The position numbers and the translations under genes are program-made. Below the pieces are notes generated by a model, which searched no databases, was not told where the DNA came from, and saw only the letters and a list, made by a program, of their open reading frames with translations. From a bacterium (GTDB lineage: Bacteria; Bacillota_I; Bacilli_A; RF39; UBA660), in the NCBI GenBank assembly GCA_029007115.1, contig JAQXHG010000015.1:1-53175 (forward strand): DNA of 53,175 bases, written 5' to 3'. How positions within the stretch are numbered: the first letter of the stretch is position 1; the number at the start of each line of letters is the position of its first letter. Shown here piece by piece: positions 1 through 53,175 of this stretch.

Positions 1-27
1 TAAATGTATAAAATTATTGATAAATTA

Positions 28-56
28 TTGAAATTAAAATAATATTATTATATAAT
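28..56 (+). promoter_or_regulatory. Promoter of tRNA-Trp
   Basis: A -35 TTGAAA at 28-33 and a perfect -10 TATAAT at 51-56 are separated by exactly 17 bases. The tRNA begins 11 bases after the -10, as expected for a stable-RNA promoter with almost no leader. Confidence 0.75.
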
Positions 57-67
57 GTTAATGTTTT

Positions 68-141
68 AGGGGCATGGTTTAACGGTAGAATAGCGGTCTC
101 CAAAACCGTTTGTGTGGGTTCGATTCCTACTGCCCCTGCCA
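68..141 (+). tRNA. trnW: tRNA-Trp (CCA)
   Basis: A full cloverleaf can be drawn. The 7-bp acceptor stem is AGGGGCA (68-74) with TGCCCCT (131-137). The anticodon stem is 93-97/105-109 with loop CTCCAAA and anticodon CCA at 100-102. The T stem is 114-118/126-130 with loop TTCGATT. The discriminator is G138 and the 3' CCA is encoded at 139-141. Anticodon CCA reads only UGG, which fits the standard genetic code and argues against UGA being read as Trp. Confidence 0.97.
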
Positions 142-179
142 TAAGTAAAATAGATGAAATATTCATCTTTATATATTGG

Positions 180-205
180 GTTAAGTTTAAAACTTAACTT
201 TTTTT
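180..205 (+). terminator. Intrinsic terminator after tRNA-Trp
   Basis: An 8-bp hairpin, GTTAAGTT / AACTTAAC with a 3-base loop (180-198), is followed by a run of seven T. Confidence 0.8.
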
Positions 206-609
206 ATTAATATTTTATAAATGTTTTAGTATAATTATTTTTTCTAATAAGAAGATATAATAATATATAAGTTAGACTTTTCTACTAAATATTTTAGATT
301 GTTTATACAAATTTCATCAAAAAGATAATTTATTATTGAATAAGTCTTACCTGTTAAGTTGGAAATTTTAATTAATTTTTTAGTTAAATTTATTAAGTCT
401 GATAATTATATTTTTTGTTAACATATACTAGTTTAGACTTTAATAGAAAATAGTCAAGTTTAAATTATTAATCATTTATAAACGTTATTATTTAAATTGT
501 TTTTTGCTTTTTTATTTATATTTGTTATACTTATATTAATGATTATTTAATATGTAGCATAAAATCATTTTTAAACTTTTAGATTAAGTAAAAAGGAGAA
601 CTATAAAAA
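206..609. other. Gene-free stretch of about 400 bases
   Basis: No coding region or RNA fold was recognised here. The stretch carries four copies of a 6-base core, AGACTT: two forward, within TTAGACTTT at 272-280 and 433-441, and two reverse, within TAAGTCT at 341-347 and 394-400. The last bases contain a good ribosome binding site (AAAAGGAG, about 590-597) for the next gene. Whether the AGACTT copies are operator sites is unknown. Confidence 0.4.
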
Positions 610-2043
610 ATGAACTTAAAAGATAAAATAATTGATTTATTAGATAGATATATTTATGAATACGAACAAGAGTTAGAAAGATATGAAGAAAAATTAACAA
701 TATTAAGTTTATATAATGAACTTATAGATATATTAGAAAATAAAGAAATTCATAATCATAAGTTAGAAATTACTATTTTATTATCAGCAATATATGGCAA
801 TAATAGCGAATATGAAAGAATGTTTTATAAATGTTTGTATGATGAAGATATTAAAAATCAATTTCAAAATCAATTAAAGATAGATATGTTAGAGCAGGTA
901 GAAGGATTTTCTGATTTAGAAGAAAAAGTAAAACAAGGAAAATATTTGGCAATTGCATCTAATAGAATAAAAACAAGTTTTAAATTTAATGTACCATTTT
1001 ATATAAAGAAAATTGATGGAAAAAGAATGATAAGTGATGAACAATCTGCTAAGAGGATAATACAATATTTTGCCAATAAAGGAGATATTACTAAAAAAGA
1101 AGAATTATTATATATAAATGAAATAGAAATACATAATAGATTAATAACTGAGCAAAATTCGTTAGAAAAAAACTATACAAATCATTTATATTCTAGAATT
1201 CCAAATATCTTAAATATGGGATTTCAACAATTGGATACTGTTTTAATTGATGATAAAAATAAAACAACTTTAAGGAATCTATCAAAACAAATATATGATC
1301 ATATAATTAAAGATCCTAATAGAATAATTGACATATTTGAGGAGTATAAAGATGCTGTTATGAATGAAGAAGAATACAAATATGTTATTTTAAAAGTTTT
1401 ACATTTTATTGAGGATAATTTAATAGCTGCATATGAATTATTATTGGATGAAAATATATATAGAAATAGATTTCAAAGAAATATAATTATAGATGATTAC
1501 TATAAGGAACTGGATGTTTATATTAAACTAAGAAAATATTATGATAATATTATGCTTGAAGAAAATGTTATTAAAGAAGAGGACATAACTGAAGAAGAGT
1601 TAGGAGATACTAATGAGCAAAAACAATTGTTTTTTAGTACAAATTCATCTGGTAAAGCAAAAGTATTATCAGATATGAAAGATATTCCAGAAGAATATTA
1701 TGAAACAGTTTTATATTTAATAAATGGATTTAGAAATAATACTTTATCAAGAAGTGAAATGAAAATTTTAAGAAATGATAAAATGATGGATAAGTGTATT
1801 GAATTAAGATATGATCAAATAAGAGTTATTTTAAAGCCAATAAAAAATAATATTTATGCAGTACTTGGATTGTTTGTAAAGAAGAATAATAATGATGTTA
1901 GGTGTTATCATAGTATAGCAAACAGAGACATTCCTAAAATAAATAGTGAAGAGGGTGCAGAATTATATAGAGATTATTCTTTAATAATAATGAATGAATT
2001 AGAACAATTAGTTATGATGCAGGGAAGAAAAGGAACAAGATAA
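610..2043 (+). CDS. Unknown 477-aa protein with a possible RelE-like C-terminal domain
   Basis: I do not recognise the family. The protein is soluble, highly charged and mostly predicted helical. Its start has an AAGGAG ribosome binding site 8-10 bases upstream. Residues 1-340 are rich in Glu, Lys, Tyr and Ile and look like helical repeats or coiled coil. From about residue 355 there is an acidic linker, then a segment whose order of motifs (LPEEYY-like helix, CIELRYDQIRV, then LGLFVKKNNNDV) resembles the RelE/ParE/HigB toxin fold. This resemblance is my inference from the motif pattern only. No small antitoxin gene lies beside it, so a classical toxin-antitoxin pair is not supported. The kinase pair that follows begins 114 bases later with its own leader. 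Confidence 0.6.
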   Translation: MNLKDKIIDLLDRYIYEYEQELERYEEKLTILSLYNELIDILENKEIHNHKLEITILLSAIYGNNSEYERMFYKCLYDEDIKNQFQNQLKIDMLEQVEGFSDLEEKVKQGKYLAIASNRIKTSFKFNVPFYIKKIDGKRMISDEQSAKRIIQYFANKGDITKKEELLYINEIEIHNRLITEQNSLEKNYTNHLYSRIPNILNMGFQQLDTVLIDDKNKTTLRNLSKQIYDHIIKDPNRIIDIFEEYKDAVMNEEEYKYVILKVLHFIEDNLIAAYELLLDENIYRNRFQRNIIIDDYYKELDVYIKLRKYYDNIMLEENVIKEEDITEEELGDTNEQKQLFFSTNSSGKAKVLSDMKDIPEEYYETVLYLINGFRNNTLSRSEMKILRNDKMMDKCIELRYDQIRVILKPIKNNIYAVLGLFVKKNNNDVRCYHSIANRDIPKINSEEGAELYRDYSLIIMNELEQLVMMQGRKGTR

Positions 2044-2157
2044 ATTATATTTAAGTTAGATAAAACAACTTATTTTATAAAAGAATACAAAAAAAAGTTT
2101 TTTCATTTAATAAAATATGTTATAATTATTTAAGATAAGGATAAGAGGAGTGAAAGT

Positions 2158-4014
2158 ATGATTAGTTCTGTATTTATAGGCTCAGGATTTGCAATATGTG
2201 GACTTGTGATGATGCTTTTAATATTAATAATATTTTTAAATAAAAATAAAAAATGGGATATGAAGTCTACTATATTCTTTATTACTGCTATTGTAACAAT
2301 TATCGTACTAAGTTTAGAAATAATAATCTCATATACCATTATTAATAGAGACATTTATCCTACTTTAAATAACATTTTATGTAGATTTTATATGTTTTTT
2401 AATATATTATGGTTCTTTTTAGCCACTGGATATGTAATTAGTGTATTTGTCAAATTTGATAAAAATAAAAAAGAAATATATTTCTCAATAATATATGGAG
2501 TTATATCAATATTATGTTCTGTATTATTTGCTGTTTTATATAATTTGAGTTTTGATGTGTATATAGAAGGTGAGCCCTGTTTTATTGATGGTTCTTATTA
2601 TATTATTATGAAAGTAATTAGTATCCTTTCAAGTTCAACTCATGTATTAATAATGACTTTAAATCGCAAAAAAGTAAAAAATTTAAAAATGGCTTCAATA
2701 TTCTTTTTAGCATTTGCGTTTTTAGTGGCTAATGTAATTTTATATTTAATAGGTAAGGATTTAAATATATTAAGTATAACATTAGCTTTAACAATAACAA
2801 TTTTATTCTTAACAATTGAAAATCAAGATATAAAATTATTAGATGAATATGAGAATATGAGAAAAGAAAGTATTAAATCTAGTGAAGCAAAATCGGATTT
2901 TTTAGTTAATATGTCACATGAAATTAGAACACCTCTAACGACAATATTAGGTTTTAGTCAAACATTATTATACAATGATAATTTAACTGAAGAAATGCTT
3001 AAAAAGGATTTAATTAGTATTAAGAAAGCAAATAATAGTTTAACTAGTTTAATAAATAGTTTATCTGATATATCTAGTCTTGAGAATAATAAGGTTGTAT
3101 TAAGTGAAAGTGATTACAGTTTAGAAAACTTAATATTTGAAATATATAGTTATATACCACCAAAAATTAACAAAGAGAATCTAATGTTTAATATTAAGGT
3201 TAATCCTGATATTCCCAAAAAATACTATGGCGATGCAGCAAAATTATTTAAAGCTATCTCATATATAATACAAAATGCAATAGAACATACAAATTATGGA
3301 GAAGTAACTTTAACAGTTGATGCACATAAAAAAGAACATGCTAATTATGAATTAGAGTTTATAGTATCAAATACCGGTCATGCAATGAAAGAAGATGAAT
3401 TTAATTTAAATTTGGATGACTACATTGAACTAAGTGATAAAGCAAATAATGCTAGTTTGGGATTAATAATAGCAAAAAGATTGATAATGCTATGTAATGG
3501 CACAATAGAGTTTATTAATAGACCTGGAGAAGGAACTAAATATATAATTAAAGTAAATCAAAAAAATTATACTGAAGATGAAAAAATTGGTAATATCTTT
3601 GCTAATCATACACATACTAATTTCACATCTAATTTTATAAATTGTAAAGATAAAAGGGTTCTTATAGTTGATGATAAGGTTAGTAATTTAAGTGTTATGA
3701 CTGAATACTTAGAAAACTATAAATTTACTATTGTTACTGCTAAGAATGGAAAAGATGCAATTGCTGCTATACAAAGGGAAAGATTTGATATAGTATTTCT
3801 AGATTATTTAATGCCAGATATGAGTGGTGTTGATGTGATAAAAACATTAAAGTCATTATTACAGGTTTTACCGGTAATGGTATTAGTAGTAAATAATTCA
3901 GAAAGTTCAGATTTTGATAAGTTCATACAAGAGGGATTTAATGATTGTATCACTAAACCAATTATATTTAAGAACTTAAATAAATTAATAAATAAATACT
4001 TTAAAGAAGAATAG
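2158..4014 (+). CDS. Seven-helix hybrid histidine kinase, phosphoacceptor half (degenerate ATP site)
   Basis: This 618-aa membrane sensor has about seven hydrophobic helices in residues 4-222, a HisKA segment (MSHEIRTPL, His254), a HATPase region (about 355-468) and a C-terminal receiver (about 499-616). The H-box is intact. The ATP site is not: the G1 motif that normally reads DxGxG is NTGHA (Asn405), no F-box is visible, and the G2 motif GxGLGL is NASLGL. Loss of the G1 Asp, which contacts adenine, usually abolishes ATP binding. The receiver keeps the acidic pair D505/D506, phospho-site D549 and Lys600, but the switch Thr is Val577. The gene ends 15 bases before its partner, which has the opposite defect, so I infer that it is phosphorylated in trans. 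It is most similar to the kinase at 44553-46436. Confidence 0.9.
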   Translation: MISSVFIGSGFAICGLVMMLLILIIFLNKNKKWDMKSTIFFITAIVTIIVLSLEIIISYTIINRDIYPTLNNILCRFYMFFNILWFFLATGYVISVFVKFDKNKKEIYFSIIYGVISILCSVLFAVLYNLSFDVYIEGEPCFIDGSYYIIMKVISILSSSTHVLIMTLNRKKVKNLKMASIFFLAFAFLVANVILYLIGKDLNILSITLALTITILFLTIENQDIKLLDEYENMRKESIKSSEAKSDFLVNMSHEIRTPLTTILGFSQTLLYNDNLTEEMLKKDLISIKKANNSLTSLINSLSDISSLENNKVVLSESDYSLENLIFEIYSYIPPKINKENLMFNIKVNPDIPKKYYGDAAKLFKAISYIIQNAIEHTNYGEVTLTVDAHKKEHANYELEFIVSNTGHAMKEDEFNLNLDDYIELSDKANNASLGLIIAKRLIMLCNGTIEFINRPGEGTKYIIKVNQKNYTEDEKIGNIFANHTHTNFTSNFINCKDKRVLIVDDKVSNLSVMTEYLENYKFTIVTAKNGKDAIAAIQRERFDIVFLDYLMPDMSGVDVIKTLKSLLQVLPVMVLVVNNSESSDFDKFIQEGFNDCITKPIIFKNLNKLINKYFKEE

Positions 4015-4029
4015 AAGGGAGTAAGTATT

Positions 4030-5880
4030 ATGCTATATGGATTATTATTAGCAATAGGTAGTTTAATATATTTAATAATATTAATGATTATTTATTATAA
4101 TAAGAAATACTTTGATATTGTTCAAGGAAGAATATATAGGTATATGTTATTTCTTAATATAGTATTTATAGTATTTCAAATAATAGCAGTATTGGTAATT
4201 TATTTTTCTCTTTCAGATGTAATTATATACTTAACTTGGAGAATATCGTGGTCAGCTTGTATTGGTTGGTATGGATTCTTTTATTTCTATTTTGTTGCAT
4301 TTACCAATAACGATAATTCGAATTCATTTATATCTTTTTTGAAAAAAAGAAAGTTTTGTATGGGAATGGCAATATTTATTTGTATTGCGATTGTTGTTTA
4401 TTTTATATTTTTACCATATGAGACTCAAACTGTTAGTAATATGACATATTTACCGGGAAAAACAGCATATATTGTATTTGTTTTCTGTGTTTTTCTAGAT
4501 ATATTGGTTATAATAAACTTAATTAAAAATATTAAAAATCTATCTAAACAAGACACAACAGTAATTTTTGCATCATTATTAGCTACAATTATATTGATGT
4601 CATTTCAAGTTAAATATCAGTTAATAACTTTTATACCTTTGGGCTTTGCAGTTGAAATGTATTTATTATATTTTACAACTGAAAATCCAGATTTATTATT
4701 ACTTAAAAAGACTAAAGAAGTAAGTGATGAATTAGAAAAATCAAATAAAATAAAATTAGATTTTTTATCAAATGTTTCATATGAAATTAAAAATCCAATG
4801 GATTCAATATCAAGTTTAACAGATACATTAATTAATACACCTTTTAATGTTGATTCTACTAAGAATTATTTGAAACAAATATGTAACTCTGGATCTGATC
4901 TATTAGATATCACGAATAATATATTAGATTTATCTACAATTGAGACAGGTACCAATTTGGTAAAAAATAAAAATTATAATCCTAGTGAAATGATATCAAG
5001 ACTAGTAGATATAATAAAAAATAAGTTAGGCTATAGTAAGATACACTTTAATGTAAGTGTTGATACTAATTTACCAACTATTGTAAATGGAGATGAATCA
5101 AAAGTATATCAATGTGTATTAAATATATTAACAAATGCAGTTAAGTATACTGAAATAGGTAAGATTACTTTTACAGTTACATCTAAAAGAGAAGGTAATA
5201 ATGTTAGAATATTGTTTAAAGTAATGGATACTGGAATAGGTATTAAGGAAGAAGATCATAAGTATTTGTTTGAAAAATTTTCAAGATTAGATGATGCGGT
5301 TATAAAGGAAATAGAGGGTAGTGGTCTAGGCCTTACAATAGCTAAAAAATACTTAGATTTAATGGGTGGAAAAATATGGTTTGAAAGTCAGCATTTAGCA
5401 GGAAGTACATTTTTTATTGAAATAGTTCAAACGATAGTAGATCCTACACCTATTAGAAATATTGCATTTAATACAGAAAAAATAAATTATTCTGAAGGAT
5501 ATGATTGTTCAAATTGTAAACTTTTAGTTGTAGATGACGATGAATTAAATGTTAAGGTTCTAAGTAGAATGCTTGAAAGATATAAATTAAAATTTGATTA
5601 TGTTGAAGATGGAGATAAATGCATCACTAAGATAAAATCAGATGAAAAGTATGATTTAATATTTATGGATGATAATTTACCAAACATTACTGGGACAGAA
5701 ACAATGAAGTTATTAAAAGATTTAGCAGGTAATGAACTGCCACCAGTGATTATATTAACAGCAAATGCGATACTTGGAATGAAAGAGAAATATTTATCTG
5801 AAGGATTTAGCGATTATTTATCAAAACCTATTGATATACAAGAATTAGATAAAATAATTAATAAATATTTAAAGAAGTAA
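4030..5880 (+). CDS. Seven-helix hybrid histidine kinase, catalytic half (phospho-His replaced by Tyr)
   Basis: This 616-aa protein has the same layout as its upstream neighbour: about seven membrane helices (2-216), a dimerisation/H-box segment, HATPase and receiver. The ATP site is textbook: N-box Asn369, G1 DTGIG at 400-404, F-box LFEKFSR, G2 GSGLG at 430-434. The H-box reads SYEIKNP, with Tyr251 (codon TAT) at the position of the phospho-accepting His (CAT), a single-base change. The receiver is complete, with D502/D503, D547, T577 and K599. It therefore cannot autophosphorylate conventionally, yet should bind ATP. It probably provides catalysis for the intact His of the upstream partner. 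The start has a GGGAG ribosome binding site, and the two genes form one operon. Confidence 0.9.
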   Translation: MLYGLLLAIGSLIYLIILMIIYYNKKYFDIVQGRIYRYMLFLNIVFIVFQIIAVLVIYFSLSDVIIYLTWRISWSACIGWYGFFYFYFVAFTNNDNSNSFISFLKKRKFCMGMAIFICIAIVVYFIFLPYETQTVSNMTYLPGKTAYIVFVFCVFLDILVIINLIKNIKNLSKQDTTVIFASLLATIILMSFQVKYQLITFIPLGFAVEMYLLYFTTENPDLLLLKKTKEVSDELEKSNKIKLDFLSNVSYEIKNPMDSISSLTDTLINTPFNVDSTKNYLKQICNSGSDLLDITNNILDLSTIETGTNLVKNKNYNPSEMISRLVDIIKNKLGYSKIHFNVSVDTNLPTIVNGDESKVYQCVLNILTNAVKYTEIGKITFTVTSKREGNNVRILFKVMDTGIGIKEEDHKYLFEKFSRLDDAVIKEIEGSGLGLTIAKKYLDLMGGKIWFESQHLAGSTFFIEIVQTIVDPTPIRNIAFNTEKINYSEGYDCSNCKLLVVDDDELNVKVLSRMLERYKLKFDYVEDGDKCITKIKSDEKYDLIFMDDNLPNITGTETMKLLKDLAGNELPPVIILTANAILGMKEKYLSEGFSDYLSKPIDIQELDKIINKYLKK

Positions 5881-5898
5881 AAATACTTCTTTTTATTT
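5872..5898 (+). terminator. Intrinsic terminator after kinase pair 1
   Basis: An 8-bp stem, AAGAAGTA / TACTTCTT with an AAAA loop, is followed by a T-rich tract. It overlaps the last codons and stop of the kinase gene. Confidence 0.7.
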
Positions 5899-5985
5899 AC
5901 ATTTTTTAAAGTATATTTTAATTTACTTTATTTAAGTATAATTCATAATTTGATAAAATTTATATAGATATAGGAGATAGATAGT

Positions 5986-7353
5986 ATGGAAATTAATAAA
6001 AATATGTTTAGAGAATATGATATAAGGGGAATATATAATGAAGATTTAAATGAAGAGATAGCAAATCTTGTAGGTAAGGCTTTTGGAACAAAATTGGTTA
6101 GTTTAGGAATTAAATCAACGGTTGTCGCTTGCGATAATAGAATATCTTCTCCAAAACTTTTACAAAGCATGGTAAATGGTATTTCAAGTACTGGTACAAA
6201 TGTTAAAATGTTAGGTCTTGCAACTACTCCTATGTGTTATTTTGCAGCAAATTATTATAATGTAAATTCTAGTATGATGATTACTGCATCTCACAATCCA
6301 AAAGAATATAATGGTTTTAAATTTTCTTATAATGGTATACATAATGCTTATGGTGATAGTGTTAAAGAAATATATGAAATAATAGTAAAGGGACAATTTG
6401 CTAAAGGTGATGGAGTTATAGAATTTTGTGATATAAGGGAAGCATATATAAATTTAGTTGTTGACAAGTTAAAATTTGGTAAAAGAAAAGTTAAGGTAGT
6501 TTATGATTGTGGAAATGGAACTGCTAGTATAATAGCAAAAGATATATTCAAAAGGCTTGATGGTATAGTTGATTATACTGGAATTTATGATGAATCTGAT
6601 GGTAATTTTCCAAATCATCATCCAGATCCATGTGTATATGATAATATGACATCTTTAAAAGAAAAAGTTTTAGAATTAAATGCCGATCTAGGACTTGGTT
6701 ATGATGGTGATGCTGATAGAATAGGCTTTTTAGATGAAAAAGGTAATATGATTGATATGGATAAGTTTTTAATTATTATGTGGAAAGAACTATATGATAA
6801 AGTAGAAAAAAAAGAGTGTTTATTTGATGTTAAGTGTTCTAAATCACTTGAAGATGAACTTATTAAATTAGGAGTTAAACCAATTGAATATAGAACAGGT
6901 AATTCATATACAAGAGCGGCATCTGCTTTGGGTGATTATCCACTTAGTGGTGAATTATCGGGTCATGTTTATTTTAGAGATAAATGGCCTGGATATGATG
7001 ATGGAATCTATGCGGGGTTAAGATTGATTGAATTATTATCCAATACAGATAAGCCAGTAAGTAGTTTTTTAGAAGATATAACGAAATATTATTCAACACC
7101 AGAAATAAAAGTAAAAGTAGATGATGATAGAAAATTTGATATAGTTTCAAAAATGAAAAATTATGTTGAATCAAAAGGTTATAATTATATTACTATAGAT
7201 GGAGTTAAAGCTAAATTTGAAGATGGTTTTGCGCTTATTAGAGCAAGTAATACAGGTCCTAATATAACCATGAGATTTGAAGCAACAACAGAAGGAAGAC
7301 TAAAAGAATTACAAGATGAATTTACAAGTGAATTAAATAAGTATTTAATATAA
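5986..7353 (+). CDS. manB: Phosphomannomutase/phosphoglucomutase
   Basis: This cytosolic alpha-D-phosphohexomutase interconverts hexose 6- and 1-phosphates to supply nucleotide sugars for surface polymers. The 455-aa length matches the bacterial PMM/PGM (AlgC/ManB) family. Visible motifs are the N-terminal FREYDIRG signature, the phosphoserine loop TASHNP (Ser102), the metal-binding loop DGDADR at 240-245, and the sugar-specificity loop GELSGHVYF near 319-327. The start is supported by a GGAG site 8-10 bases upstream. The gene stands alone between the kinase pair and the murF operon. Glucose versus mannose preference cannot be read from the sequence. Confidence 0.92.
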   Translation: MEINKNMFREYDIRGIYNEDLNEEIANLVGKAFGTKLVSLGIKSTVVACDNRISSPKLLQSMVNGISSTGTNVKMLGLATTPMCYFAANYYNVNSSMMITASHNPKEYNGFKFSYNGIHNAYGDSVKEIYEIIVKGQFAKGDGVIEFCDIREAYINLVVDKLKFGKRKVKVVYDCGNGTASIIAKDIFKRLDGIVDYTGIYDESDGNFPNHHPDPCVYDNMTSLKEKVLELNADLGLGYDGDADRIGFLDEKGNMIDMDKFLIIMWKELYDKVEKKECLFDVKCSKSLEDELIKLGVKPIEYRTGNSYTRAASALGDYPLSGELSGHVYFRDKWPGYDDGIYAGLRLIELLSNTDKPVSSFLEDITKYYSTPEIKVKVDDDRKFDIVSKMKNYVESKGYNYITIDGVKAKFEDGFALIRASNTGPNITMRFEATTEGRLKELQDEFTSELNKYLI

Positions 7354-7433
7354 ATAATTTATATTACTTCTTTTGAATCATATATAATAAATCGTAAAGT
7401 AAGTGTTTATATTAATTCTAAATATACTACTAA

Positions 7434-7444
7434 TATGATATAAT
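7434..7444 (+). promoter_or_regulatory. Extended -10 promoter element
   Basis: TATGATATAAT combines the TGn extension with a perfect TATAAT. It lies 22 bases upstream of the hydrolase-murF-ddl operon. The same element recurs upstream of five other genes in the window. Confidence 0.6.
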
Positions 7445-7465
7445 TTATAGAGGGGAAGTGTTTGT

Positions 7466-8203
7466 ATGCAAATAAAATACAAGGATATAAATATTAATTA
7501 TTCATATTATGAGAATAGTTCTAAAATTAATTTGATTTTTTTACATGGTTGGGGACAAAATATTGAAATGATGTTACCTATTGCTAAACCGTTTATAAAA
7601 AAATATAATGTGTTAATAGTTGACTTACCTGGTTTTGGATTAAGTGATGAACCAAAAGAAATATGGAGTATCTTTGATTATGCTGATATGGTTGATTATT
7701 TTGCTAAACAATTTAAGATGAAAAATCCTATAATAATAGGGCATTCATTTGGGGGTAAAATAGCATTATGCTATGGAATTAAATATAAACCAAGTAAATT
7801 AGTGTTGCTTGCAAGCCCTTTTAGAAGTAAACCCAACACCAATAATATAAAGAATAAAGTATTAAAATCATTAAAGAAAATACCTGTAATTAATAGGTTT
7901 GAGGATTTTGCTAAAAGACATATGGGTTCTACAGATTATAAAAATGCAACTAAAATGATGAGAGATATTTTAGTTAAGCATGTAAATTATGATTTAACTG
8001 ATCAAGTCAAAAATATTAAATGTCCAACTCTTATGATTTGGGGAACTAAAGATACAGCTGTACCATATGAAGAAGCAATTAAACTTGAGAAATTGATTAA
8101 AGGAAGTGGAATTGTTACATATGATGAATGTTCACATTATGCTTACTTAGAAAGACTTAGTCAAACAATAAGTGTATTAAATAGTTTTATAGGAGAAAAA
8201 TAA
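7466..8203 (+). CDS. Alpha/beta-hydrolase
   Basis: This 245-aa single-domain alpha/beta-hydrolase has the oxyanion segment LHGWG at 26-30, the nucleophile elbow GHSFGG with Ser94, an acid in WGTKD (Asp196) and a catalytic His224 in CSHYAY. Length and motif spacing match small esterase/lipase-type members. The ribosome binding site GAGGGGAAG lies just upstream. Its stop is one base from the murF start, so the two genes are probably translationally coupled. A cell-wall or lipid-linked substrate is possible from context, but the true substrate is unknown. Confidence 0.85.
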   Translation: MQIKYKDININYSYYENSSKINLIFLHGWGQNIEMMLPIAKPFIKKYNVLIVDLPGFGLSDEPKEIWSIFDYADMVDYFAKQFKMKNPIIIGHSFGGKIALCYGIKYKPSKLVLLASPFRSKPNTNNIKNKVLKSLKKIPVINRFEDFAKRHMGSTDYKNATKMMRDILVKHVNYDLTDQVKNIKCPTLMIWGTKDTAVPYEEAIKLEKLIKGSGIVTYDECSHYAYLERLSQTISVLNSFIGEK

Positions 8204-8204
8204 C

Positions 8205-9785
8205 ATGAAAATATATTTTTTATTATCTTTGATAGTGTATTTGTATTACATAATTTTTAAGTCTAAAAAGTACCTTCATATGCTACAACAAAATTGGTAT
8301 AATGATGGTAATAGATATTTGAAGTGGATTTTAAATAATAGTATTAAAACTTTTTTAACTATTGAATTATTTACATTATTATTTGTTATTGTACCATATA
8401 AATATGTAATATCTATTTTTACTATATTTTATATAATAGCATATTATGTATTTAAGAATAGAATAGGTAAAGAACAATCCAAAAAACCTCTTGTAATTAC
8501 TTCTAGGGTTAAAAGACTTTATGTAACTGTGTTGATTTTGTATTTATTAGGTATTGTTCCCATGATAATTAATTATAGTGAAGATAATCTTAACTTTTAT
8601 TATTTATACTTAGGATTACTTGCATATATTAATCCATTTATGATAATGGTAGCTAATATTATAAATAAACCAATTGAAAAAATAGTGTTTAATCATTATA
8701 AAAAACTTGCTAAAAAGAAACTTTATAGTATGAATAATTTAATTAAAATTGGTATTACTGGTAGTTATGGTAAGACTAGTACTAAGAATGCACTTAATGA
8801 TATCTTGAATGTTAAGTTTAACTCATTTGCAACTGAGAAAAGTTTTAATACAATGAATGGACTTATGATATCTATTAATAATAAATTAGATAAATTTAGT
8901 GATGTATTTATTGCTGAAATGGGTGCTTTTAGGCAAGGTGAAATAAAAGAAAAATGTGATTTTATTAGGCCTCAATATGGTATTTTAACTACTGTTGGAA
9001 CGGCGCACTTAGAAAGTTTTGGTAGTCAAGAAAACATTTGTAAAGCTAAATTTGAACTAATAGAATCATTACCAGACAATGGTATAGCTATACTAAATAT
9101 GGATGATGAGTATCAAGTTAATTATCATATTAAAAGTAAATGTAAAAAGGTTTGGGTATCTATTGGTAATAAAAAAGCTGATGTATGTGCTAGTGATATA
9201 AAATTATCTTCAAAAGGTACTAAATTTACTTGTACGTTTAAAGATACTAAAGAAAAGATAGAACTTGAAACTAAATTATTAGGAAGTGCAAATGTATATA
9301 ATATATTACAAGCGGTAGCACTTGCTTATGAGCTTGGTATGACTTTAGAACAAATTGCAATTGGAGTTCGTAAAATAGCTGTAATTGAGCATAGATTAGA
9401 ACTTAAAAAATATGGGGATATTAATATAATAGATGATGCTTATAATTCTAATCCTGTTGGTTCATCTATGGCAGTTGATGTTCTTGGTATGATGGATGGT
9501 AAAAAGATTATTGTTACCCCAGGTATGATTGAGCTAGGTGATAAACAATATGAATATAACATGGAATTTGGAAGACATATAGCTAAAGTTTGTGATGAAG
9601 TAATATTAATTGGTGAAGAACAAACAAAACCAATACTAGATGGTCTTAAAAAAGAAAAATATAGTGAAGAACATATATATATATTAAATGATGTTAAGAA
9701 AGCTTTTCCATTAATTAAAAAGTTAAGTGGAAAAATAACTTATGCATTACTTGAAAATGATTTGCCAGATATATTTAATGAATAG
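8205..9785 (+). CDS. murF: MurF-type Mur ligase with an N-terminal membrane domain
   Basis: This 526-aa protein likely adds D-Ala-D-Ala to the UDP-MurNAc peptide. The Mur ligase core starts near residue 178 with the P-loop GITGSYGKTS (183-192). It continues with EMGAFRQGE, a central ATPase domain with NMDDEYQ, and the MurF signature DDAYNSNP in the C-terminal domain. Residues 1-155 are unusual: about five hydrophobic helices stand where canonical MurF has its soluble UDP-binding domain. The enzyme is therefore probably membrane tethered. The gene sits between a hydrolase and ddl, which makes its dipeptide substrate. A MurT-like role is less likely because the DDAYN motif is kept and no zinc ribbon is seen. 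Confidence 0.85.
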   Translation: MKIYFLLSLIVYLYYIIFKSKKYLHMLQQNWYNDGNRYLKWILNNSIKTFLTIELFTLLFVIVPYKYVISIFTIFYIIAYYVFKNRIGKEQSKKPLVITSRVKRLYVTVLILYLLGIVPMIINYSEDNLNFYYLYLGLLAYINPFMIMVANIINKPIEKIVFNHYKKLAKKKLYSMNNLIKIGITGSYGKTSTKNALNDILNVKFNSFATEKSFNTMNGLMISINNKLDKFSDVFIAEMGAFRQGEIKEKCDFIRPQYGILTTVGTAHLESFGSQENICKAKFELIESLPDNGIAILNMDDEYQVNYHIKSKCKKVWVSIGNKKADVCASDIKLSSKGTKFTCTFKDTKEKIELETKLLGSANVYNILQAVALAYELGMTLEQIAIGVRKIAVIEHRLELKKYGDINIIDDAYNSNPVGSSMAVDVLGMMDGKKIIVTPGMIELGDKQYEYNMEFGRHIAKVCDEVILIGEEQTKPILDGLKKEKYSEEHIYILNDVKKAFPLIKKLSGKITYALLENDLPDIFNE

Positions 9786-9798
9786 GATGTGATAATAA

Positions 9799-10983
9799 AT
9801 GAAGATTAAATTAGGAGTAATATTTGGAGGAGAGACTGTAGAGCATGAGGTCAGCATTATTTCTGCTCTTCAAGCAATTAAGAATATAGATACTGATAAG
9901 TATGAAGTAATACCAATTTATATTTCAAAAGATAGATTATGGTATACTGGTCATATTTTATTGGATATTGATACATATAAAGATTTTGATAATGTTAAAA
10001 AGTATGCTAAGGAAGTTACTTTATATAAGAAAGATAATACTTATTATTTAGGTAATACTAGAGGACTATTTAGAAAAGATTTGATGGATGTTGATGTAAT
10101 TTTACCAATCGTACATGGAAATAATGTAGAAGATGGAAGTCTTGCTGGCTTATTAGAAAGTATTGGTATTCCATACGTTGGATCACATGTTTTAGGCTCA
10201 GCACTTGGCCAAGATAAAGTTGTTATGAAACAGGTAATGGCATCTTGTAATTTACCAATAGTTGATTACGTATGGTTTTATGATAATGAATATTTAGATG
10301 ATAAAGATGGAATATTAAAGAAAATAAAAAAGCTTGGATATCCAGTTGTAGTAAAACCTTCAACACTTGGAAGTAGTGTAGGAATAAGAGTTGCTAAGAG
10401 TGAAAAAGAAATTGAAGAATGTATAGATGAGGCAATAACTTATGATAATAAAATTGTTATCGAAAAAATGATAGATAATCTTGTTGAGGTTAATTGTAGT
10501 GTTCTTGGAAATTATCAATTCCAAAGAGTAAGTGTTTTAGAAGAAGTTATGGGAGAAGATGAAATATTAAGTTATACTGATAAATATATTGGTTCTTCTA
10601 AGACTAAAGGTACTGCAAGTAAGGGTATGGCTTCAACTAGTAGAATTATACCAGCTAGAATCTCAAAAGATTTAACTAATAAAATTCAAGAGACTTCTAA
10701 AGAAGTATTTAAAATACTAAACTTAAGTGGAGTATGTAGAATTGATTATTTGATTAATTCTAAAACAAAAGAATTTTATGTTAATGAACCAAATACAATA
10801 CCTGGTAGTTTATCATTTTATTTGTGGAAAGAAACTAATTTGAGTTATAAAGAATTATTAAGTGAATTAATTCAAATAGCTATCAAAGATTATAAAAATA
10901 AATCAAAAAAAGTTAAGTCATTTAAAACAAATATTTTAGAAGGGTTTAATGGTAGTAAAGGATCTAAAGGTATCAAGAATTAA
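9799..10983 (+). CDS. ddl: D-alanine--D-alanine ligase
   Basis: This ATP-grasp enzyme joins two D-Ala for peptidoglycan. Motifs are the N-terminal IFGGETVEHEVS, the glycine-rich GSSVGIRVA loop, and the C-terminal GVCRIDYL...NEPNTIPG metal-binding segment. The omega-loop carries the Lys-Tyr pair (TDKY) associated with D-Ala-D-Ala rather than D-Ala-D-lactate products. At 394 aa it is slightly long because of a Lys/Gly/Ser-rich tail after residue 370. It is the last gene of the hydrolase-murF-ddl operon and lies 13 bases after murF. A bidirectional terminator follows. Confidence 0.93.
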   Translation: MKIKLGVIFGGETVEHEVSIISALQAIKNIDTDKYEVIPIYISKDRLWYTGHILLDIDTYKDFDNVKKYAKEVTLYKKDNTYYLGNTRGLFRKDLMDVDVILPIVHGNNVEDGSLAGLLESIGIPYVGSHVLGSALGQDKVVMKQVMASCNLPIVDYVWFYDNEYLDDKDGILKKIKKLGYPVVVKPSTLGSSVGIRVAKSEKEIEECIDEAITYDNKIVIEKMIDNLVEVNCSVLGNYQFQRVSVLEEVMGEDEILSYTDKYIGSSKTKGTASKGMASTSRIIPARISKDLTNKIQETSKEVFKILNLSGVCRIDYLINSKTKEFYVNEPNTIPGSLSFYLWKETNLSYKELLSELIQIAIKDYKNKSKKVKSFKTNILEGFNGSKGSKGIKN

Positions 10984-11000
10984 GATAGTGTTTATAAAAA

Positions 11001-11030
11001 GTGAATACGATAGAGTGTATTCACTTTTTT
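11001..11030. terminator. Bidirectional terminator between ddl and murI
   Basis: A perfect 8-bp stem, GTGAATAC / GTATTCAC (11001-11008 and 11017-11024), has T6 on the plus side and a T5 tract on the minus side. It overlaps the murI stop codon and serves both convergent genes. Confidence 0.85.
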
Positions 11031-11749
11031 ACTTTTCTTGTTTTAATAATTCTAATTTTACCTTTAGTTTTAGAAGTATTTTTAATTCTATTAGTTTCTA
11101 AAATATATTTAACTCTTTTTGATACACCTTTATTACCATCTATTATATCTGCATTTGGAAATATTTTTTGAATTTTATTTTTTATATATGGATAATGAGT
11201 ACATGCAAGAACAATAGAATCGTAATTATTATTTTTTTTGTCTTTAAATATATTTTTTAATATTATATCTATTTCTTTTTGATTATTTTGTTCAATTGCA
11301 TTAGCAAGTTTATCACATTTAAGTAATGTAATACTTTGATTTTCTTTTTTATTATTATCAATTAAGATATGCATTCTCTCAGAATCAATAGTTGTAGGAG
11401 TTGCCATTACAAGTATATTCTTGTAGTCATTATCACATGCAATTTTAACAGCAGGTTCAGTACCAATAAAAATGGTATTTGAAAATTCATTTCTTAATTT
11501 TTTTATACATTTTGTAGTTGCTGTATTACATGCAATAATTATTAATTTCACATTATGATTTAGTAATCGACTAACAATTCTTTTAGTTATGTCATATAGC
11601 TCTTTTTCTTCTTTTTCACCATATGGATTATTTTTACTATCTGCATAATAAAGGTAGTTTTCATTAGGTAATATTTTTCTTATTTCTTCTAGTGTTTTAA
11701 GTCCTCCGATACCAGAGTCAAAAATTCCTATATAATTTTCATTGCTCAT
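11021..11749 (-). CDS. murI: Glutamate racemase
   Basis: It converts L-Glu to D-Glu for peptidoglycan. The 242-aa protein has the N-terminal FDSGIGGL, and the two catalytic Cys occur in ACNTATT and ACTHYPY, as in the family. It is a little shorter than the usual 260-270 aa. An AAGGAGAA site precedes the start, and the gene ends in TGA, which is direct evidence that TGA is a stop codon here. It faces ddl across a shared terminator, so three wall-precursor genes cluster here on opposite strands. Confidence 0.93.
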   Translation of the reverse strand: MSNENYIGIFDSGIGGLKTLEEIRKILPNENYLYYADSKNNPYGEKEEKELYDITKRIVSRLLNHNVKLIIIACNTATTKCIKKLRNEFSNTIFIGTEPAVKIACDNDYKNILVMATPTTIDSERMHILIDNNKKENQSITLLKCDKLANAIEQNNQKEIDIILKNIFKDKKNNNYDSIVLACTHYPYIKNKIQKIFPNADIIDGNKGVSKRVKYILETNRIKNTSKTKGKIRIIKTRKVKK

Positions 11750-11895
11750 TTTTATAATTCTCCTTTTTGTAATAATATCAAGTATATTTAATTATACTCT
11801 AGTATTTAGTCTTTTACATATAACTTGTTATAAAAAAAGTTGTATCTTTACAAATAGCAATACATAATATAAATTTAATGCATTTATTTTTACTT

Positions 11896-11906
11896 TATGA
11901 TAAAAT
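11896..11906 (+). promoter_or_regulatory. Extended -10 promoter element
   Basis: TATGATAAAAT lies about 115 bases upstream of the membrane exporter gene at 12022. This would give a leader of roughly 110 bases. The same 11-mer occurs at three other gene starts in the window. Confidence 0.5.
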
Positions 11907-12021
11907 TGATTAAGTAACAATATAATTAATTAGAAGTTAATAATATTTTTTATTAATTATTATTGATTTAAAAATAATATAGAAAGGATAAGTTATTTTA
12001 TAAGATTAACTATTTAAAAAT

Positions 12022-12537
12022 ATGCAAGCAATTATTAATTTTATATTAGATTTATTTAAAGGATTAGAAAGTGTTAAATATGGTAAAGAAATATTGGTTT
12101 TTATTATTTCAATAATGCCAGTATTAGAATTAAGAGGTGGTATATTAGCCTCTTCATTATTAGGAATAAAACCAATTACAGGTTATATAATATCAATTAT
12201 AGGAAATTTTATTCCTGTACCATTTATTCTTTTATTTATAAATAAAATATTAGAACTAATGGGTAAATCTAAAATTAAATGGATAAATAATATTGCTAAG
12301 TGGTTAAATAATAAAGTTGATAAAAACAAATCACAAATAGTAAAATATGGATATATTGGTTTATTATTATTTGTTGGTATTCCACTTCCGGGAACTGGAG
12401 CATGGACTGGATGTCTAATTGCATCAGTGCTCGGTCTTGATAGGAAAAAATCATTTATTTATATAAGTTGTGGAATAATTTTAGCAAGTGTTATTATGAT
12501 GATTTTGTCTTATGGAATACTTGATAATTTAATATAG
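12022..12537 (+). CDS. Small multi-drug export family membrane protein (COG2426)
   Basis: This 171-aa integral membrane protein of the Sm_multidrug_ex family shows the family hallmarks PVLELRGGI near residue 35 and VGIPLPGTGAWTG near residue 120, with about four hydrophobic helices. The family name rests on an old annotation and transported substrates are not established. The start is odd: the best Shine-Dalgarno-like sequence (AGAAAGGA, 11981-11988) lies about 33 bases upstream of the ATG, with a weak 5-bp hairpin (11991-11995/12007-12011) between. A terminator follows. Confidence 0.85.
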   Translation: MQAIINFILDLFKGLESVKYGKEILVFIISIMPVLELRGGILASSLLGIKPITGYIISIIGNFIPVPFILLFINKILELMGKSKIKWINNIAKWLNNKVDKNKSQIVKYGYIGLLLFVGIPLPGTGAWTGCLIASVLGLDRKKSFIYISCGIILASVIMMILSYGILDNLI

Positions 12538-12563
12538 TTTACAAGGATGATGTAAAATTAAAA

Positions 12564-12590
12564 AGCTTGGCTTTAATGGCCAAGTTTTTT
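12564..12590 (+). terminator. Intrinsic terminator
   Basis: The hairpin CTTGGC / GCCAAG, extended by flanking pairs, with a 7-base loop is followed by T6. Confidence 0.8.
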
Positions 12591-12620
12591 CGTGTATTAT
12601 TAAATTGGAAGTGAAATAAT

Positions 12621-13322
12621 ATGGTACAGTTATATTTATTAATTGCAATATTTCCAATTTATTTAATAGGTTTATACATTTATAATAAAGATAAAGAAAA
12701 AGAACCTATTAGTTTTTTATTTAAACTATTATTTGCAGGTTTATTATCAGCAATAACAGTTATATTTTTTAGTACATTAATATATTTGTTTGGATTTGCC
12801 ATAGACACTATTAACATGAGTACTTATGATATATTAATTTATTCTTTTTTACATGTAGCTAGTGTTGAAGAAGGTGCAAAACTATTATATTTATATTTAT
12901 TTGCTTATAAAAGTAAATATTATGATTATACATTTGATATGATAGTATATGGTGTTTTTGTATCTTTAGGATTTGCTTTATTTGAAAATATAATATATAT
13001 ATTTAATTATGGAATGAAAGTAGGGTTGCAAAGAGCAGTAACAGCGATAATAATACATGCTTGTTGTGGAGTTATGATGGGATTATTTTTAGGAAAAGCT
13101 AAAGTAAAAGAACTTAATAATAATCAAATATCATATGCTTATAAAATATTTTCATTTTTAATACCTGTGTGTATACACGGAATGTATGATTTTTGTGCTT
13201 TTACAGGATCATTAGAAAATTTAATAATTGTATTAATAATTGTATTAGCAACTTGTATTGTTTTTGTAAATTATAATAGTTCTATTGATAAAAAATTAAT
13301 AGATAGTGTTGAAAGTAATTAA
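12621..13322 (+). CDS. prsW: PrsW-family intramembrane protease
   Basis: This 233-aa polytopic membrane protein has the PrsW/RceI-type motifs in order: VEEGAK (about 80-85), FENIIY (about 120-126), HACCGVMMG (about 148-156) and HGMYDF (about 187-192). These conserved Glu and His residues line the active site of this superfamily (Abi/CAAX-like). In Bacillus PrsW cleaves an anti-sigma factor, but no anti-sigma or sigma gene is adjacent here, so the target is unknown. Its stop codon overlaps the stop of the convergent sirtuin gene by 4 bases. Confidence 0.88.
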   Translation: MVQLYLLIAIFPIYLIGLYIYNKDKEKEPISFLFKLLFAGLLSAITVIFFSTLIYLFGFAIDTINMSTYDILIYSFLHVASVEEGAKLLYLYLFAYKSKYYDYTFDMIVYGVFVSLGFALFENIIYIFNYGMKVGLQRAVTAIIIHACCGVMMGLFLGKAKVKELNNNQISYAYKIFSFLIPVCIHGMYDFCAFTGSLENLIIVLIIVLATCIVFVNYNSSIDKKLIDSVESN

Positions 13323-14035
13323 TGTAGACTATTAAATATATTTTTTAAATTATCATTAATAACTAAGTTTGCACGATTATCATATGGTGTGGAAGTTTTA
13401 TTTAATATTACTAAATACTTTCCTTTAAAATAGTTAATTAATCCACTTGCTGGGTATACATTAAGTGAAGTCCCTGCAATTATTAGCAAATCACAATTTG
13501 ATATTAGTTTAATAGATTGTCTTAAACAATTATCATCTAGCATTTCTCCATACAATACTACATCAGGCTTAATAATCCCACCACATTGACAAATGGGAAT
13601 ATCGTTGCAATTAAACACATATTTTGCATCATAAAACTTATTACATTTAGTACAATAATTTCTGTATATTGAACCATGTAATTCATATACTTTTTTATTA
13701 CCTGCTTTTGAGTGAAGACCATCTATATTTTGCGTGATTATTCCTTTTAATTTATTTTCTTTTTCTAATTTAAATAAAAATTTATGAGTAATATTTGGTT
13801 CTTTATCCAAAGCATTCATTTTATCTTTATAAAAATCATAAAATTCTTTAGTATTATTATAAAAGAAAGAGTTACTTAAAATTTCTTCTGGATTATATTT
13901 ATATTTCATATTATATAATCCATCCTCACTTCTAAAATCTTTAATACCACTTTCTGTAGATACTCCTGCGCCACCAAAAAACACTATATTATTAGATTCA
14001 TCAATCATTTTTTGTAAAATATTTATTTTTTTCAT
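13319..14035 (-). CDS. cobB: Sir2-family NAD-dependent protein deacylase
   Basis: This 238-aa sirtuin has the NAD-binding GAGVSTESGI (22-31) with DFR, then TQNIDGLH, the catalytic His in YELHGS, and a four-Cys zinc site (CTKC and CQCGG types, with an extra Cys between). The motif PDVVLYGE follows. Length and motif order are those of small bacterial class III or U sirtuins that deacetylate lysines on metabolic enzymes. The gene is divergent from the RluA gene, with only about 54 bases between them. It converges on prsW with overlapping stop codons. Confidence 0.93.
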   Translation of the reverse strand: MKKINILQKMIDESNNIVFFGGAGVSTESGIKDFRSEDGLYNMKYKYNPEEILSNSFFYNNTKEFYDFYKDKMNALDKEPNITHKFLFKLEKENKLKGIITQNIDGLHSKAGNKKVYELHGSIYRNYCTKCNKFYDAKYVFNCNDIPICQCGGIIKPDVVLYGEMLDDNCLRQSIKLISNCDLLIIAGTSLNVYPASGLINYFKGKYLVILNKTSTPYDNRANLVINDNLKNIFNSLH

Positions 14036-14063
14036 AATTTAATTATACATTATTTATACGAAA

Positions 14064-14072
14064 TGGTATAAT
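14064..14072 (+). promoter_or_regulatory. Extended -10 element before the RluA gene
   Basis: TGGTATAAT carries the TGn extension plus a perfect TATAAT. It lies 17 bases before the ATG, so the leader is very short. Confidence 0.5.
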
Positions 14073-14089
14073 ATTTTAGGGATTATTTT

Positions 14090-14749
14090 ATGAAAAAAAA
14101 TGACAACAAAAAACTAAATATATATTTTGAAGATAAACATTTACTTATTGTTTATAAAGAAGGTGGATTATCTACTATTAATAATGATAAATATAAAGAT
14201 AGTTTGTATTCAAAAGTATATGATTATTTACATAAAAAGAATCAAAAAGTTTTTGTTGTACATAGATTAGATAGGGATACTAGTGGTTTAGTTATATTTG
14301 CAAAAAGTGAAAAAGTAAAATTAATGCTTCAAAATAATTGGGAAAATGTAGAAAGAGAGTATATAGCAATTGTTCATGGCAACACTAAAAGTGAAGATAT
14401 TATAAAATCTTATTTAAAAGAAACGAAGACTTTATATACATATTATACAAATGATAAGAATGGTAAATATTCAGAAACTAAATATACTAAATTATTTTCT
14501 AATAATAATTATTCTTTACTTAGAATAAATTTAATAACAGGAAGAAAAAATCAAATTAGAGTACATATGAGTGATAATAAAACTCCAATACTTGGTGATA
14601 AAAAGTATGGAAAAAAAGATGGTTTTAGAAAAATGATGCTTCTTGCTAATAAAATTGATTTTATTCATCCAATTACTAAACAAAGAATATTAATAAATTT
14701 AGAAATTCCTGATAATTATAAGAAAGTAGTTGGTTGTAGTGAAAGATAG
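14090..14749 (+). CDS. RluA-family RNA pseudouridine synthase
   Basis: It isomerises specific uridines in rRNA or tRNA to pseudouridine. The signature HRLDRDTSGL with catalytic Asp61 is present, followed by REYIAIVHG, RINLITGRKNQIRVHM and GDKKYG. The protein is 219 aa with no S4 domain, like the short RluA/TruC group. The start follows an AGGGAT sequence. Its last 11 bases overlap the following gene if that gene starts at 14739. The exact target uridine cannot be assigned. Confidence 0.9.
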   Translation: MKKNDNKKLNIYFEDKHLLIVYKEGGLSTINNDKYKDSLYSKVYDYLHKKNQKVFVVHRLDRDTSGLVIFAKSEKVKLMLQNNWENVEREYIAIVHGNTKSEDIIKSYLKETKTLYTYYTNDKNGKYSETKYTKLFSNNNYSLLRINLITGRKNQIRVHMSDNKTPILGDKKYGKKDGFRKMMLLANKIDFIHPITKQRILINLEIPDNYKKVVGCSER

Positions 14750-15269
14750 AAAGATTTATGTGGTTTTAACTCAAACATATACTTGTATTGCAAGAGCAAT
14801 AAAAATTATATCACATGAAAAATATTCTCATGCATCTATTGCATTTGATGATAAATGTGTAGAAATGTATTCTTTTGGTAGAAAATATATAAATTTTCCT
14901 TTTTATGGAGTTTTTAAAAGAGAACATATAGATTCAGGTCTATTTGCTAAAAATAAAAATTGTTTAATTGCTATATATGAAATAAATGTAACAGAAAGAC
15001 AATATATTGAAATAAAAAATAAGATAGAAGAAATCAAAAATACAAATAAAGGATATAATATAATAGGTTTATTGCTTGCTATATTCAAAATAAAACTACA
15101 TAGAAATAAATATTATTGTTCAGAATTTGTTTATGAAGTATTATCTAGTGATAATGTTAATGTATATAATAAAAATAAAATAATATTTAAACCAGAGGAT
15201 TTAGTTGATAATAAAAAATTTAACATTATATATGAGGGGAAGATTAGAGATTTTATTCTGAATAGCTAA
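14739..15269 (+). CDS. YiiX/YebB-like permuted papain-fold protein
   Basis: This 176-aa protein shows the circularly permuted NlpC/P60 order typical of the YiiX/YebB (C92) group. A His in KYSHASIAFD comes first (near residue 31 of this start) and the Cys follows in YYCSEFVYE (near residue 127). The segment between includes a short hydrophobic stretch (IIGLLLAIF) rather than a clear signal peptide. Such proteins are thought to be cysteine peptidases, amidases or acyltransferases, sometimes on lipids. Start choice is uncertain: GTG at 14739 or TTG at 14730 in the same frame. Both overlap the RluA gene, which implies coupling. The 3' end overlaps the convergent sortase by 17 bases. Confidence 0.78.
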   Translation: MKDRKIYVVLTQTYTCIARAIKIISHEKYSHASIAFDDKCVEMYSFGRKYINFPFYGVFKREHIDSGLFAKNKNCLIAIYEINVTERQYIEIKNKIEEIKNTNKGYNIIGLLLAIFKIKLHRNKYYCSEFVYEVLSSDNVNVYNKNKIIFKPEDLVDNKKFNIIYEGKIRDFILNS

Positions 15270-15975
15270 CTTCTTTTTTTATTAATTTAGCTTGAACTAC
15301 TAATTTTTTATATTTACCATTACATGTAGATAATGTAAGTATTATATCATCTGGAGTAACTATGGTATTAAAATTATATATCGAGCGATAAAGTGATGTA
15401 TTTATATACATAATAAATTCATTTCGTGTGTCAAAATTAGTTGTTAAATAATAATCTTCATTTTTTATAATATATATAGAAAATATTTGCCATAAAGTCA
15501 CTTCATTTTTTGTTATAACTTTTATTATTTGATTATTTTCATTTTTATACCATGATTCTTCTAATACATTAAATAAACTTCCAAACATAGTTTTATCTTT
15601 CCTTGAGTGTCCATATAATATATTATTTTTACTTAAGTTATCAATATCATTTCTGTAATCCAAAAATATCCATCCAGCACTATTTTCTTCTTTATTGAAA
15701 GAATGATTTAAATAATATGAATTATTCTTTGTTTGAACAAATGGGTAATTAATATTAGTGTTATTTACTATTATCCATCCAACTGTATCACTATTATATT
15801 TTACTAAAGTATCAAAATTAATATTAGAATTGATGTTTGAATTATTCTGTAACTCATCAATTATGGTACTATTCTTATTATTATCGATTTTCCATTTTAC
15901 TATATTAATTAAACTAAATGTAGCTGTTCCAATGCACATAATTAGTATTATGATAAGTAAAATTTTCTTTTTCAT
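15253..15975 (-). CDS. Class B-like sortase with Lys at the Arg position
   Basis: This 240-aa membrane-anchored transpeptidase has an N-terminal helix at 4-26 and then a sortase domain with NTNINYPFVQ, the catalytic His in YGH (His123) and Cys in TLSTC (Cys218). The conserved active-site Arg that normally follows in a RxVV context is Lys224 here (KKLVVQAKLI). The rest of the domain is well preserved. No LPxTG or NPQTN-type substrate is encoded in the window, so the substrate must lie elsewhere. The gene lies just downstream of the PBP1 gene on the same strand, which fits a cell-surface role. Confidence 0.87.
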   Translation of the reverse strand: MKKKILLIIILIMCIGTATFSLINIVKWKIDNNKNSTIIDELQNNSNINSNINFDTLVKYNSDTVGWIIVNNTNINYPFVQTKNNSYYLNHSFNKEENSAGWIFLDYRNDIDNLSKNNILYGHSRKDKTMFGSLFNVLEESWYKNENNQIIKVITKNEVTLWQIFSIYIIKNEDYYLTTNFDTRNEFIMYINTSLYRSIYNFNTIVTPDDIILTLSTCNGKYKKLVVQAKLIKKEVSYSE

Positions 15976-16063
15976 TGCTAATATTATACATCATCGTTAT
16001 GAATAAATAAATATTGTTTTTTTGATTTTATAATATAAAATAACAACTTAAATAAAAATAATA

Positions 16064-18166
16064 TTAAGGAAGGAAAGCTTCAATAATATTATTTTTATTA
16101 TTATTTTCTTCTATATTTTCATTATTTTCTTCTATAGTTACATAGTTTTCAGTTGATACTTTTTTAGGTTGGTAGCCTTTTATAAAGTAGTGTGTCTGTA
16201 TTTTAGACGATGGAGTAGATGAATTTGGTAGTTCAGGCGGATTAGTTCCAACTACTACTTTGGATGCCACAATTCCTTTTGGAATCTTAAATTTTGAATT
16301 TTTTTCCATTATATTATTTACAATTTCTTTTTGAATTTTAACTCTTTCACTCCAAGCATGACTTGCCGTGTTATAAGTTTTCTTAGTTAATTCATCATAT
16401 CCATACCATATTGCCACACTGTAATCAGGACTATATGTAACAGTCCATGCATCCTGTATTACATTAGTTGATAATCCTAAACTCTTAAGTCTACTTTCAT
16501 CATAACTACTAGTACCTGTTTTAGTACTCAAGTCTGTACCCTTTACTTTAACACTCGAACTAGTTACTTTTTTTAACATATACGACATTAAATATGCCGT
16601 TGTTTCTTTCATGACTCTTTTTGGTTCAAATTCAAATTCTTCTACAATTTCTTGATTACTATTTTTATAAACAATTTTATTTATAGAGTGAGCCTCTATA
16701 TATTTTCCTTTGTTTCCAAAAGCTGAGTATGCGCTTGCTAGTTGAACAGGTGATACTCCTGTAAAGCCACCAATAGAGTGAGCTTCATTTATATAACTAC
16801 TTGTATCGCTTAAATATTCTGGAGTAATACCAAGCGATGTTACGAATTTATTTATTTTTGAATTACTTATCATTTTAAATGCTTGAAGAGCGCATGTGTT
16901 TCTTGAACGTACAAGACATTGTTCAAGGGTAAGAAAACCTTGATATTTTCCATCAACATTTCTCATTGTACCACCATAAGTGTATTTAACTGGTTTGTCA
17001 TAAAATGGTGTATATGTAGACCAATTTAAATATTCAATACCAGGACCATAATCAAATAATGGTTTTGCAGTACTTCCTGGATGTCTTTTGATTTGTGTTG
17101 CATAGTTAAGTGAACGTTCACTAGTTTTATTTCTACCAGCGCCAACTGCGATTATTGCTCCTGTATCATTATCAATAACCCCAATACCAACTTGTACTTT
17201 ACTATCTTTAAACTTATGTTTATTATAAAAATTATTAATTACATCTTGTTTCCTTTTTATCATAGTTGTATATATATCCATAGATATTTCATATGGATTA
17301 TTACCAGTTCTTTCTATTACTTCTTCAATGACAGTATCAATAAAACCTTGATATTCATTTAAAGATGAATTTTTTTCAACAATATATTTACTTATATCAG
17401 CCTCTTTAGCAATATTTGCTTGTTGTTGTGTAATATATCCATGTCTCAACATTAAATTAATTACTTCATTTTTTCTATTATTTGTTTTATCCGGATTTAC
17501 ATATGGATCATATTCACCAGGTGCTTGAAATAAGCCTGCGATCATTGCAGATTCTATTAAGTTTAGATTAGATACATCTTTTCCAAAATAAACCTCACTG
17601 GCCATTTGTACACCATATGTCCCTGCACCTAAATATGGCGCATTTACATAAAATTCAATAATATCTTCTTTTGTATAATCTTTTTCTATTTTAAAAATGG
17701 ATAGATATATATCAGTAAATTTTCTGATTATTCCATCTATACCTTGTGACTCTGTAGAAGTAAATGAGTTTTTAGATACTTGCATAGTTAAAGTAGATGC
17801 TCCTCCTATGTTACTTCCACTTATGAAACTAAATCCTGCCTTTAGAAATCTAGGTACATCCATTCCGTTATGCTCAAAAAATCTAGAATCTTCTGTTGCA
17901 ATCAAAGCATCAATTAATACTTCTGGTAATTCTTCATATGAAACGATTTGTCTTTTTTCAGTACCTATGGTTGCAATTAAATCACCTTTAGAATCATAAA
18001 TATTAGAAGATTCTCTTTTATATAATAAATCAGTATTAAATTCTGGTGAATTTATGTAGATATATGCGAAAAATCCACTAATAAGTAGCAACACTAAAAA
18101 TATTACTACAATAGTAATTTTAGAAAATATAAATAAAAATTTTTTTGTATTATTATTTTTTTTCAT
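16064..18166 (-). CDS. pbp1A: Class A penicillin-binding protein (bifunctional PBP1)
   Basis: This 700-aa bifunctional enzyme polymerises glycan strands and cross-links peptides outside the membrane. There is one N-terminal membrane helix (about 15-38). The glycosyltransferase domain runs about 55-230, with ATEDSRFFEHNG (Glu92) and GGASTLTMQ. The transpeptidase domain runs about 325-600, with nucleophile Ser365 in GSTAKP, SRN at 421-423 and KTG at 549-551. A Glu/Asn-rich low-complexity tail (about 680-697) ends the protein. The start ATG follows an AGGGGACC-like site. Length and motif set are typical of PBP1A/PonA. Confidence 0.95.
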   Translation of the reverse strand: MKKNNNTKKFLFIFSKITIVVIFLVLLLISGFFAYIYINSPEFNTDLLYKRESSNIYDSKGDLIATIGTEKRQIVSYEELPEVLIDALIATEDSRFFEHNGMDVPRFLKAGFSFISGSNIGGASTLTMQVSKNSFTSTESQGIDGIIRKFTDIYLSIFKIEKDYTKEDIIEFYVNAPYLGAGTYGVQMASEVYFGKDVSNLNLIESAMIAGLFQAPGEYDPYVNPDKTNNRKNEVINLMLRHGYITQQQANIAKEADISKYIVEKNSSLNEYQGFIDTVIEEVIERTGNNPYEISMDIYTTMIKRKQDVINNFYNKHKFKDSKVQVGIGVIDNDTGAIIAVGAGRNKTSERSLNYATQIKRHPGSTAKPLFDYGPGIEYLNWSTYTPFYDKPVKYTYGGTMRNVDGKYQGFLTLEQCLVRSRNTCALQAFKMISNSKINKFVTSLGITPEYLSDTSSYINEAHSIGGFTGVSPVQLASAYSAFGNKGKYIEAHSINKIVYKNSNQEIVEEFEFEPKRVMKETTAYLMSYMLKKVTSSSVKVKGTDLSTKTGTSSYDESRLKSLGLSTNVIQDAWTVTYSPDYSVAIWYGYDELTKKTYNTASHAWSERVKIQKEIVNNIMEKNSKFKIPKGIVASKVVVGTNPPELPNSSTPSSKIQTHYFIKGYQPKKVSTENYVTIEENNENIEENNNKNNIIEAFLP

Positions 18167-18249
18167 AGGTCCCCTTAACTATTATATCACAATATTATTA
18201 TGAACTTGTTTATTAAATTAATACTATACTTTTAAAATATTAGCTTAGA

Positions 18250-18258
18250 TGATATAAT
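18250..18258 (+). promoter_or_regulatory. Extended -10 element before the lipid kinase
   Basis: TGATATAAT carries the TGn extension and a perfect TATAAT. Transcription would begin near 18265, downstream of an in-frame ATG at 18259. This supports translation from 18283. Confidence 0.55.
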
Positions 18259-18282
18259 ATGTATATAAAGAGGAATGATATT

Positions 18283-19227
18283 ATGTTAAAATGCGTTGTT
18301 ATCTATAATCCTAATAGTGGAAAATTAACTAATAGGAACGAAATAAGGAAATTATATAAAATACTAGAAAATTATGGATACGAAACTGAAATAAAGTATA
18401 CTGAGTATAAGGGGCATGCTAAGGAATTAACAAAAAAACTAAAAGATGTGGATTTGCTTATATGTGCAGGAGGAGATGGAACATTAAATGAAGTTATTTC
18501 TGGCAATATTGAAAGAAATAAACAAATATTGCTCGGTCATTTACCACTTGGCAGTGTTAATGATGTTGCACATATGTATGGTATGAGCAATAATACTCAA
18601 AAAAATTTAGTAATGCTTTTAAATGGTGTACAAAAAAATATAGATATATGTCTGCTTAATGGTAATCCTTTTGTATATGTTGCTTGTATTGGGGCTTACG
18701 TAGATATATCATATTCAACTCCAAGAAAATTAAAAGAAAAATATGGTAAACTTGCTTATATTATTTATGGTATTCAGCAATTAAAGCAAAATTTACAATT
18801 TCATAAAGTTAAATATGAAGTAAATGGTGTAACATATGAAAAAGAGTTTTCATTTATTTTTATTACAAACAGTAGTAGAATAGGTGGGGTTAACAACATA
18901 TATGAAGATGTTAAACTTGATGATAATAGATTTGAAGTATTAATGTGCGATATAAAAAATAAATTTGATATTATTAAATCTGTTCATTATTTAAAAAGAA
19001 GAGAAATGAATGATATACCAGGTTTTACATATTTTAAAACAGATAGAATTAAGTTGATTTTTGATGAAGTGCCACCATCATGGTGTATTGATGGTGATGA
19101 GTTAAAACATAACCAAAAAGAATTTGAAATAACAATTAATAAAGATAATTATATGCTGCTTCCAACTAAAAATTTAAATAAGTTATTTGAAAGTGAAGAA
19201 GAACTAGATGAAAATTATGATGAATAG
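18283..19227 (+). CDS. dagK: Diacylglycerol kinase-family lipid kinase
   Basis: This 314-aa soluble member of the DagK/YegS/sphingosine-kinase family has IYNPNSGK at the N-terminus, GGDGTLNEV in the nucleotide-binding loop and PLGSVNDVA shortly after. It probably phosphorylates diacylglycerol or a related lipid to recycle membrane lipid head-group products. I chose ATG 18283 because AAAGAGG (18267-18273) lies 9 bases upstream and the -10 element leaves 18259 untranscribed. In canonical members the PxGTxN motif has Thr. Here it is PLGSVND, a conservative variant. A strong terminator follows. Confidence 0.88.
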   Translation: MLKCVVIYNPNSGKLTNRNEIRKLYKILENYGYETEIKYTEYKGHAKELTKKLKDVDLLICAGGDGTLNEVISGNIERNKQILLGHLPLGSVNDVAHMYGMSNNTQKNLVMLLNGVQKNIDICLLNGNPFVYVACIGAYVDISYSTPRKLKEKYGKLAYIIYGIQQLKQNLQFHKVKYEVNGVTYEKEFSFIFITNSSRIGGVNNIYEDVKLDDNRFEVLMCDIKNKFDIIKSVHYLKRREMNDIPGFTYFKTDRIKLIFDEVPPSWCIDGDELKHNQKEFEITINKDNYMLLPTKNLNKLFESEEELDENYDE

Positions 19228-19256
19228 TAGTTTTGTTATATAAATAAAGTTCAATT

Positions 19257-19289
19257 ACTTTGTTTCTTGTACATAGAAACAAAGTTTTT
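19257..19289 (+). terminator. Intrinsic terminator after dagK
   Basis: A perfect 10-bp stem, ACTTTGTTTC / GAAACAAAGT, with a 9-base loop is followed by T5. Confidence 0.88.
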
Positions 19290-19392
19290 AAATGTTATAA
19301 ATTTTGTCAAAAAAAGTGTAATATAGTATAAACAATCTTTAAAATGAAAAAAATATATTATATAATATTTAATAAGTAAAAAGGATGTAAAT

Positions 19393-20355
19393 ATGGGAAT
19401 AGTTAGACCAATTATTTTTTTATTAATAGGCTTTGTAATTCTAATAAAAAGTTCTGATTTTTTTGTAGATGCAGTTAGTTCTATTGCAACAAATTTTAAA
19501 ATGTCTAAAATGATGATTGCTCTTACAGTAGCGGCTTTTGGAACATGCGTACCAGAACTTGCAATTTCATTTCAAAGTATATCATCGCAAGCAGGAGATA
19601 TAGCACTATCTAATGTTCTTGGTAGCAATATCGTAAATATATTGCTTATTGTAGGATTTGCTGCAATAGTGCATCCGATTAGAGTAAAAGAACAAGTTAT
19701 AAAGAAAGAACTTCCAATATTAGTTGTAGTAACTTCTGCATTTGTATTATCGATATTATTTCACCTAGTTGGTTTTTCAAATAGTGATTTTATTTTAGAT
19801 AGGCAGGATAGTTTTTTATTAATAACTCTTTTTATTGTATTTATATTCTATATTATCTCAGTTATAAGAGCAAAGCAAGGTATATTCGAGCATGAAAAAC
19901 CAAAATATGGAATTGTTAAGTCAATATTAATAACTATAATATGTTGTGTATCAATAGTAATATCAAGTGATTTCGTTGTTGAAAATGCTAAAATATTAGC
20001 TGAACAATTAAATGTAAGTACTAAGATAATAACTATGACAGTAGTAGTAATTGGAACATCTTTACCTGAAATGACTATGACAGTAGTAGCTGCCAAGAAA
20101 GAGGAATTTGATATAGCACTTGGAAATATTATTGGAACAAATATATTTAATATAGGTATTGTTCTTGGATTACCATTACTTGTATATGGAGGATTTTCAT
20201 CAGTAAACTTTAATGTTATTGATGTAATACTAGTGTATATAGCGGCACTGATGTTATATTTATTCGCTAGAAGTGATAGAAAACTTAGTAGAAGAGAAGG
20301 AATAATAATGGTCATTTTATTTATTATGTATTATGCTTATGTATTTGTTTCTTAA
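19393..20355 (+). CDS. yrbG: Calcium/sodium antiporter (YrbG family)
   Basis: This 320-aa membrane protein is built of two homologous halves, each with an alpha-repeat. The first has FGTCVPELAIS and LSNVLGSNIVN, and the second has IGTSLPEMTMT and LGNIIGTNIFN. The acidic residues in these repeats (Glu of PE) bind the cations. About ten hydrophobic helices are visible. The family exchanges Na+ for Ca2+ across the cytoplasmic membrane. AAAAGGATG provides the ribosome binding site. The gene is monocistronic, flanked by terminators. Confidence 0.92.
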   Translation: MGIVRPIIFLLIGFVILIKSSDFFVDAVSSIATNFKMSKMMIALTVAAFGTCVPELAISFQSISSQAGDIALSNVLGSNIVNILLIVGFAAIVHPIRVKEQVIKKELPILVVVTSAFVLSILFHLVGFSNSDFILDRQDSFLLITLFIVFIFYIISVIRAKQGIFEHEKPKYGIVKSILITIICCVSIVISSDFVVENAKILAEQLNVSTKIITMTVVVIGTSLPEMTMTVVAAKKEEFDIALGNIIGTNIFNIGIVLGLPLLVYGGFSSVNFNVIDVILVYIAALMLYLFARSDRKLSRREGIIMVILFIMYYAYVFVS

Positions 20356-20382
20356 GAATAGAAAACATCTATTCTTTTTTTA
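20355..20382 (+). terminator. Intrinsic terminator after the antiporter
   Basis: A 7-bp stem, AGAATAG / CTATTCT, with a 7-base loop is followed by T7. Confidence 0.82.
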
Positions 20383-20465
20383 TTTGCAAATTATAGAAAA
20401 CTTGCATTATATTATTATTTTATTTATAATAAATAATGTGTTTAAACAAGTATAGGAGAAATATT

Positions 20466-21335
20466 ATGAAAAAGAGTATTTTAGATAGAAAATATGCTAG
20501 ACGTGTTAAAGATATTACTGGTATGATGCAAATATCTATTGATTTAAAGCCTAATAGAAGTGTGAGCGATGTATATATTAATCAAGATATTGATGTTACT
20601 AATTTATGCAAATATGTCGAAAAGAAAAAGAAAAATAATGAAGAAATTACTTTTTTTCATGCTTTTGTTACTGGAATTGGAAAGGTATTATATAATAGAT
20701 CATATTTGAATAGATTTGTTTCTAATAGACATATATATGAACATAATGATGTAGTTGTTTCGTTTGTTGCTAAAGTTTCATTTGAAGATAAAGCAGAAGA
20801 AATGATGATTTTAATTAAGATTGATGAAAATGACAATATAGATTCAATTAGTAAAAAAATAAAAGATAAAGTTGATTCTATTCGTAATAGTAAAAAAACT
20901 AATAAGTCAGGAGCTAATGCAGCTATAGATACTCTTGGAAAATTACCTAATATTATTAGGATTCCTATTGTAGGATTGTTTAAATGGTGTGATAAAAAAG
21001 GAATATTACCGGGATTTTTAGTAGAGGATAATTTATATTATAGTAGTATTATCTTATCAAATTTAGGAACACTTCATTGTGGAGCAATATTTCATAACAT
21101 AACTGATTTTGGTAATTCTTCATCAATTGCTACTATTGGTGAGATAAGAGAAAAAGAAGTGTTGATAAATGGTAAAAAAGAAATAAGGAAATTCTGCGAG
21201 TTTGGTATTAATTTAGATGAAAGAATTGCAGATGGATTTTATTTCATAAAATCACTTCAATTATTACAATATATTTATGATAATCCTGAATTACTGGAGG
21301 ATAGTGCCAATGAAAAAGTCGAAATTAAAAAATAA
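20466..21335 (+). CDS. E2/CAT-superfamily acyltransferase, catalytic His replaced
   Basis: This 289-aa protein resembles only the catalytic core of 2-oxo-acid dehydrogenase E2 or chloramphenicol acetyltransferase. No lipoyl or subunit-binding domain is present. Family features are FFHAFVTGIGKV, SIILSNLGTLHCGAIFH and a C-terminal DERIADG. That last motif aligns with DHRxxDG of E2 (HxxxDG of CAT and condensation domains) but has Glu for the catalytic His. ATG 20466 is chosen because AGGAG lies 8 bases upstream. An ATG at 20436 lacks such a site. The next gene, an acyl-CoA ligase, starts inside its last 26 bases. No pyruvate dehydrogenase subunits are nearby, so an acyl-CoA-using transferase role is more likely than an E2 role. 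Confidence 0.8.
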   Translation: MKKSILDRKYARRVKDITGMMQISIDLKPNRSVSDVYINQDIDVTNLCKYVEKKKKNNEEITFFHAFVTGIGKVLYNRSYLNRFVSNRHIYEHNDVVVSFVAKVSFEDKAEEMMILIKIDENDNIDSISKKIKDKVDSIRNSKKTNKSGANAAIDTLGKLPNIIRIPIVGLFKWCDKKGILPGFLVEDNLYYSSIILSNLGTLHCGAIFHNITDFGNSSSIATIGEIREKEVLINGKKEIRKFCEFGINLDERIADGFYFIKSLQLLQYIYDNPELLEDSANEKVEIKK

Positions 21336-23049
21336 TGAAGATAGACCTTGGATTAAATTTTATAAGGAAGGTGTAAATCCAAATTTAGATTATACTGATG
21401 CATCTATGGTAGGATATTTTTTAGAAGCTGTATCTAGATATCCACAAGATATTGCATATGAATTTTATGGTTATACTTGTACTTATAGAGAATTATATGA
21501 AAAAATAAAACAAGCTGCTAAAGGTTTAAAGGCCCAAGGAGTAAAAGAAGGAGATAAAGTTACTATATGTATGCCAAATACACCATCATCTGTTATTATG
21601 TTTTATGCTATTAATATGGTTGGAGCAATTGCTTCTATGGTTCATCCTTTATCTGCTGAGAATGAAATTGAAAATTATCTTAATCAATCACAAAGTACTG
21701 TATTATTTGTACTTGATTTAGTTTATGAAAAGGTTCGTAATATAATAGATACTACTAGTGTTAACAAAGTAATAGTTGGTAGTGTTGGAGATAATTTAAA
21801 AACATTAAAGAAAATAATATATAAATATAATTCGCGTGGTAAAGTACCAAAAATCGAGTTAAGTGATAGTATTATGACTTATAATGAATTTTTAAATTAT
21901 GGATATGATTATGAAGGAGAAGTAATTGTATTTAGAAAACCAGAAGATCCGGCTGTTATACTATATAGTGGTGGAACTACAGGAGATCCAAAAGGAATCT
22001 TATTATCTAATTTAAATTTTAATTCACTAGCAACGCAATGTGCACTTATGGTTGAACAAAGTGGTAGAGGTAAATCAATTCTTTCAATATTACCAATATT
22101 TCATGGCTTTGGACTTGGTGTGTGTATTCACACTCCTCTTTGTAGTGGAATGAAGATAATACTAATACCTGACTTTAATCCTAAAAAATTTGTTAAAATA
22201 ATAAAACAAAAGCAACCTAATATAATATGTGGAGTTCCGTCATTATTCGAATCAATGATTAAAAGTGGAAAAGTAGGTAAAAATGCTCTTTCATGTATAG
22301 ATGTAATTATTAGTGGTGGAGATTACATGAGTGAATCACTAAAAAATAAAGTTGATGAATTTTTAAAAGAAAATGGCTCTAGTGGAGAAGTTAGAATTGG
22401 ATATGGTTTAACTGAAGCATCAGCTGCGACTTGTTTAACTCCTACTGGAAGATATAAACCTGGATCAATTGGAATACCTTTTCCAGATATGTATTATAAA
22501 ATAGTAAGACCTGGAACATATGAACAATTAAAACCTAATGAAGATGGTGAAATATGTATTAGTGGTCCTACTGTTATGTTAGGATATCTTAATAACCCTG
22601 TTGAAACAATGAAAACTCTAAGGATTCATGATGATGGAAAATTATGGCTTCATACAGGAGATATAGGTTCTATAGATGAAGAAGGATATGTATATTATAG
22701 ACAAAGGCTTAAAAGAATGATTGTCTCAAATGGATACAATTTATATCCTACTTATATAGAAAATGTAATAAATTCACATCCTAGTGTTTTAACAAGTACT
22801 GTAATAGGTATACCTCATCCTTATAAAGTACAAGTAGCAAAAGCATTTATAGTACTTAATGATGGAATTAAACCATCAAAAGAATTACTTAAAGAAATTA
22901 AAGAACATTGTGAAATAAATTTATCAAAATATTCATTACCTGCTGAATATGAGTTTATGGATGCGTTACCAAAAACTTTAGTAGGTAAAGTTGCTTATAC
23001 AAAATTAGAAAAATCTACTAAAAAAGAAGATATGGAAGTGAATAAATGA
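21310..23049 (+). CDS. AMP-forming acyl-CoA synthetase
   Basis: This 579-aa member of the ANL adenylating superfamily has the P-loop-like YSGGTTGDPKG, GYGLTEASA, the WLHTGDIG hinge region and the C-terminal PKTLVGKVAY with the catalytic Lys. It activates a carboxylic acid as acyl-AMP and then probably acyl-CoA. The substrate is likely a fatty or other acyl acid. ATG 21310 is chosen because GGAGG (21296-21300) lies 9 bases upstream within the preceding gene. The stop overlaps the next start by 4 bases (ATGA), so three genes form one coupled operon. Having a transferase of the condensation/CAT fold beside it suggests activate-and-transfer chemistry. Confidence 0.9.
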   Translation: MKKSKLKNNEDRPWIKFYKEGVNPNLDYTDASMVGYFLEAVSRYPQDIAYEFYGYTCTYRELYEKIKQAAKGLKAQGVKEGDKVTICMPNTPSSVIMFYAINMVGAIASMVHPLSAENEIENYLNQSQSTVLFVLDLVYEKVRNIIDTTSVNKVIVGSVGDNLKTLKKIIYKYNSRGKVPKIELSDSIMTYNEFLNYGYDYEGEVIVFRKPEDPAVILYSGGTTGDPKGILLSNLNFNSLATQCALMVEQSGRGKSILSILPIFHGFGLGVCIHTPLCSGMKIILIPDFNPKKFVKIIKQKQPNIICGVPSLFESMIKSGKVGKNALSCIDVIISGGDYMSESLKNKVDEFLKENGSSGEVRIGYGLTEASAATCLTPTGRYKPGSIGIPFPDMYYKIVRPGTYEQLKPNEDGEICISGPTVMLGYLNNPVETMKTLRIHDDGKLWLHTGDIGSIDEEGYVYYRQRLKRMIVSNGYNLYPTYIENVINSHPSVLTSTVIGIPHPYKVQVAKAFIVLNDGIKPSKELLKEIKEHCEINLSKYSLPAEYEFMDALPKTLVGKVAYTKLEKSTKKEDMEVNK

Positions 23050-24443
23050 AAAAGTATGATGTTGTAATAATAGGAGCAGGACCAGCTGGATTATTTTGTG
23101 CCTATGAATTAATAACAAAAAATAAAAAGCTTAAAATTGCTCTTGTTGAAAAAGGTAAACGAGCACAAACAAGAATGTGTCCTATGAAAATTAATGGTGG
23201 AAAATGTGTTAATTGTAGTGTATGTCAAATTTTATCAGGATATGGAGGAGCAGGTACATTTTCAGATGGTAAATTAAATTTCATACCAAAATTAGGTAAA
23301 AGTGATTTATTTAAATATATGTCATATTCAGATGCTTATCAAATAATTGATGATACAGAGGAGATATTTACCAAATTTAAAATGGATAGTGATGTATATC
23401 CATCAAATATGCAAGAGGCTGAAAAAATAAAAAAAGAAGTTGCTAAGTCTGGAGCAAGATTATTGCTTATTAAGCAAAAACATTTAGGAAGTGATAAGTT
23501 ACCACAATATATAAAAGATTTTACTGATTTTTTAGAAAATAGTGGTGTTGAAATATATGAAAATAGTAATGTTAAAGATATTATCAGTAAAGATAAGAAT
23601 ACATATGAAATTATAATAGAAAATAATAAAGAAGTTCTTGTTTCTAAAAGAGTAGTAGTTGCTCCTGGAAGAACAGGTGCTAAATGGGTACAAGAACTTG
23701 CTGATAAATATGAAATACCATATACTAGTCAGAGTATAGAAATAGGTGTTAGAGTTGAGGTTAGAAAAGAAATACTAGAAGACATTACAAATGTAATATA
23801 TGATCCAACAATATTTATTAAAACGGATACTTATGCTGATGAAATTAGAACTTTTTGTACTAATCCTGGTGGTTTTGTTGCTAAAGAAAACTATTATGGT
23901 TTTATATGCGTAAATGGTCATTCATTAAAAGATATTAAATCTAATAATTCAAATTTTGCATTTATTAGTAAAGTTGGACTTACAGAGCCAGTAACAAATA
24001 CTAGGTTATATGGTGAGAGTATTGCAAGAATAGCAAATACTCTTGGAGATGGAAAACCTATTATTCAATCATTAAGAGATTTAAAAAAAGGTAGAAGAAG
24101 TGAGTGGAAAAGACTTAATAAAGGGTTTGTAGAGCCAACACTTAAGGATTGTGTAGCAGGAGATTTATCACTTGTATTACCCCACAGAATAATTACTAAT
24201 ATATTAGAAGGTCTTGAAAAATTAGATAAAATAATACCAGGTGTTAATAATGATGAAACTCTATTATACGGTCCTGAAATAAAATTCTTTTCAAATGAAA
24301 TAACAACAAATAATAAATTTAAATTAGAGGATTATGATATTTATTTTATAGGAGATGGGTCTGGTAAAGCAGGAAATATTGTTACAGCTGCGGCTACTGG
24401 GTTAATTGCAGCAAGAGATATAATAGAAAGTGTAAAGAAGTAA
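23046..24443 (+). CDS. FAD-dependent dehydrogenase (COG2509 type) with a four-Cys motif
   Basis: This 465-aa flavoprotein has the N-terminal dinucleotide fold VVIIGAGPAGLFCAY (7-20), a glycine-rich GYGGAGTFSDGK segment, and a C-terminal FAD-contact region ending IYFIGDGSGKAGNIVTAAAT. It belongs to the uncharacterised COG2509-type dehydrogenases. Cys45, Cys54, Cys57 and Cys60 are spaced CX8CX2CX2C, which could bind zinc or an iron-sulfur cluster. This is my inference. Its start overlaps the ligase stop. It may oxidise or reduce the product of the two upstream enzymes. Confidence 0.85.
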   Translation: MKKYDVVIIGAGPAGLFCAYELITKNKKLKIALVEKGKRAQTRMCPMKINGGKCVNCSVCQILSGYGGAGTFSDGKLNFIPKLGKSDLFKYMSYSDAYQIIDDTEEIFTKFKMDSDVYPSNMQEAEKIKKEVAKSGARLLLIKQKHLGSDKLPQYIKDFTDFLENSGVEIYENSNVKDIISKDKNTYEIIIENNKEVLVSKRVVVAPGRTGAKWVQELADKYEIPYTSQSIEIGVRVEVRKEILEDITNVIYDPTIFIKTDTYADEIRTFCTNPGGFVAKENYYGFICVNGHSLKDIKSNNSNFAFISKVGLTEPVTNTRLYGESIARIANTLGDGKPIIQSLRDLKKGRRSEWKRLNKGFVEPTLKDCVAGDLSLVLPHRIITNILEGLEKLDKIIPGVNNDETLLYGPEIKFFSNEITTNNKFKLEDYDIYFIGDGSGKAGNIVTAAATGLIAARDIIESVKK

Positions 24444-24466
24444 TCACATTTGTGATTATTTTTTTA
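24442..24466 (+). terminator. Intrinsic terminator after the acyl operon
   Basis: The hairpin AATCAC / GTGATT with a small loop is followed by a T7 tract just after the stop codon. Confidence 0.72.
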
Positions 24467-24502
24467 ATTATAGATTAATTTATGTTTAAAAAAAAATCTT
24501 TA

Positions 24503-24513
24503 TATGATAAAAT
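24503..24513 (+). promoter_or_regulatory. Extended -10 promoter of the parAB operon
   Basis: TATGATAAAAT lies 27 bases upstream of the parA GTG start, with the AAGAGAGG ribosome binding site between them. Confidence 0.6.
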
Positions 24514-24540
24514 AATCTATAGATAAGAGAGGTAACTATC

Positions 24541-25329
24541 GTGGGAAAAATAATATCATTAGTAAATCAAAAAGGTGGAGTAGGCAAAACAACAACAAGT
24601 ATTAATTTATCTAGTTCTTTAGGGCATTTAGGAAAAAAAGTTTTACTAATTGACTTAGATCCACAAAGTAATAGTACGACTGGACTTGGAATAGATAGAG
24701 GTAAAATTAAAAAAAGTATATATAATGTTATAATGGGTGAATGTGAAATAAAGGATTCAATTATTAAAACACAATTTAAAAATTTAAGTATAATTCCTGC
24801 TATGATAGATTTAGCGGGTGTAGATATAGAACTAATTCAAATAAGCGTACAAGATAAAGAATTTATAATAACAGAACAATTGAAAAAACAACTGCAGACT
24901 ATTAAAGATAGATATGATTTTATTATAATTGATTGTCCACCTAACTTAGGTATTCTTACTACTAATGCACTTGCTGCTTCAGATTCTGTATTAATACCAA
25001 TTCAATGTGAATATTATAGCTTAGAGGGAGTTAATCAATTATTGCATACTATTTTAAGAATACAGCAAAAAGTTAATTCTAATTTAGATATAGAAGGTGT
25101 TCTTCTTACCATGTTAGATGGTAGAACATTATTAGGTCTTGAGGTTGTGGAAGATGTTAGAAAATTCTTTAATGAAAAAGTATTTAGTACAATAATACCA
25201 AGACTTGTAAAATTAGTAGAAGCACCATCACATGGTAAACCTATTATAGAATATGATCCTAAAAGTAAAGGAGCACTTGCTTATTTAAATTTAGCCAAAG
25301 AGGTGATAGAAAGAAATGGAAACAAATAA
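24541..25329 (+). CDS. parA: Chromosome-partitioning ATPase ParA/Soj
   Basis: This 262-aa deviant Walker ATPase drives chromosome segregation together with ParB. The N-terminal P-loop is KGGVGKTTT (11-19), the switch I region contains DLDPQSNSTTGLG, and the Walker B-like IIDCPPNLG follows. The start is GTG with an AAGAGAGG site upstream. It overlaps parB by 14 bases. The combination parA-parB-DUF951-ychF is common on low-GC Gram-positive chromosomes near the origin, so the replication origin may be within tens of kilobases, but no dnaA or gidB is in this window. Confidence 0.95.
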   Translation: MGKIISLVNQKGGVGKTTTSINLSSSLGHLGKKVLLIDLDPQSNSTTGLGIDRGKIKKSIYNVIMGECEIKDSIIKTQFKNLSIIPAMIDLAGVDIELIQISVQDKEFIITEQLKKQLQTIKDRYDFIIIDCPPNLGILTTNALAASDSVLIPIQCEYYSLEGVNQLLHTILRIQQKVNSNLDIEGVLLTMLDGRTLLGLEVVEDVRKFFNEKVFSTIIPRLVKLVEAPSHGKPIIEYDPKSKGALAYLNLAKEVIERNGNK

Positions 25330-26215
25330 AAGAAAAGCGTTAGGTAAAGGCTTAGAACAATTATTTAGTAATGAATCTTTGTATGTAAATCCAATTGAAA
25401 AGGTAGAAGAAATAGAAAAAAATGCATCAAAAGAAGATATAGTCATGGTTAATATAAATGAACTTAGAAGTAATCCATATCAACCAAGACAGACATTTGA
25501 TCAAGAAAAGTTAGTAGAATTAGCTAACTCAATTAAAGAATTTGGTGTATTAGAACCAATAATAATTAAAAAAAGTATTAAAGGTTATGAAATAGTTGCT
25601 GGTGAGAGAAGAAAGAAAGCATGTGAACTTGTTGGAATTGAGGAAATTCCTGCAGTTATAAGAGATTTTAGTGATGAAGATATGATGCAAATAGCATTAC
25701 TTGAAAATATCCAAAGAGAAAATCTAACATCAATAGAAGAAGCAGAAGCACTATCAAATCTACTAAAAGTTTTGAATATAACACAAGATGAATTAGCTAA
25801 AAGGATAGGTAAAAGTAGAAGTTACATTACTAATCTTTTAGGTCTTTTAAATCTACCTGAAATAATAAAAAATGATATATTGCATGGATTAATTAGTGCT
25901 GGTCATGCTAGAGTTCTTAGTAAACTTGAAGATGAACAAAAAGTATTAGAATTATGTAAAAAGATCAAAGATGAACATATTTCAGTACGTGAATTAGAAG
26001 AATTAGCATCTAACCCAGAGTTTAAAAGAAAAAATCCAATAGTTAAAATAAAAGAAAAAGAAGATAATAAATTTAGTTATGTTGAAGATATTATGACTGA
26101 GTTAATTGGAAATAGAGTAAGAATAAAAAATAAAAAAATAATAATTCCTTTTAATAGTGAAAAAGATTTAGAAAGAATACTTGATATTTTAAGTGTAGAA
26201 GTGAAAGTTGATTAA
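25316..26215 (+). CDS. parB: Chromosome-partitioning protein ParB/Spo0J
   Basis: This 299-aa CTP-dependent DNA clamp loads at parS sites. It contains the N-terminal KALGKGLEQLF ParA-contact segment, the CTP-binding NPYQPRQTFD and GERRKKACEL motifs, LLENIQRENLTSIEEA, a helix-turn-helix (LAKRIGKSRSYITN) and a C-terminal dimerisation domain. The start ATG at 25316 is preceded by AAAGAGGTGAT inside parA, so translation is coupled. I searched by eye for parS-like 16-mers near the operon and found none. Confidence 0.95.
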   Translation: METNKRKALGKGLEQLFSNESLYVNPIEKVEEIEKNASKEDIVMVNINELRSNPYQPRQTFDQEKLVELANSIKEFGVLEPIIIKKSIKGYEIVAGERRKKACELVGIEEIPAVIRDFSDEDMMQIALLENIQRENLTSIEEAEALSNLLKVLNITQDELAKRIGKSRSYITNLLGLLNLPEIIKNDILHGLISAGHARVLSKLEDEQKVLELCKKIKDEHISVRELEELASNPEFKRKNPIVKIKEKEDNKFSYVEDIMTELIGNRVRIKNKKIIIPFNSEKDLERILDILSVEVKVD

Positions 26216-26216
26216 A

Positions 26217-26402
26217 ATGAATAAAGATTATAGAATTGGAAGTAAAGTTATTATGAAAAAAGAACATCCATGTGGTACTAATCTATGGGAAGTTACTCGT
26301 GTGGGTGTTGATATTAAAATAAAATGTATTAATTGTAATAGAAGTATTATGATGGATAGAATTGAGTTTAATAAAAAAATTAAGAAAGTAGAGGTGTACT
26401 AA
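26217..26402 (+). CDS. DUF951 family small protein
   Basis: This 61-aa protein of the DUF951 family (YyzM-like) has the hallmark GSKVIMKKEHPCGTN followed by CINCNRSIMM, giving three Cys that could hold a metal. The family is usually encoded next to parB or ychF in Firmicutes, as here. Function is not established. ATG 26217 is preferred over the in-frame TTG at 26208, which overlaps the parB stop. The gene abuts the next start by one base, consistent with one operon. Confidence 0.88.
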   Translation: MNKDYRIGSKVIMKKEHPCGTNLWEVTRVGVDIKIKCINCNRSIMMDRIEFNKKIKKVEVY

Positions 26403-27931
26403 TGTTTAAAAGAAAAAGAAAACCTACACCGATTATGACTTTTATAACGCTTAGTATTATTACTATAGTGTTAAGTGGCTTTCTTCACTTATTAAATGTT
26501 CAAGCAGAATATAGTACTGTAAATAAAGTTACTGGTGAATTAGTTAATAATGTAGTAGAAGTAAAAAATTTATTTAGTGTAAGTGGTATTAGAAACATAG
26601 TTACATCTGCAGTAAACAATTTTGTTAATTTTGAACCATTATCAACTTTAATAATTATATTAATTGGTATAGGTGTTCTTGAAAAAAGTGGTTTTATGAA
26701 GACTGCGATTACATTAATGACAAAGAATACTAAGAAATTTACAGTTACATTTTCATTAATATTTATATGCTTATTATTTTCATTGTTAGGTAATATTGGT
26801 TTTGCTATTATGTTACCCCTTGGTGCATTATTATTTAAATATGGAAGACGAAATCCATTGGGTGGTATAATTGCAACATTTTCAGCTTTATCATTTGGAA
26901 GTGGTATAAATATATTTTTATCATCAATGGATAGTTCAATTTTAAGTTTAACACTTAATGCAGCAAGAACTATTGATACTAAATATACAATAGGTACATT
27001 CTTTGCGTTATTTATAATGATATTTATGTTAATAGTGGTTGCTTTTGTATTTACAAATATAACTGAAAAAAAGATTATGCCAAGATTGCCTAGATTAGAA
27101 GATAATTCTGAAGAAGTAGTTATTACTAATAAAGAATTAAGAGGATTAATTATAGGATTAGCCTGTGGTTTTGTATATATCTTGATAATTACTTATATGA
27201 TAATACCGGGGCTTCCTTTATCAGGTGGTCTTCTTGATAATAATGCAGAGTTTTATATAGATAAATTATTTGGGAGTGGATCATTATTTAATAAAGGATT
27301 TATATTTATTGTAACTATATTATTTATAATAATAGGTTTTGGATATGGATTAATGTCTAAGACAATAAAAAATAGTAAAGATGCGACTGATAGTTTATCA
27401 TACTCTTTAGATGGTATTGGAAGTATATTAGTACTTATATTTTTTGCATCATTATTTATTAATATTGTAATACAAAGTAATATAGGAAATGTATTAGTAG
27501 CATTTTTTGCTAATATAATTAGTGGTATTAAGTTTACTGGAATTCCACTTATATTGTTAATTGTTATATTTGTAGCAATTGCAAATATAATTTGTCCAGA
27601 TTCATTAATCAAGTGGAATATATTAGTAGCTACAGTTGTACCTTTATTATTAAATGCTAGCATTAGTCCAGAATTTTCGCAAATAATTTATAGTGCGGGT
27701 GATTCCATGACAAATGGAATAACACCAGTATTTACATATTTTGTTATTTATATAGCTTTTTTAAATAAATATTATGGGGGAGATATTATGACAATGAAAA
27801 ATGGAGTTAGATGTATGGTTCCATATAGTATATTTATTTCTATCGTATGGATAGTAGTTTTAGTGGGATGGTATATGTTAGGAGTTCCAATTGGAATAGG
27901 TTCAATACCTGGTGTTGTTTATGGCGCTTAA
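26402..27931 (+). CDS. abgT: AbgT-family transporter
   Basis: This 509-aa membrane protein of the AbgT family has about ten to twelve helices. Family-like segments are IGIGVLEKSGFMKT near residue 87, a glycine-rich FSALSFGSGIN, CPDSLIKWN, and GDSMTNGITPVFTYFVIY near residue 443. Characterised members import p-aminobenzoyl-glutamate or export sulfonamides, using the proton or sodium gradient. There are no aminobenzoyl-glutamate hydrolase genes beside it, so the substrate is open. It overlaps DUF951 by one base and ychF by 11 bases. Confidence 0.88.
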   Translation: MFKRKRKPTPIMTFITLSIITIVLSGFLHLLNVQAEYSTVNKVTGELVNNVVEVKNLFSVSGIRNIVTSAVNNFVNFEPLSTLIIILIGIGVLEKSGFMKTAITLMTKNTKKFTVTFSLIFICLLFSLLGNIGFAIMLPLGALLFKYGRRNPLGGIIATFSALSFGSGINIFLSSMDSSILSLTLNAARTIDTKYTIGTFFALFIMIFMLIVVAFVFTNITEKKIMPRLPRLEDNSEEVVITNKELRGLIIGLACGFVYILIITYMIIPGLPLSGGLLDNNAEFYIDKLFGSGSLFNKGFIFIVTILFIIIGFGYGLMSKTIKNSKDATDSLSYSLDGIGSILVLIFFASLFINIVIQSNIGNVLVAFFANIISGIKFTGIPLILLIVIFVAIANIICPDSLIKWNILVATVVPLLLNASISPEFSQIIYSAGDSMTNGITPVFTYFVIYIAFLNKYYGGDIMTMKNGVRCMVPYSIFISIVWIVVLVGWYMLGVPIGIGSIPGVVYGA

Positions 27932-29027
27932 AGCAGGTATTATTGGACTTCCTAATGTAGGAAAAAGTACATTATTTAATGCAATAACAAAGAAAAATAT
28001 TTTAGCTGCAAACTATCCTTTTGCAACAATAGATCCAAATGTAGGAATAGTAACTCTACCAGATAAAAGATTAGAAACACTAAATGACATGTATATGCCA
28101 GAAAGATTAATCGCAACTCAATATGAATTTATCGATATTGCCGGCCTTGTAAAAGGAGCTTCTAATGGAGAGGGATTAGGTAATAAATTTCTTTCTAATA
28201 TACGAGAAGTAGACGCAATAGTAGAAGTGGTTAGATGCTTTGAAAATAAAGATATAATTCATGTAGAGGGTAATATAGATCCAGTACGTGATATTGAAAT
28301 AATAAATTATGAGTTAATTTTAAGTGATTTAGAAATTGTAGAAAATAGACTTTTAAAAATAGAAAAGAAAGCAACTACTACTAATGATAAAGAAGGTTTA
28401 TTTGAAGTAAGCGTTTTAAAGAAGGCAAAAGAATATTTAAGTAGTGGAACTATGTTAAGATTAGTTGAATTTGACGAAAAAGAAAGTAAATTACTTAAAA
28501 CTTATAATTTGATAACTAATAAACCATTTATATATTTAGCCAATGTAAGTGAAGATGAACTTTTAAATAATGGTAATGAATATGTTGATAAAGTAAGACA
28601 AATTGCTAATGAACAAAAATCATCAGTAGTAATGATGTGTGCAAAAATTGAAAGTGAACTATCTGAATTAGAAGAAGAAGCAAAGAAAGAATTTTTAAAA
28701 GATTTAGGTATTAATAATAGTGGCTTAGATCAATTAATACACATAACTTATCATATGCTTGGACTTAAAACATTCTTTACAGTAGGTAGTGATGAAGTAA
28801 GAGCGTGGACATTTAAAGATGGAATGAAGGCTCCTGAATGTGCAGGAATTATTCATACAGATTTTGAGCGTGGTTTTATTAAAGCAGAAGTAATGAGTTA
28901 TGATGACTTAATAAAATATGGTAGTGAACTTAAGGTGAAAGAAGCAGGAAAAGCAAGACTTGAAGGAAAAGAATATTTAATGCAAGATGGAGATATTTGT
29001 TATTTTAGATTTAATGTAACAAAATAA
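27921..29027 (+). CDS. ychF: Redox-regulated ATPase YchF
   Basis: This 368-aa Obg-like P-loop protein of the OLA1/YchF group binds ATP rather than GTP and associates with ribosomes. GLPNVGKST is the P-loop, [12 protein letters not shown] the G3 region, and the usual G4 NKxD is replaced by YLANVSED-like residues, as is typical of YchF. A C-terminal TGS domain includes [23 protein letters not shown] 27921 is used. An in-frame TTG at 27912 is less likely. The start lies within the abgT 3' end. Confidence 0.95.
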
Positions 29028-29028
29028 A

Positions 29029-29055
29029 AACTTCCAAAATTTTTGGAAGTTTTTG
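29029..29055. terminator. Terminator between ychF and hsp20
   Basis: A 10-bp stem, AACTTCCAAA / TTTGGAAGTT, with a 3-base loop is followed by T tracts on both strands. It probably ends both convergent genes. Confidence 0.85.
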
Positions 29056-29066
29056 TTTAATTTTAT

Positions 29067-29465
29067 TTATTTTATTTCGATGAATTTTTTTGTTTCTTTT
29101 TTTTCTTCTTTAGGAAAACTAACAGTTAATACACCATTGTTAAATTTTGCTTTGATTTTATCTTCTTCGATGCTTCCGACTGTAAATTGTCTTTTAAAAG
29201 AACCAGTAACTCTTTCTTTTCTGTAATAGTTCTTTTCTTCATCTTCTTTTACATCATCATGAGAAGCTTCAATAGTAAGAATGCCTTCATCTACATTGAT
29301 AGATATGTCTTCTTTACTATATCCTGGAATATCCATTTCAATGTGAACTTCTCCGCCTTTTTCATACACATCACATTTCATAAAATCCATTTTACTCATT
29401 TTAGAAATTGGTGAAAAATCATCGAAAAAATCATCTAAATAAAATTTTCCTGGTAATAAACTCAT
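29067..29465 (-). CDS. hsp20: Small heat-shock protein Hsp20
   Basis: This 132-aa alpha-crystallin-domain holdase binds unfolding proteins during stress. The domain runs about residues 28-132, with VHIEMDIPGYSKEDI, GSFKRQFTVG and the hallmark GVLTVSFPK near the end, followed by an IEIK tail. ATG 29465 has a perfect AAGGAGATGAT site just upstream. An earlier in-frame ATG at 29510 lies upstream of the predicted transcription start and inside the operator, so it is rejected. The promoter and CIRCE operator are described separately. Confidence 0.95.
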   Translation of the reverse strand: MSLLPGKFYLDDFFDDFSPISKMSKMDFMKCDVYEKGGEVHIEMDIPGYSKEDISINVDEGILTIEASHDDVKEDEEKNYYRKERVTGSFKRQFTVGSIEEDKIKAKFNNGVLTVSFPKEEKKETKKFIEIK

Positions 29466-29489
29466 TATTATCATCTCCTTACATTTATA

Positions 29490-29517
29490 ATTATACTCAT
29501 AAATTAGCACTTGTCAA
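29490..29517 (-). promoter_or_regulatory. Perfect-consensus sigma-A promoter of hsp20
   Basis: On the minus strand, TTGACA (29512-29517) and TATAAT (29490-29495) are separated by 16 bases. The -35 lies across the CIRCE operator, so a bound repressor would block RNA polymerase directly. Confidence 0.85.
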
Positions 29518-29530
29518 CCCTAAGTGCTAA
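29504..29530 (-). promoter_or_regulatory. CIRCE operator (HrcA binding site)
   Basis: A perfect inverted repeat, TTAGCACTT and AAGTGCTAA, is separated by exactly 9 bases. It matches the CIRCE consensus (TTAGCACTC-N9-GAGTGCTAA) except for the innermost base of each arm, changed symmetrically. HrcA represses chaperone genes through this element. hrcA, groEL and dnaK are not in the window. Confidence 0.93.
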
Positions 29531-29611
29531 TTTTTTGAGAATTATTTACATAAATATTATACTCAAATTTGGAAATAATATTTATGTAGAAAGGAACATG
29601 ATTTTTCATGT

Positions 29612-29821
29612 ATGGTATTTAATATGAAAGAAACACCAAATATGATTACACCTAAAGATTTACTTTATATTGAAGATATGATGAATTGGAACTTGATAAT
29701 GAATAAAAAAATAAAGGAATATTTAGAGTGTGTTGATAGTGCAGAAGTAAAAGAACTGCTTAATACAGCTAAAAAAATGCACAAGAAACATTTTAAAGAA
29801 TTATTAACTATTTTAGAATAA
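29612..29821 (+). CDS. Small coat-protein-like (CotF-associated) helical protein
   Basis: This 69-aa all-helical protein has ITPKDLLYIEDMMNWN, EVKELLNTAKKMH and KHFKELLTIL. It resembles the short spore-coat-like, ferritin-fold proteins of Clostridia and Bacilli, which usually precede a CotF-family gene as here. The AAAGGAA site at 29590-29596 is about 15 bases from the ATG, which is longer than usual. An internal ATG at 29624 has no better site. The gene is divergent from hsp20, with about 80 bases between CIRCE and its start. Assignment to the coat is by family; sporulation is not shown here. Confidence 0.7.
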   Translation: MVFNMKETPNMITPKDLLYIEDMMNWNLIMNKKIKEYLECVDSAEVKELLNTAKKMHKKHFKELLTILE

Positions 29822-29834
29822 GGAGGATAAAATA

Positions 29835-30107
29835 ATGTGTGAATTTTTAACAGAAGAAGATATATTAAATGATGTTTTATTATCCGAAAAAAATATATCA
29901 AATTGTTATAGTATTGCTATAAATGAAATGAGTAATGCTAAATTATATAAAAAAATTATGAGTATATTTGAGGATACTAAAGATATATCAAGAGACATGT
30001 TTAATCTAATGTATCAAAATGGTTGGTATCAACTAGAGAGTGAAGATGAAACAAAAATTGAAACATCATTTGATAAATATAATAAAAAATATGAAGAATT
30101 ATTTTAA
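29835..30107 (+). CDS. cotF: CotF-family spore coat protein
   Basis: This 90-aa CotF-family helical protein has the typical LTEEDILNDVLLSEKNIS, YSIAINEMSN, LYKKIMSIFEDT and the NGWYQLE tail. AAGGAGG lies a few bases before the ATG. It follows the 69-aa gene by 13 bases, so the two are one operon. CotF-like proteins are inner-coat components in Bacillus, but homologues occur in organisms not known to sporulate and may be general stress proteins. Confidence 0.88.
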   Translation: MCEFLTEEDILNDVLLSEKNISNCYSIAINEMSNAKLYKKIMSIFEDTKDISRDMFNLMYQNGWYQLESEDETKIETSFDKYNKKYEELF

Positions 30108-30130
30108 TACTATTGAAAAATAGTATTTTT
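30106..30130 (+). terminator. Intrinsic terminator after the CotF pair
   Basis: A 9-bp stem, AATACTATT / AATAGTATT, with a 4-base loop is followed by T5 and overlaps the stop codon. Confidence 0.8.
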
Positions 30131-30205
30131 AATTTAATTAATAAATAAACTAATTGACATTTTATATGATTTAGATTATTATATTTTACTAGCAGAGGGG
30201 TATGT

Positions 30206-31489
30206 ATGAAAAAAGATAAAAAATTTTTAATACAGTTGGAAGAAGAACTTAGTGGTATTAGTAAGAAAGAAAAAAATATCATTCTTTTAAAGTATGAAAA
30301 TTTAATTAAAAGTGAGTTAAAAAATAAAAAAACGATCACTAAAATAATAAATGAACTAGGAAATGTTCATGATTTAGCACAAAAAGAAAAAGATATTTTG
30401 AAAGAAAATAGATTTTATAATAAATTTTGGAAGTTTATAACTAAAGAAAGACAATTACCTAAAAAAGAAAATAAACCAAAAAAAATTAAAATAGAAGTAA
30501 TTAGAGAATATGATATTGCAGATCCTCCTAAAGTTAAGAATCAAATAATTGATTCAAAAGAAGTAATCGAAATTGAAAAGCAAGTCGTAAAAGAAAAGAA
30601 AAACAAAACTAAGAAAAAAGCTAAAGAAAAAGTAAGATTCAATATTAAATTAAAAGAATTATTTTCAAATATTAATATATTTAAGAAAAGTAAGAATAAA
30701 AATAAGTTAAAAAAGAAATCAAATAATAAAAAAGTACCTGTTATTAAAGTTAATAAAGTTGATTCTAGATTAGAAATAGAAGATGATGAAATAATTTATC
30801 CGTTAACTAAAAATCAATTTATATTAAGATTATTGGGAATAATATTGCTGTTTATATTATTTGTAATTTGGTGTTTTATTTGCACATTATTTATATCTAG
30901 TATATTTGCATATTTAGATGGTGTTAAAATAATTGGAATAAATATTGCATTAATAGGGTTAGTTATATTATTATTAATTATAATATTAGCAATAAATAAG
31001 GCAATATTTAGAAAAAAAAATAATTTTAAACTAAATCTAATAATAATTATTTCATCTATAGTATTGATTTCATTTGGAGTTTCATCAACTATATATAGTA
31101 TATATAAGTTAGAAAGAGTAAATGATGTTAGTGAAAAATATAGTATGACATCTAAAATAGAAACATTTAATTTACCTAGTAATAGTTCTTCAATGAATAT
31201 ATTATTTAATAGTGAGTATGATACTCAATATATTATAAAATATGATGATAATTTAGATAATAAATTTAAAATAGAAGTTAAGTATTATGAAGAATATTAT
31301 GATTATTATATAAAAAAATCAACTAATGATATTTATATATCATTAAGTCCTGATTTTAGAGATAGATTGAGCGTATATATAAGCGATATTAAAGATAATA
31401 AAATATTTGATAATAATGAACTAAAAAGATATGTAGTTAAAATTACTATAAATAAAAAAGATTATTCAAGATTAATAATTCAAGATTAG
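30206..31489 (+). CDS. HAAS/DUF1700-domain membrane protein
   Basis: This 427-aa protein begins with a HAAS/DUF1700-like helical domain (residues 1-65; FLIQLEEELSGISKKEK, IINELGN). In relatives this domain works with PadR-type regulators. A very Lys-rich linker follows (about 85-190). Three membrane helices lie at about 205-230, 240-268 and 275-300, and the C-terminal domain (about 315-427) rich in Tyr, Asp and Asn is probably extracellular. No PadR gene is next to it. AGAGGGGT provides the ribosome binding site. Its stop overlaps the convergent neighbour's stop by 4 bases. Confidence 0.72.
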   Translation: MKKDKKFLIQLEEELSGISKKEKNIILLKYENLIKSELKNKKTITKIINELGNVHDLAQKEKDILKENRFYNKFWKFITKERQLPKKENKPKKIKIEVIREYDIADPPKVKNQIIDSKEVIEIEKQVVKEKKNKTKKKAKEKVRFNIKLKELFSNINIFKKSKNKNKLKKKSNNKKVPVIKVNKVDSRLEIEDDEIIYPLTKNQFILRLLGIILLFILFVIWCFICTLFISSIFAYLDGVKIIGINIALIGLVILLLIIILAINKAIFRKKNNFKLNLIIIISSIVLISFGVSSTIYSIYKLERVNDVSEKYSMTSKIETFNLPSNSSSMNILFNSEYDTQYIIKYDDNLDNKFKIEVKYYEEYYDYYIKKSTNDIYISLSPDFRDRLSVYISDIKDNKIFDNNELKRYVVKITINKKDYSRLIIQD

Positions 31490-31863
31490 TCTTTTTTTAT
31501 TTCTTCTATTTTATCTTTTAATTCGTTTATAATTTTATATAGAGTATCTATTTCAGTATTGTTTTTTGGATAAAATTCATTAATTATTTTTTTTATTTTA
31601 TTTATATCGTACATAACAGGATTATACACGCATTTTATTTCTTTTGAATTTATATTAACTTTAGTTCCTTGTACTCTAGATTCAATTAGATTTTGACAAC
31701 TTGCATTAGTAAGAATAGTTTGACCAACTAATATTATCCAGTTTCCAACTAAATTTTGTTCAGATGTATTTAAATTATCAACTAATATTAATCCTAATAT
31801 AAATGCAACAGATGTAGATAAACGAGGATTAAGATTAAATAGGTCATTAAAACTTTTATTCAT
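31486..31863 (-). CDS. Unknown small protein with one hydrophobic segment
   Basis: This 125-aa protein of unknown function starts MNKSFNDLFNLNPRL. It has one hydrophobic segment (VAFILGLILVD, about 19-30), a second weaker one (LVGNWIILVGQTIL), and a charged C-terminal helix probably forming a coiled coil (LYKIINELKDKIEEIKKD). The frame opens further upstream to 31923, but that extension runs through the tRNA-Asn terminator and is rejected. No clear Shine-Dalgarno site is visible at 31863, so expression may be weak. Confidence 0.65.
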   Translation of the reverse strand: MNKSFNDLFNLNPRLSTSVAFILGLILVDNLNTSEQNLVGNWIILVGQTILTNASCQNLIESRVQGTKVNINSKEIKCVYNPVMYDINKIKKIINEFYPKNNTEIDTLYKIINELKDKIEEIKKD

Positions 31864-31887
31864 ATTTAAATATATGTTTAATATAAT

Positions 31888-31912
31888 AAAAAAACTCAAG
31901 AAGCCTTGAGTT
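31888..31912 (-). terminator. Intrinsic terminator of tRNA-Asn
   Basis: On the minus strand the stem AACTCAAG / CTTGAGTT with a GCTT loop is followed by a T7 tract, starting 11 bases after the tRNA 3' end. Confidence 0.88.
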
Positions 31913-31922
31913 AATTTCAACA

Positions 31923-31998
31923 TGGCGCCCGATGCAGGACTCGAACCTGCGACCTAACGGTTAACAGCCGTGCGCTCTACCGACTGAGCTAATCGGGC
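31923..31998 (-). tRNA. trnN: tRNA-Asn (GTT)
   Basis: Read on the minus strand, a complete 76-base cloverleaf forms. The acceptor is GCCCGAT with ATCGGGC, the D arm is GCTC...GAGC, and the anticodon loop CTGTTAA has anticodon GTT. The T arm contains TTCGAGT. The discriminator is G and the 3' CCA is encoded. Confidence 0.97.
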
Positions 31999-32010
31999 AC
32001 TACATGAAAT

Positions 32011-32039
32011 ATTATATGCTAAGTATTTGTTTTTGTCAA
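32011..32039 (-). promoter_or_regulatory. Perfect-consensus promoter of tRNA-Asn
   Basis: On the minus strand TTGACA (32034-32039) and TATAAT (32011-32016) are spaced by 17 bases. The tRNA begins 12 bases downstream. Confidence 0.92.
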
Positions 32040-32098
32040 TAAAAAATGTAGACATTTTTATATTAAATTGCTAAAATTGATACATAAGAGGGAAAAAT

Positions 32099-33142
32099 AT
32101 GAAAGATGATTTAGAAATTGTTGAATTTGATAATAAAATGAATACTAATAAATTAGATGATTTATCTAATCAAAATGAGTACTCTGACAACAATTCTACT
32201 AATGTAGTAGATAAAAGAATGCAAAAAGTCAGCATTTTAGAAACTTATGGTGAAAATTTAAGTAAGAAAGAATATGTTACTAATCCTGCGATTGGAAGAG
32301 AACATGAAATAGAGCAAGCTATAGAAATACTTTTAACTCCTGAGAAAAGTGCTTTACTTGTAGGTAAAGCTGGTGTAGGTAAAACTGCAATAGTAGAAGG
32401 TATTGGATATAGAATGGTAACTGGTAATATACCAAATGCTCTTAAACCTTATGAATTAATAAAAGTTAATATTTCAAGTTTACTTGGTGAAACAATAAGT
32501 GAAGGACATAGTGAAAATAGACTTCAATTGTTAGTAGATGAACTAAAGACTAAAAAGAATATACTATTATTTATAGATGAGGTTCATTTGCTTGTTAATA
32601 GAAATACAAGTAACATGAGTATAGATTTTGCTAATATGTTAAAACCAGGATTAGATCGTGGTGATATAAAAATGATTGGTGCGACAACTTATGAAGAATA
32701 TGAAGCATATATTTTAAGAGATAGAGCATTTCTTAGAAGATTTTTAAAAGTTGATGTAGCAGAACCTACTCAAGATCAATGTACTCAAATATTAATGGGA
32801 ACATATCCTAAATATGAAAAAAGAACAGGTATTAAAATGGGATATACTGACTTTATTCGTGAAAAGATTTTTAGATTTATTGTTGAAATGACTGATGAGT
32901 ATAAAAGAATATATGAAATAGGTAATAGATATCCAGACATTGCGTTGACAATTGTTATGAGTGCATTTTCAATGGCTTTATATGAAAATGAACAAGAGGT
33001 TAAAATTAAACATTTTTATAAAGCAATAAAAAGAACTAAAGTTATATATGAAGATTCTAAAGTTAAAGAAATTGCCAAATTTAAAGAATTATTTAAGGAT
33101 TTAATAAGCGAAGAGAATTTAGATTTGGACTCATTGAACTAA
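32099..33142 (+). CDS. Stand-alone Clp/ClpB D1-type AAA+ ATPase
   Basis: This 347-aa protein is related to only the first ATPase module of ClpA/ClpB/ClpC. Residues 1-60 are an acidic, Asn-rich leader. The AAA+ domain (about 62-270) has [14 protein letters not shown], Walker A GKAGVGKT (89-96), Walker B LLFIDEVH (157-163), [10 protein letters not shown] and an arginine-finger region RDRAFLRRF. It lacks the Clp-N domain, the M-domain and the second ATPase module. The D1 pore-loop Tyr of ClpB (KYRGEFEERL) is replaced by [10 protein letters not shown], so peptide threading is doubtful. GAGGGA precedes the start. A single-gene unit with its own terminator. Confidence 0.85.
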
Positions 33143-33144
33143 TT

Positions 33145-33170
33145 AAGTGTAAATAATTACACTTTTTTTA
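33145..33170 (+). terminator. Intrinsic terminator
   Basis: An 8-bp stem, AAGTGTAA / TTACACTT, with an ATAA loop is followed by a T-rich tract right after the AAA+ gene. Confidence 0.82.
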
Positions 33171-33335
33171 TTTTGTATATAATTTTATAATTATGTTTTT
33201 AAACTATATAATAATTAAATTTTATTTAGTAAAAAATATTATTATAGTTATACTTTAAATACCTAAAATTAAATTATAGTCATTTGATTACTTTATATAT
33301 ATTATTTATACTTCTTTTATAGAAAGGAAAAATAT

Positions 33336-34217
33336 ATGAAAAAAGCAATAAAAGTAAGAAATTTGAATAAAAGTATAAATGGTAGAGAAATACTTAAAGA
33401 TATTAATTTTGATATTTATGAAGGAGAAATAGTTGGTTTAATAGGCCCTAACGGAGCAGGAAAAAGCACACTATTAAAAATAATGAGTGGGCTTTATTCC
33501 ATTGACTCTGGAGATATTTATTATTATGATATCGATTTAAAAAAAGATTTTGAAAAAGCTATGTCAATGATAGGTACCATTATTGAGTCACCTGATTTAT
33601 ATAAGAATTTAAGCGGTGAAAAAAATTTAGAAGTATTTAAAAACATGTTTAAAGGTGTAAATGAAGATACTATTAAGGAAATAGTTTGTATTTTAGAAAT
33701 GGAAAAGTTTTTAGGTAAGAAATTTAAGACTTATTCTCTAGGTATGAAAGAGAGATTAGCTATAGCTAATACATTAATTAATAAACCTAAAATATTAATC
33801 TTAGATGAACCTACTAATGGATTAGATCCAATAGGTATTAAAAGAATATTTAGTTTGTTGAAGAGTATGAAAGATACTACTATTATAATATCATCACATA
33901 TGTTGTCTGAAATACAAAGTTTATGTAATAAAATTATATTTATAAATGATGGTAAAATAGTTAGTATAAAACATGATGATAAAAGTGAAAAAAAGAAAAA
34001 TATTATCTTTGAGGTAGATGATTTTTCTAAAGCAAGATTACTTATGAATAAATATTGTATTAATGAAGAATTAGAAATATATGAAACAGATGAAACTATA
34101 AGTATGATTAATAAAGAATTAATTAATAATAATATAAGAGTATATAGAATATATGAAAATAATAAAACATTAGAAGAACAATTCTTTGATATGGTGAGCA
34201 ATGATAAAGTTAATTAA
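33336..34217 (+). CDS. ABC transporter ATP-binding protein
   Basis: This 293-aa ATPase of the BcrA/CcmA-type efflux group has Walker A GPNGAGKST, signature YSLGMKERL (the SLGMK variant usual in this group), Walker B ILILDEPTNGLDP and the switch His in ISSHM. A C-terminal extension of about 80 residues follows the H-loop. GAAAGGAAA precedes the start. It overlaps the permease gene by 17 bases. Members export peptides, antibiotics or lipids, but the substrate is unknown. Confidence 0.92.
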   Translation: MKKAIKVRNLNKSINGREILKDINFDIYEGEIVGLIGPNGAGKSTLLKIMSGLYSIDSGDIYYYDIDLKKDFEKAMSMIGTIIESPDLYKNLSGEKNLEVFKNMFKGVNEDTIKEIVCILEMEKFLGKKFKTYSLGMKERLAIANTLINKPKILILDEPTNGLDPIGIKRIFSLLKSMKDTTIIISSHMLSEIQSLCNKIIFINDGKIVSIKHDDKSEKKKNIIFEVDDFSKARLLMNKYCINEELEIYETDETISMINKELINNNIRVYRIYENNKTLEEQFFDMVSNDKVN

Positions 34218-34905
34218 TAATGAATTTATTAAGTTAGGAAAAAGTAAACTAATATTTATTCAACTTATATTTATTTTAATTATTTTATTACTTTATAAAT
34301 TGGATTATTTAAAAGAAACAATTTATAATTATATTCCTTTTGTTGAAATTACAATTAGTATATTGTATTCTGGTATAATTAGTAAAGAAATAGATGATGG
34401 TACGATTAGATATTATTTAACAAAGCCCTTTAAAAGATGGAAAATATATTTATCAAAATATATTACAATTATAATTTCAGCTATTATAATTTTAGTTACA
34501 ATATTAATAATGTTTATAGTTTTATATAGAGATATTGATTTCGAATTTATTATAAAATATCTAAAATATTCGATTCCGTTATTATTGTGTTGCTCAATTA
34601 TATTATTTAATTCTGTAATAATAAAGAATGCTTCTATTTGTGCAAGTATTAATATATTTCTTATAATATTTGGTATAGTAATTTCTCAAATATTATTTGG
34701 GTTAAATATATTAATTGTAGAATATACTTTTTTACCATATTTAGATTTTTCTATTTTTAACGATTTATTAACAATTAAAAGTATCAATTTAGAATTTAAT
34801 ACTTGTTTATCTTTATATAAAGGTATAATTGTTGACATACTTTACACAATTTTATTTTATATTTTAGGAAATATTTTATTCATAAAAAAAGATATTAAAA
34901 ATTAA
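34201..34905 (+). CDS. ABC-2 type permease
   Basis: This 234-aa membrane subunit has about six helices. The segment SGIISKEIDDGTIRYYLTKP between helices 2 and 3 is typical of ABC-2 permeases paired with BcrA-type ATPases. The start lies inside the ATPase gene, so the two are translationally coupled and probably assemble as a 2+2 exporter. Its stop overlaps the stop of convergent cotJC by 4 bases. Confidence 0.85.
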   Translation: MIKLINNEFIKLGKSKLIFIQLIFILIILLLYKLDYLKETIYNYIPFVEITISILYSGIISKEIDDGTIRYYLTKPFKRWKIYLSKYITIIISAIIILVTILIMFIVLYRDIDFEFIIKYLKYSIPLLLCCSIILFNSVIIKNASICASINIFLIIFGIVISQILFGLNILIVEYTFLPYLDFSIFNDLLTIKSINLEFNTCLSLYKGIIVDILYTILFYILGNILFIKKDIKN

Positions 34906-35459
34906 TATCCCTTTGATTTATAATATTCTAATAATTCTTTAAATCTAGCATAGTGAACAACTTCTCTTTGTCTTAAAAAACTAAGAGGTGCTAGAATACT
35001 TTCATCACTTGTTAAATCCATTAAGTTTTCATAAGTAGCTCTTGCTTTTTCTTCTGCCGCTAAATCTTCCTGTAAATCCACTATTGGATTTCCTGTTGTT
35101 GCTATATAAGCAGATGTAAATGGAATACCATTAGAGTCCATTGGATAAACTCCTTTTTTGTGTTGAACATACCAAGGCTCTAATCCATATTTCTTAACTT
35201 CATCTATTGTTGCATCTTTAATTAATTGATGTATCATGGTACAAATCATCTCAACATGCCCAAGTTCTTCACATCCAATATCATTAAGTAGGGCTTTTCC
35301 TTTGTCATCTGGCATTGTAAATCTTTGAGTCAAATATCTTAATGCGGCTCCAAGCTCTCCTGATGGTCCACCAAACTGATCTACTAATAATTTTGCCATT
35401 TTTAAATCTTTAGATTTGATATTAATTGGATATTCTAATATTTTTTCATATTTAAACAT
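34902..35459 (-). CDS. cotJC: CotJC, manganese-catalase-like coat protein
   Basis: This 185-aa ferritin-like protein of the CotJC/manganese catalase family has GGPSGELGAALRYLTQR with the first Glu ligand, NDIGCEELGHVEM and EDLAAEEKARATYE, then REVVHYARFKE. Together these supply the Glu and His ligands of a di-manganese site. It probably disproportionates hydrogen peroxide, and in Bacillus it lies in the spore coat. It follows the CotJA-CotJB fusion gene by one base in the same operon. GGAGGTAATTAAT provides the ribosome binding site. Confidence 0.93.
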   Translation of the reverse strand: MFKYEKILEYPINIKSKDLKMAKLLVDQFGGPSGELGAALRYLTQRFTMPDDKGKALLNDIGCEELGHVEMICTMIHQLIKDATIDEVKKYGLEPWYVQHKKGVYPMDSNGIPFTSAYIATTGNPIVDLQEDLAAEEKARATYENLMDLTSDESILAPLSFLRQREVVHYARFKELLEYYKSKGY

Positions 35460-35460
35460 A

Positions 35461-35910
35461 TTAATTACCTCCTTTATCCCATGGCCAAGGATTATTTATC
35501 CAAGTCCATTTTTCAGTACTATTAACATTACTTGTACATAAAGGTCCATATGTATTAATATATTTATTTTTTAGACTATCTAATGTTTTAGAATATTCAT
35601 TATATTTCTTTAATATTTCTTTATCATTAGGATGAGTATCTAAATATAAATTTAAATCTTTCAGTGCGAATATATAAGATTGTATATTATAGAGTAATTT
35701 ATCTTTTTCAGTAGAAACCTTTAATTTGTAAATATGGTTTTTATATTTAGAGTATAAATCTCTAAACATATTTCCTTTATTAAAGCCTTCATCAACACTA
35801 TAGAGTTTAGAATCTCTATTGTAATTAAAATCATTCATTTTAAAATCAATGTCTGTATAATCATTAAATTCAAAATAATTATTCTCTTCTGTAAAATACA
35901 CTTTTTTCAC
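35461..35910 (-). CDS. cotJB: CotJA-CotJB fusion protein
   Basis: This 149-aa protein carries two coat-protein modules that are usually separate genes. Residues about 35-60 (LYSVDEGFNKGNMFRDLY) look like a shortened CotJA motif. Residues about 68-147 are a clear CotJB domain: YIFALKDLNLYLDTHP, YINTYGPL and the terminal WTWINNPWPWD. The N-terminal 30 residues are acidic and unfamiliar. CotJB is certain; the CotJA part is my inference from pattern and gene order (cotJA-cotJB-cotJC). It is the first gene of the cotJ operon. Confidence 0.8.
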   Translation of the reverse strand: MKKVYFTEENNYFEFNDYTDIDFKMNDFNYNRDSKLYSVDEGFNKGNMFRDLYSKYKNHIYKLKVSTEKDKLLYNIQSYIFALKDLNLYLDTHPNDKEILKKYNEYSKTLDSLKNKYINTYGPLCTSNVNSTEKWTWINNPWPWDKGGN

Positions 35911-36110
35911 CTTCCTAGACTATTCTATGAAGACATTTATATGTTTGTCTGGACATATGACTATAAAAAAATGTAAATTATACAAAAAAACTTGTATATG
36001 ATTTTATATTAATGATACAATAATTATGTTAATAAAAATATTTCTATATTGAAATAAGTAAAATAAATAATAATAGACAGTTTTCATAATGATAGAAAAG
36101 TGAGGTGAGA

Positions 36111-36131
36111 GTCGAGATTTGTCTACTCGAC
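36111..36131 (+). promoter_or_regulatory. Hairpin in the tsaE start region
   Basis: A 6-bp GC-rich stem, GTCGAG / CTCGAC, with a 9-base loop lies between the strong Shine-Dalgarno GAGGTGA (36102-36108) and ATG 36137. The alternative TTG start (36119) sits in the loop. It could influence start choice or translation. Confidence 0.45.
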
Positions 36132-36586
36132 AATATATGCAGTATAAAATAACAGCTTATGATGAAGATGAAACTATTGAGTTAGCTCAAAATATTGAAT
36201 CTGAGAAGTTTGCTAATATGGTAATTTGCTTAGAAGGAGATTTAGGCAGTGGAAAGACAGTTTTTGCTAAGGCTTTCGCATTAGCAATGGGTATAACTGA
36301 AAATATTACTTCTCCAACATTCAATATAATTAAAGAATATGAGGGTGAAATGAAACTTTTTCATATGGATGTTTATCGTTTAAGTGATGTTAAGCAAGAT
36401 ATTGGAATAGAGGAATATTTTATTAAGAAAGGCATTTGTATTATTGAATGGTCTGATTTAATTGAAGATATTTTACCAAAAAATAGATTAGATATTAAAA
36501 TAAGAATTATTGATGAAAATACAAGACAATTTATAATAACACCGCATGGTAGTAAATATGAAGATTTGTGTGAAAGAGTTTTATAA
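36119..36586 (+). CDS. tsaE: TsaE, tRNA threonylcarbamoyladenosine ATPase
   Basis: This ATPase works with TsaB and TsaD in making t6A at position 37 of ANN-decoding tRNAs. It is 155 aa from the TTG at 36119, or 149 aa from ATG 36137. Motifs are Walker [10 protein letters not shown], the switch [17 protein letters not shown], and IIEWSD with the second acidic region. The TTG start has the better-spaced GAGGTGA site (10 bases), while the ATG start better matches the family's usual length. tsaB and tsaD, often adjacent, are absent here. Confidence 0.9.
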
Positions 36587-36596
36587 ACTCTTTTTT
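36573..36596 (+). terminator. Intrinsic terminator overlapping the tsaE stop
   Basis: A 9-bp stem, AAAGAGTTT / AAACTCTTT, with a 3-base loop runs into a T tract. The stop codon lies in the hairpin. Confidence 0.8.
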
Positions 36597-36608
36597 AAAT
36601 ATATTTTT

Positions 36609-36619
36609 TATGATAAAAT
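36609..36619 (+). promoter_or_regulatory. Extended -10 promoter of phosphoketolase
   Basis: TATGATAAAAT lies 23 bases before the ATG, immediately after the tsaE terminator. Confidence 0.6.
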
Positions 36620-36642
36620 GTTATAAGAATAAGGAGGAGTAT

Positions 36643-38991
36643 ATGAAAAAAATATCAATAGATGATTTAAATAAAATAGATGCCTATTTTAGAGCAGCAA
36701 ATTATCTATCATTAGGACAATTATATTTGAAAGATAATCCATTGCTAAGAGAAGAATTAAAGATTGAGCATGTTAAACCTAATGTAGTTGGACATTGGGG
36801 AACAGCACCTGGACAAAATTTTGTATATGTACATCTAAACAGAATAATTAAAAAGAATAATCTAAATATGATATATGTATCTGGTCCAGGACATGGTGGT
36901 CAAGCAATGGTTGCTAATACATATCTTGAGGGTAGTTATAGTGAAGTTTATCCAAATATTACTGAAGATGAAGCAGGTTTAAAAAAGTTATTTAAACAAT
37001 TTAGTTTTCCAGGAGGGGTTAGTTCGCATGTAGCACCAGAGACCCCGGGAAGTATTAATGAAGGAGGAGAACTTGGATACTCACTTGCTCATGCTTATGG
37101 AGCTGTACTTGATAATCCAACATTAATAGCAGCTTGTGTAATTGGTGATGGTGAAGCAGAAACGGGTCCTCTTGCGGCTTCTTGGCATTTAAACAAAATT
37201 ATTAATCCATTAACAGATGGTATTGTATTACCTATTTTACACTTAAATGGATATAAGATTGCTAATCCAACAATATTAGCTAGAATTCCTGAAGATGAGT
37301 TAATTAAATATTTTGAAGGATGTGGATATCATCCATATATAGTTGAGGCTGATTCAACAATGAAAATGCATGAATTAATGGCAGAAACATTAGATAAATG
37401 TATAGATGATATAAATGAGATTAAATCTAAAGAAAGAATTATTAAAAGGCCAATGTTTCCAATGATAATTTTAAAAACACCAAAGGGATGGACAGGACCT
37501 AAGAAAATAGATAATAAAATGGTAGAAGGAAGTTTTAGAGCACATCAAGTTCCTGTTATTGTTAATAAAGAACATATGGAAAATTTAAAAATATTAGAAG
37601 CATGGCTTAGAAGCTATAAACCAGAAGAACTATTTGATGAAGAAGGAAAATTGATACCTGAATTAAAAGAACTAGCTCCAACGGGTGACTTTAGAATGGG
37701 AATGAATCCTAATACTAATGGTGGCAAGTTGTTAGAAGAATTAATAATGCCTAATTTTAGAGAGTATGGTTTAGATATTAAAAAACCAGGTGAAGTAATA
37801 GCACAAGATATGATGGAACTTGGAAAATTTATAAGAGATATTATTAGACTAAATGAACATAAAAAGAATTTCAGAATATTTGGTCCAGATGAAGCATTAT
37901 CAAATAGACTAAATCATGTATTTGAAGCAACATATAGACAATGGAATGGAATTACTTATGAAACTGATGAATATTTAAATAAGTATGGAAGGGTAATAGA
38001 TTCAGTATTATCTGAACATATATGTGAAGGTTTATTAGAAGGTTATTTATTAACAGGTAGACATGGATTCTTTCATAGTTATGAAGCATTTATAAGAGTT
38101 GTCGATTCTATGGCATCACAACATGCTAAATGGCTAAAAGTTACAAAAGAATTACCATGGAGAAGAGATATAGCATCATTAAATTATGTTTTAGCATCAT
38201 ATGTATGGCAGCAAGATCATAATGGATTTACTCATCAAGATCCAGGATTTTTGAATCATATGGTTACTAAAAAAGCAGATACAACTCGTATATATTTACC
38301 ACCAGATACTAATACACTAATTTCATGTTTTGATCATTGTATTAGAAGTAAAGGATACATAAATGTAATTGTTGCATCAAAACATCCAAGACCACAATGG
38401 TTAACAATGGAACAAGCTATTAAACATTGCACTAAAGGTCTTGGAATTTGGGAATTTGCTAGTAATGATAATGGTAGTGAACCAGATGTAGTCATGGCTT
38501 GTGCTGGAGAAACACCTACTGTTGAAACATTAGCTGCAACTAAAATATTAAGAGAACATTTTCCTAAATTAAAAATAAGAGTAGTTAATGTTGTTGATTT
38601 AATGAAATTACAAAGTCCTGATAATCATCCACATGGTCTTGAAACAGAAGAATTTGATAGTTTATTTACGAAGAAAAAGCCTGTTATATTCGCATTTCAT
38701 GGTTATCCACATTTAATACATCAACTTGCTTATAAAAGAACAAATAAAAATATTCATGTACATGGATATATTGAAGAAGGTACAATTACAACTACTTTTG
38801 ATATGAAAGTTCAGAATAAATTAGATAGATTTCATTTAGTAATGGATGCATTAAAATACTTACCACAACTAGGTGATAAAAGAACTGCTTTAATGGAATG
38901 GTGTAAAGATAAATTGATTGAACATAAAGAATATATTCATGAATATGGTGAGGATATGCCAGAAATTAAAAACTGGAAATGGGAAGATTAA
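36643..38991 (+). CDS. xfp: Xylulose-5-phosphate/fructose-6-phosphate phosphoketolase
   Basis: This 782-aa thiamine-diphosphate enzyme splits xylulose-5-P or fructose-6-P with phosphate to give acetyl-phosphate, the key step of the phosphoketolase (heterofermentative or bifid) pathway. Motifs are [11 protein letters not shown], the phosphate/ThDP loop GPGHGGQAM, the GDGEAETGP ThDP-Mg motif, and [11 protein letters not shown] and HQDPGF in the middle domain. Full length matches the family. ATG 36643 is chosen because a strong AAGGAGGAG lies 3-11 bases upstream. The expression signals are the strongest in the window, suggesting a highly expressed central metabolic enzyme. Confidence 0.96.
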
Positions 38992-39004
38992 AATATAAGA
39001 ATAA

Positions 39005-39031
39005 AAAAATCAGATGAAAAATCTGATTTTT
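39005..39031. terminator. Bidirectional terminator between xfp and murE
   Basis: A stem, AAAAATCAGA / TCTGATTTTT, with a 7-base loop has A/T tracts on both sides, so it can serve both convergent genes. Confidence 0.85.
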
Positions 39032-39054
39032 AATTTCAGAAAAAAAGAATAAAA

Positions 39055-40428
39055 CTATTTTTCATAATTTAATATTTCTTCTGAATCATCTAAATGTATT
39101 TTTTCTCTTCCGATGATCTGATAATTTTCATGACCTTTACCTAATAATAAAATAATATCATCTTTTTCTAACATATCAAGTCCATATTTAATAGCTTCTT
39201 TTCGATCATAAATAACTTTATAATTTTCTTTTTTAACACCTGATAAAATATCAGCCATTATTTTAGTAGGATCTTCTGTTCTAGGATTATCATTAGTAAA
39301 TATAACAAAGTCGCTTAATTCTGTTGCAATTTTTCCCATAATAGGTCTTTTTTTAGGATCTCTATCGCCACCACAACCAATAATTGTTATAATTCTATTC
39401 TTTTTAAGATCGTTGTATGCAGATATTACTTTTAATACAGCATCTGGTGAATGAGCATAATCTACAACAGCATATCCATTTTTTATTTTATATGTTTCAC
39501 ATCTGCCTTTAGGTGCTTTTAATATATTAGAATTTTGAATTATCTTTTCAATAGAAATTCCAAATTGGTTAACGACACTTAGCATAGTTAAATAATTATA
39601 TATATTAAATTTGCTATTTAATGGAATGTTTACATTATATTCTATATTATTATATTCAAATGTTAAGTCTGTACTAGATGGATTAGTTATATAATTTATT
39701 ATTTTGTAGTCACCATTATTTCCAAATGTTATAAATTCGTGTCCATCTTTTTTAAATGAGTTGTGTTTTTCATCATCACAGTTTGCTATTATTTTAGCAT
39801 CATCTGTTAACTGATCTAATATAAGTAATTTAGCATTTAAATAGTTATCCATAGTTTTATGATAATCAAGATGATCTTCAGTTAAGTTAGTAAATCCAAT
39901 TAAGGAAAATCTAATACCATATAATCTATCATAAGATAAGGCTTGTGAACTTACTTCCATTATTATTATTTTACATCCTTGTTCTTGTGCTTTTACGAGT
40001 AATTTATATAATACTAAAATATCAGGCGTAGTGTTGGGCAAATCTATGTGTTCATCTTTATAATAAAATCCCAATGTTCCAATATAGGCAGTATCAAGAC
40101 CAAGTTGTATTAACATTTGATATATTAAATAGCAACTAGTGGTTTTTCCATTTGTACCTGTAATTCCAATTATGTTTAATTTCTCAATAATATTTCCATA
40201 TTCTTTATATAATATTTCTTTTTGATATTGTGTAGTGTCTTTTACTTTTTCATATGGTATATTTATATCTAAATCTTTTTCACATATTATTTTTTCTGCG
40301 CCTTTTTCAATTGCTTTTTCTATATAATTATGCCCATCAACAGTTAATCCTTTAATTGCAATAAATGTTTGTCCTTTTGTCACTTTTCTTGAGTCATTTT
40401 CATATTTAAACACTTTAATCACATCCAC
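39055..40428 (-). CDS. murE: MurE, UDP-MurNAc-dipeptide ligase (meso-DAP type)
   Basis: This 457-aa cytosolic Mur ligase adds the third residue of the stem peptide. The P-loop is GTNGKTT (91-97), NTTPD follows near 132, the probable carbamylated Lys is Lys200 in NAKLL, and the C-terminal substrate loop is DNPR at 380-383. Arg in DNPR is the known marker for meso-diaminopimelate rather than lysine. The peptidoglycan is therefore predicted to be mDAP type. The start is uncertain: GTG 40428 is the longest, and GTG 40413 with GGATGTGAT just upstream is also possible. Confidence 0.94.
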   Translation of the reverse strand: MDVIKVFKYENDSRKVTKGQTFIAIKGLTVDGHNYIEKAIEKGAEKIICEKDLDINIPYEKVKDTTQYQKEILYKEYGNIIEKLNIIGITGTNGKTTSCYLIYQMLIQLGLDTAYIGTLGFYYKDEHIDLPNTTPDILVLYKLLVKAQEQGCKIIIMEVSSQALSYDRLYGIRFSLIGFTNLTEDHLDYHKTMDNYLNAKLLILDQLTDDAKIIANCDDEKHNSFKKDGHEFITFGNNGDYKIINYITNPSSTDLTFEYNNIEYNVNIPLNSKFNIYNYLTMLSVVNQFGISIEKIIQNSNILKAPKGRCETYKIKNGYAVVDYAHSPDAVLKVISAYNDLKKNRIITIIGCGGDRDPKKRPIMGKIATELSDFVIFTNDNPRTEDPTKIMADILSGVKKENYKVIYDRKEAIKYGLDMLEKDDIILLLGKGHENYQIIGREKIHLDDSEEILNYEK

Positions 40429-40467
40429 TTATATTATAGCATAATAAAAATAATTGTTGAAATAAAA

Positions 40468-40494
40468 TAATCCACATTATTTTGTTGTGGATAA
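40468..40494. promoter_or_regulatory. Inverted pair of DnaA-box-like sites
   Basis: A perfect DnaA box (TTATCCACA, read on the minus strand, 40486-40494) faces a one-mismatch copy (TAATCCACA, 40468-40476) across 9 bases, between the divergent murE and mscL genes. The same bases also form a 7-bp hairpin. The downstream box overlaps the mscL -35. Confidence 0.5.
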
Positions 40495-40513
40495 AAAGTT
40501 TTTTTTATATAAT
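40485..40513 (+). promoter_or_regulatory. Promoter of mscL
   Basis: TTGTGG (40485-40490) and TATAAT (40508-40513) are separated by 17 bases, 19 bases ahead of the ATG. Confidence 0.6.
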
Positions 40514-40531
40514 ATATGAAAGAGGTGTAGT

Positions 40532-40963
40532 ATGAAAAAAAAGAACAAAAAAATAAAAGAGATAGAGAAAAAATCAAAAGGTTTTTTTTCGGAATTCAAA
40601 GCATTTATTCAAAGAGGTAATGCTTTTGATTTAGCAATAGCGGTTGTAATTGGCAACGCTTTTAGTAAAATCGTTACATCACTTGTAAATGATATTTTAA
40701 TGCCCTTTATATCTTTATTGTTGCAGTCACAAGATTTTTCAGGTTTAGCATTAAATATAGGAAAAGTTAATATAAACTATGGAATCTTTATTCAAAATAT
40801 TGTTGATTTTCTTATAATAGCATTTTGTATTTTTACATTTATTAAATTAATGAATAAATTATTTAAGAAAAAAGATGAAGATAAGAAAGAAGAAACAGAA
40901 GTGAAAAAAGATGAAAGTATTATATTGCTTGAAGAAATAAGAGATTTAATTAAAAAGAAGTAA
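40532..40963 (+). CDS. mscL: Large-conductance mechanosensitive channel MscL
   Basis: This 143-aa protein forms a pentameric emergency-release channel opened by membrane tension. The N-terminal FKAFIQRGNAFDLAIAVVIGNAF is the conserved amphipathic helix and first transmembrane helix. ILMPFISLL follows, and the second helix is near 87-105. The C-terminal Lys/Glu-rich bundle is near 108-143. The N-terminal tail is about 15 residues longer and more Lys-rich than in most members. AGAGGTG precedes the start. Confidence 0.95.
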   Translation: MKKKNKKIKEIEKKSKGFFSEFKAFIQRGNAFDLAIAVVIGNAFSKIVTSLVNDILMPFISLLLQSQDFSGLALNIGKVNINYGIFIQNIVDFLIIAFCIFTFIKLMNKLFKKKDEDKKEETEVKKDESIILLEEIRDLIKKK

Positions 40964-40968
40964 CAAAA

Positions 40969-40995
40969 AATAAGAGTTTTAAGCTCTTATTTTTG
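40969..40995. terminator. Terminator between mscL and the HAD gene
   Basis: A stem, AATAAGAG / CTCTTATT, with a 7-base loop is followed by T tracts usable from both sides. Confidence 0.8.
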
Positions 40996-40999
40996 ATTG

Positions 41000-41449
41000 C
41001 TAAATAACTAAATCATCCATTTTGTTAATTTTATCAACAGCTTCTTGATATTTTAATTTATTAAATCCAATTTTAAATGCTGTTTGTACTAGGTGATTAT
41101 TCATTTCTGGTGAAAAATCAGCATCATCAATAATTAAATATTTACCAATGCAAGGATGCTCGTTTAAAAATTGCTTTATTTCATATTCTCTACTTTTAAA
41201 ACTCATTTCAGTACATCCGATTATTTCTACTTTAGAATCTAATCCAGCTTCATGTAAAAATTCTATATATTGTGGATGATTTTTCCAGGAACTAGTTACA
41301 ACTATTTTAAAATCATTTTCTATGCATAATTTATTTATAAAATATATTGCTTCTGGGTTTTCAAAATACCCACTAAAATTATCTGGCTCAATATTTATAA
41401 CACCATCATAATCTAAAAATAAAACATTTTCTCTTTTTTGTGTACTCAT
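41000..41449 (-). CDS. HAD-superfamily protein (HAD_SAK_2-like)
   Basis: This 149-aa HAD-fold protein has motif I LFLDYDGVIN (10-19), motif II VVTSSWK and motif IV LIIDDADF. There is no cap domain. This compact type resembles the HAD domain found in Swiss-army-knife RNA-repair proteins, which suggests a nucleic-acid or nucleotide phosphatase, but the substrate is unknown. It lies alone between mscL and ligA. Confidence 0.82.
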   Translation of the reverse strand: MSTQKRENVLFLDYDGVINIEPDNFSGYFENPEAIYFINKLCIENDFKIVVTSSWKNHPQYIEFLHEAGLDSKVEIIGCTEMSFKSREYEIKQFLNEHPCIGKYLIIDDADFSPEMNNHLVQTAFKIGFNKLKYQEAVDKINKMDDLVI

Positions 41450-41562
41450 ATAATAATTCCTCTTATTAATAATATCAATTAATTTTAATTTTTACAACTA
41501 AAATATTAAAATATATTCTTTAAATCTATTTGTTATGTTAAAATGATTATGAGGTAGATAGT

Positions 41563-43512
41563 ATGAAAGAAGAACTCAACAGAATGAAAGAATTAGTTAA
41601 TATACTAAATGAAGCTTCAAAATATTATTATCAATATAGCTCGCCAATAATGACAGATTATGAATATGACAAATTATATGATGAATTAGTAGAATTGGAG
41701 AATAAAACAAAAATAGTACTTGAAGATAGTCCAACTATTCATGTGGAAAATGAAGTATCTGATAAGCTCCAAAAAGTTGAGCATCCTAGTCCAATGTTAT
41801 CTTTATCAAAAACAAAGAGTATTGATGATTTAGTTAACTTTATTAAAGATAAAGAAGGTCTTTTGTCATGGAAATTAGATGGTCTTACAATAGTTCTTAC
41901 TTACAATAAAGGAAAACTTGTAAGTGGCGTTACTAGAGGAAATGGAATTATTGGTGAAGTTGTGACGGAAAATGTAAAGCAATTTAAGAATATACCATTA
42001 ACTATAGATTATAAGGGTAAACTTGTAGTAAGAGGAGAAGCTATAATTAAGTATTCTGATTTTAATAAGATGAATGATGATATAGAAAATGAAGGAAATG
42101 TTCAATATAAAAACCCTAGAAATTTGTGTTCAGGATCAGTAAGACAATTAGATAGTAGTATTACTGCAAAAAGAAATGTAAATATAATAATATTTGCTTT
42201 GATTGAATGTGAAGATGAAATACCAAATTCTAAAAAATTACAATATGAATGGTTAGATAAATTAGGTTTTGAAACAGTACAACGAATTTTGGTTAACAAA
42301 GATAATATGAAAGATGTAGTACTTGAGTATAAAGAAAAAGTTAAAACATATGATATTCCATCAGATGGGCTTGTTTTAACTTTTGATGATACAGAGTATG
42401 GTAAATCTCTTGGAATAACTGCTAAATATCCAAAACATTCAATTGCCTTTAAGTGGAAAGATGAAACGGTTGAAACTATACTTCTTAGTGTCGATTGGAT
42501 GGCATCTAGAACAGGTCTTATAAATCCTGTTGCAGTATTTAAGCCAGTAGAAATAGAAGGAACAATAGTAAGTCGAGCATCACTTCATAATATATCAATA
42601 ATGGAAAAACTGAAACTTGGAATTGGAGATGTAATAGAAGTATTTAAAGCTAATATGATTATCCCACAGGTTGCTAATAACATAACAAAATCAAATAACT
42701 TAAATATTCCGAAGTTATGCCCTAAGTGTAATCATGAAACTGTAATTGAAGAGAATAACAAAATAAAGTATTTATATTGTAAAAATGAATTTTGTCCTGC
42801 AAAGTTAATTAAAAGATTGACTTTATTTACTAGTCGAAATGCGATGAATATAGAAGGTATTTCGGAACAAATATTATCAAATTTTATTAATGATGGATTT
42901 TTAAATAGTTATAGTGATATATATCATTTAAATGATTATAAGAATCAAATTATTAACAAGGAAGGTTTTGGTGAAAAATCATATCAAAATATGATTGATA
43001 GTATAGAAAATTCAAGAGAAGTTAAAATATCAAATTTTATTTATTCACTTGGAATACCAGAAATAGGATTATCAAGAGCTAAACTAATTTGCTCTAGTTG
43101 TAATAATGACATAAATAAAATTAAAAATATAACTTTTGAAGAATTAAGTTCAATTGTTGGTGTTGGAGAAATTATTGCAAGAGAATGGATAAATGCATTT
43201 AGTAATAAGGAATTTTTAGATGAATTTAATAGACTTTTACAAGAAATAAAATTTATAGATAATAACATAAGTAATTTGAAACTTAAAGATATCACCTTTG
43301 TAATTACAGGCAGTATAGAACATTTTAATAATAGAGATGAATTAATTGAGTATATCGAAAATTTCGGTGGAAAAGTTGTTAATAGTATCTCATCTAAAGT
43401 AAATTATTTAATTAATAATGATATTAGTTCAAACTCTACAAAAAATATAAGAGCTAAAGAGTTGAATATTAAAATTATTAGTGAAGAAGATTTTTTAAAA
43501 ATGGTTGAATAA
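41563..43512 (+). CDS. ligA: NAD-dependent DNA ligase, divergent LigA
   Basis: This 649-aa ligase has the catalytic Lys104 in KLDG, an OB-fold with MASRTGLINPVAVFKPV, a four-Cys zinc finger (CPKCN...CKNEFCP), helix-hairpin-helix repeats and a C-terminal BRCT domain (DITFVITGSIEHF). Several strongly conserved positions differ from typical LigA: TRGNG for TRGDG, IAFKWKDE for the usual IAYKFP, and EVFKANMIIPQV for the GDVIPQV segment. It may be the main replicative ligase of a divergent lineage or a second ligase. pcrA and gatC, common neighbours of ligA, are absent. Confidence 0.92.
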   Translation: MKEELNRMKELVNILNEASKYYYQYSSPIMTDYEYDKLYDELVELENKTKIVLEDSPTIHVENEVSDKLQKVEHPSPMLSLSKTKSIDDLVNFIKDKEGLLSWKLDGLTIVLTYNKGKLVSGVTRGNGIIGEVVTENVKQFKNIPLTIDYKGKLVVRGEAIIKYSDFNKMNDDIENEGNVQYKNPRNLCSGSVRQLDSSITAKRNVNIIIFALIECEDEIPNSKKLQYEWLDKLGFETVQRILVNKDNMKDVVLEYKEKVKTYDIPSDGLVLTFDDTEYGKSLGITAKYPKHSIAFKWKDETVETILLSVDWMASRTGLINPVAVFKPVEIEGTIVSRASLHNISIMEKLKLGIGDVIEVFKANMIIPQVANNITKSNNLNIPKLCPKCNHETVIEENNKIKYLYCKNEFCPAKLIKRLTLFTSRNAMNIEGISEQILSNFINDGFLNSYSDIYHLNDYKNQIINKEGFGEKSYQNMIDSIENSREVKISNFIYSLGIPEIGLSRAKLICSSCNNDINKIKNITFEELSSIVGVGEIIAREWINAFSNKEFLDEFNRLLQEIKFIDNNISNLKLKDITFVITGSIEHFNNRDELIEYIENFGGKVVNSISSKVNYLINNDISSNSTKNIRAKELNIKIISEEDFLKMVE

Positions 43513-43565
43513 AATATAATAAATAAATTCATAATCATAAAATATAATGAATAGTAGGTGAAAAA

Positions 43566-43931
43566 ATGGATAAATTAAAAGATTTAATAGAAAAAACAGA
43601 GGATAATACTAAAGATTATACTAAAAAAGATATAAATGATGGTAGAATTTTTGGGGTTTTATCTTATTTAAGTTTTGTTTCTTTGATAATTTATTTTTGT
43701 ACAGATAATAAATACAGTAATTTTCATGCTAAACAAGGTTTCAATCTATTCATATATGAGTCTTTATTAATGCTATTATCTTCTTTTGGCTTTGCATTTA
43801 TTATGTTAAATTTTGTTATTAATATTATAAGTTTAATAATTTTAGCTTTAGGATTGTTAGGAATGTATTATGCATATACAGGCAAAGCAAAAAAACTTCC
43901 AATATTAGATAAAATTAGCATTATAAAATAA
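43566..43931 (+). CDS. DUF4870 (Tic20-like) membrane protein
   Basis: This 121-aa protein has an acidic/Lys-rich N-terminus, then the DUF4870-type core: GVLSYLSFVSLIIYF, NFHAKQGFNLFIYE and a C-terminal hydrophobic pair of helices (about 70-108). The family is widespread in Firmicutes and of unknown function. AGTAGGTGAA precedes the start. Confidence 0.8.
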   Translation: MDKLKDLIEKTEDNTKDYTKKDINDGRIFGVLSYLSFVSLIIYFCTDNKYSNFHAKQGFNLFIYESLLMLLSSFGFAFIMLNFVINIISLIILALGLLGMYYAYTGKAKKLPILDKISIIK

Positions 43932-44033
43932 TTAATATTAATATTATTTTTTTAAAATAATAAGTATCTTTAATATAAAAAAGTTTAAATAATAGTGTAA
44001 AATTGATAAAATGTTATTTAAAAAACAAAAAAC

Positions 44034-44044
44034 TATGATATAAT
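44034..44044 (+). promoter_or_regulatory. Extended -10 promoter element
   Basis: TATGATATAAT has the TGn extension and a perfect -10, and lies 22 bases before the ATG at 44066. Confidence 0.6.
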
Positions 44045-44065
44045 CTCATCATAGAGGTGTGTGAT

Positions 44066-44458
44066 ATGGCAAAGAAAGCAAAAAAAATTACTTTAAGTTC
44101 AGAAAGACAAAAGGAGATAGAAAGTAGTTATGTAAGTACTGCTGAAGGACGATTCATATTTGTGATGATGTTTATTAATACTATAGTTTTATTAATAGGA
44201 TTATTGTTCTCATTATATATAGTTGTTGCAAGTTATCAAAATATGAATTTAAATGAAAACATTAGTCAACTTGCGGATAAATTCTTAGTTTTTGGTAGTT
44301 TGATTACTTTAATTTGTTTATTTTATTATATTAGGTATTCAAATAGTTATAAGCCAGAAAAGAAATCAACTGAACCTAAAGCTAAAGTTACAAAAAAGAA
44401 AACAACTAAAAGTTCAAGTACTAAAAAACCAACAAATAAAAAAACTACTAAAAAGTAA
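44066..44458 (+). CDS. Two-helix membrane protein with a Lys/Thr-rich tail
   Basis: This 130-aa protein of unknown function has a basic start (AKKAKKITL) and two membrane helices (about 27-52 and 68-88). Its cytoplasmic tail, about 40 residues, is made almost wholly of Lys, Thr, Ser and Pro and resembles histone H1 tails in composition. ATG 44066 is chosen for its AGAGG at 44053-44057. The upstream in-frame GTG is rejected. Such a tail could bind acidic polymers such as DNA or RNA at the membrane. That is an inference. Confidence 0.7.
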   Translation: MAKKAKKITLSSERQKEIESSYVSTAEGRFIFVMMFINTIVLLIGLLFSLYIVVASYQNMNLNENISQLADKFLVFGSLITLICLFYYIRYSNSYKPEKKSTEPKAKVTKKKTTKSSSTKKPTNKKTTKK

Positions 44459-44463
44459 TTTTT

Positions 44464-44495
44464 AAAAGTATAGTTAGAACTATACTTTTATTTTG
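44464..44495 (+). terminator. Intrinsic terminator
   Basis: An 11-bp stem, AAAAGTATAGT / ACTATACTTTT, with a 4-base loop is followed by a T-rich tract. Confidence 0.82.
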
Positions 44496-44552
44496 CAATT
44501 ATATATAAATAATGGTAAACTATATATTGATATAATAGGGAGTTGATTAAAA

Positions 44553-46436
44553 GTGACTAGTACATATTTTAATAGTATAAGTTTAAGTAATGTAGCATTA
44601 ATATTTCTTGGAATAATAATGATTATATATATAAGAAAAATAAAATTTACAACTATTTCTAATAAAATATATTTTATGTCAATGATAGTATTATTAATAA
44701 CTTGTTTACTAGAATTGTTTTATCCATATACAATGATGATAAGAGAAGAAATTCCATTATTAAATGAAATTGTATGTAAAACATATGTAGGATTTGTATT
44801 ATTGTGGTTACTTCTATTTTTAATTTATACTTGCTTTTTAGTTTTTAGTAGTCGTGGAATATATAATGAAAAAGGAAAGATTAAAACATCTTTTAAAATG
44901 TTTATTATAATAATGATTATTGCTGATGTTTTAGGCGTCATATTTACAGATATTGAGTATTTAGGTGGATATGCTGGTATGCCATTTGTGGTAGGTGGTT
45001 CTTTAATCTATATAATTTATTTAATTAGTGTAATTGGATGCTTTGCTATTATTGTGCTTATTGGTATGAATAAAAATCATATTAAAAATGTATATTTAAC
45101 TCCATTATTACTAATGCTTAGTACATACATAATTGCTATATTATTACAATTATTTTTTAATTATGAAATAAATATTATATCTTTTTTTAGTACCTTGATT
45201 TTAGTTGTATTTTACTTTACCATTGAAAGTCAAGATTTTAAGTTATTAGATGAATATAAGCAATCTAAAAAAGAAGCGGAAGAAGCCAATAATGCTAAAA
45301 ATGCTTTTTTAGCTAATATGTCACACGAAATTAGGACACCTATGAATATAGTAATTGGTTTTTCTCAAGCATTACTTGATGAAAATAATTTAACAAAAGA
45401 AATGGTCTTAAGAGATATGAAAAATATAACGGATGCAAATATATTACTTAAGAGTTTAATTGATAATATATTAGATATTTCAAAAATTGAAAATAAAGAA
45501 TTTAAATTAGAAGAAAATGAATACTTACTTGAGAACATAATATTCGAAATAAATAGTTTAATTCCCTCTAGAATTGTAAATGATGAACTTAAATTTACAA
45601 TTGAAATTAACGAAAATATTCCTAAAAAATATTATGGAGATGCTTATAAACTATATAAAGTAATCACATATATTTTATTAAATGCTATATCTAATACTAC
45701 TTATGGAGAAGTTAAATTAAATATTGATGGTAAGAGAGTAGATGAAAACAACTTTGATTTTGAATTTATAATTTCTAATACTGGACACTTAATGACTAAA
45801 GATAATTTTGAAAAAGATTTTGAAGATTTTGTTAGTATTCAAAGTGACAAAAATAATTTAGATAATAATAGATTGGGGTTAATAATAGCAAAAGAATTAA
45901 CAAAAATTATAAGTGGTAATATTGAATTTATTAATGAAAAAGGTAAAGGAACTAGATATTTTATTAGACTTAGACAAAGAATCTTAGATAATAAAAATAT
46001 AGGAAATATATTTGAAAACTCTTCGCATGGAATAGCAACAACTAGAAGTATTTTAAATTTGGAAGGAAAAACGGCTTTAGTAGTCGATGATGGGCAAGTA
46101 AATTTAGATATGTCTAGAAGGAGTCTTGAACAATATAATTTAAACATTATTACAGTTAAAAGTGGAAAAGAGTGTGTTGAGGTTGTTCAAAACATGAAAA
46201 TAGATATAATTTTTTTAGATCACTACATGCCTGATATGGATGGAATTGCAACTATTAAAGCGCTACATGCAATTGGATGTGAATTGCCACCAATCGTTGC
46301 ACTTACCGCGAATAATTATGATGCACTAAAAAGTAATTATATAGCGCAAGGATTTGATGAATATTTACAAAAACCTATAGTATTTAAAGAAATGAATAGG
46401 GTAATGAAAAAATATTTCGGAGAAGAAGACTTATAG
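44553..46436 (+). CDS. Seven-helix hybrid histidine kinase, phosphoacceptor half (second pair)
   Basis: This 627-aa paralogue of the kinase at 2158-4014 has about seven membrane helices (10-224), a shared juxtamembrane [13 protein letters not shown] motif, H-box MSHEIRTPM with His258, HATPase and receiver. As in that paralogue, the ATP site is degraded: the G1 motif is NTGHL (Asn409 for Asp), no F-box is seen, and G2 is NNRLGL. The receiver is complete here (D512/D513, D556, T585, K607). GTG is the start, with GGGAG upstream. The gene is followed after 12 bases by a partner with the opposite defect. Confidence 0.9.
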
Positions 46437-46448
46437 GAGGAATTAATT

Positions 46449-48308
46449 ATGGAATTTGGAATAGTACCTATAATTGCAAGTTTAGCATTTTTAATAGTAT
46501 TAATCTTAGTATATAATTCTAAAAAACAGATTAATGATATTACAAATAAAATTTTTAAATTATACATTTATATAAGTCTTACTTTTTGCATAACTGAATT
46601 ATTATTTGTATTTACAGTAACTTATGTTGATATAAGTATAATATCTAAGATAATTTGGAAAATACATTGGGTATTTGGCTGCTCTTATTGGGGATTATTG
46701 TTTTTATATTTAGTTATAATAATTAAAAATATAGAAGTAAATTCTTTTAAAGAAGTATTTAATTATGATAAAGTTTTGAAAATTATTTTAATTATATTTA
46801 TGGTCGTACCATTTATTACTTTAATTGTTCCTGCTGATAGTGTTGATATAATGCTTGAGAATAAAGAATTAATGTTTAGCAATAAAAAACTCGATATATT
46901 TATTGTAATTTATTGTTCAATTATTTTAATATCAATATATTCATACTATTTAGCTAATAGAAAAAAAGTGTCAAAAACATGTCGATTTAGTGTATATATA
47001 ACTATAATAAATTCAATAAGTTTTATAATTTTTCAAATATTGTTGCCTAATATATCACTTTATTTTGAACTTAGTGTGGTTATGGCTTATATATTATATT
47101 TTAATTTTGCAAATCCAGATATAGGTTTAATGAAAGAAATTAACTTAGTTCAAAAAGATATAGAAAAAATTAATAAAACTAAAACTGATTTTTTATCAAA
47201 TATGAGTTATGAAATAAAGATACCAATAGATTTGATAACTAATCTATGTAATGATATATCAACAATTAATGTATTTGATCAAGAAATGGTAAAAAAAGAT
47301 TTAAAGCAAATAATAATATCTGGTAATAACTTATTAGAAATAGTAAATAATGTACTTGATATTTCTAAAATAGAAAGTGGAAGAAATATACTGATTGAAA
47401 AAGAGTATAATTTAAAAGAAATGATAGATGATATTAGTAGTAATGCAATATCAAGAATTGGTGCTAAAAAGGTAGAGTTTAAATTAGAACTAGATGAAAA
47501 TATTTCATCTATATTAATAGGTGATTATTCTAAACTTTATAGAGCTATTTTAAATATAGTTAATAATGCAGCGAAATTTACTGAAGTTGGAAAAGTAGTA
47601 TTTTCAGTCACAAGTAATAAAAATGGAAATTATGAAAAATTATTATTTAAGGTTAGTGATACTGGTAATGGAATTAAGGAAGAGGATAAAAATTCATTAT
47701 TTTCAAAAGGCGTTAAATTAAAAAATAATGTAGGTGGAGAAACAGAAGGTAGTGGACTTGGACTATCAATATCTAAAGATTATATTGATGCTTTAGGTGG
47801 TAAAATATGGTTTGAAAGTGAATATAGAGTAGGATCAACATTCTATATTGAGGTATCACAAAAAATTAAAGATTCAACACCAATAGGGCAAATAAAGAGT
47901 GATGTTAAAGATGATAATAAAAGAATTGATTGTACAGGTAAAACCGTATTAATAGTTGATGATAATAAGCCTAATATTAAAGTTGTGAAGAGACTTTTAG
48001 AAAAGTACAATTTCAAAGTAGATAGTGTATTAAATGGACAAGATTGTATATATAAAATAAAAAGTGAAATACATTATGATTTAATATTTATGGATCATGT
48101 AATGGAAGGAATGGATGGTATCGAGACATTACATGTACTTAAAAGTTTAAAAGAATATAATTTGCCTCCAGTAATTGTATTAACAGCAAATGCAATGAGT
48201 GATACTAGAGACCTATATATTAAAGAAGGTTTTGATGGATATTTATCAAAACCAGTAACACTTAAAGATTTAGATAAAGTAGTTAATAAGTATTTTAATA
48301 ATAAATAA
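46449..48308 (+). CDS. Seven-helix hybrid histidine kinase, catalytic half (second pair, Tyr for His)
   Basis: This 619-aa paralogue of the kinase at 4030-5880 has about seven membrane helices in 5-220, an H-box reading SYEIKIP (Tyr254, codon TAT, in place of His), then an intact ATP site with N-box Asn373, G1 DTGNG at 404-408 and G2 GSGLG at 434-438. The receiver is complete (D504/D505, D549, T579, K601). An AGGAGGAA site precedes the ATG. It shares the short linker motif (STPIGQI, compare TPIRNI) with its paralogue. It is probably the ATP-using partner of the upstream gene product. A terminator follows. Confidence 0.9.
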   Translation: MEFGIVPIIASLAFLIVLILVYNSKKQINDITNKIFKLYIYISLTFCITELLFVFTVTYVDISIISKIIWKIHWVFGCSYWGLLFLYLVIIIKNIEVNSFKEVFNYDKVLKIILIIFMVVPFITLIVPADSVDIMLENKELMFSNKKLDIFIVIYCSIILISIYSYYLANRKKVSKTCRFSVYITIINSISFIIFQILLPNISLYFELSVVMAYILYFNFANPDIGLMKEINLVQKDIEKINKTKTDFLSNMSYEIKIPIDLITNLCNDISTINVFDQEMVKKDLKQIIISGNNLLEIVNNVLDISKIESGRNILIEKEYNLKEMIDDISSNAISRIGAKKVEFKLELDENISSILIGDYSKLYRAILNIVNNAAKFTEVGKVVFSVTSNKNGNYEKLLFKVSDTGNGIKEEDKNSLFSKGVKLKNNVGGETEGSGLGLSISKDYIDALGGKIWFESEYRVGSTFYIEVSQKIKDSTPIGQIKSDVKDDNKRIDCTGKTVLIVDDNKPNIKVVKRLLEKYNFKVDSVLNGQDCIYKIKSEIHYDLIFMDHVMEGMDGIETLHVLKSLKEYNLPPVIVLTANAMSDTRDLYIKEGFDGYLSKPVTLKDLDKVVNKYFNNK

Positions 48309-48318
48309 ATTGTTATAT

Positions 48319-48353
48319 AAAAAAGATGAATTTAATTTATTTCATCTTTTTTT
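48319..48353. terminator. Bidirectional terminator
   Basis: A stem, AAAAAAGATGAA / TTCATCTTTTTT, has A/T tracts on both sides. It overlaps the 3' end of the convergent XRE gene. Confidence 0.82.
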
Positions 48354-49057
48354 GTATTACAACTTTCAGTTAATTTTAGTGGTATTTTATAACTTATATT
48401 TTTATCTTCTTTAGTAGTTGCAATTATTTCTAAATATAGGCTATTATCTTCAAAATGTTTGCATATTTTTGAATAGTGTTCTATTTTAAATTCTAAAGTT
48501 TTTAAAAAATTTTCTAATGTACTATTATTAACGATTTCACTAGTAGATATTTTTGTAGATGTATCATTTACTTTTTCATATAAAGAACATTCTATTTTTT
48601 TGTATATCTGTGTATCATTTCCTCCACAATATTCAACATTTGTTATATATATTGATGACTTCACATCGTTATATGCTATGCTTCCTTTAATATTAAAGTT
48701 TTCACAATTTGTTAACAATATTTTAAATTTATAATCATCTTTATTCTCTATTATTAAAATAATAGTAATTAATAATAATATAATAATTATTGTTATTAAT
48801 GTAATTGTTGTCTTACTAAATATTTTACTTTTAGATATATTTTCTGTTTTATATTGTCCATCTAAGATTTCATTTATATCAACATTAAATTTGTTACTAA
48901 TTTCTTTCATAATTGATATATCTGGAATATTTTTCCCGTTTTCCCATTTTGATACGGCTTGACTAGTAACACCTAATATATTAGCAAATTTCTGTTGACT
49001 TAAATTATTTTTAATACGAATACTTTTTATAAATAAACCTATTTTTTCTTGATTCAT
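48332..49057 (-). CDS. Membrane-anchored XRE-family regulator
   Basis: This 241-aa one-component sensor has an N-terminal HTH (residues 5-60: LSQQKFANILGVTSQAVSKWENG), a linker, one membrane helix (about 80-104, many Ile/Leu/Thr) and a C-terminal domain of about 135 residues expected outside the cell. The outer domain has paired Cys (CENFN, CGGND, CSLYE) that may form disulfides. It could sense an extracellular signal and regulate nearby genes. The adjacent kinase operon and the divergent lipoprotein/CHAP genes are candidates. GGAAG precedes the start. Confidence 0.85.
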   Translation of the reverse strand: MNQEKIGLFIKSIRIKNNLSQQKFANILGVTSQAVSKWENGKNIPDISIMKEISNKFNVDINEILDGQYKTENISKSKIFSKTTITLITIIIILLLITIILIIENKDDYKFKILLTNCENFNIKGSIAYNDVKSSIYITNVEYCGGNDTQIYKKIECSLYEKVNDTSTKISTSEIVNNSTLENFLKTLEFKIEHYSKICKHFEDNSLYLEIIATTKEDKNISYKIPLKLTESCNTKKDEIN

Positions 49058-49165
49058 ATTCCACTTCCATTCATTGATTAATTATACAATAAAAAATATT
49101 TTTTTTGTAGTTTAAGTATTCTATTTTAATACAAATTTTGTTATAATAAACCAGAGGTATAAATT

Positions 49166-49894
49166 ATGAAGGTAGTTAATAAATTTTTTACTATATTAGT
49201 AATGATTATTTTACTTACTGGTTGTACTATCAAAAATGAAAATGACATGTTAATTGATGAAAATGGAAAAATGAATTATGAAATCATCATTGCATTTGAT
49301 AGAGAGTTTTTAAGAAATGTTATTAACATGAATAACTTTAATAATGATGATTTAATAGAGATTACAGATGATGTAATGGAAGACTTTGTTATGAATGATG
49401 CTACTATGAAAGTGTCATATTTAGATGGTTTAGAAAAACAGGAGTATATTGATAATAATTATATTGGAACTAGATATATTTACAAAGTAGATGATATAGA
49501 TACAATATCAGATACTAAAGATGTTGTTGTTAATTTGGGTAATTATCAAAGTACAGAGAAACTAGTTAATCAAAAATTGTTTACAAAAAGTTCTTATCAG
49601 TACTCAGCAAATTTTATTTTTGATTTGCAAAGTAATGCAAGTTATGAAGGCGTAAATTATATTACTAAGTTCAAATTAACTTTGCCTGGAAAGGCAATAA
49701 AACATAATGCTACTGAGGTAAGTGGAGATGGTAGAACATTAACTTGGGATTTGTCAAATACAACAAATGAAGTTAATTTTAGTTTTAGTTTAAAGGGAAA
49801 TAAAATTAATTTTATTGTATGTATTATTAGTATAATTTTTGTTTTGGTAACTACTCTTGCTATTTTGATTAATAGAAAAGAGGTAAATAAATAA
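49166..49894 (+). CDS. Lipoprotein with a C-terminal membrane helix
   Basis: This 242-aa protein has a lipoprotein signal (LLTGC, lipidated Cys20) and a single C-terminal membrane helix (about 213-236) ending NRKEVNK. The body is beta-rich with an IDENGKMNYEI start and a VSGDGRTLTWDL motif. This is faintly like LppM/DUF3153-type lipoproteins, which is only a resemblance. Lipid anchor plus transmembrane helix would pin both ends to the membrane. The gene is followed one base later by the CHAP gene. Function is unknown. Confidence 0.7.
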   Translation: MKVVNKFFTILVMIILLTGCTIKNENDMLIDENGKMNYEIIIAFDREFLRNVINMNNFNNDDLIEITDDVMEDFVMNDATMKVSYLDGLEKQEYIDNNYIGTRYIYKVDDIDTISDTKDVVVNLGNYQSTEKLVNQKLFTKSSYQYSANFIFDLQSNASYEGVNYITKFKLTLPGKAIKHNATEVSGDGRTLTWDLSNTTNEVNFSFSLKGNKINFIVCIISIIFVLVTTLAILINRKEVNK

Positions 49895-49895
49895 T

Positions 49896-50777
49896 ATGAA
49901 AAATAATATGTTTTATTTGTTGTTTATTCCACTAATAGTACTTATTTTATTAGTATTACTTATATTAGAAACTAATTTAAATGATGAAGAAGAAATAAAA
50001 ATAGTAGAAGAAGATCTTCATAAAAGTAATATATTATATTATGATAATACAATTTATTTAGATTATGATGATTTAAATAATTTTAATATTGCTGCTAATG
50101 AGGTAATAAATTATTCTATATCAATTAACAATATAGTAGATAAGTTAATGCAAAAAGATAAAAGTATTAAATTATACTCTGAAAAAGATAATAAAATATT
50201 AGAAACATTACTTACTAAGGAAGATGCTAATAAAATATTTGGCGACTATTTAAACATTAAAGATGATGTTACAGTAAAAGTGTTGTTTAAAGATGCAGAA
50301 GATAATCAAGAAGTGGAGGATATTGATTTTAAAATCAATAGAGAAGAAATTTTAAGAACTAGAGTAGTAAAAACTGCTCAGGAACAACTTGAAAATACTG
50401 GTGAAAAGTATTGGGAATGGTATGGCTTTAATCACAGAGTTGAGTGGTGTTGTGTATTTGTATCATGGGTTGCCGAACAACATGGTTTAATTGAAGAGGG
50501 AAAAATACCTAAATTTATATGGGTTAAGAAAGGTGTTGATTTCTACAAGGAAAGAAATCAATGGAAGTATCCTTATGAATATACTCCAAAAGGAGGAGAT
50601 ATTATATTTTATGATTGGAATAATAATGAAGTTATAGATCATGTTGGAATTGTTGAGAAAGTTGAAAATGGATATGTGTATGCAATAGAGGGAAATGTTG
50701 GGTATACTCATGTTAAGAGAAAAAAATATAAGTTAAGTAGTTCATACATATATGGTTATGGAATACCTGCATATTAA
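49896..50777 (+). CDS. Membrane-anchored CHAP-domain amidase
   Basis: This 293-aa protein has one N-terminal membrane helix (6-25) and an acidic stalk, then a CHAP domain (about 158-290) with WCCVFVSW (catalytic Cys at 185 or 186), DHVGIVEKV (His249) and the third residue in AIEGN. CHAP domains are peptidoglycan amidases or endopeptidases. It is presumably a wall hydrolase held at the membrane surface, co-expressed with the preceding lipoprotein. A terminator follows. Confidence 0.88.
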   Translation: MKNNMFYLLFIPLIVLILLVLLILETNLNDEEEIKIVEEDLHKSNILYYDNTIYLDYDDLNNFNIAANEVINYSISINNIVDKLMQKDKSIKLYSEKDNKILETLLTKEDANKIFGDYLNIKDDVTVKVLFKDAEDNQEVEDIDFKINREEILRTRVVKTAQEQLENTGEKYWEWYGFNHRVEWCCVFVSWVAEQHGLIEEGKIPKFIWVKKGVDFYKERNQWKYPYEYTPKGGDIIFYDWNNNEVIDHVGIVEKVENGYVYAIEGNVGYTHVKRKKYKLSSSYIYGYGIPAY

Positions 50778-50783
50778 AAAAAT

Positions 50784-50819
50784 AAACTATTAATCATTAA
50801 ATTGAATTAATAGTTTTTA
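50784..50819 (+). terminator. Intrinsic terminator
   Basis: An 11-bp stem, AAACTATTAAT / ATTAATAGTTT, with an 11-base loop is followed by T5. Confidence 0.78.
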
Positions 50820-50903
50820 TATTTATATCTTGTTAAAATTAGTAGTAAAAATAGTTCTTTTGTAGTAAAATTTTATAAGTGTTAATTAGTAATGGAGGAT
50901 ATA

Positions 50904-51692
50904 ATGGAAGATAAAATAGCAATAGTAGTAAGTAATGCTAATGAAGGTGTTAGTGTATATGAGACAATAGATGCAATAAAAGAGGCTGGATTTAAGAATG
51001 TATTTATACAATGGTATAATAGGAATTGGAATCCTACTCAAGAAGAGCAACTTAAATATATAAAAGAAAAAGGACTTAATATCATATTTGCTCATTTGGG
51101 ATATTCTAATATTAATTCTATTTGGTTAGATTCTAATATTGGAGATGATGTAATTGAAAGTTATAAAAATGACATTAATATATTAGTTGAGAATGGAATT
51201 AACCTATTTGTAATGCATTTAAGTAGAACATTTAATCCGCCTATATATAACGAAATAGGATTAAAAAGAATTAAAGAGTTAGTAAATTATGCTAAAGAAA
51301 AAAATGCAAAAATAGCGTTTGAAAATGTAGAAACTAAAGGATATATTGAATATGTTTTTGATAATATTGATAGTGATAATATAGGGCTATGTTTTGATTC
51401 AGGACATTTTCATACATTTTATAAAGATAAATTTGATATGAGTAAATTTAATAATAAAATACTAGCAGTGCATTTACATGATAATTTTCAAACAGGGGAT
51501 TTTCATTTAATACCATTTGATGGTTCAAATGATTGGAATAAAATCATTAATATTCTTAATTCAAATAATTATAATGGATATATAACTATGGAACAATGTT
51601 ATAGAAATAATTATTTAGATATATCGATAAATGAATTTTATAAGAAAAGTTTTGAGATTGGTAAAAAATTACTTGATATGAAAGAAAAATAA
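50904..51692 (+). CDS. Sugar-phosphate isomerase/epimerase family (AP endonuclease 2 TIM barrel)
   Basis: This 262-aa TIM barrel has metal-binding-type residues: a His in MHLSRTF, Glu in FENVETKG, Asp/His in CFDSGHFHTF, then VHLHDN and the closing Glu in MEQC. The family includes xylose isomerase-like and inositol-pathway enzymes. No carbohydrate operon is present, so substrate is unknown. ATG 50904 is chosen for its GGAGG at 50894-50898. The earlier in-frame ATG 50892 overlaps that site. Confidence 0.86.
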   Translation: MEDKIAIVVSNANEGVSVYETIDAIKEAGFKNVFIQWYNRNWNPTQEEQLKYIKEKGLNIIFAHLGYSNINSIWLDSNIGDDVIESYKNDINILVENGINLFVMHLSRTFNPPIYNEIGLKRIKELVNYAKEKNAKIAFENVETKGYIEYVFDNIDSDNIGLCFDSGHFHTFYKDKFDMSKFNNKILAVHLHDNFQTGDFHLIPFDGSNDWNKIINILNSNNYNGYITMEQCYRNNYLDISINEFYKKSFEIGKKLLDMKEK

Positions 51693-51720
51693 AAATAAAT
51701 TGTTTAAAAATATATTTTCG

Positions 51721-51731
51721 TATGATAAAAT
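51721..51731 (+). promoter_or_regulatory. Extended -10 promoter element
   Basis: TATGATAAAAT lies 24 bases before the ATG at 51755, with an AGGAGG site between. Confidence 0.6.
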
Positions 51732-51754
51732 AATAGTATATAGGAGGAATATAT

Positions 51755-52282
51755 ATGAAAACTATTAAAGAATTAATTAAAGGAAAAGTTCCAGCTAAGA
51801 ATTATATTATTGTAGTGATTGTATCTTTACTTATTATCATATTAACATTGTATATTAGGTTATTTTATTTAAATTATAGAGAAAATATCAGAAATACAAG
51901 CGTATTTCAAGATAAAACTATAAAACAAGTAAGTGTTGATGATATTGACTTTGTACTTAAAGAAATGAGCGATGCAATATTGTATGTTAGTTATACTGGA
52001 AATGATGAAATATATAATAATGAAAAAAAATTATTAAAGGAAATAAAAAGAAAAAATTTAGTTGATAAAATTGTTTATTGGAATGTAACTGATTTGTTAG
52101 ATAATGATGAATATATACAAATATTGAAAGAAAAGTATCCTTCAATACAAGATCAAATAACTGTTGCACCTATGTTTATTTATGTCAAAGGAGCAGAGGC
52201 ACTTGAAGCTATGAGCAGTGAACTTAAAAATATAGATGTAAATGTTTTTAATAAACTAGTAGATGTTTATAATATTGAATAA
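51755..52282 (+). CDS. Membrane-anchored thioredoxin-fold protein without CxxC
   Basis: This 175-aa protein has one membrane helix (about 17-40) and an outside-facing domain with the layout of a thioredoxin fold. A beta strand ILYVSYTG is followed by the helix where CxxC would be, then VYWNVTD, and a cis-Pro-like VAPMFIYVKG. No cysteine occurs anywhere in the domain, so oxidoreductase activity is unlikely. It could be a binding or accessory protein. The fold call is my inference from pattern. Confidence 0.68.
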   Translation: MKTIKELIKGKVPAKNYIIVVIVSLLIIILTLYIRLFYLNYRENIRNTSVFQDKTIKQVSVDDIDFVLKEMSDAILYVSYTGNDEIYNNEKKLLKEIKRKNLVDKIVYWNVTDLLDNDEYIQILKEKYPSIQDQITVAPMFIYVKGAEALEAMSSELKNIDVNVFNKLVDVYNIE

Positions 52283-52310
52283 GGCTTAAAAATAATAAGT
52301 CTTTTTTTTT
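52282..52310 (+). terminator. Intrinsic terminator
   Basis: A 7-bp stem with one G-T pair, AGGCTTA / TAAGTCT, is followed by T9. Confidence 0.8.
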
Positions 52311-52354
52311 ATAATGATTTATGTTATTATTAATATGAAAATAAGGAGAAACTG

Positions 52355-53175
52355 ATGAAGGAATATATTATTTTAAAAATTGAAAATAATACTTTATCTT
52401 TTGATTATAAAACTATTACAAAAGAAGAATATTACTTTTTAAATAAGAATAGTTTTAATAATAATACTCTTTATTATGATTTAAAATATTATAAAAGAAA
52501 TATTAATAAAATAATAGAATTGTTAAGAAATAAAGAAGAAGTAATAACGACATTAAAAATTAATAGATTAATTACTTTTAAATATGTTATTCAATTAATA
52601 AATCAATTAAATATTCAAGTTCTAACTTTAGATTTTTTATCAACTATTGATGTTACAGATTATGAATTATTTTTAGAATGCAAATCATTAAAAGTGATTA
52701 ATTGTTATTTTATGGCTTTTGAATTTAAAAATAATTTTAATAAAAAGGGAATAGAAGTTAATTGTAGTTCTACGAAAGAGATATCTACAAAATTTTTGAT
52801 GATTCAAAATGTTGATAATAAAGATAAAATATATTATAGTAAAGTAATAAATATTAAGGAAGATTATCCTCAATTAATAGATGATTTAGAAGAATTTTTA
52901 AAAATTAATTATAAATTAAGAGCTATAAATATATATGTTTATTCTAAAGAGTTGATATCTAAAATAGTCGACTTAGTTAAAAAAGATGAGTCTAGGAATG
53001 TAATAGTATATTTGCATCAAGAAACAGATAAAGGTAACTTTATAGTTAATAATTTTTCTTGGTTAAAAGAATTAAGTGATAAGTGTAAAAATGAGTATAC
53101 ATGTGAATTTAGAATAATATATGCCAATTCTTTTTTAAGTAAAAATCTATTTAAGCAATTAACCTTTAATAATTT
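52355..53175 (+). CDS. Unknown protein, truncated at the window end
   Basis: The frame starts at ATG 52355 with AAGGAGAA (52343-52350) just upstream and stays open to the last base, giving at least 273 codons. The protein begins MKEYIILKIENNTL and is rich in Asn, Lys, Ile and Tyr. It has no obvious membrane helix or signal peptide and no motif that I recognise. The beta-rich, Leu/Ile-spaced pattern in the middle (TLKINRLITFKYVI...LKVINCYF) hints at a repeat fold, which is speculative. The C-terminus lies outside the window. Confidence 0.75.
   Translation, partial: MKEYIILKIENNTLSFDYKTITKEEYYFLNKNSFNNNTLYYDLKYYKRNINKIIELLRNKEEVITTLKINRLITFKYVIQLINQLNIQVLTLDFLSTIDVTDYELFLECKSLKVINCYFMAFEFKNNFNKKGIEVNCSSTKEISTKFLMIQNVDNKDKIYYSKVINIKEDYPQLIDDLEEFLKINYKLRAINIYVYSKELISKIVDLVKKDESRNVIVYLHQETDKGNFIVNNFSWLKELSDKCKNEYTCEFRIIYANSFLSKNLFKQLTFNN

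Follow-up and report, generated by a model that had tools for sequence, protein, structure and literature searches.

Tandem seven-helix hybrid histidine kinases with reciprocal loss of the acceptor histidine and the ATP site

The tandem kinase genes and their motifs

The window, a stretch of 53,175 nucleotides analyzed at its full length, carries two adjacent genes on its forward strand whose products share one architecture, a seven-helix (7TM) region followed by HisKA, HATPase_c and receiver (REC) domains. The upstream protein, U, has 618 aa (2158..4014) and the downstream protein, D, has 616 aa (4030..5880); the open reading frames bear out the 15-base gap between the genes that a sequence-only reading of the locus had reported. 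Pfam HisKA, HATPase_c and Response_reg all score above gathering within the single chain of U and likewise within that of D, and AlphaFold models of U and D as separate chains predict about seven helices N-terminal to each kinase core, in keeping with the earlier description of paired seven-helix hybrid kinases. Directly upstream of these genes (pair A) lies a 477-aa open reading frame (610-2043) with no Pfam match.

The key residues of both proteins had been described exactly. U retains the phospho-acceptor, His254 of MSHEIRTP (2917..2919), and the Thr at position +4 completes an HExxT phosphatase motif. Its G1 box reads NTGHA (3370..3384), in the context SNTGHAM where DTGxGI is expected, with Asn in place of Asp and His in place of the second Gly; its G2 box reads NASLGL (3448..3465) where GxGLGL is expected, without the first two glycines. 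These boxes had been taken to mean that the ATP motifs of U are ruined, which holds for the boxes themselves but goes too far for the site as a whole: U still has the Asn of the N box and the first G1 glycine, so that the site is crippled rather than erased. D carries VSYEIKNP, with Tyr251 (codon TAT, 4780..4782) at the phospho-His position, together with an intact G1 box, DTGIG (5227..5241), and an intact G2 box, GSGLG (5317..5331) within GSGLGL. A Pfam comparison of the kind proposed in that reading places the weaker score exactly in the degenerate domain of each protein: HATPase_c scores 45.8 bits in U, far below the 90.5 bits in D, and HisKA scores 44.2 bits in D versus 52.7 in U. The receiver of U (3658..3990) keeps the phospho-Asp, and VVNN replaces LTAN (3880-3910) with loss of the switch Thr, a residue kept in the U of all other pairs; the receiver of D (5524..5859) has its catalytic residues. 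Judged by these motifs, U appears to be an ATP-dead acceptor half and D an ATP half without acceptor His, the two functions being placed on separate proteins that are encoded together.

Reciprocal and half-degenerate pairs among relatives

The genome that contains the window encodes four tandem kinase pairs (A to D) and one single kinase. Pairs A, B and C are all reciprocal, with Tyr, Tyr and Ser, respectively, at the His position of D. The window also contains pair B, on the same strand, its U at 44553..46436 and its D, with MSYEIKIP, DTGNG and GSGLG, at 46449..48308; pair C is on another contig (C49). Seven further reciprocal pairs, in which D has Tyr or Val, come from six more species of this genus (G121, G127, G129, G131 and G132 with one each, G125 with two), bringing these type I pairs to 10 from 7 species. 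The two G125 pairs lie back to back (L072:1836-8547, G125:C8), and the contig ends inside the second D, leaving its Tyr readable but not its ATP site, for which reason counts for D are given out of nine. The sequence-only reading had allowed that relatives might show random rather than reciprocal loss; the loss is ordered, and the reciprocal pattern holds in 10/10 type I pairs. No chain of either kind has the full set of a HisKA-type hybrid kinase: the acceptor His is present in U (10/10) and absent from D (0/9), whereas the Asp of G1 and the glycines of G2 are present in D (9/9) and absent from U (0/10). Both boxes are intact in all nine D proteins, and in U the degenerate G1 box retains NTGH (10/10), while each of the first two glycines of G2 is found in none of the ten. 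NTGH is also kept in the sister genus and is gone from the U of the type II pairs described below (3370-3384 and orthologous positions); the conserved residues may have a role in folding, at an interface or in binding a ligand.

Type II pairs, in which the ATP domain of U is ruined and D is complete, are found in G121, G122, G125 and G127 and in the genome under study, where pair D (contig C8) combines a complete D with a U that has Arg for His and no intact ATP domain. An ATP-dead U occurs in 30 pairs; every readable ATP site of D among these is intact, and in none of the pairs is the His missing from both members; the sole U without His, that with Arg in pair D, adjoins a complete D. A separate tandem pair in G122 (L102:2447-5720, G122:C3), in which both members lack the His and most ATP-site motifs and one lacks the receiver, is probably dead or purely structural. 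The genes of a pair are always adjacent, spaced by about −11 to +18 bases, and no orphan U or D was seen in the genus or the sister genus except at contig ends. Chance degeneration common to this type of kinase is ruled out by the background, since His, G1 and G2 are all intact in 125/126 related kinases from loci outside the genus, a figure that is unbiased for the ATP site and biased for the His, because most of these loci were picked by a His-containing motif. A wide contig scan matched mainly the generic NMSHEIRT and returned background kinases, with no new pairs; a strict SNTGHAM DNA pattern misses variants such as LNTGHAM, and the distribution given here therefore comes from profile searches.

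Relatives outside the genus preserve what look like older stages. In the sister genus, profile searches found one pair per genome in 14/18 species, in two of which the genes for U and D are each at the end of a separate contig; U is ATP-dead, with DSxxLGL-like boxes, and D is complete, as also in G396 of a third genus. The U of G143 has intact G1 and G2 boxes and an altered F box, both members are complete in G020 and G176, and G342 and G208 have one complete kinase, which is single. Elsewhere in the family, other seven-helix proteins that share this architecture (L193, L195, L198, L199, L210 and L225-L227) have Gln or another residue at the His position and eroded ATP and receiver sites. Those at L193 and L195 flank AMP-dependent ligases, with two copies per locus whose C-terminal parts are nearly identical, as in gene conversion.

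A tree of the cytoplasmic part, from which the columns of the His box, G1, F and G2 had been removed and the divergent pair D left out, groups all U proteins together (SH-aLRT 91) and all D proteins in a second clade (98); the nearest outside sequences are single kinases from Hpt/REC-HD operons, and the main clades agree with an earlier bootstrapped tree. Parsimony on this tree requires one tandem duplication and two state changes in all, the loss of the ATP site in U (a clade of 29 rows, support 99) and the loss of the His in D (9 rows, support 98). Since the sister genus has an ATP-dead U yet a complete D, the loss in U preceded that in D. With only two independent losses, reciprocity does not amount to many replicate events; it was then retained through divergence to about 40 percent identity. 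U and D distances correlate with r = 0.97 across nine type I pairs, a value owed in part to species descent. For the paralogous pairs A, B and C, the U/D distances match one by one (1.23/1.18, 1.07/1.13 and 0.93/0.91), which indicates that the pairs were duplicated as units. A complete kinase would thus have been duplicated in tandem, after which U would have lost its ATP site and D, later, its His.

Division of labor within the pairs

Both degenerate domains are under constraint. The dead ATP domain of U has a dN/dS of 0.01-0.16 among the closest type I pairs, and the HisKA domain of D, without its His, one of 0.03-0.13; purifying selection acts on every domain of U and D. What is conserved differs between the partners: type I U keeps the His, the HExxT motif (+4 being T, N or S) and the N-box Asn, each in 10/10, and type I D retains the Asp of G1 and the glycines of both boxes in 9/9 but the +4 residue of HExxT in only 1/9 (lost in 8/9). 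Of 12 positions on the helix face that follows the His, the receiver docking site in known kinases, 9.0 in U and 3.7 in D agree with an ancestral-like consensus. This split in motifs and helix face suggests that accepting phosphate, dephosphorylation and receiver docking fall to U and catalysis to D.

We posit that U and D are probably one kinase in two polypeptides, in which D phosphorylates His254 of U inside a heteromeric membrane complex that feeds a phosphorelay. We infer complex formation, trans-phosphorylation and phosphate flow from the pattern of conservation; transfer in trans is argued for because otherwise the ATP site of D and the His of U would be useless, yet both are conserved. 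In the complex, most simply a heterodimer formed through the DHp helix bundle, D would bind ATP and its catalytic domain would phosphorylate His254; D, having no His, could not phosphorylate itself, and U would lack productive ATP binding. The DHp of U would also provide the phosphatase motif and the receiver-docking face. Phosphate would pass from His254 to a receiver of the pair (that of D and, in most pairs, that of U as well) and on to an Hpt protein, either a stand-alone Hpt or an Hpt-REC protein encoded elsewhere in the genome or, in relatives, an adjacent Hpt and a REC-HD regulator. With a seven-helix sensor in each subunit, signaling would need both proteins and could integrate two inputs.

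Geometry is the point on which this mechanism is most exposed. HK853 is a cis kinase, and the DHp H-to-D distance of 50 here appears nearer to that of HK853 (51) than to that of EnvZ (43). A strictly cis kinase could not be complemented by pairing. The mode differs among kinases, EnvZ and BarA acting in trans and ArcB and EvgS in cis (PMC4734776); if the ancestor acted in cis, either the geometry would have changed or a larger assembly would be involved.

Other readings of the same pattern have to be weighed. The best placed of them, which we regard as unlikely, takes U as a RetS-like partner that acts on D as a phosphatase, phosphate sink or inhibitor and not as an acceptor. RetS, whose degenerate ATP domain is devoid of G boxes, associates with its partner, which it dephosphorylates or drains (PMC5992135), U keeps the HExxT motif, and the reading suits the sister genus, where D is complete; in type I pairs, however, D has no His from which phosphate could be drained or whose phosphorylation could be inhibited, yet its ATP site is kept in 9/9 and the His of U in 10/10. 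It is more doubtful still that U is phosphorylated by another complete kinase (such as the single one on C48 or the complete D in pair D), or by an Hpt protein in reverse, with D as a regulatory pseudokinase. Besides two Hpt proteins, the genome does encode two complete hybrid kinases of this family, but such cross-phosphorylation gives no reason for an intact ATP site in D or for the constant adjacency of U and D, without orphans in the genus and sister genus except at contig ends.

Very improbable, in our view, is a DivL-like pseudokinase D whose Tyr has a role of its own, in phospho-specific receiver sensing or as an acceptor, independent of the His of U. In DivL, a sensor of DivK~P, Tyr occupies this position too (PMC4211667), and the AlphaFold model of U also matches the DivL structure; DivL, however, binds ATP weakly, whereas D keeps its ATP-site residues, and it is the docking face that has drifted in D. 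Ser or Val at this position in other pairs rules out Tyr as the acceptor. That U and D are decaying, functionless duplicates would fit the lack of an essential residue in each and the fully broken pair in G122, but is scarcely credible given purifying selection on each domain and opposite halves conserved across species; low dN/dS and this conservation rule out pseudogene decay.

Known systems and downstream partners

Histidine kinases are textbook homodimers, and heteromers are known mainly from regulatory cross-talk. On balance, we favor the view that pair A represents a natural obligate heterodimeric membrane histidine kinase that arose by duplication and complementary degeneration, with the single gene, the intact pair, the half-degenerate pair and the reciprocal pair still living in relatives and three copies of the reciprocal pair in this genome. 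No published natural reciprocal kinase pair was found in searches of open-access papers. One parallel comes from the laboratory: an EnvZ G2-box mutant and the H243A mutant, combined in a mixed dimer, are the standard test for trans-complementation (PMC4734776) and divide the residues identically, as engineered mutants rather than as a natural fixed state. Evolution appears to have fixed this complementation, with the His supplied by one partner and the ATP site by the other.

Among natural systems, the CheA3/CheA4 pair of Rhodobacter sphaeroides, invoked in the sequence-only reading, is an apt precedent for the mechanism, and RetS/GacS and DivL, absent from that reading, are further ones. One CheA provides the His and phosphatase activity and the other binds ATP, with autophosphorylation only when the two are mixed (PMC3591291). 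Acceptor and ATP functions are likewise divided between two proteins, but in a cytoplasmic chemotaxis CheA that has lost whole domains (P1 versus P3/P4), whereas here full-length seven-helix hybrids have lost single motifs; Pfam finds only HisKA, HATPase_c and Response_reg in U and D and nothing of the CheA architecture (Hpt-like P1, P3 and CheW-like P5). RetS and GacS of Pseudomonas aeruginosa are membrane-bound hybrid kinases that associate and share these core domains, one of them with a degenerate ATP domain (PMC5992135; PDB 7n0e), but GacS is complete and is inhibited by RetS, whereas the partner here lacks the His, which makes the loss reciprocal. An ATP-dead protein beside a complete kinase is found in the sister genus, whose pairs are nearer to RetS/GacS, and not in type I pairs, pair A included. 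DivL of Caulobacter is a HisKA kinase with Tyr where the phospho-His would be (PMC4211667), and it senses DivK~P and binds ATP weakly; D has an ATP site that looks complete, and Tyr is not conserved, the residue being Tyr, Ser or Val among orthologs and paralogs. CheA3/CheA4 thus works alike with unrelated domains, and RetS/GacS and DivL each match one half only. The pairs suggest a natural design for two-input sensors, and with intermediates still alive the emergence of an obligate complex can be tested directly, including whether a change from cis to trans was necessary.

A His-Asp-His-Asp relay from the pairs into an Hpt hub would be the natural reading of the genomic surroundings. In those sister-genus and older-stage loci that extend far enough, an Hpt gene and a REC-HD_5 gene adjoin the kinase genes; the HD motif of the G379 REC-HD protein seems by eye to be YYDIG, and this protein may therefore be degenerate. 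Two proteins of the genome under study are Hpt candidates: one of 119 aa on C45, which scores under the Pfam cut-off, and an Hpt-REC protein of 390 aa on C34 (L243:3308-4480, G000:C34), whose linker consists of repeated VAPAGQPVAPQAP-like units.
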